From positions 1-47,399 of the forward strand of contig CANHFG010000007.1 of NCBI GenBank assembly GCA_947459875.1: a DNA stretch of 47,399 bases, in the 5' to 3' direction. The first letter of the stretch is position 1; each line of letters opens with the position of its first letter. The notes below the pieces were generated by a model. It had not been told where the DNA came from. It saw nothing but the letters and a program-made list of their open reading frames with translations, and ran no database searches. This DNA comes from Ignavibacteria bacterium (GTDB taxonomy: Bacteria > Bacteroidota > Ignavibacteria > Kapaibacteriales > Kapaibacteriaceae). Made by a program: the position numbers and the translations under genes. Shown here piece by piece: positions 1-47,399 of this stretch.

Positions 1-2993
1 CGTTTCAGCAACCGGATACGACGCTCTATGTTATGCTGGAAGGCCGGCCATTTACGCCGTCGGCCAATCCGATCGACACTCTTGTCACCTACACTGCACC
101 GGTTGGACAGCCCCTTGCCAAAACACTTGCGTGGCGCTCGTCATCGTCGACCGTGTTTGAGTCGATCGTGTCGATCACGTATGTCCGAGGCGATTCGAGT
201 GTTTCGCTCACAGCTGCCCGTTATCCGGAGCTGGTGCGGACGGATATGACGCTGACATACGTCAATGCGATCCCCCGTGACACCGGATGGACCGAGACCG
301 TGTTCCGGGTAAGGCTGGGACCCTGCCTGCGTGATACGCTCATAAAGGTGCGCATCTATGGTCTGTCGCCGATCATCACAGCTCCAACAGGCGTCTTTGT
401 CAATGTCGCATGCAAGCGCAGCGACACGCTGCGCGTGCCGATCTCGAACACGGGCAATGTTCAGCTCGAGATCTCCTCGCTGCGCATCAGCACGGCCACA
501 TCGAATGCCTTCAGCGTCATTGGGTTCCGGAGCGGCCGTTCGGGCATTCCGTGGAAGTTCAATGTCGGGGAGATCGATACGCTGCTGATAGCGTATGTAC
601 CTGAGAAGGGGCGCGACTTTACCACGCTGGAGATCGTGAGTAATGATCTGACGCGCAAGCGCGGAGTGAAGACGCCCTGGATGGTTAACCTTCAAGGCAA
701 TTCCGACAGGCCGAGTCTGATCGTCGACAAGCGAGTGATCGATGTCGGGTCGCTTTGCGGCGGCTCGATCGTCTCGCGAAACATCAACATCACCAATACC
801 GGTCTACTTCAGGGTACGTTCTCGGCAACGAAGAGTTCATCGTTGATAAGCCTGCAGCCGGCGGGTTCGGTTTCGATCTCTCCCGGCCAGGTACGTCAGA
901 TCTCCGTCACGGTGAATGCTGCCAAGGAAGGGCGCTTCACCGATACCGTCATGATTCGACTCTCACCCTGTGACACGATCATTCCGGTGGTGATCACTGG
1001 CGTCGTGGAGCTACCCGAGATCCAGATTACTCCTGCCGTTATTGCCGACTCAGGTGTGCCCAATGAGGTGCTCAGTGGTCGCGCAGTGATCAGGCTTACG
1101 CGGGGGGATAGTGTCACTGTCCGAGAGATCCGCGTTGCCCCGCTTCCGGCACAGTTGAAGTTCATGCTGCCGCCACTGCCGATGATCCTGCGGCGAACTG
1201 ACAGTATCGTAGTTGACTTTACATACACTTCGGCAACCGCTGCGGATTACATCGGCATCATCGAAGTTGTCGGCACAACATCCTGCACAACATCGGCTTC
1301 TTCGGAGATCCGGTTTAGCGTTTTCAGTAACGACGTTCGCATAACACCAAATCCGGTCACCTGGCAGTACCGATGCACCAATGCCAAGCAGGAGCGGTCG
1401 ATCACAGTCGAAGCACGTGGCACAGTTCCTGTAACGGTTGTCAGTGCTCGCAGGCGCGGTGCTACCTCACCGTTCTACATCACCGGTCCGTCGTTCCCAT
1501 TTACGGTCAACCCCGGAGAGCAGCGTGCGATCACGGTGCTGTTCGATCCTACCTCGCCGGGAGTCTTCACCGATTCGGTCGATATCGACACGGACGTCGA
1601 GGGAGCGGATCCAACGATCGTTCTGCGTGGTGAGTATCTCACGGCTGACATAGAATCAGCCCCCTCCTTAGTCGACCTCGGAGCTCTTGCGCCATGTGAC
1701 GATGAAGAGGTGTTCTGGGTTCGCGTTGCCAATGCTGGTACGCTGGCCTCGCAGGTGCAGGTGACGGCATCATCTTCACTTACCAGGGCCGTTATTGTGC
1801 CTTCACAGCTGACGCTATCGCCGTCGGCAGTGGACTCCGTGCAGGTGCGGATGCGTCCGTCGGACTATCCGGTGGGGTCGATGGTCACGGGCACCATCGT
1901 CGTTACGGAGAATGCGTGTAACGATGCCGATTCCACCTTCGTGCAGTTCATGATCAGCAGTCCCACAATGTTGCGTCTGTTGCCGGATCCGCTGGACGTG
2001 GGTCAGATACTCATTGGCTCGCGTGCCGTTGGCTCGGTAACGATCGACAATCCCGGTGCCGACACGATAACGATCACGAGTGCCCGATTGCAGCCGGCTA
2101 CCGGACCATGGACACTTCGCAGTTCGCTTGATGGTAGGCGTATAGCCCCTTACGAGAAGATCTTTGCCGATGTGGAGTTCCTGCCGGTAGCCACCGGACA
2201 GGTCGATGCGAGGCTGATCGTCGAGTCCCAGGGGACGTGTCCGGATACAGCAACTTCGATCATCACTGGCATGGGGCGAGAGCCTCGCGTACCTATCACA
2301 TATCGCGTGCCGCTGCGCGTTGATGAGTACGTGGTAGGGCCCGAGACGCGCCTGGACATTCCGGTGCATCTTGATGCGGACGTGCGTGATGCGTTGATCG
2401 ACAGTATCGCCTGGACGGTTCGCTATCAGGAGGTCAATCTCGTGGTCGACTCTGTCCTGACCGGACAGGCTCCCGATGTGCTGCTCAGGGCTGAGATTGT
2501 TCCTGGGGCAATTCGATTTCATGCCGCGCGAAGTGGTCCGACGTTCGGCACGCCGGGAACCCTTGGCCTGCTCAGGGCGCTGTGCCGATCGGCTGTGCCG
2601 GACAGTACGCCACTTACCATCACGGACATTCAGGTATGGAGTCAGGAGCCAACCGAGGCAGTCAAGAACGACGGATACGTTATCGTTGATGCCTGCGGTC
2701 CGCGCAACCTCATCACCTTCAAATCGAAGACGCGATTCCGCCTTGCGCCGCCGCTGCCGGTAACGGGGTCGGTACTGCAGATCCTGACGGATGCCGAGCA
2801 GGAGGATGCTGCGTACGTTGACGTCACCGATGTTCTCGGAAGAGTCTTGCTCTCTGTGGCCAATGTTCCCGTTGCAAAGGGGCAGGCACAGCTCACACTC
2901 GATATTTCGACGCTCCCCAGCGGCACCTACCTTGTCGTCGTCAGATCTGTTTCGCGCGGCACGGTCACGGCTTACGTTCCGGTTGTTCGCTGA
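1..2993 (+). CDS. Large secreted choice-of-anchor-D-like protein with T9SS-like C-terminus (5' partial)
   Basis: The reading frame is open to the left edge of the window: codons upstream of the first ATG at 33 (from base 3) translate without a stop, so the true N-terminus and any signal peptide lie outside. The visible part is about 990 residues of repeated beta-sandwich modules of roughly 100 residues. They contain phrases such as ITNTG, PGQVRQISV, VNPGEQRAITVLFDPTSPG and VEFLPVATGQ, typical of the ASPM-SPD-2-Hydin/choice-of-anchor-D family. The last ~75 residues (VDVTDVLGRVLLS, then LPSGTYLVVVRS) resemble a type A T9SS sorting domain, so the protein is probably exported and surface-attached or released. 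A specific function cannot be read from sequence. It overlaps the convergent minus-strand gene by 29 bases. Confidence 0.8.
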   Translation, partial: FQQPDTTLYVMLEGRPFTPSANPIDTLVTYTAPVGQPLAKTLAWRSSSSTVFESIVSITYVRGDSSVSLTAARYPELVRTDMTLTYVNAIPRDTGWTETVFRVRLGPCLRDTLIKVRIYGLSPIITAPTGVFVNVACKRSDTLRVPISNTGNVQLEISSLRISTATSNAFSVIGFRSGRSGIPWKFNVGEIDTLLIAYVPEKGRDFTTLEIVSNDLTRKRGVKTPWMVNLQGNSDRPSLIVDKRVIDVGSLCGGSIVSRNINITNTGLLQGTFSATKSSSLISLQPAGSVSISPGQVRQISVTVNAAKEGRFTDTVMIRLSPCDTIIPVVITGVVELPEIQITPAVIADSGVPNEVLSGRAVIRLTRGDSVTVREIRVAPLPAQLKFMLPPLPMILRRTDSIVVDFTYTSATAADYIGIIEVVGTTSCTTSASSEIRFSVFSNDVRITPNPVTWQYRCTNAKQERSITVEARGTVPVTVVSARRRGATSPFYITGPSFPFTVNPGEQRAITVLFDPTSPGVFTDSVDIDTDVEGADPTIVLRGEYLTADIESAPSLVDLGALAPCDDEEVFWVRVANAGTLASQVQVTASSSLTRAVIVPSQLTLSPSAVDSVQVRMRPSDYPVGSMVTGTIVVTENACNDADSTFVQFMISSPTMLRLLPDPLDVGQILIGSRAVGSVTIDNPGADTITITSARLQPATGPWTLRSSLDGRRIAPYEKIFADVEFLPVATGQVDARLIVESQGTCPDTATSIITGMGREPRVPITYRVPLRVDEYVVGPETRLDIPVHLDADVRDALIDSIAWTVRYQEVNLVVDSVLTGQAPDVLLRAEIVPGAIRFHAARSGPTFGTPGTLGLLRALCRSAVPDSTPLTITDIQVWSQEPTEAVKNDGYVIVDACGPRNLITFKSKTRFRLAPPLPVTGSVLQILTDAEQEDAAYVDVTDVLGRVLLSVANVPVAKGQAQLTLDISTLPSGTYLVVVRSVSRGTVTAYVPVVR

Positions 2994-3951
2994 TCGTCGT
3001 GAAGAGCTGTCGCAGGCACGCGCGCACAACATCCTGAAGCGCCTGTTTTGTGTCGAGCTCAATTGAGCTTGTTGCCTTCTTGAGCGTCGTGAGCTCACCC
3101 GTGGATCCGATCTCCTGCAGGAACAGTGTCAGATCTGCACCGGCAGAGGTTCGCTCGTAGCGTCCGGTTATGATCCGGTCGATGTCAAAGGCGCGAAGGG
3201 TCTTCAATTCCGGCACCGTCACCGGGTTATAGTTCTCGACGAGATAGAGGCCGGCCTTGGCATAGATCGAGTCGCGCGTATCGGTGTCGATCACAATGTA
3301 CTCGTCGAGGTACCGAAGTGCCGCCGTGATGCTCAGCACCATGTCGTAGGATGCAGGGACCTTCTCTATGAAGGTTGACCATGGAATGTAATCCGCAGGC
3401 TTGTCCACGAAGTTGATGCCCCCGATGCCGAGCAGTGCTGCCGGCCTCACGCGCAAGGCGTCATCGGCCTTTGCATACAGTGAAGAGTCGCGCAGCGCCA
3501 TGCATAGAGCCCTCTGCATGGAGCCCAGTATTGCCGGATCATGGATCATCGACCGTGTCGAATCACTCCGAAGGAACGTCACGCCGTATCCGTGCCCGCT
3601 GGTCGAGAAGGTGAACCCATCGCCCCCTGCAATGACCAGTTCCGAGCGGACGAGATTTTCGATGCGAGCTATGGAAGCGAAGATGATGATCTCGGCACCG
3701 AGTGAATCCGCAACGCGCTGGTAGGTGGCCGAGTCGCCGATGGCGCGTGCCACGGAGTCGCGGATCTCATTAGGCACGACCACGTACTGCTTCGTTGATT
3801 CAAAGGCAAGGGTCAGCCCGGCGATCAGCTTGGATGGGTGCAGGGCAGGGTCGGCCGAATCGGCATCGATCCGGGCGACCATCACACGCTGCGTCTGAGC
3901 GGAGGCATCCAACGCAAGAAAAACGAGCGTAAGAGCTGCGCAGAAGGCCAT
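2965..3951 (-). CDS. Exported protein of unknown function with two similar alpha/beta modules
   Basis: From the ATG at 3951 the product is 328 residues and opens with a signal peptide (MAFCAALTLVFLALDASA, cut before QTQR). Longer starts at 4044 or 4158 would bury this peptide and run into the divergent gene, so I reject them. The mature protein seems to hold two related halves: each has a beta strand rich in V/I (YVVVPNE, YIVIDTD), an RDS-x-x-A helix start, and then a strand ending in an R-rich turn (EIIIFASIARIE, DIDRIITGRYER). This layout recalls the CsgG/TolB-N/LpoB-like fold of periplasmic proteins, but that is a guess from pattern, not a match. There is no lipobox. The final 29 bases of coding sequence overlap the convergent upstream gene. 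Confidence 0.65.
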   Translation of the reverse strand: MAFCAALTLVFLALDASAQTQRVMVARIDADSADPALHPSKLIAGLTLAFESTKQYVVVPNEIRDSVARAIGDSATYQRVADSLGAEIIIFASIARIENLVRSELVIAGGDGFTFSTSGHGYGVTFLRSDSTRSMIHDPAILGSMQRALCMALRDSSLYAKADDALRVRPAALLGIGGINFVDKPADYIPWSTFIEKVPASYDMVLSITAALRYLDEYIVIDTDTRDSIYAKAGLYLVENYNPVTVPELKTLRAFDIDRIITGRYERTSAGADLTLFLQEIGSTGELTTLKKATSSIELDTKQALQDVVRACLRQLFTTISEQPERKP

Positions 3952-4010
3952 CAGAACGCAGTGTAAAGGATAGGTAACACTGCGATAACACGCACCTAAC
4001 AGGGCGCCGA

Positions 4011-4018
4011 TAGTTTCG
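4011..4018 (+). promoter_or_regulatory. Possible -7 promoter element for the TonB receptor gene
   Basis: TAGTTTCG differs at one base from the Bacteroidota -7 consensus TAnnTTTG. It lies 42 bases before the preferred start at 4061, a normal leader length. No convincing -33 TTG is visible, so confidence is low. Confidence 0.3.
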
Positions 4019-4060
4019 AAGACGTTCGTTCTGTTCCCGTTCATGAGGTCGATGATTCCA

Positions 4061-6889
4061 ATGAAAACTGCGACAATTCTCGTCGTGCTGGTGCTGGCCT
4101 GCGCCATCAGTATGGCGCAAAATGGCTCAATCGAGGGCAAAGTTACTGATGCTTCCACCGGTGAAGCACTCCGTCAGGCCAGTATATCAGTTGTTGACAC
4201 GAAGCGCGGTGCATACTCCGACACAAAGGGTGCCTTCAAGATCAAGAATCTCGTGCCTGGCACGTATTCGCTCCGTGTTACCTACGTCGGCTACGAGCCC
4301 CGTATCGTTGAAGGTGTCGTGGTAAACCCCGATGCCGTTACAAATGTGAGCGTACTGGTAAGTGCAACCTCACGTGCTGGCAAGGAAGTCGTCGTGGCCG
4401 CAGCAAAGATCAACGACAACGCTGCAGCCATGCTCATCGAACGCAAGAACGCTTCACAGGTAAGCGACGGCGTCGGCCGCGAAGAAATGTCGAAGCTGCC
4501 CGACAGTGATGCCGGCCAGGCTCTCAAGCGCGTTTCCGGTGTGACTCTTCTCGACGGTAAATACGTGTATGTGCGTGGTGTGAGTGACCGGTACAGCAAC
4601 ACAACGCTGAACGGGGCTGCGCTGACGTCTACCGAGCCGGATCGCAAAGCGTTTGCCTTCGACATGTTTCCGACGGAGCTGCTTGAGAACGCCAATGTCG
4701 TCAAGTCATTCACTCCCGATCTGCCGGGCAATTTCGCCGGTGGACTTGTCCAGCTCAACACGGTAGACTTCCCGTCGAGCACGGGGCTGAAGGTCTCAGC
4801 TTCGCAGGGCTTCAATGACTTTGTGACGTTCAAGGACAACGCGTTCTTTACTGCAGGAAGTGTTGCCGGAGACAACTTCGCCATGGGTAGCGCTGGGCGG
4901 GCCTTGCCGAATGGTTTCCCGCAGAACCGACTGGAGATGAATCAGCTCCTGCGCGATGTGCGCTCGGGCAATGCTGATGCAATTGCCAAGATGGACGGAT
5001 TCGGTCGCGATTTCAACAACGGCAACTGGGCTAGCTCATCTTCGACGGCAACACCGAACGGTGGCCTGTCGCTGACGTACACCAACATCATCCCGATCAG
5101 CGACACACAGGAAGTCGGATTTGTCGCCTCTGCCAACTACGGAACGTCATGGCAGAACAACGTCATTACGCGCGCTGGTGTGCTGTCAAATCCGGATGAC
5201 TTTCTCTTCAAGTTCAACGGCATCCAGTCGACGCAGTCTGTCTCGTGGGGTGGATTGTTCAATATCGCCTACCGAGTAGGTAGTGGCGGCCGTATCAGCT
5301 TCAAGAATGCCTACAATCGCTCGGGTGACATGGAGAACATCTCTCTAAGCGGAACCAACTTCGCTCAGTCACAGGAACAGCGACTCTTTTCCTTCCAGTA
5401 CGTTGAAAAGCAGCTCTACTCGGGTGCTCTGACCGGAGAGCATAATGTTGGCTTCCTTGGCAATCTCCTTCTCGACTGGAAGCTCGGATACTCAAACTCT
5501 ACTCGATCAGAGCCGGATTTCCGACGTCTGCAATTCCTGCGTGATGCATTTGATCCGAACCAGCCATTCACGGCGGCGTTCGATCTCTCTCCGCAGGGCG
5601 CCGGGTCACGTGCAGGACGCTTCTTCTCGGAGCTCGACGATCATGCCGTCAGCGGCTCGGTGAATGTTACCGTTCCGATCACCACCGAAGTCAAGGTCAA
5701 GTTTGGCAGTCTGTTCGAGAACCGCTCACGCACGTTCAATGCTCGCTCGCTTACGATCGTCCAGGGGGCTGAGAACGACATTTCGGGTAACCTCACTATC
5801 GACGGCAACGAATTGTATCCAGACCTGGGAAGGTTCTTTGCCGACAGCAATTTCAGCGTCGAAAAGCAGCGGCTGAGCTACTCCGAGGACTCCAAGCTCA
5901 GTGACCAGTACGACGCAATGGAAAACCTCGTTGCCGGGTATGTAATGGTCGACGTGCCATTCCAGATCTCAGGCCTTGATGTTCGTCTTGTGACAGGTGC
6001 ACGGGTTGAAAAGAATATTCAGCTTCTGAACTCCTTCACTGTCACGGACGATCGCGTGAATGTCAATCGCGACATCGTGGATGTTCTCCCGGCATTCAAT
6101 CTGATCGTCCGTCCATTCGAAAATCTCAACATTCGGACATCAGCGTCACAAACGCTTGCGCGTCCATCTCTTCGTGAATTCGCCCCCTTCCAGTTTTACG
6201 ACTTTGGTTTGCAGGCAACGGTTTCGGGTAATCCGAACCTTGTGCGGGCACTGATTCAGAACTACGACTTTCGCGTTGAGTACTTCCCGTCGGCCGGCGA
6301 AGTTCTCTCTGCCGGCGTCTTCTACAAGCGCTTTGAAAATGCGATCGAGGAAACGCTCTTCCCGCAGCAGTCTGAGCTTGTCCGCTCCTATGCCAATGCC
6401 AGTGGTCCGGCGAACAACCTCGGTGTCGAACTTGAAGTACGCAAGTCGCTTGGATTCTTCGGTGCACCGATGCGCGACTTCATGGTGTCGGTCAATGCGG
6501 CGTTCATCAACTCCCGGATCATTGTTCAGCAGGCAGGTGTGAACGATGAGCGTTCGATGTGGGGACAGAGCCCCTATACGATCAACACTACGCTGTCGTA
6601 CTTCAATCCATCAACACGCACGGCTGTAACCCTTGCCTACAACACCTACGGTCGCCGGATCATCCAGGTCAATCTGGTTGGCGTGTTCCAGGGCGATCCG
6701 CACGTATACGAACTGCCACGGCATGTGGTCGACTTCTCGGTGATCCAGCCGTTCGGTGATGCCCTCGAATTCAAACTCAGCATCCGAGACCTGCTCAATC
6801 AGCCACTCAAGTGGGAGCAGAACGGAGCGCTCATTCAATCCAACATCCGGGGCATGGGCGTAAGCCTTGGCCTTGGCTATAGAATGTAA
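4061..6889 (+). CDS. TonB-dependent outer-membrane receptor with carboxypeptidase-regulatory-like domain
   Basis: The 942-residue product imports an unidentified substrate through the outer membrane using TonB energy. I chose the ATG at 4061 because it gives a clean signal peptide (MKTATILVVLVLACAISMAQ); in-frame ATGs at 4043 and 4052 are alternatives. Residues ~22-105 form a CarboxypepD_reg-like beta sandwich (GKVTDASTGEALRQASISV, GTYSLRVTYVGYEP). Residues ~115-235 are the plug, with DSDAGQALKRVSGV, YVYVRGVSDRYSNTTLNG and DLPGNFAGGLVQLNT. The rest is a 22-strand-type barrel. The chain ends LGLGYRM rather than with the usual terminal aromatic residue. It is followed after 29 bases by a large secreted beta-helix protein, so the two are probably cotranscribed. 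No corrinoid riboswitch or iron box is visible. Confidence 0.93.
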   Translation: MKTATILVVLVLACAISMAQNGSIEGKVTDASTGEALRQASISVVDTKRGAYSDTKGAFKIKNLVPGTYSLRVTYVGYEPRIVEGVVVNPDAVTNVSVLVSATSRAGKEVVVAAAKINDNAAAMLIERKNASQVSDGVGREEMSKLPDSDAGQALKRVSGVTLLDGKYVYVRGVSDRYSNTTLNGAALTSTEPDRKAFAFDMFPTELLENANVVKSFTPDLPGNFAGGLVQLNTVDFPSSTGLKVSASQGFNDFVTFKDNAFFTAGSVAGDNFAMGSAGRALPNGFPQNRLEMNQLLRDVRSGNADAIAKMDGFGRDFNNGNWASSSSTATPNGGLSLTYTNIIPISDTQEVGFVASANYGTSWQNNVITRAGVLSNPDDFLFKFNGIQSTQSVSWGGLFNIAYRVGSGGRISFKNAYNRSGDMENISLSGTNFAQSQEQRLFSFQYVEKQLYSGALTGEHNVGFLGNLLLDWKLGYSNSTRSEPDFRRLQFLRDAFDPNQPFTAAFDLSPQGAGSRAGRFFSELDDHAVSGSVNVTVPITTEVKVKFGSLFENRSRTFNARSLTIVQGAENDISGNLTIDGNELYPDLGRFFADSNFSVEKQRLSYSEDSKLSDQYDAMENLVAGYVMVDVPFQISGLDVRLVTGARVEKNIQLLNSFTVTDDRVNVNRDIVDVLPAFNLIVRPFENLNIRTSASQTLARPSLREFAPFQFYDFGLQATVSGNPNLVRALIQNYDFRVEYFPSAGEVLSAGVFYKRFENAIEETLFPQQSELVRSYANASGPANNLGVELEVRKSLGFFGAPMRDFMVSVNAAFINSRIIVQQAGVNDERSMWGQSPYTINTTLSYFNPSTRTAVTLAYNTYGRRIIQVNLVGVFQGDPHVYELPRHVVDFSVIQPFGDALEFKLSIRDLLNQPLKWEQNGALIQSNIRGMGVSLGLGYRM

Positions 6890-6918
6890 TCATGACCAAT
6901 ATCCACACGGAGAGAACC

Positions 6919-9900
6919 ATGCGTACCGTTGTTACAACCCTTGCAATGCTGATGTGCCTCATGGCAACATCGCTTGCACAGAATCCATCTTCCTGTTCTA
7001 TACGAACGCCTAATGGCGGAGAGACATTTCGTCCGGGAACAACACAGGAAATGCGTTGGGACACCGCAGGCACGTTCCGTGCGCGCTGGCGCTTTCTGTT
7101 CGGCACAACGCCGGCTGGTCCGTGGACGCCGCTGACGGGCCTGACGAATGTGCTCGACTCCGGAGCAACACGCGGTCAGTCAGTGCCGACATCAGGGGGC
7201 TGGCGCGTTCCAAACGTTCCTACAACGTCAGGATACATCCGCATGGAGCTGATCGCAGATCCGACGGTCTTCGACATCACCGATAATCCTTTCACGGTCG
7301 AAGAGCCCCGTGTCATCCAGCCGGACTCGATTCTCAGTGGTGAGATCACAACGTCCATCACACTCCGTGCGACCAAGATCTATGGCCTCAGTGGCTATGT
7401 GTATGTGAACAATGGAGCAACCCTGACGATCGAACCGGGAACGATCATTGTTGGAGATACGCCGGGAGCAAACTCAGCGCTCGTGATCAATCGTGGCGGA
7501 AAGATCATCGCCGACGGAACAAGGGAACGTCCGATCGTCTTCACATCCCGCGCAGCACCTGGACAGCGTGCTCGTGGCGACTGGGGTGGTATTCTGATCT
7601 GCGGCAAGGCCCGCGTCAACCAGCCAGCCGGACAGGCCGCTCTTGAAGGTGGCGTTGCCGATCAGACTGCCGGGGGCAAGGGATGGTATGGCGGAACAGA
7701 TGACGATGACAACAGCGGCATTCTTCGCTACGTCCGCATCGAGTTTGCCGGCATCGCCACACAGCCAAACTCCGAACTCAATTCGTTGACGCTTGGCGGT
7801 GTCGGACGCGGCACGGTAACAGAGTACATCCAGTGCTCATATGGCAACGACGATGCCTTCGAGTGGTTCGGTGGCTCGGTCAATGGCAAGTATCTGATCG
7901 CCTACGGCACACTGGATGATGACTTCGACTGCGACAACGGTTTTTCCGGCAAGGTGCAGTTCGGTATCGTGAAGCGCTTCCGTACCGTGGCCGATGTTTC
8001 CACCTCGCAGGCCTTTGAGATCGACAACGATGCAACAAGCTCATTCAATAACCCGCGCACCGTACCGATCTTTTCCAACTTCACGGTCATCGGGCCGCTA
8101 CAGGACACGACATGGACGGTAGGCAGCGGGGCCAATCAATACAGCTCGCGCTACGGAGCTGCCGCGCAGATCCGTCGCAATGCCCGTGCAAGCATTTTCA
8201 ACACGGTGTTCGTGGGCTGGCCGCGCGGTTTCGAGATCGCTCAGGCTCCTACGATGGTAGCCGCCAATGGCGACACGCTGATGGTTCGCAACAATAGCTG
8301 GTTCGGCGTCAAGGGGGCGACACTGACACTGGCCAGCGGCACTCCGCCTGCGGGCATGGATGCGAACTGGCTTGCAAAGAGTGGCTTCGGCAATGAAGTG
8401 GATAAGGGCAACCCGAACAACGCCTTCATCGCAAGTCCGTGGCCGAACGACAACACCTTCGATCCACGCCCTCTGGGTGTGGCCTCATACCTCTCGACGG
8501 CCAGCTTCGAAAATGGATCACCACTGGTTCCGATCTCGGATAGCTACTTCCAGCGAGTGGCATATCGCGGTGCATTTGCTGACGGAGCCGCTCGATGGGA
8601 TGCCGGCTGGGCCGAATACGATCCGGTTAATCGTGAGTATCGTGCGCAGCCCCTTGTCCGTCTTGTCTCCCCCGGTGCAGCTGCCGGAGAAAAGTATCAG
8701 CAAGGTCAGAAACTCACGATCACGTGGGACACTTCGGGTGCCGCAGGCAACGCGTTCAAGTTTGAGTTCGCCACGTCAGCAACCGGACCATGGCAGCCGA
8801 TCCCTGGTGCAGAGAACGTTACCGATGCCGGCACTACACGCGGCCTTCTTAAGGATGGCTTCACGACTCCAAACGTTGTAACGACCACCGGCTATATCCG
8901 CATGACGCTGGTGAGTGACCCTTCTGTCTTCGATGTGTCAGACTTCCCATTCGCCATCGAAGCTCCTGTGGTAGTTGAGCCAACGGTTCGTCTTATCGAA
9001 CCGGGCGGAAACAATAAGGTCTTCCGCGTCGGCCAGTCTGTTGACGTCCGCTGGGATACAACGAACACATTCCGTCGCCGCTGGCGCTTTGAGTTTGGTA
9101 AGAGTTCGGAAGGCCCGTGGAAGGCGATCACCGGACTGTCCAACGTGCTCGACAGTGCAACGCGCCGCGGTTCGTTTGCCGGTGGAATTGTCTTCCGTCC
9201 GGAAGACCAGACCAAGACCGGATACGTAAAGATGACGCTGCTGAGCGACACGACGAAGTTTGATATCAACGACCAGCCGTTTGAAGTTGTGGCACCGGCA
9301 CCGATCAAGGTCGACTCTGTACTCGAGGGCGAGATCACCGGACGCATCAAACTGGTCAACACCAAGATCTACGGTCTCAAAGGCTATGTCTACGTCAACG
9401 ACGGAGCTACGCTCGAGATCGAAAAGGGAACCATCATTGTTGGCGACGAGCCCGGCAACAACTCCGCGCTGGTGATCAATCGCGGTGGCAAGATCCTTGC
9501 CGAAGGCACGGCGCAGGACCCGATCATCTTCACCTCGCGTGCCGTACCGGGACAGCGTGCCCGCGGTGACTGGGGCGGCATTCTGATCTGCGGAAAGGCC
9601 CGCATCAATCAACCGGCCGGTCAGGCAGCTCTCGAAGGGGGCGTGGCATCACAGACAGCAGGCGGCAAGGGCTGGTATGGTGGTACGGACGATGACGACA
9701 ACAGCGGCATTCTCAAGTACGCCCGTATTGAATTCGCCGGTATCGCCACACAGCCAAACTCCGAGTTGAACTCACTGACGATGGGTGGAGTAGGACGCGG
9801 CACGACGATCGAGAACGTTCAAGTGTCATTCGGCAATGATGACGGATTCGAATGGTTTGGTGGCACAGTCAATGCCAAGTATCTGATCTCGACCGGAATT

Positions 9901-10920
9901 CTCGATGATGACTTCGACACGGACAACGGCTTCTCTGGCAAGGTCCAGTTCGGAGTTGTACAGCGCTACCGCACGGTTGCTGATGTGTCTACGTCGCAGG
10001 CATTCGAGTCCGACAATGATGCTCAGGCCTCCTACAATCAGCCGTTCACCTCGGCGACGTTCAGCAATGTCACGGCGATCGGTCCGATTCAGGACACGGC
10101 ATGGACAGCAGGTTCGGGCGCCAATCAGTACAGCACCCGCTACGGAGCAGCAGCCCAGATCCGTCGCAACTCACGTCAGGCCATCCACAACTCGGTCTTC
10201 ATCGGCTGGCCACGCGGATTCGAATTCGCACAGGTTCCAACCATGATCGCCGCTGCCGGTGATTCCATCGAGATCCGCAACAACTCATGGTACGGGGTGA
10301 AGGGTACTGTTCTGACACTTGCCGGCGGCACGGCTCCTGCAGGTATTGATGCCAACTGGCTCGGAAAGGCCGAGTATGGCAACGTTGTCGACAAGAGTTC
10401 ACCGACCGGAGCAATGCTCGAGAATCCGTTCCCGACAAACATCGATTTCAATCCTGCGATCAAGACCGGAAGCCCCCTTGAAAACTCTGCGGCCTTTGCC
10501 GGTAAGACGGCCGACAGCTTCTTCGAGAAGGTTGCCTTCCGCGGTGCATTTGGACTGCAGCGCTGGGATCTTCCGTGGTCGGAGTATGATCCGGTCAACC
10601 GCGAGTATCGTGCAAAGAATCCTAACACTTCTGTCCTCGAAGAAGACCACGTGCGTGCCGGCATCACCGGCAGCGTATTCCCTAACCCGACGATGGATGC
10701 CGCGACCGTTCGCTATCAGCTAGCGAATGCCGACGTGGTGACCGTCCGGCTGACCGACGCAACGGGTGCCGTTGCCGCAACATTCTTTGCGAATGCTGTG
10801 CAGCAGGCAGGCGTGTATGAGTTCCGACTCATCACGGCCGACCTTGCTACCGGTCTTTACTACCTGACGATCTCTGGTGAGCGCGGAACCATGACGACAC
10901 CTGTCACCGTGACCCGCTGA
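6919..10920 (+). CDS. Secreted tandem beta-helix protein with KNH-like domains and T9SS sorting domain
   Basis: The start at 6919 is favoured over 6892 because GGAGAG lies just upstream and a signal peptide begins there (MRTVVTTLAMLMCLMATSLAQ). The 1333-residue protein reads as follows: Kre9/KNH-like beta domain (~28-130), beta-helix-like block (~132-575), two more KNH-like domains (~580-685 and ~690-790), a second beta-helix block (~795-1240), and a T9SS type A sorting domain (~1247-1333; SVFPNPTMDAATVRY, LATGLYYLTISG). The two blocks are close copies, offset by 663 residues (1989 bases). Both share GATL-x-IE-x-GTIIVGD, GQRARGDWGGILICGKAR, WYGGTDDDDNSGIL and DDDFD-x-DNGFSGKVQFG; the Asp-rich loops could bind calcium. 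The role is unknown. Pairing with the receptor just upstream suggests a surface ligand-capture function (inference). Confidence 0.9.
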   Translation: MRTVVTTLAMLMCLMATSLAQNPSSCSIRTPNGGETFRPGTTQEMRWDTAGTFRARWRFLFGTTPAGPWTPLTGLTNVLDSGATRGQSVPTSGGWRVPNVPTTSGYIRMELIADPTVFDITDNPFTVEEPRVIQPDSILSGEITTSITLRATKIYGLSGYVYVNNGATLTIEPGTIIVGDTPGANSALVINRGGKIIADGTRERPIVFTSRAAPGQRARGDWGGILICGKARVNQPAGQAALEGGVADQTAGGKGWYGGTDDDDNSGILRYVRIEFAGIATQPNSELNSLTLGGVGRGTVTEYIQCSYGNDDAFEWFGGSVNGKYLIAYGTLDDDFDCDNGFSGKVQFGIVKRFRTVADVSTSQAFEIDNDATSSFNNPRTVPIFSNFTVIGPLQDTTWTVGSGANQYSSRYGAAAQIRRNARASIFNTVFVGWPRGFEIAQAPTMVAANGDTLMVRNNSWFGVKGATLTLASGTPPAGMDANWLAKSGFGNEVDKGNPNNAFIASPWPNDNTFDPRPLGVASYLSTASFENGSPLVPISDSYFQRVAYRGAFADGAARWDAGWAEYDPVNREYRAQPLVRLVSPGAAAGEKYQQGQKLTITWDTSGAAGNAFKFEFATSATGPWQPIPGAENVTDAGTTRGLLKDGFTTPNVVTTTGYIRMTLVSDPSVFDVSDFPFAIEAPVVVEPTVRLIEPGGNNKVFRVGQSVDVRWDTTNTFRRRWRFEFGKSSEGPWKAITGLSNVLDSATRRGSFAGGIVFRPEDQTKTGYVKMTLLSDTTKFDINDQPFEVVAPAPIKVDSVLEGEITGRIKLVNTKIYGLKGYVYVNDGATLEIEKGTIIVGDEPGNNSALVINRGGKILAEGTAQDPIIFTSRAVPGQRARGDWGGILICGKARINQPAGQAALEGGVASQTAGGKGWYGGTDDDDNSGILKYARIEFAGIATQPNSELNSLTMGGVGRGTTIENVQVSFGNDDGFEWFGGTVNAKYLISTGILDDDFDTDNGFSGKVQFGVVQRYRTVADVSTSQAFESDNDAQASYNQPFTSATFSNVTAIGPIQDTAWTAGSGANQYSTRYGAAAQIRRNSRQAIHNSVFIGWPRGFEFAQVPTMIAAAGDSIEIRNNSWYGVKGTVLTLAGGTAPAGIDANWLGKAEYGNVVDKSSPTGAMLENPFPTNIDFNPAIKTGSPLENSAAFAGKTADSFFEKVAFRGAFGLQRWDLPWSEYDPVNREYRAKNPNTSVLEEDHVRAGITGSVFPNPTMDAATVRYQLANADVVTVRLTDATGAVAATFFANAVQQAGVYEFRLITADLATGLYYLTISGERGTMTTPVTVTR
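6919..10920 (+). repeat. Internal 1989-base duplication inside the beta-helix gene
   Basis: The stretch around 7310-8640 recurs at about 9300-10620, aligned by an offset of 1989 bases (663 codons). For example, GACAGCGTGC begins at 7562 and again at 9551. The copies are clearly homologous at DNA level but carry many synonymous differences, so the duplication is old rather than an assembly artefact. Confidence 0.85.
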
Positions 10921-10947
10921 TCACCGATCGTGAACAGAACGCCGCTG

Positions 10948-10973
10948 CGGCCGGCCTCGAAAGGGGCTGGCCG
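10948..10973. terminator. Weak hairpin between convergent genes
   Basis: CGGCCGGCC and GGCTGGCCG can pair over nine positions (one G-U) around an 8-base loop. It lies 28 bases after the beta-helix gene stop and 21 bases from the end of the convergent acyltransferase gene. The following TTGTCGGTTT is only a poor U-tract, so termination is possible but unproven. Confidence 0.35.
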
Positions 10974-10993
10974 TTGTCGGTTTATGGGGCGTG

Positions 10994-12070
10994 TCAGGGT
11001 CGGAGGATGAAGTATGTGACGATGCCGATGATCTGCAGTCGAATGATCGTTGCAGCCATCGACGGGCGCTCCCGTTTAAGCCGGTGCCATGCGAGCATTA
11101 AGCCGGAAAAGCCGGCACTGACGAGGATCCAGATCAGGAAGTTCGGTCCATATCCCACGTGATGGGTGCCATAGATGTTCTCGAGCCATGGTGCCAGTGA
11201 GCCGTAGACGAGTAGAAGGTGACTGACGTACATAAACAGCGACTCGTTGCCTAGCGTTACCAGAAAGCGCCCGACCTTCGTGTTCGGTATCGATGCTTCC
11301 CACCGATATAGCAGACCGAGCAGCAGTAGGGTTGCACACACCCGAAACATCAAGCCGCCCGGAGAGCGCCACCAGACACCGTCCCAGGGCATGGATGGTC
11401 CGTAAAAGAAACTAAGAAACAGCACCACGGGTCCGGCAAGCCCCATGATCACAAACATCCGTGCCAACTTGTCGCGGTCAGACGTTTGCATGAACCATCC
11501 GGTGATGGCCGCTCCGGTGAACAGATAGCCGCTCCAGGGAAACAGAGGAAACTGGCTGAGCTCACTCTTGGGAACCATCCAGGAGAGTCCGAAGATGACG
11601 GCTGCGATGCATGCGTAGGCGAGCGTTGCCTTCTTGAGATCTCGGAGTGCAAGGAAAACGGCAAGTGCGCCCAGCGATGCATAGACGATCACGTGCAGCA
11701 CGTCCAGCTGCGCCCAGCTCATCCACGTCGATGCCGGAGCGTTGATCATCTGTCCGAGTGAGTAGATCGGCGCATGCAGAACGTAGGCGCAGAAAAGAAC
11801 GTAGGCCAGACGTCGGAGATACGTTAGCAGATCGCTGCCAAACTCCAGGTACTTGGCTCCCTTGCGGGAGAGGGCAATCCACAGGCCCGACCCTGCGCAG
11901 AAGATGAATGTTGGGGCGACGTAGCCATTGGAGATGTTCAGGATGTTGAACACCATCGATGAGCGAAGTGCCGGATCGAGGATGACGTTCGTGACGTGCA
12001 CCTGGATCATCCAGAGCACGGCGATTCCGCGTGCCGCGTCAAGAAAGGCCAGTCGCTGCGATGCTGCCAT
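10994..12070 (-). CDS. DUF1624/heparan-alpha-glucosaminide acetyltransferase-like membrane protein
   Basis: This 358-residue integral membrane protein has about ten hydrophobic segments. It opens with RLAFLDAARGIAVLWMIQVHV, the signature start of the DUF1624/HGSNAT-like acyltransferase-3 clan (R-x-x-x-LD-x-RG). Members of the clan move acyl groups onto sugars or other envelope molecules across the inner membrane; the substrate here is unknown. Other landmarks are FIFCAGSGLWIALSRKG near residue 60 and GNESLFMYVSHLLLVYG near residue 280, the latter matching the clan's late-helix pattern. The ATG at 12070 directly precedes the signature, so the start is well placed. It is divergent from the exopolyphosphatase gene and convergent with the beta-helix gene. 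Confidence 0.82.
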   Translation of the reverse strand: MAASQRLAFLDAARGIAVLWMIQVHVTNVILDPALRSSMVFNILNISNGYVAPTFIFCAGSGLWIALSRKGAKYLEFGSDLLTYLRRLAYVLFCAYVLHAPIYSLGQMINAPASTWMSWAQLDVLHVIVYASLGALAVFLALRDLKKATLAYACIAAVIFGLSWMVPKSELSQFPLFPWSGYLFTGAAITGWFMQTSDRDKLARMFVIMGLAGPVVLFLSFFYGPSMPWDGVWWRSPGGLMFRVCATLLLLGLLYRWEASIPNTKVGRFLVTLGNESLFMYVSHLLLVYGSLAPWLENIYGTHHVGYGPNFLIWILVSAGFSGLMLAWHRLKRERPSMAATIIRLQIIGIVTYFILRP

Positions 12071-12209
12071 GCCTTAAGGATCCTTTGGAGTTCTGCCGGA
12101 GAGACGTCTGGCAAATCCCACCAGGTAGGGGGCCAGCAGAATCCCGACAACAATGATCGTACCAATGATGATAAATGGGCGCTGGAACATATCGGGAAGA
12201 TAGGGATGG

Positions 12210-12217
12210 TATTTTTG
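12210..12217 (+). promoter_or_regulatory. -7 promoter element for the exopolyphosphatase gene
   Basis: TATTTTTG is an exact match to TAnnTTTG. It ends 18 bases before the ATG at 12236, which would leave a leader of roughly a dozen bases. No good -33 TTG is seen. The position also argues against the in-frame ATG at 12206, which lies upstream of it. Confidence 0.5.
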
Positions 12218-12235
12218 ACAACGAATACAACAGCC

Positions 12236-13795
12236 ATGAGCAGCCCCAACACAACTGACCGTATTGCCGCCATCGACGTCGGCACAAACTCCTTTCACAT
12301 GGTGATCGCCAGTGTGACTGAAGCAGGCATGCTGCGCATTCACGCCCGCTCGAAAGACACCGTGCGTCTTGGTTCGTCGAAGGGCGACATGAAGCGCATC
12401 TCGGATGATGCCATGGAGCGTGGCCTGAGGGCCATGGTGCGGCTTGTTGACGAGGCGCGACAGCACAATGCAACCGTCCGGGCCATCGCTACCAGTGCTG
12501 TGCGGGAAGCTCTGAACAAGGACGTATTTGTTGACCGGGTGCTGAGTCAGACCGGAGTTCATATTGACGTGATCCCCGGTATTGAAGAGGGGCGTCTCAT
12601 CTTCCTTGGCGTGCGCAATGCGCTCAGCATCGCCGATAAGCGCGTCTTCGTCTTTGATATCGGAGGGGGCTCTACCGAGACCATCACCGGTCATGACGGC
12701 GAGCCGGTCTACATTCATTCGGCTAAGCTTGGACACATCCGTCTTAGCGAGCGGTTCTTTCCGGATTCACGCGTCAACGAGCAGCAGATCGCCGACTGTC
12801 GCGCATGGATACGCGGTGAGTGGCAGCCGGCCTTTCAATCGCACATCGCCTTCGGTTTTGATGAGGCCATCGCCTGTTCGGGCACCGTCATGGCTCTTGC
12901 TTCGATCGCCTTCGCGCGCTCGGGCAGGCGAACGCCGGAAACCCTCAACGGTGTCACGCTTGATCGTGACGAGATCCTCGGTGCCATCGACATGGTCCTG
13001 TCAGCACGGACCATTGATGAACGCATGGCCCTGCCCGGACTTGACGCTAAGCGGGCAGACGTGATCGTTGCCGGCGCACTGCTTGTGGAGCATCTTATCA
13101 AGGGGCTTGGCATCCGCAGGCTTACGCTCTCCGGATACGCGCTTCGCGAAGGGATCGTTTTCGACACCTTTCAGCAGGCCCGCGATATCGGCCTGACGCA
13201 CCACCTGTCGCGACTGCGCTACCAGAGCGTTCTGCATATCTGCGAACTCTATCGCGTGAATCGACGTCACGCCGAACACGTCAAGCATCTGTGCGTTCGC
13301 ATGTTTGATGATCTGATGCCTCTGCACGGGATGGGTGACAAAGAGCGGGAACTACTCGAAGCGGCGGCCCTCCTTCACGATGTCGGCTACCATATTGCCG
13401 CAGATCAGCATCACAAGCACAGCGAATACATCATCCGTAACTGTGTCATGCCGGGGTTTACCAGCGACGAGACCGTGCTCATCTCCTCGGTTGCCAGATA
13501 TCATCGTAAGAGTCACCCGAAAAAGAAGCACCCCGTCTTTGCCGGTCTGACCTCTTCGGAGCAGCACATGGTGGGCGTGCTGGCATCGATCCTGCGTATC
13601 GCCGAAGGACTCGACCGGCGCCAGCAGTCCGTCGTGCATGGTCTTGAGGTTCGCACGGCTGAGGCCGGGATCGAGATCGGACTGAAGGTGCTTGGGGAGA
13701 TGCCCGACGTCGAGCTATGGAGTGCTGAGCGCCGCACGGGTCTGATGGAAGAGATCTTCCGTCGGCCGGTCCGGTTCTCTGTGAACCGCCTGTAA
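12236..13795 (+). CDS. ppx: Ppx/GppA-type exopolyphosphatase with C-terminal HD domain
   Basis: The enzyme removes terminal phosphates from polyphosphate and/or converts pppGpp to ppGpp; sequence alone does not separate the two roles. From the ATG at 12236 it is 519 residues, the usual size of two-domain Ppx/GppA proteins. The N-terminal ASKHA fold shows the first phosphate loop AAIDVGTNSFH (11-21), an ATSAVREA strand-helix and the second loop FDIGGGSTE (140-148). The C-terminal half (~320-519) is HD-like, with AALLHDVGYHI (H381, D382) and downstream histidines. Upstream in-frame starts (12206, 11996) are rejected because they lie before the -7 element or inside the divergent gene. It is followed 62 bases later by the HtrA-type protease gene. 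Confidence 0.9.
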   Translation: MSSPNTTDRIAAIDVGTNSFHMVIASVTEAGMLRIHARSKDTVRLGSSKGDMKRISDDAMERGLRAMVRLVDEARQHNATVRAIATSAVREALNKDVFVDRVLSQTGVHIDVIPGIEEGRLIFLGVRNALSIADKRVFVFDIGGGSTETITGHDGEPVYIHSAKLGHIRLSERFFPDSRVNEQQIADCRAWIRGEWQPAFQSHIAFGFDEAIACSGTVMALASIAFARSGRRTPETLNGVTLDRDEILGAIDMVLSARTIDERMALPGLDAKRADVIVAGALLVEHLIKGLGIRRLTLSGYALREGIVFDTFQQARDIGLTHHLSRLRYQSVLHICELYRVNRRHAEHVKHLCVRMFDDLMPLHGMGDKERELLEAAALLHDVGYHIAADQHHKHSEYIIRNCVMPGFTSDETVLISSVARYHRKSHPKKKHPVFAGLTSSEQHMVGVLASILRIAEGLDRRQQSVVHGLEVRTAEAGIEIGLKVLGEMPDVELWSAERRTGLMEEIFRRPVRFSVNRL

Positions 13796-13857
13796 GGGGG
13801 CAATACAGGGCATTTTTCTTCGTCAGTTGATGCCGAATGAATTCACAGGAGCATACT

Positions 13858-15420
13858 ATGTCACGTCGATCTCTCGGCACCGCCATCGCCCTCATTGGCA
13901 TCGGCGTTGTTGCCGGCGTCGTCCTCATGACCACATTTTCCAGTAACGCCATCGAGCAGCTGTTTGCGGCCGACGTCGAGTTAGGGGCAGGGGCGCCCCC
14001 TGCCATGGCCCCTCCGGCCGTCAAGATGCTCAACGATCAGTTCGTCAACGTTGCCTCGGCCGTCACGCCGTCGGTGGTGTCGATCAGCGTCAAGACCGAT
14101 CGCAAGGGCGTCTCAATGCGCGGCATGCCGCAGGATTTCTTCCGCTTCTTCGGACCCGATTTCGGCACGCCCGAGGGTGAGGAAGAAATGGTCCTACCTG
14201 AATCCGAGGCCGGCGGCTCGGGTGTCATCGTCACGGCGGACGGATATGTGGTAACGAACAACCACGTGGTGGAGAATGCCAAGGAAGGGGGCATTACGGT
14301 GACCACAACGGATCAGAAACAATACAAGGCCAGGCTGGTCGGACGTGACCCGCTGACGGACCTTGCCGTTCTGAAGATCGACGGTCGTTTTTCTGCTGCA
14401 CATCTGGCACAGCGCTCCGACATCCGTATCGGTGAGTGGGTTGTGGCCGTCGGGAGCCCCCTGGGACTGAAGTCGACGATTACCACGGGCATCGTCTCGG
14501 CCATGGGCCGTTCGATCGGGATCGTCGGCACAAACGAAATGAACAATCAGCGCAGCCGCTATGCTGCCGAGAACTTTATTCAGACCGATGCGGCGATCAA
14601 CCCGGGTAACTCCGGCGGTGGACTCTTCAACATCAACGGAAGTCTGGTTGGTATCAATACAGCAATCGCCTCGCAGACCGGCGTCAACGCCGGGTATGGC
14701 TTCGCGATCCCGATCGACATGGTGCGCAGTGTTGTGCTGGACCTGATCGATGATGGAAAGATCGAGCGTGGATACATCGGCGTGGAGATCACGAGCGTCG
14801 ACGAGGCAACGGCCAAGGCTGTCGGCCTGGCCAAGGTTGCCGGCGTTAGCGTCAACAAGATCGTCAAGGGCGGTGCCGCCGAATCGGCCGGCATCGAAGT
14901 TGGAGACGTTATCCTGGACGTGGACGGCAAGAACGTCAAGACGTCCAGTGATCTGCAGAACGAGATCGTACTGCGTCGTGCCGGCGACAAAGTGAACCTC
15001 AAGATCTGGCGTGATGGGCGTGAGATCACCAAGACCGTAAAGCTCAAAGCGCCGGACGGCGTCGATGTGGCCGCCAAGACCGGTGGTATCGAGGATTTGG
15101 ATTCGCCCGCTGATGATTCCGAGCCGGTCACGATCAAGGGGCTCGGGTTTACCGCCGCGGCCCTCACAAGCGAGCAGCGTTCAACCTTCAATGTCAAGCA
15201 GGGCGTGTACGTCAGCAAGGTCGACCGGTTCGGTCAGATGGCACGTCGTGGTCTGCGTCAGGGCACCGTCATCCTGAAGGCCGACGGCCGCGAGGTGACT
15301 TCGCCCGCTCAGCTCAAGCGTGTCATCACGGCAAAGCAAGCCGGTGACGGCATGATGTTTGTCGTCAAGGATGCGGACGGATCCAAGCAGGCCATCACGG
15401 TGGAAGTACCTGAGTTGTGA
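13858..15420 (+). CDS. degP: HtrA/DegP-type periplasmic serine protease (Do-like)
   Basis: The start at 13858 is chosen for the CAGGAG site at 13846-13851; the in-frame ATG at 13837 lacks one. The 520-residue product has an N-terminal membrane anchor or signal segment (AIALIGIGVVAGVVLMTTF). A trypsin-like domain follows with the expected triad: H136 (VVTNNHVVENA), D168 (DPLTDLAVLKID) and S252 (INPGNSGGGLFNI). Two PDZ domains follow, one around 300-395 (YIGVEITSVDE, AAESAGIEVGDVILDVDGK) and one at ~425-515 (VYVSKVDRFGQMARRGLRQG). It should degrade or refold damaged periplasmic proteins. The outer-membrane barrel gene starts 19 bases after its stop, a plausible client-and-caretaker operon. Confidence 0.94.
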   Translation: MSRRSLGTAIALIGIGVVAGVVLMTTFSSNAIEQLFAADVELGAGAPPAMAPPAVKMLNDQFVNVASAVTPSVVSISVKTDRKGVSMRGMPQDFFRFFGPDFGTPEGEEEMVLPESEAGGSGVIVTADGYVVTNNHVVENAKEGGITVTTTDQKQYKARLVGRDPLTDLAVLKIDGRFSAAHLAQRSDIRIGEWVVAVGSPLGLKSTITTGIVSAMGRSIGIVGTNEMNNQRSRYAAENFIQTDAAINPGNSGGGLFNINGSLVGINTAIASQTGVNAGYGFAIPIDMVRSVVLDLIDDGKIERGYIGVEITSVDEATAKAVGLAKVAGVSVNKIVKGGAAESAGIEVGDVILDVDGKNVKTSSDLQNEIVLRRAGDKVNLKIWRDGREITKTVKLKAPDGVDVAAKTGGIEDLDSPADDSEPVTIKGLGFTAAALTSEQRSTFNVKQGVYVSKVDRFGQMARRGLRQGTVILKADGREVTSPAQLKRVITAKQAGDGMMFVVKDADGSKQAITVEVPEL

Positions 15421-15439
15421 TTCTCCCGTAGATTTCTGG

Positions 15440-16186
15440 ATGAGTACTACAGAACGTTTCATCGGCGTCGCGATCATGGTCTTCATGATCGCGGCGTCGT
15501 CTGTTTTCGGCCAGACCTACGTTGGTCTTACTATTGGCTCGACAGTTGCCGGTTCATCTCGATCCGATGTTTCGGCCTATGGTGAACCGAGCCGCGTCTT
15601 CTACGGCGGACGTGTCGTGACGACCCTGCGAAAGGGACTCGAACTTGTCGGCACGTTCGGACTGCGTCAGGAGGAAGGGGGCTTTACCTCCCGCTTCACA
15701 CGAAACAGCTTCGCCGGCGCAGGCGGCATGGTGCAGGTGGTCGATAATCCCTTCTCCGGACCGGTCGTTGTCTCTTCGCTGACGACCTCAGCGATGGAGC
15801 TCAGCGCAGCCCTGCGAATCCCGCTGGCGCGATTTGACTCTGCGGGTTCCTACATCGGCCTACATCTTGGCGCAATGGCCGACTACCTGAGTTCGGCCGA
15901 TCAGGTCGACGATTACACGCGTATTCTCCAGGGTGACCGCGGGCAGATTCCCGACCGTGTGTCAACGTCCTATGCCGCCCAGATCGGTGGGGGCGTGCAG
16001 ATCGGCGGCCTGCTGGTGCTGAAGACCGATCTCGGCCGGCTATCTATCGAGTTCACCTACCTTCTACGTCAGCCCGAGGCCCTACCTGTGCCGGTGCCAC
16101 GGTCGGGTGGACCGAGGGAGCAATACGTTGGCTGGCTCGTCGGCAACGGGCTTCGACTGTCGGCCGGGCTGGAGCTCGGTCTGTAA
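15440..16186 (+). CDS. Small outer-membrane beta-barrel protein
   Basis: The 248-residue product has a clear signal peptide (MSTTERFIGVAIMVFMIAASSVFG, then QTYVGLTIG). The mature part alternates polar and hydrophobic residues in about eight to ten strand-like stretches: GGRVVTTLRKGLELVGTFGL, SYIGLHLGAMADYLS, TYLLRQPEALPVPV, and a closing LRLSAGLELGL. This fits the OmpA/OmpW-like PF13568 class of Bacteroidota barrels. The longer frame from 15359 is rejected because it starts inside the protease gene and hides the signal peptide. It sits 19 bases behind the HtrA-type gene and probably shares its transcript. Eight bases separate its stop from the end of the convergent kup gene. The function beyond a surface barrel is unknown. 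Confidence 0.75.
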   Translation: MSTTERFIGVAIMVFMIAASSVFGQTYVGLTIGSTVAGSSRSDVSAYGEPSRVFYGGRVVTTLRKGLELVGTFGLRQEEGGFTSRFTRNSFAGAGGMVQVVDNPFSGPVVVSSLTTSAMELSAALRIPLARFDSAGSYIGLHLGAMADYLSSADQVDDYTRILQGDRGQIPDRVSTSYAAQIGGGVQIGGLLVLKTDLGRLSIEFTYLLRQPEALPVPVPRSGGPREQYVGWLVGNGLRLSAGLELGL

Positions 16187-16194
16187 GGGGCGTG

Positions 16195-18096
16195 TCAGAT
16201 CGACAGGTGGGAGCCGACCTCGAGGGTCTGCTTGACCGGGATTCCGAAGTACCGTGCAGGCGTGCGGGAGTTGCGATGCAGGAACACAAACAGTTCTTTA
16301 CGCCAGCGTGCCATTCCATGGCCATCCTGCACTGTAAGCGTCTCGTGACCGAGAACGAAGATCACGTCTGTAAAGTCAACCAGGACCCCTTCTTCGGGGA
16401 ACGACTTGATATCGTCCTGGAGAGTGAGCTGATCCATGAATCCGTAATTGAGAATCACCTTCCATACGCTGGGACGTATCTCTTCGAATTCGATGCGCTT
16501 CTGGACTTCAACGCGAGCTAGCTTTTGGACATTGACCGTCAGCAGGATCACGTTCTCATGGTGAACACGATTGTACTTAAGGTTGTTCATCATCGCCGGC
16601 GGTGCTACGCCCCCTGATCCGGTCATGTAGATGGCCGTTCCGGGAACGATCGTATAGCGGTCGATATCTTCATTGATAACGTCGACAAGAGGCTTGCTGC
16701 GCTGTTTGATTCGTTCCGACAGGATCGTCCGTCCCCTTCGCCAGGTGATCATGACGATGAGCGTGAGTACGGCCATTGTGAACGGAACGTACCCGCCATC
16801 AAAAAACTTCAGCGTGTTGGCTATGAAGAACGAGGCGTCGATGACAAGAAACACGGTGCAAATGAAGGCGGTGACCGGCGTGCTCCACTGCAGGATATTT
16901 CTCATGGCCTGCCAGGCAAGCAGCGTCGTGATGACCATTGTCGAGGTTACGGCAATGCCGTAGGCGGCTGCCAGTGCTCCCGATGTCTTAAATGCGATCA
17001 CGAGGAAAGCACAGCTGATGAACAGCACCCAATTGACCGTGGGCATGTAGATCTGTCCTCGCTCCTCGCTTGATGTATGCGTGACCTTCAGTCGCGGCAG
17101 ATACCCAAGCTGCTGTGCCTGCCATGTAAGCGAGAACGCGCCCGAGATAACGGCCTGCGAGGCAATGATCGTTGCGAATGTTGCAATGATCACCATCGGC
17201 ACGACCGCCCACGATGGCACCATGTGAAAGAAAGGATTTGCGATCGTTGAAGCGATGTTCCCTTCGCGCAGTAGCAGAGCCCCTTGACCGAAGTACTGCA
17301 GCGCTAGCGCCGGGTAGGCGACCATGAACCAGCCACGCATAATGGGCTTGCGGCCAAAGTGGCCCATGTCCGCATACAGTGCTTCGCCTCCGGTGACGAC
17401 CAGAAAGACGCTACCCAGAACCACAAAGGCATGGAATTTGTGCAGAGCAAAGAATTGCCATGCGTAGTAGGGGTTAACCGCTTCGAAGATCTCCGGTGTC
17501 TGGATAGCATTGATCAGCCCCAGAACACCAAGCAGCGTAAACCACCCGAGCATGAATGGACCGAAGATCCTGCCGACTCGACTCGTGCCATACTTCTGGA
17601 TTGCGAAGAGTCCCACGAGAATGACAAGCGTGATTGGAACCACAGCCTTGCCAAGCGCAGGTGCTGCAACGGTAAGTCCCTCGACAGCCGACAGGACAGA
17701 GATCGCCGGGGTGATGATCCCGTCGCCATACAGTAATGCCGACCCAAACAGACCCAGGAAGATCACGATGGAAACTTGAGTTGGCTTTGTCAGCTGTCGA
17801 ACCACGAGCTCCATGAGCGCCATGATCCCGCCTTCGCCCTCGTTGTCGAACCGAAGGATCACCGCGAGATACTTGATACAGATGATCAGCGTCAGCGCCC
17901 AGAAGATCAGCGATAGGATGCCCAGCACCTCAGCACGTCCGGGCGTGAGACCGTAGTGCGGAGAGAAGCATTCTTTGAGAGCATACAGGGGGCTGGTGCC
18001 AATGTCACCATACACCACGCCGATGGCGGCAATGGTCAGAGCGAGGGTTCTGCTGCCGTTCGGCGCGCTATGACCACTCGCATTTGCGTTGTCCAT
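16195..18096 (-). CDS. kup: Kup/Trk low-affinity potassium uptake protein
   Basis: This K+:H+ symporter of the KUP/HAK/KT family takes up potassium across the inner membrane. The product is 633 residues from the ATG at 18096, the normal size. The family hallmark IGVVYGDIGTSPLYALKE is near residue 25, followed by about twelve membrane segments (including GSALLYGDGIITPAISVLSAVEG split across helices) and a cytoplasmic C-terminal domain of about 170 residues. A TTG at 18150 would add 18 residues, but a perfect -7 promoter element overlaps that TTG, so transcription should begin downstream of it. It is divergent from the acyl-CoA dehydrogenase gene. No ydaO-type (c-di-AMP) riboswitch is visible in the ~130-base upstream gap. 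Confidence 0.95.
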   Translation of the reverse strand: MDNANASGHSAPNGSRTLALTIAAIGVVYGDIGTSPLYALKECFSPHYGLTPGRAEVLGILSLIFWALTLIICIKYLAVILRFDNEGEGGIMALMELVVRQLTKPTQVSIVIFLGLFGSALLYGDGIITPAISVLSAVEGLTVAAPALGKAVVPITLVILVGLFAIQKYGTSRVGRIFGPFMLGWFTLLGVLGLINAIQTPEIFEAVNPYYAWQFFALHKFHAFVVLGSVFLVVTGGEALYADMGHFGRKPIMRGWFMVAYPALALQYFGQGALLLREGNIASTIANPFFHMVPSWAVVPMVIIATFATIIASQAVISGAFSLTWQAQQLGYLPRLKVTHTSSEERGQIYMPTVNWVLFISCAFLVIAFKTSGALAAAYGIAVTSTMVITTLLAWQAMRNILQWSTPVTAFICTVFLVIDASFFIANTLKFFDGGYVPFTMAVLTLIVMITWRRGRTILSERIKQRSKPLVDVINEDIDRYTIVPGTAIYMTGSGGVAPPAMMNNLKYNRVHHENVILLTVNVQKLARVEVQKRIEFEEIRPSVWKVILNYGFMDQLTLQDDIKSFPEEGVLVDFTDVIFVLGHETLTVQDGHGMARWRKELFVFLHRNSRTPARYFGIPVKQTLEVGSHLSI

Positions 18097-18147
18097 GTCG
18101 GACGCTTCAATGTTGAAACAACCTGGGGCCCCTTCAGAAGGAGCCTT

Positions 18148-18155
18148 CAAACTTA
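18148..18155 (-). promoter_or_regulatory. -7 promoter element for kup
   Basis: On the minus strand the bases read TAAGTTTG, an exact TAnnTTTG match, 51 bases upstream of the kup ATG. It overlaps the alternative TTG start codon and so decides the start in favour of 18096. No clear -33 TTG is present at the right distance. Confidence 0.5.
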
Positions 18156-18228
18156 CGGTCCAAGGGCACTCATTCCGTAGTTTCGTTGTTCTGACATTCC
18201 AACGTCTAACAACCCTACGGCTATCACC

Positions 18229-19395
18229 ATGTCATTCCAGCATCCCGACTACTACAACATCGACGAGCTTCTGACCGAGGAAGAGAAACTCGTTCGCCAG
18301 ACGGTTCGCGACTTCGTGGACAACGAGGTTCTGCCCATCATTGAGCACAGTGCCCGTGAGGGGGTGTTTCCGCAGCACCTCGTGAAGAAAATGGCCGAGA
18401 TCGGTCTCTTTGGCATCACGCTGCCGCAGGAATACGGCTGTGCCGGACTCAACAGCACCTGCTATGGTCTGGCCATGCAGGAGCTTGAGCGGGGCGATTC
18501 AGGCATCCGTTCATTTGCCTCCGTGCAGAGCTCGCTGGTCATGTATCCGATCTACACCTACGGCTCCGAGGAGCAGCGACGCAAGTGGCTACCTCGACTG
18601 GCTGCCGGCGATGCCATTGGATGTTTTGGGCTTACTGAGCCCGATGCCGGCTCGAACCCGGCTTCGATGTCCACCAACGCCAAGAAGGTTGAAGGGGGCT
18701 TCATCCTCAACGGTGCCAAGATGTGGATCACCAACGGTACGCTAGCTGATGTGGCTGTTGTGTGGGCCAAGCTCGACGGCGTAGTGCGCGGATTCCTGGT
18801 TGAAAAGGGCATGGCCGGGTTCACCGCTCCCGAGATGAAGGGCAAGCATTCGCTGCGTGCATCGGTCACCTCTGAGCTTGTGTTCCAGGACGTCTTTATC
18901 CCTGACGAGAACATTCTGCCGGGCGTTGAGGGTCTGCGTGGCCCCCTTTCATGCCTCACCCAGGCCCGCTTTGGCATCTCCTGGGGCGTTGTTGGCGCAG
19001 CGATGGCCTGTTATGACTCGTCGCTCAATTACGCAAAAACACGTATTGCGTTCGGCAAGCCTATTGCCGGGTTCCAGCTGATCCAGGACAAGCTCGTTCT
19101 GATGCTCAATGAGATCACCAAGGCGCAGCTTCTCTGCTGGCGGCTTGGACGCATCAAGGATGCCGGCCAGCTGCGTCCGCAGCAGGTGTCGCTTGCCAAA
19201 CGGAACAACTGTGAAATGGCCCTCAATATTGCCCGCATGAGCCGTGAGATCCACGGTGCCAACGGCATCCTCGACGAGTATCCCGTCATGCGTCATGCGG
19301 CCAACCTCGAATCGGTCAAAACCTACGAGGGAACCCATGAAATGCACACCCTGATCCTGGGTCAGGACATCACCGGACAGAACGCCTTTGCGTAG
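18229..19395 (+). CDS. Glutaryl-CoA dehydrogenase-like acyl-CoA dehydrogenase
   Basis: This FAD enzyme oxidises an acyl-CoA, very probably glutaryl-CoA, which it would decarboxylate to crotonyl-CoA in lysine/tryptophan breakdown. The 388 residues have full family length. Besides general acyl-CoA dehydrogenase motifs (CFGLTEPDAGSNP, KMWITNGTLADVAVVWAK), it carries features specific to GCDH: ERGDSGIRSFASVQSSLVM with Glu87 and Arg94 at the positions described for human substrate binding, RASVTSELVFQDVFIPDENI, and the end motif KTYEGTHEMHTLILGQDITG with the catalytic Glu (E367). It stands alone between kup (divergent) and the rimP operon, with no other pathway genes nearby. Alternative: another short-chain dicarboxylyl-CoA dehydrogenase. 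Confidence 0.85.
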   Translation: MSFQHPDYYNIDELLTEEEKLVRQTVRDFVDNEVLPIIEHSAREGVFPQHLVKKMAEIGLFGITLPQEYGCAGLNSTCYGLAMQELERGDSGIRSFASVQSSLVMYPIYTYGSEEQRRKWLPRLAAGDAIGCFGLTEPDAGSNPASMSTNAKKVEGGFILNGAKMWITNGTLADVAVVWAKLDGVVRGFLVEKGMAGFTAPEMKGKHSLRASVTSELVFQDVFIPDENILPGVEGLRGPLSCLTQARFGISWGVVGAAMACYDSSLNYAKTRIAFGKPIAGFQLIQDKLVLMLNEITKAQLLCWRLGRIKDAGQLRPQQVSLAKRNNCEMALNIARMSREIHGANGILDEYPVMRHAANLESVKTYEGTHEMHTLILGQDITGQNAFA

Positions 19396-19415
19396 GTCGG
19401 TGGGGAAAAGTTCCC

Positions 19416-19423
19416 TATATTTG
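19416..19423 (+). promoter_or_regulatory. -7 promoter element of the rimP-nusA-infB operon
   Basis: TATATTTG matches TAnnTTTG exactly, 21 bases after the preceding gene's stop and 78 bases before the rimP ATG. A TTTG at 19387-19390 is the nearest -33 candidate, but its spacing (25 bases) is long. Confidence 0.6.
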
Positions 19424-19439
19424 TAGCCGATTTCGAAGG

Positions 19440-19461
19440 GTGGGCGATGTCGCCCACTTTT
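19440..19461 (+). terminator. GC-rich hairpin plus T-tract in the rimP leader
   Basis: GTGGGCG and CGCCCAC pair perfectly around the tetraloop ATGT and are followed by TTTTCGTTT. It lies downstream of the predicted operon promoter and upstream of rimP. It could therefore terminate read-through from the acyl-CoA dehydrogenase gene, act as an attenuator for the operon, or simply be a 5' stabilising hairpin. Confidence 0.5.
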
Positions 19462-19501
19462 CGTTTGTGCTACAGTGTTCGTGAACAAGTCGTGGAGAGG
19501 T

Positions 19502-19966
19502 ATGAAGGAGATCCTTCCGGAACAAGTCCGGATGGCGATCGCCGAGTCCTGTGACGCGGCCGGTGTTGCGCTCATCGATGTGGTGATCCGCGGCCAGGCG
19601 CGTCAGCTTATTCTGGACGTGATCATCGACACGGTTGAAGGGGTGACGCACGATCACTGCCGGTCGGTCAGCCGTGGCATTGATGAGCGGCTGGAGGGGA
19701 ACGAGTATGCCGGCCGTCTGCGGACGGTTGAGGTGACGTCACCGGGTGCCGAAACGCCCGTGAAACATCTCTGGCAGCTCCGCAAGCACATCGGACGTTG
19801 GGTCCGCGTCAAACGCACCGATGCCACCACCATTGAGGGGGTGCTTGAGAGGGCGGAAGACGACGGGCTGGACGTTCAGCCCAAACAAACGAAGAAGGAG
19901 CCCAAGCCCCTTATCAGCATTCCTGCTGAAGAGGTCGCAGAAGCAATGGTAATGATCATGTTTTAG
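19502..19966 (+). CDS. rimP: Ribosome maturation factor RimP
   Basis: RimP helps mature the 30S subunit. The 154-residue product begins at the ATG at 19502 behind a strong GGAGAGG; a GTG at 19475 in the same frame is not needed. The two-domain family layout is visible: an N-terminal alpha/beta domain with ALIDVVIRGQARQLILDVIID, then D-HC-VSR in THDHCRSVSRGIDERL, the Y-x-x-RLRTVEVTSPGAETPVK conserved block (LEVSSPG-like in the family), and a C-terminal SH3-like barrel (GRWVRVKRTD, TIEGVLERAEDDGL). It is first gene of the conserved rimP-nusA-infB operon, with 38 bases before nusA. Confidence 0.95.
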   Translation: MKEILPEQVRMAIAESCDAAGVALIDVVIRGQARQLILDVIIDTVEGVTHDHCRSVSRGIDERLEGNEYAGRLRTVEVTSPGAETPVKHLWQLRKHIGRWVRVKRTDATTIEGVLERAEDDGLDVQPKQTKKEPKPLISIPAEEVAEAMVMIMF

Positions 19967-20004
19967 GTGGCAGGCCCAGCCTGTCCGTCATGGAGTCAAA
20001 ACAC

Positions 20005-21465
20005 ATGGCACGTCGGAAAGTCAAGCAGCAGGTCGACAACAAAAAGCTCATCATTGAGGCCTTCAACGAGATGGCCCGTGAGAAGAGCATTGACCGCGAT
20101 CTTCTGCAGGGTATCGTTGAAGAGACCCTTTCGGCGATGGTGCGCAAGAAGTATGGACTGGAGTCCAACTTCGACATCATCGTGAACATGGAAAAGGGTG
20201 ACATCGAGATCTACCTCATGCGCGAGATCGTCGAAGAGGTGGAGAATCCTGAATTGCAGATCTCGGCCGAGGAGGTTCGTGAGGTTACGGGCAATGAGCC
20301 CGAGATCGGTGATGAACACATCGAGGAAATCACGCTTGAGAACATTGCCGATTCGTTCGGCCGTCGACTGATCGCTCAGGCGATCCAGAATCTCAATCAG
20401 CGCATCCGCGACGTCGAGAAGGACAACATCTACGAGGAGTACTCCAAGCGTGTAGGTGAGGTCATCATCGGCGAGATCTACCAGGTTCGTCCGAACAACA
20501 TTCTCGTGATGCACAACAAGGTCGAAATGCGTCTTCCGCGCGAAGAGCAGATCCCGACCGAGCGCCTGAAGAAGAACCAGCAGGTCAAGGCCATCCTGAA
20601 GGAAGTGCGTCGATCCGGCGGTGCCACGGGGCTGCCCGATCTTATCCTGTCGCGTGCCGATGATTCATTCATGGCGCTGCTGTTCGAGCAGGAGATTCCC
20701 GAGATCTTCGACGGAATCATCAAGATCCGCGCCATTGCCCGTGAACCGGGCGAGCGCGCCAAGGTTGCCGTGACGTCGTTCGACGAACGGGTCGACCCGG
20801 TCGGCGCGTGCGTCGGCATGAAGGGCATTCGCATTCACTCGATCGTCCGTGAGCTGGGCAACGAGAACATCGATATCATTGAGTTCCACGATGACCCACG
20901 TCTGTTCATCGCCCGTGCGTTGTCACCGGCGAAGGTTCGCGACGTGACCATCAGCGAAGATGGTCGTGCAGCCACCGTGATCGTCCCCGACGATCAGGTT
21001 TCGCTGGCCATCGGCAAACAGGGTCAGAACGTGCGTCTTGCATCAAAGCTTACCGGTTACTCCCTGTCACTTGTCAAGGAAGGGGCTGAGGACATCGAAC
21101 TCATCGAATTCCGTGACGAGCTGGGACGTGATCTGTTCGACCGTCTGATCCGTGCCGGCATCGATACGGCCCGCGAGTTTCTCGAGGCCGAGCCAGCAAT
21201 GCTGCTGGGCATCATGGAGAAGGATCGGATCGTGCGTGTGCGTCGCATCATGCTTGAAGAGTTCGAAGAGCGCGAAGACCAGCATTATCTCATCGCCCTC
21301 GAAGATGCTGCCGTAGCGTTGCTAACGCCGGCAACATCTGATGCCGATGCTGACATTGCCGAATCGTACGCCGAGGACACACCGGAAGTGTACGAGATGG
21401 AAGTCGAGGAATCGACCGAGACCGAAGAGGCATCGGACGAATCCACTGAAAACGAAGTAGAGTAA
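20005..21465 (+). CDS. nusA: Transcription termination/antitermination factor NusA
   Basis: NusA binds RNA polymerase and nascent RNA and affects pausing, termination and antitermination. The 486-residue product starts at 20005 (TGGAG upstream); 19990 is an alternative five codons longer. Domains in order: N-terminal RNAP-binding domain (~1-130; IIEAFNEMAREKSIDRDLLQGIVEETL), S1 (~133-200; GEIYQVRPNNILVM), KH1 with the GMKG loop (DPVGACVGMKGIRI), KH2 with GKQG (LAIGKQGQNVRLASKLTGYS), and a helical segment. It closes with an acidic tail of about 50 residues rich in Glu, Asp, Ser and Thr. It lacks the acidic-repeat domains of enterobacterial NusA, as is usual outside Proteobacteria. infB starts 12 bases after the stop. 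Confidence 0.97.
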   Translation: MARRKVKQQVDNKKLIIEAFNEMAREKSIDRDLLQGIVEETLSAMVRKKYGLESNFDIIVNMEKGDIEIYLMREIVEEVENPELQISAEEVREVTGNEPEIGDEHIEEITLENIADSFGRRLIAQAIQNLNQRIRDVEKDNIYEEYSKRVGEVIIGEIYQVRPNNILVMHNKVEMRLPREEQIPTERLKKNQQVKAILKEVRRSGGATGLPDLILSRADDSFMALLFEQEIPEIFDGIIKIRAIAREPGERAKVAVTSFDERVDPVGACVGMKGIRIHSIVRELGNENIDIIEFHDDPRLFIARALSPAKVRDVTISEDGRAATVIVPDDQVSLAIGKQGQNVRLASKLTGYSLSLVKEGAEDIELIEFRDELGRDLFDRLIRAGIDTAREFLEAEPAMLLGIMEKDRIVRVRRIMLEEFEEREDQHYLIALEDAAVALLTPATSDADADIAESYAEDTPEVYEMEVEESTETEEASDESTENEVE

Positions 21466-21476
21466 TTGAAGGATGT

Positions 21477-24400
21477 ATGGCAGGTTCTACCGGAAATAAA
21501 CTGTTCAAGATCGCGAGCCAGATCAACATCGGGCGTGATGCGATCGTCGAATACCTTGCCTCGAAAGGCCACAAGCTCGAGAACAAGGCCACGACGGTCC
21601 TGAGCGACGAGCAGCTGGATCTCGTGATCGAGAAGTTCGCCAAGGAGCTGAAGACTGCGCAGAAGCAACGCGAAAAGGTCCAGCGTCAGCAGGCCGTTCG
21701 TAAGAGCCATCTGGAGCAGGGGAGCACCGTCTCGATCGATACGCTGGCCGAGGCCGAGGAGCGCGAGCGGGTGATCGAGGAGCGTCTTGAACGTCCGGAA
21801 GCCCCTGTAGCTGCCGCACCGGTGATGGAGCAACAGGCGGAACCTGCTGAAGTGCCAGCTGCGCCAGCACCAGCACCAGCGCCAGCGCCAACGCCAACGC
21901 CCGCTCCGGCACCGGAGATCGTCGAGCCGGTGGCAGAGCAGCCCGTTGCAGTGCCGCAGGCTGCTGCTCCGGCAGGTCCTTCGGTTGGACAGGTTATTGA
22001 CCTGAAAGAGGCCAGGAAAAAGGAAGAGGCCGACAGGGCCGCCAAAGCTGCCAGCGCCAAGACGGCTCGGGATTACGAGCCATCCTCGAACAAGCCCGCA
22101 GCACCAGCTGCTCCTGCAGCCGCGCCTGCGGCCGAAGCAGCCGCAGCTGCCACCGAGGCTCCTGTGACACCCAAGCCGGAAGGTGAAGCTGAGGGTGCAG
22201 CCGGAGAGGATGTTGACGAAAAGAAGGGCAAGCGCCGCCGCAAGGGCGTTATCGAGGTTGAATACAATCCAAGCGGGTCCACGCAGCTTCGTGGACTGAC
22301 CGTTGTGGGCAAGATCGATCTTGCACCCAAGCCACCGCCGCGTCCCAAGCGCGATGAGCGCCGTCCGTCAGACGGACGTGATCCGCGCCGCGGAGCCATC
22401 GGAGACGCGCTGGTTGCGCGCGGACGTGGTCCTGCCGGCTCGGGAACGGGCTCGACATCGACCTCCGGTGACACACGTCGCCGTGACTTCGGTCCACCAG
22501 CCCCTTCGGCAGCAGCCAAGAAGGCCGCTGACGCAAAGAAGAAAAAGACCGGCGCTGCCAAAGGCATGCGCACACAGGTGTCGGACTCCGACGTCGTGCG
22601 CGCAATCCGGCAGACGCTCTCCGGTATGGAGCTGGCTCCTGCCGGTGGACGTGCCAAGTTGCGCATGCGCAAGCGTCTTGAGCGACAAGAAAAGGAAGCC
22701 ATCCGTCAGGAAGAAATCGCTCGCGAGAGCTCGATTCTTCGTCTGTCTGAGTTTGTGACCACTGCCGACCTTGCCAACATGATGCGTGTGACCGCATCAG
22801 ACATCATCATGAAGTGCATGGGGCTTGGTCTGATGGTGTCGATCAATCAGCGTCTGGACAAAGACACGATCACGCTGATCGCTTCCGACTACGGATTTGA
22901 AGTATCATTCCTCGATGAGCAGGCCGAACAGGAAGAAGCCGAGGTCGAGGATGCACCGGAGACGCTCAAGCCGCGCTCACCGATCGTGACCATCATGGGT
23001 CACGTCGACCACGGTAAGACGTCGCTCCTGGATTATATCCGCAATGCCAACGTGGTTGCCGGTGAGGCCGGTGGTATTACGCAGCACATCGGCGCCTACC
23101 GCGTGGAGCTGCCGAACGGACGCACGATCTCCTTCCTCGATACGCCTGGTCACGAAGCCTTCACGGCTATGCGTGCCCGCGGCGCACAGGTCACCGATAT
23201 CGTGATCCTGGTTGTGGCGGCCGATGACAGCGTGATGCCTCAGACGATCGAGGCGATCTCGCATGCCCAGGCAGCCGGAGTACCGATCGTTGTGGCGATC
23301 AATAAGGTTGACCGTCCGGAGGCGAACCCCGACCGGATCCGTCAGCAACTTGCCGACCGCGGCGTCCTTGTCGAAGACTGGGGTGGTAAGTACCAGTGCG
23401 TGGAGATCTCTGCAAAGTCCGGTCTGAATATTCCGACGCTGCTTGAGAAGATCGTGCTTGAGGCCGATATTCTTGACCTCAAGGCCAATCCTGATCGCAA
23501 TGCTCGCGCAACGGTCATCGAAGCACATATCGACAAGGGACGCGGTAACGTTGTTACCGTCATTGTCCAGAAGGGTACTCTGAACGTTGGCGACATCTTC
23601 GTCTGCGGTCAGTTTGCCGGACGTGTGCGAGCGATGTTCGACGAGCGTGGACAGCGACTGGATTCCGCCGGACCTTCCATGCCAGCGCAGGTGACAGGTT
23701 TTGACGGACTTCCGAATGCCGGCGACGTACTGTTGGAAATGGAGACCGATGCCGAAGCCCGCGACGTAGCAACACGCCGTCAGCAGCTCCGCCGCGAACA
23801 GCAGTTCCGTGGTATGCGTCACATGACACTCGACGATATCTCGGCGCAGATTCAGCAAGGTGGCGTGAAGGAACTTCGCCTCATCGTGCGTGCCGACGTG
23901 TCGGGCTCAGTGGAAGCTCTTTCGGACTCTCTGCAGAAACTCTCAACCGCCGAGGTCAAGGTCCGCATCCTCTACAGTGGCGTCGGTGCCATCAGTGAGA
24001 GCGACGTCATGCTTGCCTCCGCGTCGGATGCGATCATCGTTGGCTTCCAGGTCAACGTGCCACCTGCCGCCCGCAAGATTGCCGAAAGTGAAAGTGTCGA
24101 GATCCGTCTGTACTCGATCATCTACGACTGTATCAACGAAGTGCAGCTTGCCCTCGAGGGTATGCTCACGCCGGACATCAAGGAAGAGATCACCTCCACC
24201 GTTGAGGTCCGTGCGATCTTCAAGATCAGCCGCCTGGGAACGATTGCCGGCTGCTATGTGCAGAACGGTAAGATCACCCGCAATGACAGGATCCGTGTTC
24301 TGCGCGACGGGTTCGAGATCTACAAGGGTACCCTGGCATCACTCAAGCGCGTCAAGGACGACGTGCGCGAGGTCGAAACCGGCTTTGAATGCGGTATCGG

Positions 24401-24482
24401 TGTTCAGGGATTCAATGATCTCGAAGAGGGCGACATCATCGAGAGCTACAAGACAATTGAAGTCAAACGGAAGCTGTCGTAA
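21477..24482 (+). CDS. infB: Translation initiation factor IF-2
   Basis: This GTPase places initiator tRNA on the 30S subunit and promotes subunit joining. The 1001-residue product starts at 21477 behind GAAGGATG. The N-terminal IF2 helical domain (KLFKIASQINIGRDAIVEYL) leads into a long low-complexity linker (~115-330) dominated by Ala-Pro repeats and then basic, Gly-rich sequence. A second IF2_N-like domain is near residue 420 (LRLSEFVTTADLANMMRV). The G domain has all motifs: G508HVDHGKT515, GGITQHIGAY, D555TPGHEAF, N609KVDRPEAN and SAKSG. Domains II-IV follow, including the fMet-tRNA-binding C-terminus. rbfA starts two bases after the stop. Confidence 0.98.
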   Translation: MAGSTGNKLFKIASQINIGRDAIVEYLASKGHKLENKATTVLSDEQLDLVIEKFAKELKTAQKQREKVQRQQAVRKSHLEQGSTVSIDTLAEAEERERVIEERLERPEAPVAAAPVMEQQAEPAEVPAAPAPAPAPAPTPTPAPAPEIVEPVAEQPVAVPQAAAPAGPSVGQVIDLKEARKKEEADRAAKAASAKTARDYEPSSNKPAAPAAPAAAPAAEAAAAATEAPVTPKPEGEAEGAAGEDVDEKKGKRRRKGVIEVEYNPSGSTQLRGLTVVGKIDLAPKPPPRPKRDERRPSDGRDPRRGAIGDALVARGRGPAGSGTGSTSTSGDTRRRDFGPPAPSAAAKKAADAKKKKTGAAKGMRTQVSDSDVVRAIRQTLSGMELAPAGGRAKLRMRKRLERQEKEAIRQEEIARESSILRLSEFVTTADLANMMRVTASDIIMKCMGLGLMVSINQRLDKDTITLIASDYGFEVSFLDEQAEQEEAEVEDAPETLKPRSPIVTIMGHVDHGKTSLLDYIRNANVVAGEAGGITQHIGAYRVELPNGRTISFLDTPGHEAFTAMRARGAQVTDIVILVVAADDSVMPQTIEAISHAQAAGVPIVVAINKVDRPEANPDRIRQQLADRGVLVEDWGGKYQCVEISAKSGLNIPTLLEKIVLEADILDLKANPDRNARATVIEAHIDKGRGNVVTVIVQKGTLNVGDIFVCGQFAGRVRAMFDERGQRLDSAGPSMPAQVTGFDGLPNAGDVLLEMETDAEARDVATRRQQLRREQQFRGMRHMTLDDISAQIQQGGVKELRLIVRADVSGSVEALSDSLQKLSTAEVKVRILYSGVGAISESDVMLASASDAIIVGFQVNVPPAARKIAESESVEIRLYSIIYDCINEVQLALEGMLTPDIKEEITSTVEVRAIFKISRLGTIAGCYVQNGKITRNDRIRVLRDGFEIYKGTLASLKRVKDDVREVETGFECGIGVQGFNDLEEGDIIESYKTIEVKRKLS

Positions 24483-24484
24483 CC

Positions 24485-24868
24485 GTGTCGATCCGTACTG
24501 AACGCGTGGCCGGCGAAATTCAAAAGGCCCTGGCAAGCCCCCTGAGGTCGGTCGCGGAAGAACTCTCTGCAGGGTTCATCTCCGTGACCGAGGTGCGTTT
24601 GTCGGCTGACCTGCAGATCGCTCGCGTGTACCTGAGCATCTTCGGCGGCAAGGGGATCACTCCGGCTGAAGTGCTCGAACAGATCGACAAGTACTTCATG
24701 GGACGTGTGCGTCATCATCTGGCCACGTCGCTTCGACTTCGCTACACACCGCAACTGCAGTTCTTCATCGACGATTCGCTCGACCGCGCGCAGCGCATCG
24801 AGGCGATCCTCGATCGGGTTCGTCCCGTTGATGATGTACATCACGATGACACAAACGAGAATGATTGA
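24485..24868 (+). CDS. rbfA: 30S ribosome-binding factor RbfA
   Basis: RbfA is a cold-shock assembly factor for the 30S subunit. The 127-residue product has the KH-like family pattern: RTERVAGEIQKALASPL at the start, VTEVRLSADLQIARVYLSIFG in the middle, and LRYTPQLQFFIDDSLDRAQRIEAIL near the end. The start is GTG at 24485, two bases after the infB stop, and no later ATG would keep the first helix. The C-terminal HHDDTNEND tail is short and acidic. The last eight bases overlap the truB start. Confidence 0.95.
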   Translation: MSIRTERVAGEIQKALASPLRSVAEELSAGFISVTEVRLSADLQIARVYLSIFGGKGITPAEVLEQIDKYFMGRVRHHLATSLRLRYTPQLQFFIDDSLDRAQRIEAILDRVRPVDDVHHDDTNEND

Positions 24869-25592
24869 TCGGATGACGCTCGGTCGCTCGTCTGATCCGA
24901 CGATCGAGCAATGGTTGGAAACAGCACGGACGGATGGTGCGATCGCGCTCATTGACAAGGAAGAAAACTGGACGTCGTTTGACTGTGTAGCCAAGGTGCG
25001 CAACCTTACTCGCGTCAAACGCGTCGGCCATGCCGGCACACTTGATCCTCTTGCTACGGGGCTCCTGGTGCTGTGCTTCGGTAAAGCCACCAAGGATATC
25101 GAAGAGCTGCAGGAAGGTACCAAGACCTATGAGGTTGAGATCCTTCTCGGTGCAGATTCAACAACGGATGACCGCGGCGGTACCTGCACGGAACGCTCAG
25201 TTGAGCCACTGCCATCGCAGGATATTCTCTCGGCGCTGATGTCGTTCACGGGAACCATTGAGCAGACACCGCCTGCCTTTAGTGCGGTGCGTCATCAGGG
25301 TCGGCGTCAGTACGATCTTGCGCGGCAGGGCATCGACTTTGTTGCCAAGCCCCGGATTGTAACGATCCATGCGATCGATGATGTGAGTGTATCCTGGCCT
25401 GTGGTGCGCTGCACGATCACCTGCTCCCGGGGTACGTATATCCGCAGCATAGCTCGGGATCTTGGCGTCAAACTCGGCTGCGGTGGCTATGTCTGGTCAC
25501 TTCGTCGCACGGCAAGCGGACAGCATCACGTTGGTGATGCACTGCGCATCGATGAGATCCGAAAACTTCTTGCGCCCGGGGAGGATGCATGA
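24861..25592 (+). CDS. truB: tRNA pseudouridine-55 synthase TruB
   Basis: TruB makes pseudouridine at position 55 in the T-arm of tRNAs. The 243-residue product from ATG 24861 overlaps rbfA by eight bases; alternatives at 24846 and 24873 change only the variable N-terminus. The catalytic motif GHAGTLDPLATGLL carries the nucleophile D62. Downstream motifs are typical of the family: KTYEVEILLGADSTTDDRGG, QTPPAFSAVRHQGRRQYDLAR and CSRGTYIRSIARDLG, the last binding RNA. The chain ends soon after the catalytic domain without a PUA domain, like other short TruB proteins. The stop overlaps the ribF start as ATGA. Confidence 0.96.
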   Translation: MIDRMTLGRSSDPTIEQWLETARTDGAIALIDKEENWTSFDCVAKVRNLTRVKRVGHAGTLDPLATGLLVLCFGKATKDIEELQEGTKTYEVEILLGADSTTDDRGGTCTERSVEPLPSQDILSALMSFTGTIEQTPPAFSAVRHQGRRQYDLARQGIDFVAKPRIVTIHAIDDVSVSWPVVRCTITCSRGTYIRSIARDLGVKLGCGGYVWSLRRTASGQHHVGDALRIDEIRKLLAPGEDA

Positions 25593-26548
25593 AGGTGGTT
25601 CGCTACGGTACCGATGCCGTTCCGTTCATGAAGGAAACAGCAGTAACGGTTGGCACCTTCGACGGTGTGCACGTTGGACACGTCGGAGTGCTGCATTTGA
25701 TGCGCGACGTTGCGCAGCGGCACGGAGAACGGATCGTGGTTGTGACGTTTGATCCGCATCCGCAGATCGTTCTCGCAAAAGAAGGGCGCGAGCCATTGAG
25801 ACTTCTCACCGGAATCGATGAACGATGTGAGCTGCTGGCAGCGCAGGGGGTCGATCTGACCGTCGTGATACCTTTCACGCGTGACTTTGCGGCAACGGAA
25901 GCATCGGACTTTGTGCGCTCGGTGATCGTTCGGGACATAGGCGTACAACACTTCTTCATTGGCCATGATCATGTCTTTGGCAAAGATCGTGGTGGCAATG
26001 AAGAGCTGTTGCAACGTCTCTCACCCGAGCTCGACTTCACGGTCGAGGGCATACCGCCGCTTTCCTTTGGCGGTGTGGTGGTCAGCAGCACGAAGATCCG
26101 TAATGCCCTCAAGGGCGGCGATCTTCAGGGAGCATCAACAATGCTCGGTCGCCACTACGCTGTGCGCGGCGTAGTTGTGCGCGGGGACGGACGCGGACGT
26201 CAGCTCGGAATCCCGACGGCAAACATCGCCCCCTCAGATGAGTACAAGCTGCTGCCGGAAAACGGTGTCTATGCCGTGATGGCAGTCATCGACTCCGAGC
26301 CTCGGCTCGGTATGGCGAACATTGGACTTCGACCAACGTTCACGTCGGATACGAAGCCCACACTTGAGGTCCACTTTCTTGACGTGGACATCGATCTCTA
26401 CGAACGTACACTCGATGTGACCTTTATCGCGAAGATCCGCGATGAACAGCGCTTCGAATCCCGCGAGGAATTCCTCGCTCAGCTTCAACACGACAGAATG
26501 CAAACAACTACCTATCAACATCATATCAAGGAATGGAGGACATCATGA
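25589..26548 (+). CDS. ribF: Bifunctional riboflavin kinase/FAD synthetase RibF
   Basis: RibF phosphorylates riboflavin to FMN and adenylates FMN to FAD. The 319-residue product has the usual two-domain length. The N-terminal nucleotidyltransferase shows [11 protein letters not shown] (H28 and H31, the HxGH-type motif) and later [19 protein letters not shown]. The C-terminal kinase domain shows [13 protein letters not shown], the metal/phosphate site, then [23 protein letters not shown] and [21 protein letters not shown]. It overlaps truB by four bases (ATGA) and rpsO by four bases, so translation of all three is probably coupled. No FMN riboswitch is visible. Confidence 0.96.
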
Positions 26549-26811
26549 TCTCCAAGGAACGTAAAGCAGCGGTGATCGCCCAGTTTGGCGGCACGGCAGC
26601 AAATACCGGCAAGCCGGAAGTGCAGATCGCCCTTCTGACGGAGCATATCAAGGCTCTTTCCCAGCACTGCGAACAGCACCGCAAGGATCACCACTCACGT
26701 CGTGGTCTGATCATGCTTGTAGCCAAGCGCAAGAACCTGCTTGGTTACCTGCAGAAGAACAACGTTCATCGCTATCGCGAGATCGTTGCTCAGCTCGGTC
26801 TGCGCAAGTAA
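26545..26811 (+). CDS. rpsO: 30S ribosomal protein S15
   Basis: S15 binds 16S rRNA early in assembly of the small-subunit platform. The 88-residue product has the exact family length. Typical stretches are [47 protein letters not shown] and the end [12 protein letters not shown]. The ATG at 26545 has a strong GGAGG six bases upstream, so it is preferred over 26533. It overlaps the ribF stop (ATGA). As in many bacteria it precedes pnp, separated here by 191 bases with several hairpins. Confidence 0.97.
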
Positions 26812-26828
26812 CTATCGCTGTCCATCGC

Positions 26829-26859
26829 GGCGGCGGTCATCCCTTCGATGATCGCCGCC
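26829..26859 (+). terminator. Hairpin directly after rpsO
   Basis: GGCGGCGGTCATC and GATGATCGCCGCC form a 13-pair stem (one G-U) with loop CCTTC, 17 bases after the rpsO stop. There is no U-tract behind it, so it is more likely an RNA-processing or 3'-end-protecting structure than an efficient terminator. Confidence 0.5.
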
Positions 26860-26896
26860 CATCGTAAACTCTCTTCTATGGCATCGTGGCACTCTT

Positions 26897-26928
26897 TGTC
26901 AAGGGGCTTTCCCATAAGCCCCCTGACA
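26897..26928 (+). promoter_or_regulatory. Second hairpin in the pnp leader
   Basis: TGTCA-A-GGGGCTT pairs with AAGCCCC-C-TGACA: 5 plus 7 base pairs around one mismatch, loop TCCCAT. It lies about 75 bases before the pnp ATG. A third, weaker pairing (AGCCC/GGGCT) follows at about 26958-26973. Enterobacterial pnp is autoregulated through a leader hairpin cut by RNase III; an equivalent role here is inference. Confidence 0.5.
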
Positions 26929-27002
26929 AGGAGTGATAGCTGACCGCGGTGCCGTGATAGCCCAGATAACGGGCTGACATTCACCCACTTTTGGAGTGCA
27001 TC

Positions 27003-29411
27003 ATGCACACGGTCAAAAAGATCATCAACGGCAAGGAACTGTCCATCGAGACAGGTCGCTTTGCCAAACTCTCCGCCGGTTCGGTGATGGTCACCTACGG
27101 CGAAACCATGGTCCTGGTAACGGCTAACGCAAGTGCCGAGCCGAAGCCCGACATCGACTTTCTTCCTCTTACCTGTGAGTACCGCGAGAAGCTCGCCTCA
27201 TCTGGCAAGATCCCGGGCGGCTTCTTCCGTCGTGAAGGACGTCCAACAACAACCGAGATCCTCACGTCGCGTCTGATCGATCGTCCGCTTCGCCCCCTCT
27301 TCCCGAAAGAGTGGCGCAATGACACGCAGGTGATCGCTACGGTCTATTCCTACGACATGCAGAACGAGCCGGATGTGCTGGCCGTTATCGGTGCTTCCGC
27401 AGCGCTGATGATCAGTGACATTCCGTTCAAGGGGCCGATCGCTGAAGTGCGCGTTGGTCGCGTCAACGGTGAGTTTATCATCAACCCAACGCATTCAGAG
27501 ATCCAGGAATCGGATCTTGAGATCATGGTTGCCGGATCTGACTCGTCGATCGTGATGGTCGAAGGTTCAAGCAAGGAGATCTCCGAAGACGAGTTCGTTG
27601 CCGCGATGGAATTCGCGCATAACTGGATCCGCGAGATCAATGCTCTGCAGCGCGAACTGATGTCGATGCTCGACATCAAGAAGCGTGAAGTTGCTTCGAG
27701 CGAAACGCCGCAGGATCTTGTCGCCGCCGTCGAGGCAGCGATCACCGAGCGCATCCGCACGCAGATCCGCGTTGAGTCCTCAAAGGAACAGCGCAGCGCC
27801 TTCCGTACGGAAGTCAAGGGTCTTGCCACCGCCGCAGCAAACGCTGTCGTGGAAGCAAATCCCGATGCCTATGCGGGTATCAACATTGGCAAGATGCTCG
27901 GCGGCATCGTTAAGAAGATCGAAGCGCGCGAAATGCGCGAGATGATCCTTGGCGAAGGGCGCCGTCTTGATGGTCGCTCGACAACACAGATCCGCCCGAT
28001 CACGGTCGAAACAGGCGTGCTGCCGCGTACGCACGGATCGGCACTGTTCACCCGCGGTGAGACGCAGTCGCTCACAACCATTACGCTGGGTACGAAGAAG
28101 GATCAGCAGCTCATCGACGGTCTGCTGCCGACGTATGATATCCGGTACATGCTGCATTACAACTTCCCACCGTTCTCGACCGGTGAGACCGGCCGCTTTG
28201 GCTTCACCAGCCGCCGCGAGACGGGTCACGGCGATCTTGCCGAGCGCTCACTTAAGCACTTCATTCCGGATGAGCTCGAATTCCCTTACACGATCCGTGT
28301 GGTGTCGGACATCCTCGAGTCGAACGGTTCTTCGTCAATGGCCACCGTCTGTGCCGGCTCGCTGGCACTCTTCCATGCCGGTGTTCCGATGAAGAAGGCC
28401 GTGGCGGGTATCGCCATGGGTCTGATCATGGAAGACAAGCGAGTAGCCGTGCTGAGCGATATTCTTGGTGATGAGGACTTCCTTGGCGACATGGACTTCA
28501 AGGTCACGGGAACGTTCGAAGGCATCACGGCCTGTCAGATGGATATCAAGATCGAAGGTCTTTCGGTGGACATCATGCGCACGGCCCTGCAGCAGGCCCG
28601 TGACGGACGCCTGCATATCCTGGGCATCATGAATGCTCACATGGACAAGCCGAACACGGAGCTTTCACCGTATGCGCCGAAACTCACCACCATCCAGATC
28701 CCTGTCGAGTCTATCGGCGCGGTGATCGGACCAGGGGGCGAGATGATCCGCAGCATCGTCAAGGAGACAGGCGCAGAGATCAACATCGAAGACGATGGTA
28801 CGATCACGATCGCTGCTATCGACCAGGCAAGCGCCGATGCAGCCATCGCGCGTATCCGTGACATCACGCGCCCGATCGAGCTCGACTCGATCATCAAGGG
28901 CAGGGTGAAGGAGATTCGCGAAGGCCTCGGTGCCTTTGTCGAGCTCAAGCCAAAGAAGGAAGGCCTGCTGCACGTATCGCAGATCGACCACCGCCGTGTT
29001 GAGAATGTCTCGGACGTTCTCAAGGTTGGTGATATCATCGAAGTGAAGGTCATCGAAGTGCAGCCTGACGGCAAGGTGCGCCTGTCGCGCAAGGCCCTTC
29101 TGCCATTGCCGGAAGGCATGGAGCCGTACGAAGACCGTCCACGTCCACCACGCGATCGTGATCGTGGTGGCGACCGAGGCGGACGCGGTGGCGACCGAGG
29201 CGGACGTGGCGGAGACCGTGGCGGAGACCGTGGCGGACGCGGCGGGTACGACCGTGGCGGACGCGGTGGTGACCGCGGACCTCGTGATGACCGTGGGCCA
29301 CGCCCTGAACGTCGTGATGACGACCGTCCACGTCACGATGCTCCTCGTGAGGAACGTCCACCACGCGACGAACCACAAGGCGGCGGTGGAGACGACTTCT
29401 TCGTCGGATAA
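27003..29411 (+). CDS. pnp: Polyribonucleotide nucleotidyltransferase (PNPase) with RGG-rich tail
   Basis: PNPase degrades RNA 3'-to-5' by phosphorolysis. The 802-residue product starts at 27003 (GGAG six bases upstream; the TTG at 26991 is rejected). It shows two RNase PH domains (ETGRFAKLSAGSVMVTYGET; GEGRRLDGRSTTQIRPI), the active-site block DILGDEDFLGDMDFKVTGT, a KH domain with the GPGG loop and an S1 domain (IIKGRVKEIREGLGAFVELKP). Odd is the last ~90 residues (~712-802): about ten RGG units mixed with Asp, then an Arg/Pro/Asp-rich stretch and GGGGDDFFVG. Typical PNPases end soon after S1. The tail is encoded by imperfect repeats at about 29150-29290 and probably adds RNA binding. Confidence 0.97.
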   Translation: MHTVKKIINGKELSIETGRFAKLSAGSVMVTYGETMVLVTANASAEPKPDIDFLPLTCEYREKLASSGKIPGGFFRREGRPTTTEILTSRLIDRPLRPLFPKEWRNDTQVIATVYSYDMQNEPDVLAVIGASAALMISDIPFKGPIAEVRVGRVNGEFIINPTHSEIQESDLEIMVAGSDSSIVMVEGSSKEISEDEFVAAMEFAHNWIREINALQRELMSMLDIKKREVASSETPQDLVAAVEAAITERIRTQIRVESSKEQRSAFRTEVKGLATAAANAVVEANPDAYAGINIGKMLGGIVKKIEAREMREMILGEGRRLDGRSTTQIRPITVETGVLPRTHGSALFTRGETQSLTTITLGTKKDQQLIDGLLPTYDIRYMLHYNFPPFSTGETGRFGFTSRRETGHGDLAERSLKHFIPDELEFPYTIRVVSDILESNGSSSMATVCAGSLALFHAGVPMKKAVAGIAMGLIMEDKRVAVLSDILGDEDFLGDMDFKVTGTFEGITACQMDIKIEGLSVDIMRTALQQARDGRLHILGIMNAHMDKPNTELSPYAPKLTTIQIPVESIGAVIGPGGEMIRSIVKETGAEINIEDDGTITIAAIDQASADAAIARIRDITRPIELDSIIKGRVKEIREGLGAFVELKPKKEGLLHVSQIDHRRVENVSDVLKVGDIIEVKVIEVQPDGKVRLSRKALLPLPEGMEPYEDRPRPPRDRDRGGDRGGRGGDRGGRGGDRGGDRGGRGGYDRGGRGGDRGPRDDRGPRPERRDDDRPRHDAPREERPPRDEPQGGGGDDFFVG
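29150..29290 (+). repeat. Imperfect tandem repeat encoding the RGG tail of PNPase
   Basis: Units resembling CGTGGTGGCGACCGAGG and CGGACGCGGTGGC recur about ten times with third-base changes, giving the DRGG/GRGG series. All units stay in frame, so the stretch is maintained as coding sequence. Confidence 0.8.
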
Positions 29412-29439
29412 CCACCCTCTGACAGGTGAGGATATTTTC

Positions 29440-29477
29440 AAGGGGCGATGCGCGATTTCCGGTGCATCGCCCCTTTC
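29440..29477 (+). terminator. Intrinsic terminator of the rimP-pnp operon
   Basis: AAGGGGCGATGC and GCATCGCCCCTT form a perfect 12-pair stem with a 12-base loop, 29 bases after the pnp stop, followed by TCTGCTT. It marks the 3' end of the eight-gene operon, and it shows that the ATG at 29448 inside the stem is not a start codon. Confidence 0.82.
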
Positions 29478-29486
29478 TGCTTCCCG

Positions 29487-29494
29487 TATCTTCG
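29487..29494 (+). promoter_or_regulatory. Promoter-like TATCTTCG just before sbtA
   Basis: TATCTTCG differs at one base from TAnnTTTG. It sits after the pnp terminator and ends ten bases before the ATG at 29505, predicting a leader of only a few bases. The same motif recurs in front of the DUF418 gene, and TATCTTTG in front of the nucleotidyltransferase gene. Confidence 0.45.
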
Positions 29495-29504
29495 TTGCCC
29501 GCAC

Positions 29505-30467
29505 ATGGACTACACGCTGCTTATATCGAACCTTACCAATCCCACGTTGCTGTTCTTTCTGCTCGGCATTCTTGCGGTGCGTATCAAGAGCGACCTGGAG
29601 ATCCCGGCAACATCAGCCAAGTTCATAAGCCTGTATCTGCTCTTCTCCATCGGATTCAAGGGCGGACAGGAGCTGGCGCACAGCCCCTTTACTTCCGAGA
29701 TCATCTGGTCGTGCGTTGCAGGACTGTTGATCGCCACCGTGATCCCGATCTATGGCTTCTACTTGTTGCGACGGTTCTTCTCAGTGTCCGATGCGGCGGC
29801 TATAGCAGCAGCGTATGGTTCCGTAAGCGCCGTGACCTTCGTGGCAGCATCTACGTATCTCGAGGCGCAAGGAATGAAGTTCGGAGGTCACATGGTGGCG
29901 GTCATGGCCATCATGGAGACTCCGGCCATTATTGCCGGCGTGATACTAGTGATGCTCTATGACCAGGAGAGTCGGGATTCGGTGAAGTTTGGCGATGTCA
30001 TTCACCACGCCTTCACCAACGGGAGCGTTCTGATGATCACCGGAAGTCTGATCATTGGGATCATTTCCGACGAGAAGGCCGCCATGGGTATCAAGCCCTT
30101 CACAACAGACATCTTCAAGGGCTTTCTGGCCATTTTTCTTCTGGAGATGGGGCTGGTCACTGGCAACCGACTTTCAAGTTTTCGCTCACATGGATGGGGA
30201 GCGGTGATCATCGGCGTGGTCTTCCCACTGGTCAACGGCGTCCTCGTGGCCATGGTAAGTCAGGTCGTGACCGCCGATCCCGGGAACCGTTTCATGTTTG
30301 CCGTACTTGCCGCCAGCGCGTCCTATATTGCTGTTCCGGCGGCCATGCGACTGGCAGTCCCGAAGGCCGATCCCGGACTGTATATCCCCATGGCCCTCGG
30401 CGTGACGTTTCCACTGAACGTCACGCTCGGCATGCCGCTCTACGAGTTGGTGGTGAGGATTTCCTAA
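29505..30467 (+). CDS. sbtA: SbtA-type sodium-dependent bicarbonate transporter
   Basis: SbtA proteins import bicarbonate with sodium. The 320-residue membrane protein has about ten helices in two inverted halves and the family landmarks LFFLLGILAVRIKSDLEIP, LLFSIGFKGGQEL, AAAYGSVSAVTFVAAS, MAIMETPAIIAGV, AIFLLEMGLVTGNRL and FPLNVTLGMPLY. I start at 29505, because the in-frame ATG at 29448 lies in the pnp terminator. The PII-like partner SbtB, often encoded next door in cyanobacteria, is not seen here. The prolyl oligopeptidase gene begins 23 bases downstream. A role in anaplerotic or autotrophic carbon supply is inference. Confidence 0.88.
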   Translation: MDYTLLISNLTNPTLLFFLLGILAVRIKSDLEIPATSAKFISLYLLFSIGFKGGQELAHSPFTSEIIWSCVAGLLIATVIPIYGFYLLRRFFSVSDAAAIAAAYGSVSAVTFVAASTYLEAQGMKFGGHMVAVMAIMETPAIIAGVILVMLYDQESRDSVKFGDVIHHAFTNGSVLMITGSLIIGIISDEKAAMGIKPFTTDIFKGFLAIFLLEMGLVTGNRLSSFRSHGWGAVIIGVVFPLVNGVLVAMVSQVVTADPGNRFMFAVLAASASYIAVPAAMRLAVPKADPGLYIPMALGVTFPLNVTLGMPLYELVVRIS

Positions 30468-30490
30468 ACCGCTACATTCAACTTCAGCAT

Positions 30491-32599
30491 ATGAACCTCT
30501 CTCTACTATCTCTGCTCATTATGACCTTATCATGCCTGCCGGCTCAGGCGCAGTTGCGCTATCCGGAAACAAAGCGCGTGGATGTGCGCGACACGATACA
30601 TGGAACCATTGTTGATGATCCATATCGGTGGCTCGAAAATGAATCTCATGCCGACGTGCCGCGGTGGGTGGAACAGCAGGCCGCTTTGGCCGATAGTGTG
30701 TTGCGGGTGATACCATATCGTGAACAGCTGATCGATCGATTGGATGCGGTCAATACGTTCGAACGCCGCTCCGCCCCCTGGCATCGATCGGGAATGACGT
30801 TCTTCTATCGCAATGACGGCCGTCAGAACCACAGTGTTCTCTGCATGCAGCGTGATGGTTCTTCTGAAGTCGAAGTCTTACTCGATCCGAACACGTTCAG
30901 TGAGGATGGTACGGTTGCCCTTGCTTTTGCAATTGAGAGTCGAGACGGCAAGTACCTCGCCTTTGGTAAGACCGAAGGTGGCTCTGACTGGCGCGACATC
31001 TACATCATGGACATTGCATCGCGAAAGCTGCTGCCCGAAGTGATACGCTTTGTGAAGAACTCGGGTGTGAGCTGGTATGGTGATGGGTTCTACTACTCCC
31101 GGTACGACTCATCGTCATCGGCCTCGAAGTCGCTCGTGCAGCGCAACTCGCAGCAGTACGTGATGTATCATCGGCTCGGCAGCGCGCAGAGTCAGGACGA
31201 GCTCGTCTATACCGACCCATCCAATCCCGAGCAGTTCGTTGGATGTTACGTCCTGGAAGATTCACAATACCTGATCCGTACGGTCCGTAAGGGGAACCAG
31301 GATGGTAACGAGATATACGTTCGCCCCCTTGCTGAGCCATTCAGAGAATGGAAGAAGATCTACGCCAGCGCAACTGCTTCGTTCTATCCACGACATGACA
31401 ATAACGGCGTGCTCTACGGCGTGAGCACCGACGGTTCGCCGAACGGACGTGTGGTGCGTATCTCTGATCCGCTCGGCAATGCTGCGATGGAAACGGTCAT
31501 TCCCGAGCGAAACGTTGTGCTCGACGAACTGTCGTTTGGTGGTGGACGCATGTTTCTGACGTATATGTCCGACGTACATCACGTTGTGGAGGTGGCTGAT
31601 TTAAACGGAAAGAAGCTCGCCGATGTGTCTCTGCCGGGAATTGGATCGATCTCGGGCTTCAACGGATTCACCACCGACACTGCCGTGTATTACACGTTCA
31701 CCTCATATACAATGCCGACGACGATCTACCGATATGACATTGCCTCGGGCAAGAGTAGCGTCTGGCAACGCGTTCAAGCCCCCTTCGATCCGTCAGCTTT
31801 CACTACCGAACAGGTCTTTGTTACGAGTAAGGATGGCGCGCGAATTCCCATGACCATTCTTCGTAAGAAGGGTGTGACCGGTCCGCGTCCGACGATGCTC
31901 TACGGATATGGAGGCTTTAACGTCTCCATTACGCCTGTGTTTAATGTTAACTATATGCCCTGGCTTGAACAGGGCTGCGTGATCGCGATTGCAAACTTGC
32001 GCGGAGGGGGCGAGTATGGCGAGGAGTGGCATCAAGCAGGAATGCGCCTGAACAAGCAGAACGTTTTTGACGACGCGATCGCCTGTGCCGAGTGGTTAAT
32101 TGCCAACGGTGTCACATCGCGTGAGGTGCTTGCTCTGAATGGAAGCTCCAACGGAGGACTGCTCGTGGGTGCGGTGATCAACCAGCGTCCGGAGCTCTTT
32201 CGCGTAGCACTGCCGGAAGTGGGTGTGATGGACATGTTGCGGTTCCACCGATTCACAATCGGTTGGAACTGGCAGGCAGACTATGGTGAGATCAGCAAGC
32301 CGGATGAGTTTCGAGCTCTGCATGCCTACTCGCCGTATCACAACCTGCGATCAGGTGTCGAGTATCCGTCAACAATGGTGATGACGGCGGACCATGATGA
32401 TCGTGTGGTGCCTGCCCACAGCTTCAAATACGCGGCAATGCTGCAGCATGTGTATCAAGGATCGCGTCCGATGCTTCTGCGCGTTAAGCTTCGCTCAGGT
32501 CATGGCGACGTCAACCGCCGTAAACAGCTCGAAGGCGTTGCTGACAAGTACAGCTTCATGTGGAGTGAGATGGGATTCACCCCGACATTCAAACGATAG
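30491..32599 (+). CDS. Exported prolyl oligopeptidase (S9A family)
   Basis: This serine peptidase cuts short peptides after proline. From ATG 30491 it has 702 residues with a signal peptide (MNLSLLSLLIMTLSCLPAQA); the frame continues upstream to 30194 but only inside sbtA. The N-terminal part has the S9A opening DPYRWLENESHADVPRWVEQQ and a seven-bladed propeller region. The C-terminal alpha/beta hydrolase domain carries TMLYGYGGFNVS, ANLRGGGEYGEEWH, and the triad S553 (LNGSSNGGLLVGA), D637 (TADHDDRVVPAHS) and H671 (RSGHGDVNRR). The spacing fits porcine prolyl oligopeptidase. It probably acts in the periplasm to recover nutrients from peptides. The next gene starts 26 bases after the stop. Confidence 0.94.
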   Translation: MNLSLLSLLIMTLSCLPAQAQLRYPETKRVDVRDTIHGTIVDDPYRWLENESHADVPRWVEQQAALADSVLRVIPYREQLIDRLDAVNTFERRSAPWHRSGMTFFYRNDGRQNHSVLCMQRDGSSEVEVLLDPNTFSEDGTVALAFAIESRDGKYLAFGKTEGGSDWRDIYIMDIASRKLLPEVIRFVKNSGVSWYGDGFYYSRYDSSSSASKSLVQRNSQQYVMYHRLGSAQSQDELVYTDPSNPEQFVGCYVLEDSQYLIRTVRKGNQDGNEIYVRPLAEPFREWKKIYASATASFYPRHDNNGVLYGVSTDGSPNGRVVRISDPLGNAAMETVIPERNVVLDELSFGGGRMFLTYMSDVHHVVEVADLNGKKLADVSLPGIGSISGFNGFTTDTAVYYTFTSYTMPTTIYRYDIASGKSSVWQRVQAPFDPSAFTTEQVFVTSKDGARIPMTILRKKGVTGPRPTMLYGYGGFNVSITPVFNVNYMPWLEQGCVIAIANLRGGGEYGEEWHQAGMRLNKQNVFDDAIACAEWLIANGVTSREVLALNGSSNGGLLVGAVINQRPELFRVALPEVGVMDMLRFHRFTIGWNWQADYGEISKPDEFRALHAYSPYHNLRSGVEYPSTMVMTADHDDRVVPAHSFKYAAMLQHVYQGSRPMLLRVKLRSGHGDVNRRKQLEGVADKYSFMWSEMGFTPTFKR

Positions 32600-32625
32600 T
32601 TCTACCGAACTCGGAGCCCCCTAAG

Positions 32626-33567
32626 ATGGATCGTCGTTCCTTTATTGCGACCTCCGTTGGTGCAGCAGCACTGGCGACGTCACTTGCGGATACGATAGCT
32701 GCTGTGGGTGATGATCCACTGGTCGTCTCCACGTGGGACCATGGCATGGCTGCCAACGCGGCGGCACTGGCTGCGCTTGTCTCAGGTGGCAGTGTTGTTG
32801 ATGCCGTGGAACGGGGCGTCATGGTCACCGAAGCCGATCCCACGAATCTCAGCGTCGGACTTTCAGGTCTGCCCGATCGCGATGGTATCGTTACACTCGA
32901 TGCGTGCATCATGTCGGGCGACGGACGTGCCGGCTCGGCATGCTTCCTGCAAGGCATTGCGCATCCGATCTCGCTCGCACGCATGGTGATGGAGAAGACG
33001 CCGCACGTGATGCTCGTCGGTGCCGGTGCTGAACGTTTCGCACGCGAGAATGGTATCACGCAAAAACCGAACGCACTCTCGGCCGAAGCAAAGAAAGCTT
33101 GGGAGCAATGGCTGACGGAGAAGAAGTACAAGCCCGTCATCAACATCGAGAACCACGACACGATCGGTCTGCTCGCACGCGATGCGCAGGGCCGCATGGC
33201 CGGAGCGTGCACCACCAGCGGTCTTGCCTACAAGATCCATGGTCGTGTGGGCGACTCACCGATCATCGGTGCCGGACTCTTCGTCGATGACGAGGTAGGG
33301 GGCGCAACCTGCACCGGACTCGGCGAGTCAGTCATCCGCACCAGCGCGTCAACCATCGCCGTCGAACGCATGCGCTACGGCGCTACCCCGCAGGAAGCCT
33401 GCGAAGAAGCTATCAAGCGAATCGTCAAGAAACACGACAACTGGAAGGACTTCCAGGTCGGCATCCTCGCCATCGACAAGCAGGGCCGTTACGGTGCCTT
33501 CGCCCTGCATAAGGGCTTTACCTATGCGCTGAACAAGGAACTGAAGACAGCGGGAGCGTATGGATGA
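32626..33567 (+). CDS. Glycosylasparaginase/isoaspartyl peptidase-type Ntn hydrolase with Tat-like signal
   Basis: Enzymes of this family split the N-glycan-asparagine bond or isoaspartyl peptides after self-cleavage into alpha and beta chains. The 313-residue precursor has the expected nucleophile at IENHDTIGLLARD: cleavage before T179 would free the catalytic Thr. GRVGDSPIIGAGLFVDDEVGGATCTGLGES, the substrate-binding block, follows. The N-terminus MDRRSFIATSVGAAALATSLA looks like a twin-arginine export signal, common for this family in Bacteroidota. It is downstream of the exported peptidase gene, so both may serve periplasmic protein and glycoprotein turnover. ATG 32626 is the only sensible start. 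Confidence 0.9.
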   Translation: MDRRSFIATSVGAAALATSLADTIAAVGDDPLVVSTWDHGMAANAAALAALVSGGSVVDAVERGVMVTEADPTNLSVGLSGLPDRDGIVTLDACIMSGDGRAGSACFLQGIAHPISLARMVMEKTPHVMLVGAGAERFARENGITQKPNALSAEAKKAWEQWLTEKKYKPVINIENHDTIGLLARDAQGRMAGACTTSGLAYKIHGRVGDSPIIGAGLFVDDEVGGATCTGLGESVIRTSASTIAVERMRYGATPQEACEEAIKRIVKKHDNWKDFQVGILAIDKQGRYGAFALHKGFTYALNKELKTAGAYG

Positions 33568-33570
33568 TGA

Positions 33571-33602
33571 CGGAAGTACGGGAGTACGGAAGTACGGAAG
33601 TA
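33571..33602 (+). repeat. Short tandem repeat, 8-base unit x4
   Basis: CGGAAGTA, CGGGAGTA, CGGAAGTA and CGGAAGTA follow one another directly after the asparaginase gene stop and run into the first palindromic-repeat unit (GAAGTACGTGTAGG). The same GAAGTACGTG edge precedes the second palindrome copy. Confidence 0.85.
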
Positions 33603-33672
33603 CGTGTAGGGGCGAGACGCAGTCTCGCCCATCAGAAGTACGTGTAGGGGCGAGACGCAGTCTCGCCCATCA
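33597..33672 (+). repeat. REP-like palindromic repeat array 1 (two exact 38-base units)
   Basis: Each unit contains GTAGG, then the 9-base arms GGGCGAGAC and GTCTCGCCC around GCA (palindromes at 33610-33630 and 33648-33668), and ends CATCA. The two 38-base units are identical, spacer included. The array lies in the 139-base gap between the asparaginase gene and the 3' end of the DUF418 gene. No gene is seen in the gap. Confidence 0.95.
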
Positions 33673-33706
33673 TCGGCGTCTTTGCGCAGCCCGCAGGGGA
33701 TCACTC

Positions 33707-34792
33707 TTACCTGTCGATACGAGCCATGCTGCGCCAGAGCCATTCCATTGGGCCCATGCGGTGGTGTGAGAGCCACCACTTGCTGATGGCGATCTGTGCG
33801 GCCAGAATCACCAGTGCGAGCAGAGTTGATTCCGCTGCTGAGAGGCTGTCGTAAAGGCCGAAGCCGTACCCATAGAACAACGTGGTGGAGATCAGCGAAT
33901 GCATGAGGTAATTCGTCAGGGCCATCCTTCCGGCGTATGCAAAGAGACGAAGTCGTTCAGCGTTGAGAAGGATAAGGGCTACATAAGAGAAACTCAGTAT
34001 CGGGGCTCCCACATGCGTGCTGAGACTTACCAGGAGCGAGTTCTCCGTAGAGTATCCAACCAGCATTGCGATCGATCCGAGGATGCCAAGCGGGAGAGCC
34101 CCTTTCCATGCGCGTTGCAAGAAAGATTCGTGATTGCGAATGTTGGCAATGATGTTCTCGCGACCGACGACCAGACCCAACAGGAACATGACAAAGACCA
34201 TGGGGATCTGAATATCGATGATCGAGCGTTCTGAAGCACGGAGCATGACAACTTCCGTGTAGGTGCCGCTTGCGTATGCCGTTATGCTCGCCGGCGACAT
34301 CAGTGTGCTGGCATTCTGAAGAGGAACGAAGCTGAAGTAGACGGTTCCCGCAACAGTGATGGCCGCTGCGATGGTCAGCAGAACACGGGTACGAACCTTT
34401 CGAACCATGAGCAGCAACACTCCCGCCACCGCATAGAGTCGAAGAATGTCTCCGTCCCAGAGGAGTATCGAATGTGCGATGCCGATCAGCAGCAATACCG
34501 CGAGTCGCTGCATATACAGTCGCACGAAGGGTCGTCCCGTCTCTTCCATGCGCTGCATCTGCACGGCAAAGCCGACTCCGAAGAGGAAGCTGAACAGCAG
34601 ATAGAACTTCGTTAGAGCAAAGCAGGCGATCGCAAGATCAACACCCTGATCGATCATCGTGCCACGCGAGGCAAACGTTCCGGCTCTCAAGGCCGACCCG
34701 CTGAAGTCGACCATGTTTACAATGAAGATGCCGCAGAGCGCTACGCCCCGCATCACATCCAGCTCTTGGATCCTGTTAGGTTTGAAATTCAT
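33707..34792 (-). CDS. DUF418-family integral membrane protein
   Basis: The 361-residue protein has about ten hydrophobic helices and opens RIQELDVMRGVALCGIFIVNM, the R-x-x-x-LD-x-RG-x-AL-GI signature of DUF418 proteins. The C-terminal DUF418 domain is recognisable by FAYAGRMALTNYLMHSLISTTLFYGYGFGLY and the end WLSHHRMGPMEWLWRSM, in which the G-P-x-EWLWR motif is characteristic. The function is unknown; the family is related to membrane acyltransferases. The ATG at 34792 is preferred to 34846, because the longer frame reads through a promoter-like motif and into the repeat array. It is divergent from the NAD(P)-binding protein gene, with array 2 between them, and array 1 lies just beyond its 3' end. 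Confidence 0.9.
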   Translation of the reverse strand: MNFKPNRIQELDVMRGVALCGIFIVNMVDFSGSALRAGTFASRGTMIDQGVDLAIACFALTKFYLLFSFLFGVGFAVQMQRMEETGRPFVRLYMQRLAVLLLIGIAHSILLWDGDILRLYAVAGVLLLMVRKVRTRVLLTIAAAITVAGTVYFSFVPLQNASTLMSPASITAYASGTYTEVVMLRASERSIIDIQIPMVFVMFLLGLVVGRENIIANIRNHESFLQRAWKGALPLGILGSIAMLVGYSTENSLLVSLSTHVGAPILSFSYVALILLNAERLRLFAYAGRMALTNYLMHSLISTTLFYGYGFGLYDSLSAAESTLLALVILAAQIAISKWWLSHHRMGPMEWLWRSMARIDR

Positions 34793-34796
34793 CGGG

Positions 34797-34804
34797 CGAA
34801 GATA
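34797..34804 (-). promoter_or_regulatory. Promoter-like TATCTTCG abutting the DUF418 start
   Basis: On the minus strand TATCTTCG is followed by only four bases (CCCG) and then the ATG at 34792. If it is the -7 element, transcription starts at or within the start codon and the mRNA is leaderless. Confidence 0.45.
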
Positions 34805-34846
34805 TGATTCAACGTGTGGATCCTCGCGTACGCGGGGATGACGCAC

Positions 34847-34993
34847 AACGGGCGAGACTGCGTCTCGCCCCTACATTTGGGGTTGAACGGGCGAGACTGC
34901 GTCTCGCCCCTACATTTGGGGTTGAACGGGCGAGACTGCGTCTCGCCCCTACATTTGGGGTTGAACGGGCGAGACTGCGTCTCGCCCCTACAT
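34847..34993 (-). repeat. REP-like palindromic repeat array 2 (four units, 39-base period)
   Basis: The same palindrome as in array 1, in opposite orientation (loop TGC), occurs at 34850-34870, 34889-34909, 34928-34948 and 34967-34987. The spacer between copies (CCTACATTTGGGGTTGAAC) is identical each time and differs from that of arrays 1 and 3. The array fills most of the gap between two divergent genes, ending 21 bases before the start at 35015. Translated, it yields the false peptide repeat NGRDCVSPLHLGL. Confidence 0.95.
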
Positions 34994-35014
34994 CGTACCT
35001 CCGTAACTTCTTCC

Positions 35015-35659
35015 ATGCGTACACTCATCATTGGTGCTACGGGGCTTGTGGGCTCCGAGCTTGTTGGTCTGCTTGCGAATGATCCGCGGTTCACATCGGT
35101 GACAGTGTTGTCGCGTCGGCCGATCGGAGGGTTTGAGGGCCATCCCACGGTGCGCAACGTTGTGAAGGATTTCGATGCACTCACGGGTGACGAGGACATC
35201 TATGATGTTGACGTGGTCTTTTGTGCCATGGGAACGACGATCAGGACGGCAGGATCGAAGGAAGTATATCGTCGCATCGATCACACCTATCCGATGAAGG
35301 TTGCCACCTTTGCTCGCGCGAAGGGGGCTCGGCACTGGGTGATCGTCAGCAGTGGTGGTATCAGCGAGAACTCGCGCTTCTTCTACATCCAGGTCAAGGC
35401 CGACTTGGAGCGGGACCTGCGCGCGCTGAACTTTCCTCAGTTGACCATCCTGCGTCCGTCACTGATCCTGGGTGACCGCCGCGAGTTTCGTCTGGGCGAG
35501 CGCATCGGCATGGTGCTCATGCAACTGTTCAACTTTGCAATACCAAAGGCCTACAAGGCCGTGCAGGCCCGTGCCATTGCTGCGACGATGATCCGTGTTG
35601 CCAACGATGGTACGACAATGCAATACAGGAGCATCGAGAACGATGCCATCAGCGAGTAG
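35015..35659 (+). CDS. NAD(P)-binding short oxidoreductase-like protein (atypical SDR/TIP30-like)
   Basis: The 214-residue protein begins MRTLIIGATGLVGSELVGLL, a Rossmann GATGxxG nucleotide-binding motif, followed by VTVLSRRP and VDVVFCAMGTTIRTAGSKE. Then come HWVIVSSGGISENSRFFYIQVKADLE, with the Y-x-x-x-K-like pair typical of atypical SDRs, and LTILRPSLILGDRREFRLGE. This fits the family of HTATIP2/TIP30-like and nucleoside-diphosphate-sugar epimerase-like proteins; the substrate is unknown. The start is 35015: a longer in-frame ATG at 34814 would translate the palindromic array and is rejected. TAACTTCT three bases before the ATG is a poor promoter match. Confidence 0.82.
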   Translation: MRTLIIGATGLVGSELVGLLANDPRFTSVTVLSRRPIGGFEGHPTVRNVVKDFDALTGDEDIYDVDVVFCAMGTTIRTAGSKEVYRRIDHTYPMKVATFARAKGARHWVIVSSGGISENSRFFYIQVKADLERDLRALNFPQLTILRPSLILGDRREFRLGERIGMVLMQLFNFAIPKAYKAVQARAIAATMIRVANDGTTMQYRSIENDAISE

Positions 35660-35703
35660 GCTCCTGCTTAAACAAGAGGTTGGATGTGTAGGTTTGGTTT
35701 TGT

Positions 35704-35737
35704 GAGCGATCACTCATGATTCCGTGAGTAACCGCTC
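35704..35737. repeat. Imperfect inverted repeat between two genes
   Basis: GAGCG and ACTCA pair with TGAGT and CGCTC around a 3x3 internal loop, apex TGATTCCG. It lies 45 bases after one stop and 47 bases before the next ATG, and there is no T-tract. It could be an operator or a weak terminator; the rest of the 125-base gap shows nothing. Confidence 0.4.
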
Positions 35738-35784
35738 GCAATTGGCGGACGTCGCGCAATACCCATATGTTGCTGAGGTGAACC

Positions 35785-36972
35785 ATGAAGTTGTACATCG
35801 TCATGTTGAGCGTTGCACTTTTTCTGACGCATGGCGGGACCGTTACCGCACAGTCATTTGTAGAGCCGGTCTATACTGTACGTTCTGTGAAGGATGTGTT
35901 CTACGGAACCGCCAAACGCTTTGACGGGGGCACCGATTCACTGCGCATGAACATTTACCTGCCCACTAACGATGGTGCGCAGTCGCGTCCGCTCGTGCTT
36001 TGGATCCACGGAGGGGGCTTTATCCAGGGAAGTCGCGCCGACTTCAACGCACTTGCCGAAACGTGGGCAAAGCGAGGCTATACGGCGGTGACCATCTCGT
36101 ATCGTCTGGGAATTCATGGCAACATCTTCGACCCTCCCTTTGCGTTTGACGAGGCCGAGCTCATACGTGCGTGTTTCCGTGGGGTGCAGGACATCCGGGG
36201 CGGACTTCGCTTTCTGATGAAAAACGCGTCGGTCTATGGCATTGATACATCGCGCGTCGTCATCGGCGGTGGCAGTGCAGGATCGATCGTCGCGTTGCAC
36301 GCCGCCTTCTTTGATCAGAAGGATGCGTTGCCGGCGGCAACGGGCAGTATCTCCGATGTGGTGCGTCTGAATGGGACGTTCAAGCGACCGTCACTTGGAT
36401 CACCGGAAGGAGATCTGCACACTGATGTCCCGACGCCCGGCATTGATGTTGTGCTGAACATCTTCGGAGCCTTGCTCGACCTGAAGTATCTCGATGGAGC
36501 CCCGTTCGTGCCGATGTACAGCTATCACCAGACCGATGATCCAGTTGTTGCATGTGGCGTCAACCGCGCCTATCACGCCGTCGGCCTGATCTCGACCAAC
36601 TACCCCTACCTGTCCGGCACGTGTGCTATCGACGAAGAACTTAAGCGCAGGTCCGTACCGGCTTCGGAACGTGAGACTTACATTCATCAAGGGGCAGCAC
36701 ACGACGTGCATGATCCCGCTGGTGTTGACAGAGCAGCCGCCATCTTCACATCCAAGCGTGTTTCTGCTCCCACGTCGGTCCTGGACAGCGAGGTCTCATC
36801 CTTGCGGCTTGAGGGACGCTGGACTCTGATTGGTATCGATGGACGGCATTTCGGACGAGATGTTGAATTCGGTTCCGACGTGCCGTATGCTGACGGTGTA
36901 TACATCGCAGTTCGTGATGGTTCACACAGACTCATCATGTTGCGTGGTGGAGCTATTACCGCAGTCCGGTAA
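35785..36972 (+). CDS. Exported alpha/beta-hydrolase (esterase-like) with T9SS-like tail
   Basis: The 395-residue product has a signal peptide (MKLYIVMLSVALFLTHGGTVTA). The hydrolase domain follows the carboxylesterase/HSL pattern: PLVLWIHGGGFIQGSR with the oxyanion HGGG (75-78), TAVTISYRLG, and the nucleophile S164 in VVIGGGSAGSIVALHAA. A likely acid lies in YHQTDDPVV and a likely His in HQGAAHDVHDP. The last ~60 residues (WTLIGIDGRHFGRDVEF, then ADGVYIAVRDGSHRLIML) resemble a short T9SS type A sorting domain, so the enzyme is probably released or displayed at the surface. The natural substrate (an ester of short acids or of plant polymers) cannot be stated. The ATG at 35785 has GAGGTG nearby. 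Confidence 0.85.
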   Translation: MKLYIVMLSVALFLTHGGTVTAQSFVEPVYTVRSVKDVFYGTAKRFDGGTDSLRMNIYLPTNDGAQSRPLVLWIHGGGFIQGSRADFNALAETWAKRGYTAVTISYRLGIHGNIFDPPFAFDEAELIRACFRGVQDIRGGLRFLMKNASVYGIDTSRVVIGGGSAGSIVALHAAFFDQKDALPAATGSISDVVRLNGTFKRPSLGSPEGDLHTDVPTPGIDVVLNIFGALLDLKYLDGAPFVPMYSYHQTDDPVVACGVNRAYHAVGLISTNYPYLSGTCAIDEELKRRSVPASERETYIHQGAAHDVHDPAGVDRAAAIFTSKRVSAPTSVLDSEVSSLRLEGRWTLIGIDGRHFGRDVEFGSDVPYADGVYIAVRDGSHRLIMLRGGAITAVR

Positions 36973-37044
36973 CTGACGTTCGTCATGAATCCTGTCAATG
37001 TCGTCGGGTAGTTTGGATGACATTTGACAATTGTGGAGTTCATG

Positions 37045-38184
37045 ATGATCAACGTCGCGCAGAGCCCCCTGATTCAGGATCTTTTCTCAATCACATCCAA
37101 GCCATGCCTGAGTTTGTATCTCCCGACGCATCGGACGCAGCCGGAGCGTAGGGATGACCAGACACGGTATCGCCAGCTGGTGCGACATCTCGGCGATTGC
37201 CTGAAAACGACGCACACCGATGACGGCATGGCCGATCTGCTGGCTCCGTTTCGTGCGCTCGAGCGAGACGATACGTTCTGGAATTCCCGACGTCAGGGAC
37301 TTGCCGTCTTTCGTGCACCCGGGGTATTCATCACACAGCATCTCGACCGATCGGTACCGGAGATTGCGGTCGTTGCGGACCACTTTCATGTCAAGCCACT
37401 GTTCAGACTCTTACAGACGCTCGATACCTATCACGTGCTCGGTCTGACACGGGAGTCCGCACAATTGTTCGAGGGTAATCGTGATGGGCTCGAAGAGGTA
37501 CACTTTGCTACGGGGCCAATGCTGTTGATCGGCGAAGTATTGGGCGAGGAACTCAGCGACCCCGGGTTTTCGAATTCCAATTCCGGCGGAACTGATCGCA
37601 TCGTGCCGCACACAACCATCGAAGATGAGATCGACAAGGACACTGAACGTTTCTTCCGACATGTCGACCGTATCGTGATGGAGATCGCCTCACGTCCGAC
37701 AGGTCTGCCCCTAATTGTGGCCAGTCTTCCCGAGCAGACTTCCTTGTTTCATCGGATCAGTCGGAATCCCAATCTCGTTAACGACAGCATTGTCGTTAAC
37801 CCATTCGGTATTGAGCTGCGCGAGCTCGTGCAGCGTGCCTGGGACACAATGCGGCCGTATGCGCTGGCGGAAAGTCAGTCGCTCATCGAAGCCTATGACG
37901 AGGCGGCCGGACACCAGGAGGGGATCGACGGGGTCTTCTCGATCGCGCAGGCCGCGGTCGAAGGTCGCATCGACACGCTCTTCGTGGAAGACTCACGAGA
38001 GATCCCCGGCAAGATCGACGAGCTGACCGGCAAGGTGGTGTTTGATGATCTTGCCATGCCCGACGTTAATGATCTGCTCGACGAGATCGCGCGCATCGTG
38101 CTTAAGCATGGAGGAACGGTGATCGTACTTCCGACAAACATCATGCCCACCTCAAGTGGTGCAGCTGCTATCCTTCGATACTAA
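37045..38184 (+). CDS. BaeRF-family protein (bacterial homologue of archaeo-eukaryotic release factor domain)
   Basis: The protein has 379 residues from ATG 37045, six bases after GGAG; ATG 37042 and TTG 37024 are upstream options. It matches the layout of bacterial eRF1-like (BaeRF) proteins: SITSKPCLSLYLPTHRTQPE near the start, RQGLAVFRAPG in the N-terminal domain, the central THE-like region YHVLGLTRESAQLFEGNRDGL, and a C-terminal Rossmann-like part with GRIDTLFVEDSREI and GGTVIVLPTNIMP. Relatives are predicted, not proven, to act on stalled ribosomes. No partner gene of that kind sits beside it here. It lies between two exported-protein genes but itself has no signal peptide. Confidence 0.78.
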   Translation: MINVAQSPLIQDLFSITSKPCLSLYLPTHRTQPERRDDQTRYRQLVRHLGDCLKTTHTDDGMADLLAPFRALERDDTFWNSRRQGLAVFRAPGVFITQHLDRSVPEIAVVADHFHVKPLFRLLQTLDTYHVLGLTRESAQLFEGNRDGLEEVHFATGPMLLIGEVLGEELSDPGFSNSNSGGTDRIVPHTTIEDEIDKDTERFFRHVDRIVMEIASRPTGLPLIVASLPEQTSLFHRISRNPNLVNDSIVVNPFGIELRELVQRAWDTMRPYALAESQSLIEAYDEAAGHQEGIDGVFSIAQAAVEGRIDTLFVEDSREIPGKIDELTGKVVFDDLAMPDVNDLLDEIARIVLKHGGTVIVLPTNIMPTSSGAAAILRY

Positions 38185-38259
38185 GCTGATGGTAGGGCCG
38201 GCGGTGCACGGACTGCCGATGCGAGTGAAGCTCAAGGAGAATTGCCGTATGTTTCCTGC

Positions 38260-39780
38260 ATGCGCAACGCCCTTTTTGTCCTCCTTGTGATCGTAGCCTC
38301 AGCTGTGAGTCTTGCACAGCGCACCGTCGGCCTCATCAGTCATGATGCAGCGCGGTCCTTTGCCGGCTACACACTCTTTGCTCCCGTTGCCTCCCGAACG
38401 ACGTACCTCATCGATAACGACGGTCAGGTCGTTAAGACCTGGCAAAGCGGATTTGGACCCGGACAGGCCGTGATGCTGCTCGAGGATGGATCGTTGCTGC
38501 GAACCGCTGCGCCCCCTTCCCAGTGGATGCAAGGGGGCGGTGCAGGCGGCATGGTGGAGATGTATGATTGGTCGGGAACCAAGGTGTGGTCGTATACGCA
38601 TCTGACGCAGACGGCTCGCTCCCATCACGACGTGGAGATTCTGCCCAACGGGAACATCCTTCTGCTGGTCTGGGAAAGTCACACTCGTGATGAGGCATTC
38701 GCTGCCGGACGCACCACCACGCGCCTTACGGAGAACGCCCTCTGGTCAGAGCGGGTGATCGAAGTCCGACGCACCGGTCCGAGCTCAGGCGAAGTGGTAT
38801 GGTCATGGTCTTCATGGGACCACATGGTTCAGAACGTGGACGCTTCGAAGCCGAACTTTGGGGTGATCTCCGAGAATCCACAACGCATCGATATCAATGC
38901 CGGTGGCACACGGTCGGACTGGCTGCATGCGAACTCGGTGCGATACAATGCCAAACGCGACGAGGTGATGATCAGCATTCACAATCTGCATGAGATCTGG
39001 ATCATCTCCCGCAAGACGGGAGACATCGTCTATCGATATGGTAATGCGCAGAATTACAAGTCGGGCACCCCACAGCAGCAAGTGCTCTTTGGTCAGCATG
39101 ATGCGCGATGGATGGATGATGACCGGTATGTGATGATCTTCAACAATGGCAATGGACGTTTCGGCGGTAATGCCTCATCGGTCGATGTGATCGAGCTTCC
39201 ACGCAACGAAGACGGAACCTATCGTCGATCGGCCTCCGGTGCGTACGAACCCGCAGCACCTACAGTGCTTTTCCCGAAGAAGCTGTCGAACCAGTTCTAC
39301 GGTCAGAATATCAGCGGCGCTACGCCCCTTCCTAACGGCAACGTGCTGTCGTGTGTTGGACCCTCCGGGACATTTGTCGAGTCCACCCCAGAAGGCGACG
39401 AAGTATGGCGGTACGTCAACCCGATTGGAATGTCGGGCGTAACGCCTCAGGGTCAGACACCCCGCAACAACATGGTGTTCAAGATCTATCGTTACGCTCC
39501 GGATCACCCGGCCCTGGCCGGCAAGACGCTCACGCCTCGCGGTCGACTCGAGGACGGTCCGCTTTCGGTGTCCGATCTTCCTCGTGACAGGGGGCTTACC
39601 TACCTTCTGGATGTCCTGGCCGATCGTCTCGTGATGCACGTAGAAGCTGAGCGACGAGTTACCATTGATGCCTACGATCTGCTCGGACGTTATCTGGGTA
39701 CGATCCCCGAGGAGTCACTCACTCCGGGCGTCCACATCCGACCCGTTCCGCCCGGCACAGCGGTGATCAGCATCCGCTGA
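38260..39780 (+). CDS. Exported arylsulfotransferase (ASST)-like protein with T9SS-like C-terminus
   Basis: The 506-residue product has a signal peptide (MRNALFVLLVIVASAVSLA). AAGGAGA lies 19 bases upstream, which is long, but a nearer TTG (38242) is less likely. The body is a repeated-blade propeller of the ASST type: TTYLIDNDGQVVKTW, HHDVEILPNGNILLLVWE, DWLHANSVRYNAKRDEVMIS, FGQHDARWMDDDRYVMIFNNGN and GATPLPNGNVLSCVG. Two His (in HHD and GQHD) match positions that flank the active site in this fold. Relatives include enzymes that move sulfate between phenols, but many are uncharacterised. The end (VTIDAYDLLGRYLGTI, GVHIRPVPPGTAVISIR) looks like a T9SS sorting domain. Confidence 0.82.
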   Translation: MRNALFVLLVIVASAVSLAQRTVGLISHDAARSFAGYTLFAPVASRTTYLIDNDGQVVKTWQSGFGPGQAVMLLEDGSLLRTAAPPSQWMQGGGAGGMVEMYDWSGTKVWSYTHLTQTARSHHDVEILPNGNILLLVWESHTRDEAFAAGRTTTRLTENALWSERVIEVRRTGPSSGEVVWSWSSWDHMVQNVDASKPNFGVISENPQRIDINAGGTRSDWLHANSVRYNAKRDEVMISIHNLHEIWIISRKTGDIVYRYGNAQNYKSGTPQQQVLFGQHDARWMDDDRYVMIFNNGNGRFGGNASSVDVIELPRNEDGTYRRSASGAYEPAAPTVLFPKKLSNQFYGQNISGATPLPNGNVLSCVGPSGTFVESTPEGDEVWRYVNPIGMSGVTPQGQTPRNNMVFKIYRYAPDHPALAGKTLTPRGRLEDGPLSVSDLPRDRGLTYLLDVLADRLVMHVEAERRVTIDAYDLLGRYLGTIPEESLTPGVHIRPVPPGTAVISIR

Positions 39781-39809
39781 CGTGTCACGTTTTCTGCCGC
39801 GGGAGGCAC

Positions 39810-40103
39810 ATGGAAGGGAAAAGCCCCTTTCTCAAACCAATTCCTGCGAAGAAGACCATGACACCACAAATTGCCTCTCTGTATGACCGATGTGCCGGTC
39901 ATCTTGAATCCCTGCGCCGGGAAGAAACCGAATGGATCTGCCATGAGCAGTGGCTAGAGGCTCTCGTGTGCATGAGCCGAGACGCCGGAGATACCGAAGC
40001 CGAGCGGCACCTTCGGCAGCGCCTGCTCGAGGCGCGGCTGGTTCAGGAGGTTGCCGCGCGTCGGACGCTGGTGATGCTCAATCTTTTTTTTGCAGATCTG
40101 TAA
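39810..40103 (+). CDS. Small protein of unknown function
   Basis: The 97-residue product is hydrophilic, helical in prediction by eye and rich in Arg/Glu (LESLRREETEWICHEQW, AERHLRQRLLEARL), with no signal peptide or known motif. GGGAGG at 39801-39806 supports the ATG at 39810, although the spacing is short; the in-frame ATG at 39858 is an alternative that would give 81 residues. A run of eight T lies in its final codons (40084-40091), coding LFF. It follows the ASST-like gene by 29 bases and may be cotranscribed. Confidence 0.6.
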   Translation: MEGKSPFLKPIPAKKTMTPQIASLYDRCAGHLESLRREETEWICHEQWLEALVCMSRDAGDTEAERHLRQRLLEARLVQEVAARRTLVMLNLFFADL

Positions 40104-40184
40104 CCTTTTGTGGTGCTACGGGGATATTTTTAGTAATCGTCTTTCAAAGAAAGCACGACCCTCCCCCACAGAAACGCACAAACC

Positions 40185-40976
40185 ATGCAGAACCGCCTTG
40201 CCCTTGCCTCAGTAGCCATTGCCTTTGTACTGCTGATCGCCGCCTGCGCCGACTATCCTGAGGGGCCGTTTCATCGACGTGACGGGGATGATGACCATGA
40301 CACGACGGGTCAGACCGATACCACGGATCACACCGACACGACCGATCACTCTGACACGACCGGAAACACGGGCGGAGGGACGGGGCCACGCGACACCTCT
40401 GTGTGTTTCACCCGTGACGTGCTGCCGATCCTGATCTCGAACTGCACCATGGCCGAATGCCACGACGCATATAAGTCCGAAGAGGGTGTGAACCTGACGT
40501 CCTATGATGCCATCATGCGCGGTCGAAAGACCACGGTGGTGCCAGGCAGTCCGTCCAGCTCTGAACTTTATCGCTCGCTTCTCGAAAAGGATGCCGATGA
40601 ACGGATGCCTCCACCGCCGCGATCGCTATCAAACGCGCAGATCGCCATCATTGAGCGGTGGATCCGGGAAGGAGCCAGGAATCGTGACTGCTCGAATGAC
40701 ACCAGCGGCGGATGCAACACGACAGATGTGACCTATACGGCCACCATTGTGCCGATCATGACCAAGTGGTGTACTGGCTGTCACGGTGGTGCGGCACCCA
40801 GTGCAGGAATGGACCTGACGAACCGGATCACGGTTGAAGCCCAGGCTCGTATGGGATTTCTTGTCGGCACGGTTACTCATGCCAGCGGATACACACCCAT
40901 GCCACCGGGCGGCAGCAAGATCGACGAATGCTCAATTGCGCAGATCAACGCATGGATAGCTACCGGTATGAAATGA
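40185..40976 (+). CDS. Exported lipoprotein with cytochrome-c-like motifs (planctomycete-type)
   Basis: The 263-residue product has a lipoprotein signal ending in the lipobox LLIAAC (Cys21), then a linker rich in Asp, Thr and His (TDTTDH repeats, ~32-62). The rest is two related modules. Module 1 has CFTRDVLPILISNC, GVNLTSYDAIMRGR, PGSPSSSELYRSLL, RMPPPPRSLSNAQIAIIERWI, which matches the planctomycete cytochrome-C-like (PSCyt) domain. Its heme-type motif is CTMAECH, that is C-x4-CH instead of CxxCH. Module 2 has a standard CTGCH and MPPGGSKI. It may carry covalent heme at the periplasmic face. TATTTTTA at 40125-40132 is a weak -7 candidate. Confidence 0.82.
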   Translation: MQNRLALASVAIAFVLLIAACADYPEGPFHRRDGDDDHDTTGQTDTTDHTDTTDHSDTTGNTGGGTGPRDTSVCFTRDVLPILISNCTMAECHDAYKSEEGVNLTSYDAIMRGRKTTVVPGSPSSSELYRSLLEKDADERMPPPPRSLSNAQIAIIERWIREGARNRDCSNDTSGGCNTTDVTYTATIVPIMTKWCTGCHGGAAPSAGMDLTNRITVEAQARMGFLVGTVTHASGYTPMPPGGSKIDECSIAQINAWIATGMK

Positions 40977-40982
40977 CGGTGC

Positions 40983-40995
40983 TGACCTAAGGTCA
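40983..40995. promoter_or_regulatory. Perfect short inverted repeat upstream of the transglycosylase gene
   Basis: TGACCT and AGGTCA face each other around a single A, seven bases after the cytochrome-like gene. A second small hairpin (ATGAAC-TTCC-GTTCAT, 41004-41019) follows. Either could be an operator or part of a weak terminator. Confidence 0.35.
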
Positions 40996-41037
40996 TACGC
41001 TGCATGAACTTCCGTTCATCTGGCAATGAAATCGTGA

Positions 41038-41071
41038 TTTTGGCGTCCTCTGCCGCGCCGTGGTATATTTA
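41038..41071 (+). promoter_or_regulatory. Promoter of the MltD-like gene
   Basis: A TTTTG (TTG at 41040-41042) is followed after 21 bases by TATATTTA (41064-41071). This is one base off the Bacteroidota TTG/TAnnTTTG promoter, with spacing in the known range. The leader to ATG 41114 would be about 36 bases. Confidence 0.5.
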
Positions 41072-41113
41072 CCGCGGTGGCTGCTGTATGCCCCCTGACC
41101 TCACGACGTCCGC

Positions 41114-43336
41114 ATGACCCTTCGCACAAGCCGCAACCATCTGTTTTTCTCTGCGCTTACGATCTGCCTGATCGTTGTCGCGGGGCTGTCGGCAGGTATT
41201 GTCGATCGAGGATCGGACGGTGCGCTTGCCCCTTCGGCATCCATTCCTGACTCGGCCCGCAAGCGGCCGGTCTTTCCCGACGAGTTCAGTGAGCTGGACG
41301 AGGAAGACTCCTCCAAAGCGCGCATGGACCCTGTTGTCATGGGGCAGATGGAGCGTGCACGCCAGCGCTACCTGGGCGCTTTGTCGCTGATCGAGAAGTC
41401 CGATACGAGCAAAGCGGCTGAAGAGTTCGAGTCGGCCATTGCACTGCTGAACGACCTGGCCACCTATCCCGAGATGGAGTCGAACGCTGACTTTACGGAC
41501 CTCGTCCAGGCCGTGATCGAGGATTACGAGACCTACGTCAAAAGCATCGACAACCTCAATCCCAACACATCCATCTTCATTCTTCGGGATCGGCTTTTCG
41601 AAGAAGTTGATGCGCGCCAGACGGCTGTTGAGACCATACAGCCTCCAAAGTACACGCCTCCGGCCGACATCCCCAAGACGACCATACCGCTGACGTTCAA
41701 CGAGCATGTGCTTCCGCAGCTACGGTTTATGTCCGAGGGCAGGGGGCGACGCTTCATGAAGACATGGATCGAGCGCACCGGACGGTGGTTCCCAACCCTC
41801 AGGCGGATCGCCCGTGAAGAGCAGATGCCCGACGAGATCGTCCACCTCGCAATGATGGAATCAGCCCTCAATCCCGAAGCCGTATCGCGCGCCAAGGCCG
41901 TTGGTATGTGGCAGTTCATGAAGGCCACGGGCGAGGAGTATGATCTCGATGTGAACTACTGGATCGATGAGCGACGAGATCCGGAGAAGGCCACCCGAGC
42001 ATCGATGCGATTCCTGAAGGATCTGTATAACGATCTCGGCGACTGGCATCTGGCCCTGGCTGCATACAACTGCGGGGCAGGGGGCGTGCGGCGCGCTATA
42101 CGGAAATCGGGTCTCGATAACCCCAACTTCTGGCAGATCCGTGAGTTCCTCCCGAAGGAAACTCGCGAATATGTGCCGCTGTTCATCGCCACGACTCTGA
42201 TCACAATGAATCGTGACCGATATGGTTTCCCTGACGATTCACTGTCGTTTCATCCGCCCTACGAGTACGAGACAGTTAACGTCAGCGAGCCGGTAAGCTT
42301 CGCTGCGCTGGCCAAGTGTGCCGAGATCTCGCTTGATTCGCTGCGTAAGCTCAACCCCGAACTGATTCGCGCCTGCACGCCCCCTCGCGAGCCCTACAAG
42401 CTGAAGCTGTATCCGGGAACGGGTCAGGATTTCATGCGTCGGTATGCCGCGCTCAGCGACGAGGACAAGCAGATCTTCCTCAAGCATACGGTAGTGCGGG
42501 GTGAGACGCTCGCCAGTATCAGCGCCAACTACGGCGTGTCAATGGTCGAGCTCTCCGAGATCAACGGTATCAGCGGATATCGAACGCGACTGAAGTCAGG
42601 CGCCATACTGCGCGTACCGGTGCGAAGCAGCAGTGTTGCCGCCGCCGCGGCCGAATCAACCCGTCAGCCGGCCGCATCTGCCGCACCAGAGCCCGACACC
42701 GCCACAAGATCAACGGTCACGGCCGGAAACTCAGTAACGCCTGACAAGGGGCGCGGTATGCGCGAGGGCGTGGCCGCTGTGTATGTCGTGGAAAGGGGCG
42801 ATAACCTCTCGTCGATCTCCGAGAAGTTCAACGTCCGCATCGCCGACATCCGCAATTGGAATAACATCCCCTATAACCGCGACGCACTGCGTGTTGGCGA
42901 CACGCTGGTCGTGGGTACGCCTTCAGGCGTGCAGAAGACGCGTGTTCAATCCGAACAGGTAGCCGCCCTCGAGCAGCTTCCGCGAGTTCGCACCCAGCGC
43001 CATACGGTTCGTAAGGGCGAGACGCTGGCCAAGATCGCTGCACGGTATTCGATGACCCCGGCGCGCCTGGCGTCGATCAATGATGTCCGCCCCAAGGCAC
43101 GCCTCAAGCCGGGAACCATTCTTCTGGTCGAAACGCCCCGGTCGCGTTCTACCGGCAAGGCCTCGGCACAGGCAGAAAGTACAGGCCGGCCAAAGACCTA
43201 TCGGGTAAAGAAGGGCGATACGATCTCCAGTATTGCCGATCGTTTCAGCATGTCTGTTGCCGAGCTGCGCAGGAAGAATCCGACCCTGCGCAAGTCTGAC
43301 ATGCTCCGCTACGGACAGGTTGTTCGTCTCGACTAG
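41114..43336 (+). CDS. MltD-like lytic transglycosylase with LysM repeats
   Basis: The enzyme cleaves the glycan chains of murein to make 1,6-anhydro-muropeptides. The 740-residue product has a signal anchor (LFFSALTICLIVVAGLSAG) and an N-terminal region of about 200 residues with charged helices. The SLT catalytic domain follows, with E249 in HLAMMESALNP, then AVGMWQFMKATGEEYDL, DPEKATRASMRFL, WHLALAAYNCGAGGV and ETREYVPLFIATTLI. Four LysM modules end the protein: HTVVRGETLASISANYGV, VYVVERGDNLSSISEKFNV, HTVRKGETLAKIAARYSM and YRVKKGDTISSIADRFSM. LysM modules bind peptidoglycan. Pro/Ala/Ser/Thr-rich linkers separate them. Length and order fit MltD with extra LysM units. Confidence 0.94.
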   Translation: MTLRTSRNHLFFSALTICLIVVAGLSAGIVDRGSDGALAPSASIPDSARKRPVFPDEFSELDEEDSSKARMDPVVMGQMERARQRYLGALSLIEKSDTSKAAEEFESAIALLNDLATYPEMESNADFTDLVQAVIEDYETYVKSIDNLNPNTSIFILRDRLFEEVDARQTAVETIQPPKYTPPADIPKTTIPLTFNEHVLPQLRFMSEGRGRRFMKTWIERTGRWFPTLRRIAREEQMPDEIVHLAMMESALNPEAVSRAKAVGMWQFMKATGEEYDLDVNYWIDERRDPEKATRASMRFLKDLYNDLGDWHLALAAYNCGAGGVRRAIRKSGLDNPNFWQIREFLPKETREYVPLFIATTLITMNRDRYGFPDDSLSFHPPYEYETVNVSEPVSFAALAKCAEISLDSLRKLNPELIRACTPPREPYKLKLYPGTGQDFMRRYAALSDEDKQIFLKHTVVRGETLASISANYGVSMVELSEINGISGYRTRLKSGAILRVPVRSSSVAAAAAESTRQPAASAAPEPDTATRSTVTAGNSVTPDKGRGMREGVAAVYVVERGDNLSSISEKFNVRIADIRNWNNIPYNRDALRVGDTLVVGTPSGVQKTRVQSEQVAALEQLPRVRTQRHTVRKGETLAKIAARYSMTPARLASINDVRPKARLKPGTILLVETPRSRSTGKASAQAESTGRPKTYRVKKGDTISSIADRFSMSVAELRRKNPTLRKSDMLRYGQVVRLD

Positions 43337-43364
43337 CCCCCTTCGGCATACCGTATAATGCCCG

Positions 43365-43372
43365 TATCTTTG
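43365..43372 (+). promoter_or_regulatory. -7 element abutting the nucleotidyltransferase start
   Basis: TATCTTTG matches TAnnTTTG exactly and ends five bases before the ATG at 43378. If used, the transcript starts at or beside the start codon, that is, leaderless. A short hairpin (GGCAT/ATGCC, about 43345-43360) lies just upstream. Confidence 0.5.
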
Positions 43373-43377
43373 CCGCA

Positions 43378-44358
43378 ATGCACGCCATCATACCGGTAGC
43401 TGGCATCGGTACGCGCCTTCGTCCGTTCACGCACTCTCTTCCAAAGGTGCTGGTGAATGTGGCAGGCAAGCCGATCCTTGGACATATTCTCGACTCGCTT
43501 GTAGCGCAGGGCATTACGTCGGCTACGATCATCACCGGATACAAGGGTGATCTCGTTGAAGACTATGTGCGGAGCAACTACGGGCTTGATGCACGCTTTG
43601 TACAGCAGGATGAGATGCTCGGTCTGGGTCATGCGATCTGGGTTGCACGAGAGTCCCTGGCCGACGAGCCCGTACTGATCATTCTTGGTGATACGGTGTT
43701 CGACGTCGATCTGTCGATCCTTGCTACACGGCAGTTTTCGTCTCTCGGTGTGAAGCACGTTGATGATCCTCGCCGTTTCGGCGTGGTGATCGAAGACGGT
43801 GGATACGTCACGCGACTTGTCGAAAAGCCGGAAGCTGCCGTCTCCAACATGGCCATCGTCGGGTTGTATTACATCCATCAGCCGGCTCGACTGCGCGTGG
43901 CGCTTGATCGGCTGATCAACGAGAACATCCGAACAAAGGGTGAGTATCAGCTGACCGATGCCCTGCAGATCATGGTCGACGACGGCGAGAAATTCACGAC
44001 GTTCAAAGTCGAAGGCTGGTATGACTGCGGCAAGCCTGAAACTCTCTTGCAGACCAATCGTTTTCTGCTGACCAAACGCAGCGAAATGCCCACAGCCCCG
44101 GTTGGCTGCGTCTTCGTACCACCGGTACACGTCGATCCTGCAGCCATTGTCGAACATTCGGTTGTCGGACCCTATGCCTCTATCTCAAAGGGGGCTGTGG
44201 TACGCAACAGCATCGTTCGCGACAGCATCGTCAGCGACAACGCGTCGGTTGCCGATATCGCCCTTGATCAATCGATCATTGGCGAGAACGCCGAAGTGAC
44301 GGGTCGTTTCTCAACGATCAATCTTGGTGACGCGTCGGTCGTTCGTCTGTCCCAGTAG
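43378..44358 (+). CDS. Sugar-1-phosphate nucleotidyltransferase with left-handed beta-helix tail
   Basis: This enzyme family couples a sugar-1-phosphate to NTP to make activated sugars for the cell envelope. The 326-residue product opens MHAIIPVAGIGTRLRPFT, the signature GxGxRLRPLT-like loop, followed by PKVLVNVAGKPILGH. The metal site is ILGDTVFDVDL, and VTRLVEKPEAAVSNMAIVGLYYI and EGWYDCGKPETLLQTNR match the RmlA/glucose-1-phosphate nucleotidyltransferase fold. The C-terminal ~85 residues show hexapeptide-like repeats (IVEHSVVGPYASISKGAVVRNS), a left-handed beta helix as in the longer archaeal-type enzymes. The base and sugar specificity cannot be settled. metK starts 41 bases downstream. 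Confidence 0.9.
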   Translation: MHAIIPVAGIGTRLRPFTHSLPKVLVNVAGKPILGHILDSLVAQGITSATIITGYKGDLVEDYVRSNYGLDARFVQQDEMLGLGHAIWVARESLADEPVLIILGDTVFDVDLSILATRQFSSLGVKHVDDPRRFGVVIEDGGYVTRLVEKPEAAVSNMAIVGLYYIHQPARLRVALDRLINENIRTKGEYQLTDALQIMVDDGEKFTTFKVEGWYDCGKPETLLQTNRFLLTKRSEMPTAPVGCVFVPPVHVDPAAIVEHSVVGPYASISKGAVVRNSIVRDSIVSDNASVADIALDQSIIGENAEVTGRFSTINLGDASVVRLSQ

Positions 44359-44399
44359 ACTTCTCACGCAACAACTGTCCATTCCACAATTAGCTCACG

Positions 44400-45542
44400 A
44401 TGAAGTACATCTTTACCTCCGAGTCCGTTTCAGAAGGACACCCCGACAAGGTCTGCGATCAGGTATCTGATGCTGTTCTTGACGAAGTGCTGGCGCATGA
44501 TCCCACTGGCCGCGTTGCCTGCGAGTGCTTCGCAACAACGGGTATGATCGTCGTTGGTGGCGAGATCACCACATCGCATTACATCGATCTTCCGGAGCTG
44601 GTGCGCGGAGTGATCCGTGAGATCGGATATGACCGCGGAGAGTATCGCTTTGAGGCCGACTCGTGCGCGGTGATCAACGTGATCAACCGTCAGTCACCGG
44701 ACATCGCCCAGGGCGTCGACACCGGCGGAGCCGGAGATCAGGGCATGATGTTCGGCTATGCCTGCAAGGAAACGGCTGAGCTGATGCCGGCAGCCATTCA
44801 CTATTCGCACCAGCTGGTCAAGCGCCTTGCCGACATCCGCAAGACCAATCACCAGCTGATGCCGTATCTGCGTCCGGATGCCAAGGCGCAGGTCTCGGTT
44901 GTCTATGGTGACAACGGTGAGGTTGTTGCCGTTGATACGATCGTTGTTTCAACGCAGCACGATCCGATGGAGAACGCCCACAGCCGCATCTACGGTGACG
45001 TTGTCGAAAATGTGGTGAAGGCCGTTATTCCTGAGCATCTCATCACCAAGGACACCACATTCCACGTGAACCCGACCGGGAAGTTCGAGATCGGCGGTCC
45101 ACACGGTGACACGGGGCTGACCGGCCGCAAGATCATCGTCGACACCTACGGTGGCAAGGCTCCGCACGGTGGGGGAGCGTTCTCTGGTAAGGATCCGACG
45201 AAGGTGGACCGTTCGGCTGCCTATGCTGCACGCCACCTGGCCAAGAACATCGTAGCCGCCGGTATCGCCCGTGAGTGCACGATCCAGCTGGCCTATGCCA
45301 TCGGCGTTGCCCAGCCGGTGTCGATCAACGCTGAGCTGCACGGTACGTCCGATGTCAACCCTCGTGAGCTCGAGAAGTTTATCATCGAGAACGTCGATCT
45401 GACGCCAGCCGGCATCATCACGCGACTGAACCTTCGCCGGCCGATCTACCGCGCCACGGCGGCCTACGGACATTTTGGCCGTCATGAGTTCCCATGGGAA
45501 CGTCTTGACCTGGTTCCAGCGTTTTCCGAGGCGTTCGCATAA
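44400..45542 (+). CDS. metK: S-adenosylmethionine synthetase
   Basis: MetK makes S-adenosylmethionine from methionine and ATP. The 380-residue product is full length, with [21 protein letters not shown] (H14, D16 and K17 at the positions known from E. coli), the loop [13 protein letters not shown] (D113), [31 protein letters not shown] split along the third domain, and the phosphate loop [19 protein letters not shown]. It is followed 35 bases later by ahcY, so the methyl-donor and its recycling enzyme are probably cotranscribed. The 41-base upstream gap is too short for a SAM riboswitch. Confidence 0.98.
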
Positions 45543-45577
45543 ACCGCATTCCCAATCTTCACTTTCAGATCGAAAAC

Positions 45578-47029
<1,452 letters not shown>

Positions 47030-47051
47030 GACGCAGAACACCCCGAAAATG

Positions 47052-47083
47052 AAACCGCCCCCCAATGGGGGCGGTTTTTTTTT
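47052..47083 (+). terminator. Strong intrinsic terminator of the metK-ahcY operon
   Basis: AAACCGCCCCC and GGGGGCGGTTT pair over 11 positions with a CAAT loop and run into an unbroken stretch of nine T. This is a textbook Rho-independent terminator for the plus-strand genes. Confidence 0.95.
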
Positions 47084-47099
47084 CACCTTGTGAAACTGG

Positions 47100-47210
47100 C
47101 GGGAACTTCTACCCTACGGCTGACATTCTCCCTGCTGTAGCACGAAACAGAAATGTGCGTGCTATATCCGACCCCGTGTGAGTGCAGACATACGGGGTCT
47201 TCTTTTTTTT
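47100..47210 (+). ncRNA. Candidate small RNA with its own intrinsic terminator
   Basis: Between the ahcY terminator and the repeat array there is no protein-coding frame of substance, yet two hairpins follow one another. One is TAGCACG/CGTGCTA (47138-47144 with 47158-47164). The other is the terminator GACCCCGT/ACGGGGTC (47170-47177 with 47192-47199) with a TTCTTTTTTTT tail. A second terminator so soon after a strong one suggests a separate short transcript starting after 47083. The promoter is not clear and no known RNA family was recognised. The 5' end given is a guess. Confidence 0.35.
47170..47210 (+). terminator. Orphan intrinsic terminator
   Basis: GACCCCGT and ACGGGGTC pair perfectly over eight bases with a 14-base loop and are followed by TCTTTTTTTT. 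No T-run is present on the opposite strand side, so it works in the plus direction only. Confidence 0.85.
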
Positions 47211-47232
47211 ACGGCGGACTTCGTAAAGGCGA

Positions 47233-47255
47233 TACACGTATGGGCGATACGTGTA
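47233..47255. repeat. Perfect 9-base inverted repeat before array 3
   Basis: TACACGTAT and ATACGTGTA face each other across GGGCG, immediately before the first (incomplete) palindrome unit. Its right arm merges into GTAGGGG, the array edge. Confidence 0.7.
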
Positions 47256-47399
47256 GGGGCGAGATATGTAGGGGCGAGACGCAGTCTCGCCCGAAGCAAC
47301 ATGTAGGGGCGAGACGCAGTCTCGCCCGAAGCAACATGTAGGGGCGAGACGCAGTCTCGCCCGAAGCAACATGTAGGGGCGAGACGCAGTCTCGCCCGA
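47253..47399 (+). repeat. REP-like palindromic repeat array 3 (at least four units, 35-base period, runs off the window)
   Basis: A truncated half-unit (GTAGGGGCGAGA, 47253-47264) is followed by full palindromes at 47272-47292, 47307-47327, 47342-47362 and 47377-47397. The spacer GAAGCAACAT plus GTAG is identical between copies and unlike those of arrays 1 and 2. The last unit is cut by the window end, so the true copy number is unknown. No gene is seen from 47030 to the end. Confidence 0.95.

Follow-up and report, generated by a model that had tools for sequence, protein, structure and literature searches.

A very probable small RNA gene with a promoter-like sequence and its own terminator downstream of ahcY in a bacterial family of the Bacteroidota

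The window, that is, the whole stretch of 47,399 nucleotides analysed here, is one contig (C7) of a genome in 150 contigs, and its end is the end of that contig. On its forward strand, the ahcY gene (3' end at 47029) is the upstream neighbour of two intrinsic terminators. Terminator 1, on the metK-ahcY side (47051-47083), consists of a 12-pair stem (47051-47078) and a T run up to 47083. Terminator 2 (47170-47210) is formed by an 11-pair stem with the 8-nt loop AGUGCAGA (47170-47199) and the T run TTCTTTTTTTT (47200-47210), and its stem starts 92 bases after the end of the first one. A further predicted hairpin precedes it on the same strand at 47136-47166 (z −5.05 in the window sequence). The original prediction had described this second complete terminator behind a strong one, as well as the hairpin before it, and both were found again. 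The predicted small RNA (sRNA) would extend over 47135-47208 of the forward strand, about 75 nt, with terminator 1 outside it and the hairpin at 47136-47166 as its 5' hairpin; these ends are deduced from the anatomy of the locus, the 5' end being set 7 nt past a −10-like box and the 3' end inside the T run. Further downstream, positions 47247-47399 of the window are occupied by a dispersed repeat (GTAGGGGCGAGACGCAGTCTCGCCC...) in copies arranged head to tail, and a query including this repeat gave 38 genome matches, with the window among them and several close to the ends of contigs.

The interval downstream of the ahcY terminator showed a folding energy of −44.3 kcal/mol versus −30.1 ± 3.4 in dinucleotide shuffles (z −4.2), a value equalled by 0 of 200 shuffles. 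A consensus terminator scan was not above chance (4 in 3.4 kb versus 2.5 ± 1.5 in shuffles). GC-rich 10-pair stems with an 8-nt loop are rare, with 21 cases in 845 kb on both strands, that of the sRNA included, and 15 of them outside called genes. The own terminator by which bacterial intergenic small RNAs can be recognised is present as an 11-bp stem, a T run and covariation of the stem, and the T run is weaker in some relatives (e.g. G003, G005 and G007).

The ahcY genes of relatives and the DNA downstream of them were compared, and searches by DNA similarity, pattern and covariance served to trace the hairpin. Twelve sequences formed the alignment A1, from which the covariance model R1 was built. 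In A1 the terminator 2 stem presents two-sided changes in 7 of its 11 pairs, with 97.7% of cells paired; its covariation score is 0.544 versus 0.237 when shuffled, and double-change cells number 26 versus 8.1 in shuffles, slid controls giving 0-2 pairs. The measure of further pair types showed no excess over shuffles for this stem. The loop is nearly fixed as the 8-nt RGUGCAGA within G-RGUGCAGA-C, with a C for R in G002, and part of this constancy reflects ascertainment, as loop patterns led to the first detection of nine members (two mismatches or fewer allowed in one search). Regarding the 5' hairpin, it is predicted in 16 of 16 loci, beginning 0-6 nt after the predicted 5' end (mean z −3.06), and its sequence varies between subclades; the shuffle fractions range from 0.000 to 0.153 and exceed 0.05 in three of the 16 loci (G005, G006 and G015). 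Both stems, whose lack of conservation in relatives would have spoken against the original prediction, are conserved: the second one shows covariation, and the first recurs as a hairpin by prediction, though its sequence is not kept.

Searching 60 genomes with R1 at E ≤ 6e-7 located the sRNA in 16: the genus contributed 10 of its 11 genomes, the rest of the family 6 of 12 and the remainder of the order 0 of 37, where the best match outside the family reached only E 0.004. No match at this threshold was obtained in G004, from the genus, or in six family genomes. Twelve of the 16 positive genomes had also trained R1; G016 and G021 were known beforehand by their hairpin, and G012 and G020, newly found by R1, carry the same loop. 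When a sample of 294 genomes of the class was searched at E ≤ 0.01, 31 matched, 10 of family f1 and 21 outside it, the latter from E 3.9e-5. Two of these 21 were inspected by sequence and rejected as sRNA, since the best one (G308, E 3.9e-5) sits within a 304-codon frame and the loop of the other (G127) differs. Judging from these searches, the sRNA appears convincingly nowhere else than in the family within this class sample. In the comparison with named genomes, none of the matches listed (80 loci) was better than E 0.016 with R1.

Upstream of the hairpins, at 47102-47127 of the forward strand, lies an ECF-sigma-like promoter sequence, GGAAC followed by 18 bases and ATT, which was recognised by its conservation in the loci of the family. 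Of the 16 family loci, 15 have GGAAC-N18/19-RTT in the 100 nt before the loop, with the boxes 18-19 bases apart, the distance expected for an sRNA read from an ECF promoter. The background of this motif in an 845-kb sample is 5.0e-5 per strand-base, so only about 0.004-0.005 chance matches are expected per upstream zone. Moreover, the GGAAC and C-R-TT columns of A1 are invariant (R aside) and the spacer has no invariant column. The promoter motif was not used in finding 14 of the 16 loci, which first came to light through DNA similarity or through patterns of hairpin and loop. In G016 the motif was not found at the expected place, and the transcript start was set there by distance. If transcription begins 7 nt past the second box, the predicted RNAs measure 75-84 nt across loci. 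According to PMC6338062, the promoter boxes are GGAAC (−35) and GTC (−10) for sigma-E of E. coli, and GGAAT/C and GTT for sigma-H of C. glutamicum. The likeness to ECF promoters of this sigma-E/sigma-H type consists of the GGAAC box, with GTT there and ATT or GTT here after 18-19 bases; unlike them, no wider regulon was found here.

The place beside the SAM-cycle operon had been proposed as a functional clue, and this idea was not supported, given that an intervening gene or about 2-4 kb was found between ahcY and the sRNA in eight genomes and that in two others (G014 and G019) ahcY adjoins gyrB with no match to the sRNA model. Four of the eight, all of the genus (G003, G005, G006 and G007), have an acetyltransferase-like gene (assigned by eye) in convergent orientation between the two, and in G002, G012, G015 and G020 the distance is about 2-4 kb; in G016, ahcY and the sRNA are on different contigs. 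Since genes or kilobases separate them in several genomes, the sRNA is not an ahcY tail. A cis-regulatory leader or riboswitch would call for a co-directional gene just downstream, but the next long gene is convergent in the relatives inspected, and the window stops at the end of its contig before such a gene. This right-hand neighbour is often gyrB, as named by eye from its C-terminus.

The position between convergent genes in the relatives inspected and the good T run in the window would also fit a terminator 2 that only backs up terminator 1 of ahcY in tandem, or one that serves as a collision terminator where genes converge, as ahcY and gyrB do. This is improbable considering that the hairpin is kept despite the intervening gene or the kilobases mentioned above, and that a back-up terminator has no need of a fixed loop, a promoter-like motif or a 5' hairpin, and that the hairpin is unidirectional, its opposite strand being without a T run. 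The other alternative is a small protein-coding gene. The interval between the terminators had been described as free of open reading frames; in the strict sense this is not so, because a 62-codon ATG frame (47153-47341) crosses terminator 2, but neither its start nor its C-terminus is kept in relatives. The frame through the hairpin reads P-T-P-x-E-C-R-x-x-G-S in many genus members, in some of them after an ATG, and 9 of 16 loci have an in-frame ATG inside the transcript as predicted. However, G009 lacks any accepted start codon, the frames vary from 19 to 189 codons with unrelated C-termini and continue through the terminator T run, and the changes in the stem compensate as pairs and not as synonymous codons. 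A small protein as the product is therefore very hard to sustain and a protein-coding locus is unlikely; covariation of the stem together with the lack of a conserved open reading frame is what would be expected of a conserved non-coding RNA.

The region 47084-47210 is very probably a real, hitherto unnamed small RNA gene with a promoter-like sequence and a terminator. The comparison supports a conserved gene with stem covariation, a fixed loop, a promoter-like motif at a fixed distance and, through its changing neighbours, independence from ahcY, in agreement with the independent small RNA gene put forward in the original prediction. We infer its actual transcription, the sigma factor involved, a role in stress and an action in trans via the loop. 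Taken as a whole, the locus (47100-47210) is likely to encode a stand-alone sRNA of 75-84 nt, driven by a stress sigma factor and acting via its terminator loop.

Rfam 15 gave 0 matches in the window at the gathering score, and at a loose cut-off the matches lay far under it (e.g. anti-hemB, 16.3 bits versus 49.5, over 47121-47207). Four sRNA loci and four loci of the second RNA described below (R2) matched tRNAs only. The enterobacterial RNAs MicA and RybB silence mRNAs of envelope proteins by means of a conserved seed at their 5' end and bind Hfq or another chaperone; in contrast to them, the conserved element of the present sRNA is the terminator loop and not a 5' seed, and there is no Rfam match here. 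The features that the predicted sRNA shares with these sigma-E-dependent RNAs (PMC1804206) are the short length, the ECF-type promoter (GGAAC as −35 box) and the own terminator hairpin. A narrow literature search for small RNAs of Kapabacteria, the presumed lineage, found no paper, and among the papers listed nothing relevant was recognised on Bacteroidetes ECF promoters or small RNAs, RNA motifs of Ignavibacteria, or ahcY together with an sRNA. On this limited basis the sRNA appears to be undescribed in the literature.

Concerning the way it could work, an ECF sigma factor, that is, one of the group IV stress sigma factors, would read GGAAC-N18-ATT and the transcript would start near 47135. 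The RNA would then form two hairpins, one at its 5' end and a GC-rich one at its 3' end that doubles as terminator, and the transcript would finish near 47208, within the T run. The terminator loop RGUGCAGA could act either as a seed pairing with mRNAs that contain UCUGCAC or as a protein-binding loop, and it is probably the working surface because it stays fixed while its stem freely changes sequence.

The function of the loop was explored in an unbiased 845-kb sample, in which 663 genes were called. The seed complement TCTGCAC was seen 9 times near the starts of these genes (−40 to +60), versus 7.4 expected from a Markov model and 4.3 from gene bodies, which is no clear enrichment. These counts do not support a broad seed regulon and leave room for a few targets. 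In four genus genomes, seed-complement sites had suggested some early-CDS positions in secreted-protein genes, G009 being covered by 12 regions for 21 sites; enrichment was not confirmed in the 845-kb sample, and these sites, like others near gene starts, were left out of the evidence. A perfect match to the loop complement early in a patatin-like gene was likewise rejected as target evidence, since only 4 of the 11 genus orthologues retain it.

A promoter regulon was not apparent in the same 845 kb either. Three of 19 matches to GGGAAC-N18/19-RTT were noncoding, one of them the sRNA's own, compared with 0 of 12 and 0 of 16 when the spacing was altered; with GGAAC-CRTT, 3 of 31 matches were noncoding, and the controls had 4 of 34 and 3 of 31. 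Two matches of the promoter motif lie upstream of genes, before sufB and before an NADH-dehydrogenase-like gene (both named by eye), and the one before sufB looked accidental. Furthermore, Sigma70_r2 matches numbered 9 in G000, 9 in G007, 8 in G001 and 21 in G013, the primary sigma factor presumably included. All 47 sigma-domain genes were scanned for an upstream autoregulatory copy of the promoter and none was likely, the nearby matches falling within open frames; one case (L336, in G013), where this frame has only 114 codons, is less certain. One ECF gene is preceded by GGAAC-N18-GTT in three genus genomes and in G013, but this stretch is coding sequence of the preceding gene and was discarded, also as a sigma-54 promoter, since it encodes K-L-A-R-V-L. 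With no seed regulon, sigma regulon or autoregulation seen, the mechanism beyond transcription is one that we infer.

The search with the sRNA hairpin also caught R2, a separate RNA with a similar hairpin and the loop AGUGGUGA, represented by L363 (G000:C52:13021-13121, forward strand) and the alignments A2-A4. At E ≤ 0.01, the model R2 matches 58 of 99 relatives from families f1, f3-f5 and f7-f10, not f2. It is mostly single-copy, with one match in all but three positive genomes; of the three surplus matches, two fall on sRNA loci. The broader model R3 added a copy in f6 (G027) and matched 23 of 395 genomes of the phylum at E ≤ 1e-4, all of one order. Outside the genus, the R2 core is nearly invariant, roughly GUGAAAGGUGAG-AGGGGAGUGCC-stem-GAGUGGUGAC-stem-GGCAUCUCA with GAGUGGUGAC as the loop, and two-sided changes occur in 5 of 14 pairs. 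One R2 locus compared with Rfam gave no match at E ≤ 1. As judged from these alignments and searches, R2 is an order-restricted structured RNA absent from Rfam 15 in the loci tested. The sRNA and R2 have equal stem length and loop size and similar loops. R2 differs in its promoter region, its conserved 5' core, its occurrence in other families and its frequent position upstream of an amidohydrolase-like gene, an order seen in many genomes of f1 and f9, with an obgE-like gene instead in the f7 genomes inspected (genes named by eye).

This likeness raises a special case of the small RNA reading, in which the sRNA would be a mimic or decoy of the older, order-restricted R2 hairpin and both would compete for one binding protein. 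The two GC-rich stems (CCCC..GGGG) are closed by G-C and bear 8-nt loops, RGUGCAGA in the sRNA and AGUGGUGA in R2, and, the sRNA itself apart, the sRNA model scores best at the R2 locus in all 11 genus genomes (E 0.009-0.29). With approximately 21 hairpins of stem 10 and loop 8 per 845 kb and odds of 1 in 2048 for the loop, a match by chance is estimated at about 0.03 per genome. Nevertheless, the resemblance came from searching for resemblance, the E-values are weak, and the reverse search with the model R2 reaches E ≤ 0.01 in only 2 of 10 genus sRNA loci (G006 and G008). In addition, R2 is present outside the family without the sRNA, and no binding protein is known. Mimicry is thus an unlikely refinement. 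Its specific version, in which an sRNA made by an ECF sigma factor under envelope or oxidative stress would use its RGUGCAGA hairpin to titrate a putative RNA-binding protein off the AGUGGUGA hairpin of R2, is likewise doubtful; if mimicry were true, the pair would constitute a switch of two RNAs and one protein.

Little work seems to have been done on small RNAs in this group of Bacteroidota, and an sRNA kept at family level, whose promoter is probably of the stress-sigma type, would provide a defined entry point to them. Its short fixed loop predicts the place where a partner would bind, and the same search has revealed R2, a separate order-wide structured RNA, absent from Rfam in the loci tested, whose function lends itself to testing.

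Two minor observations concern neighbouring subjects. AhcY appears in two lineages within one order, with about 76-99% identity to the window protein in f1, f3 and two f9 genomes and about 45-53% in most other genomes, G086 (f2) showing 63-66%; this split suggests gene replacement or transfer. Finally, in the locus L299 (G001:C39, some 25-175 bases past 26153), a palindrome-like ACTAGGACTAATTTAGT stands beside TATATTTG directly before sufB, the first gene of the suf operon as assigned by eye, an arrangement that we take to resemble an Rrf2-type site on a Bacteroidota promoter.
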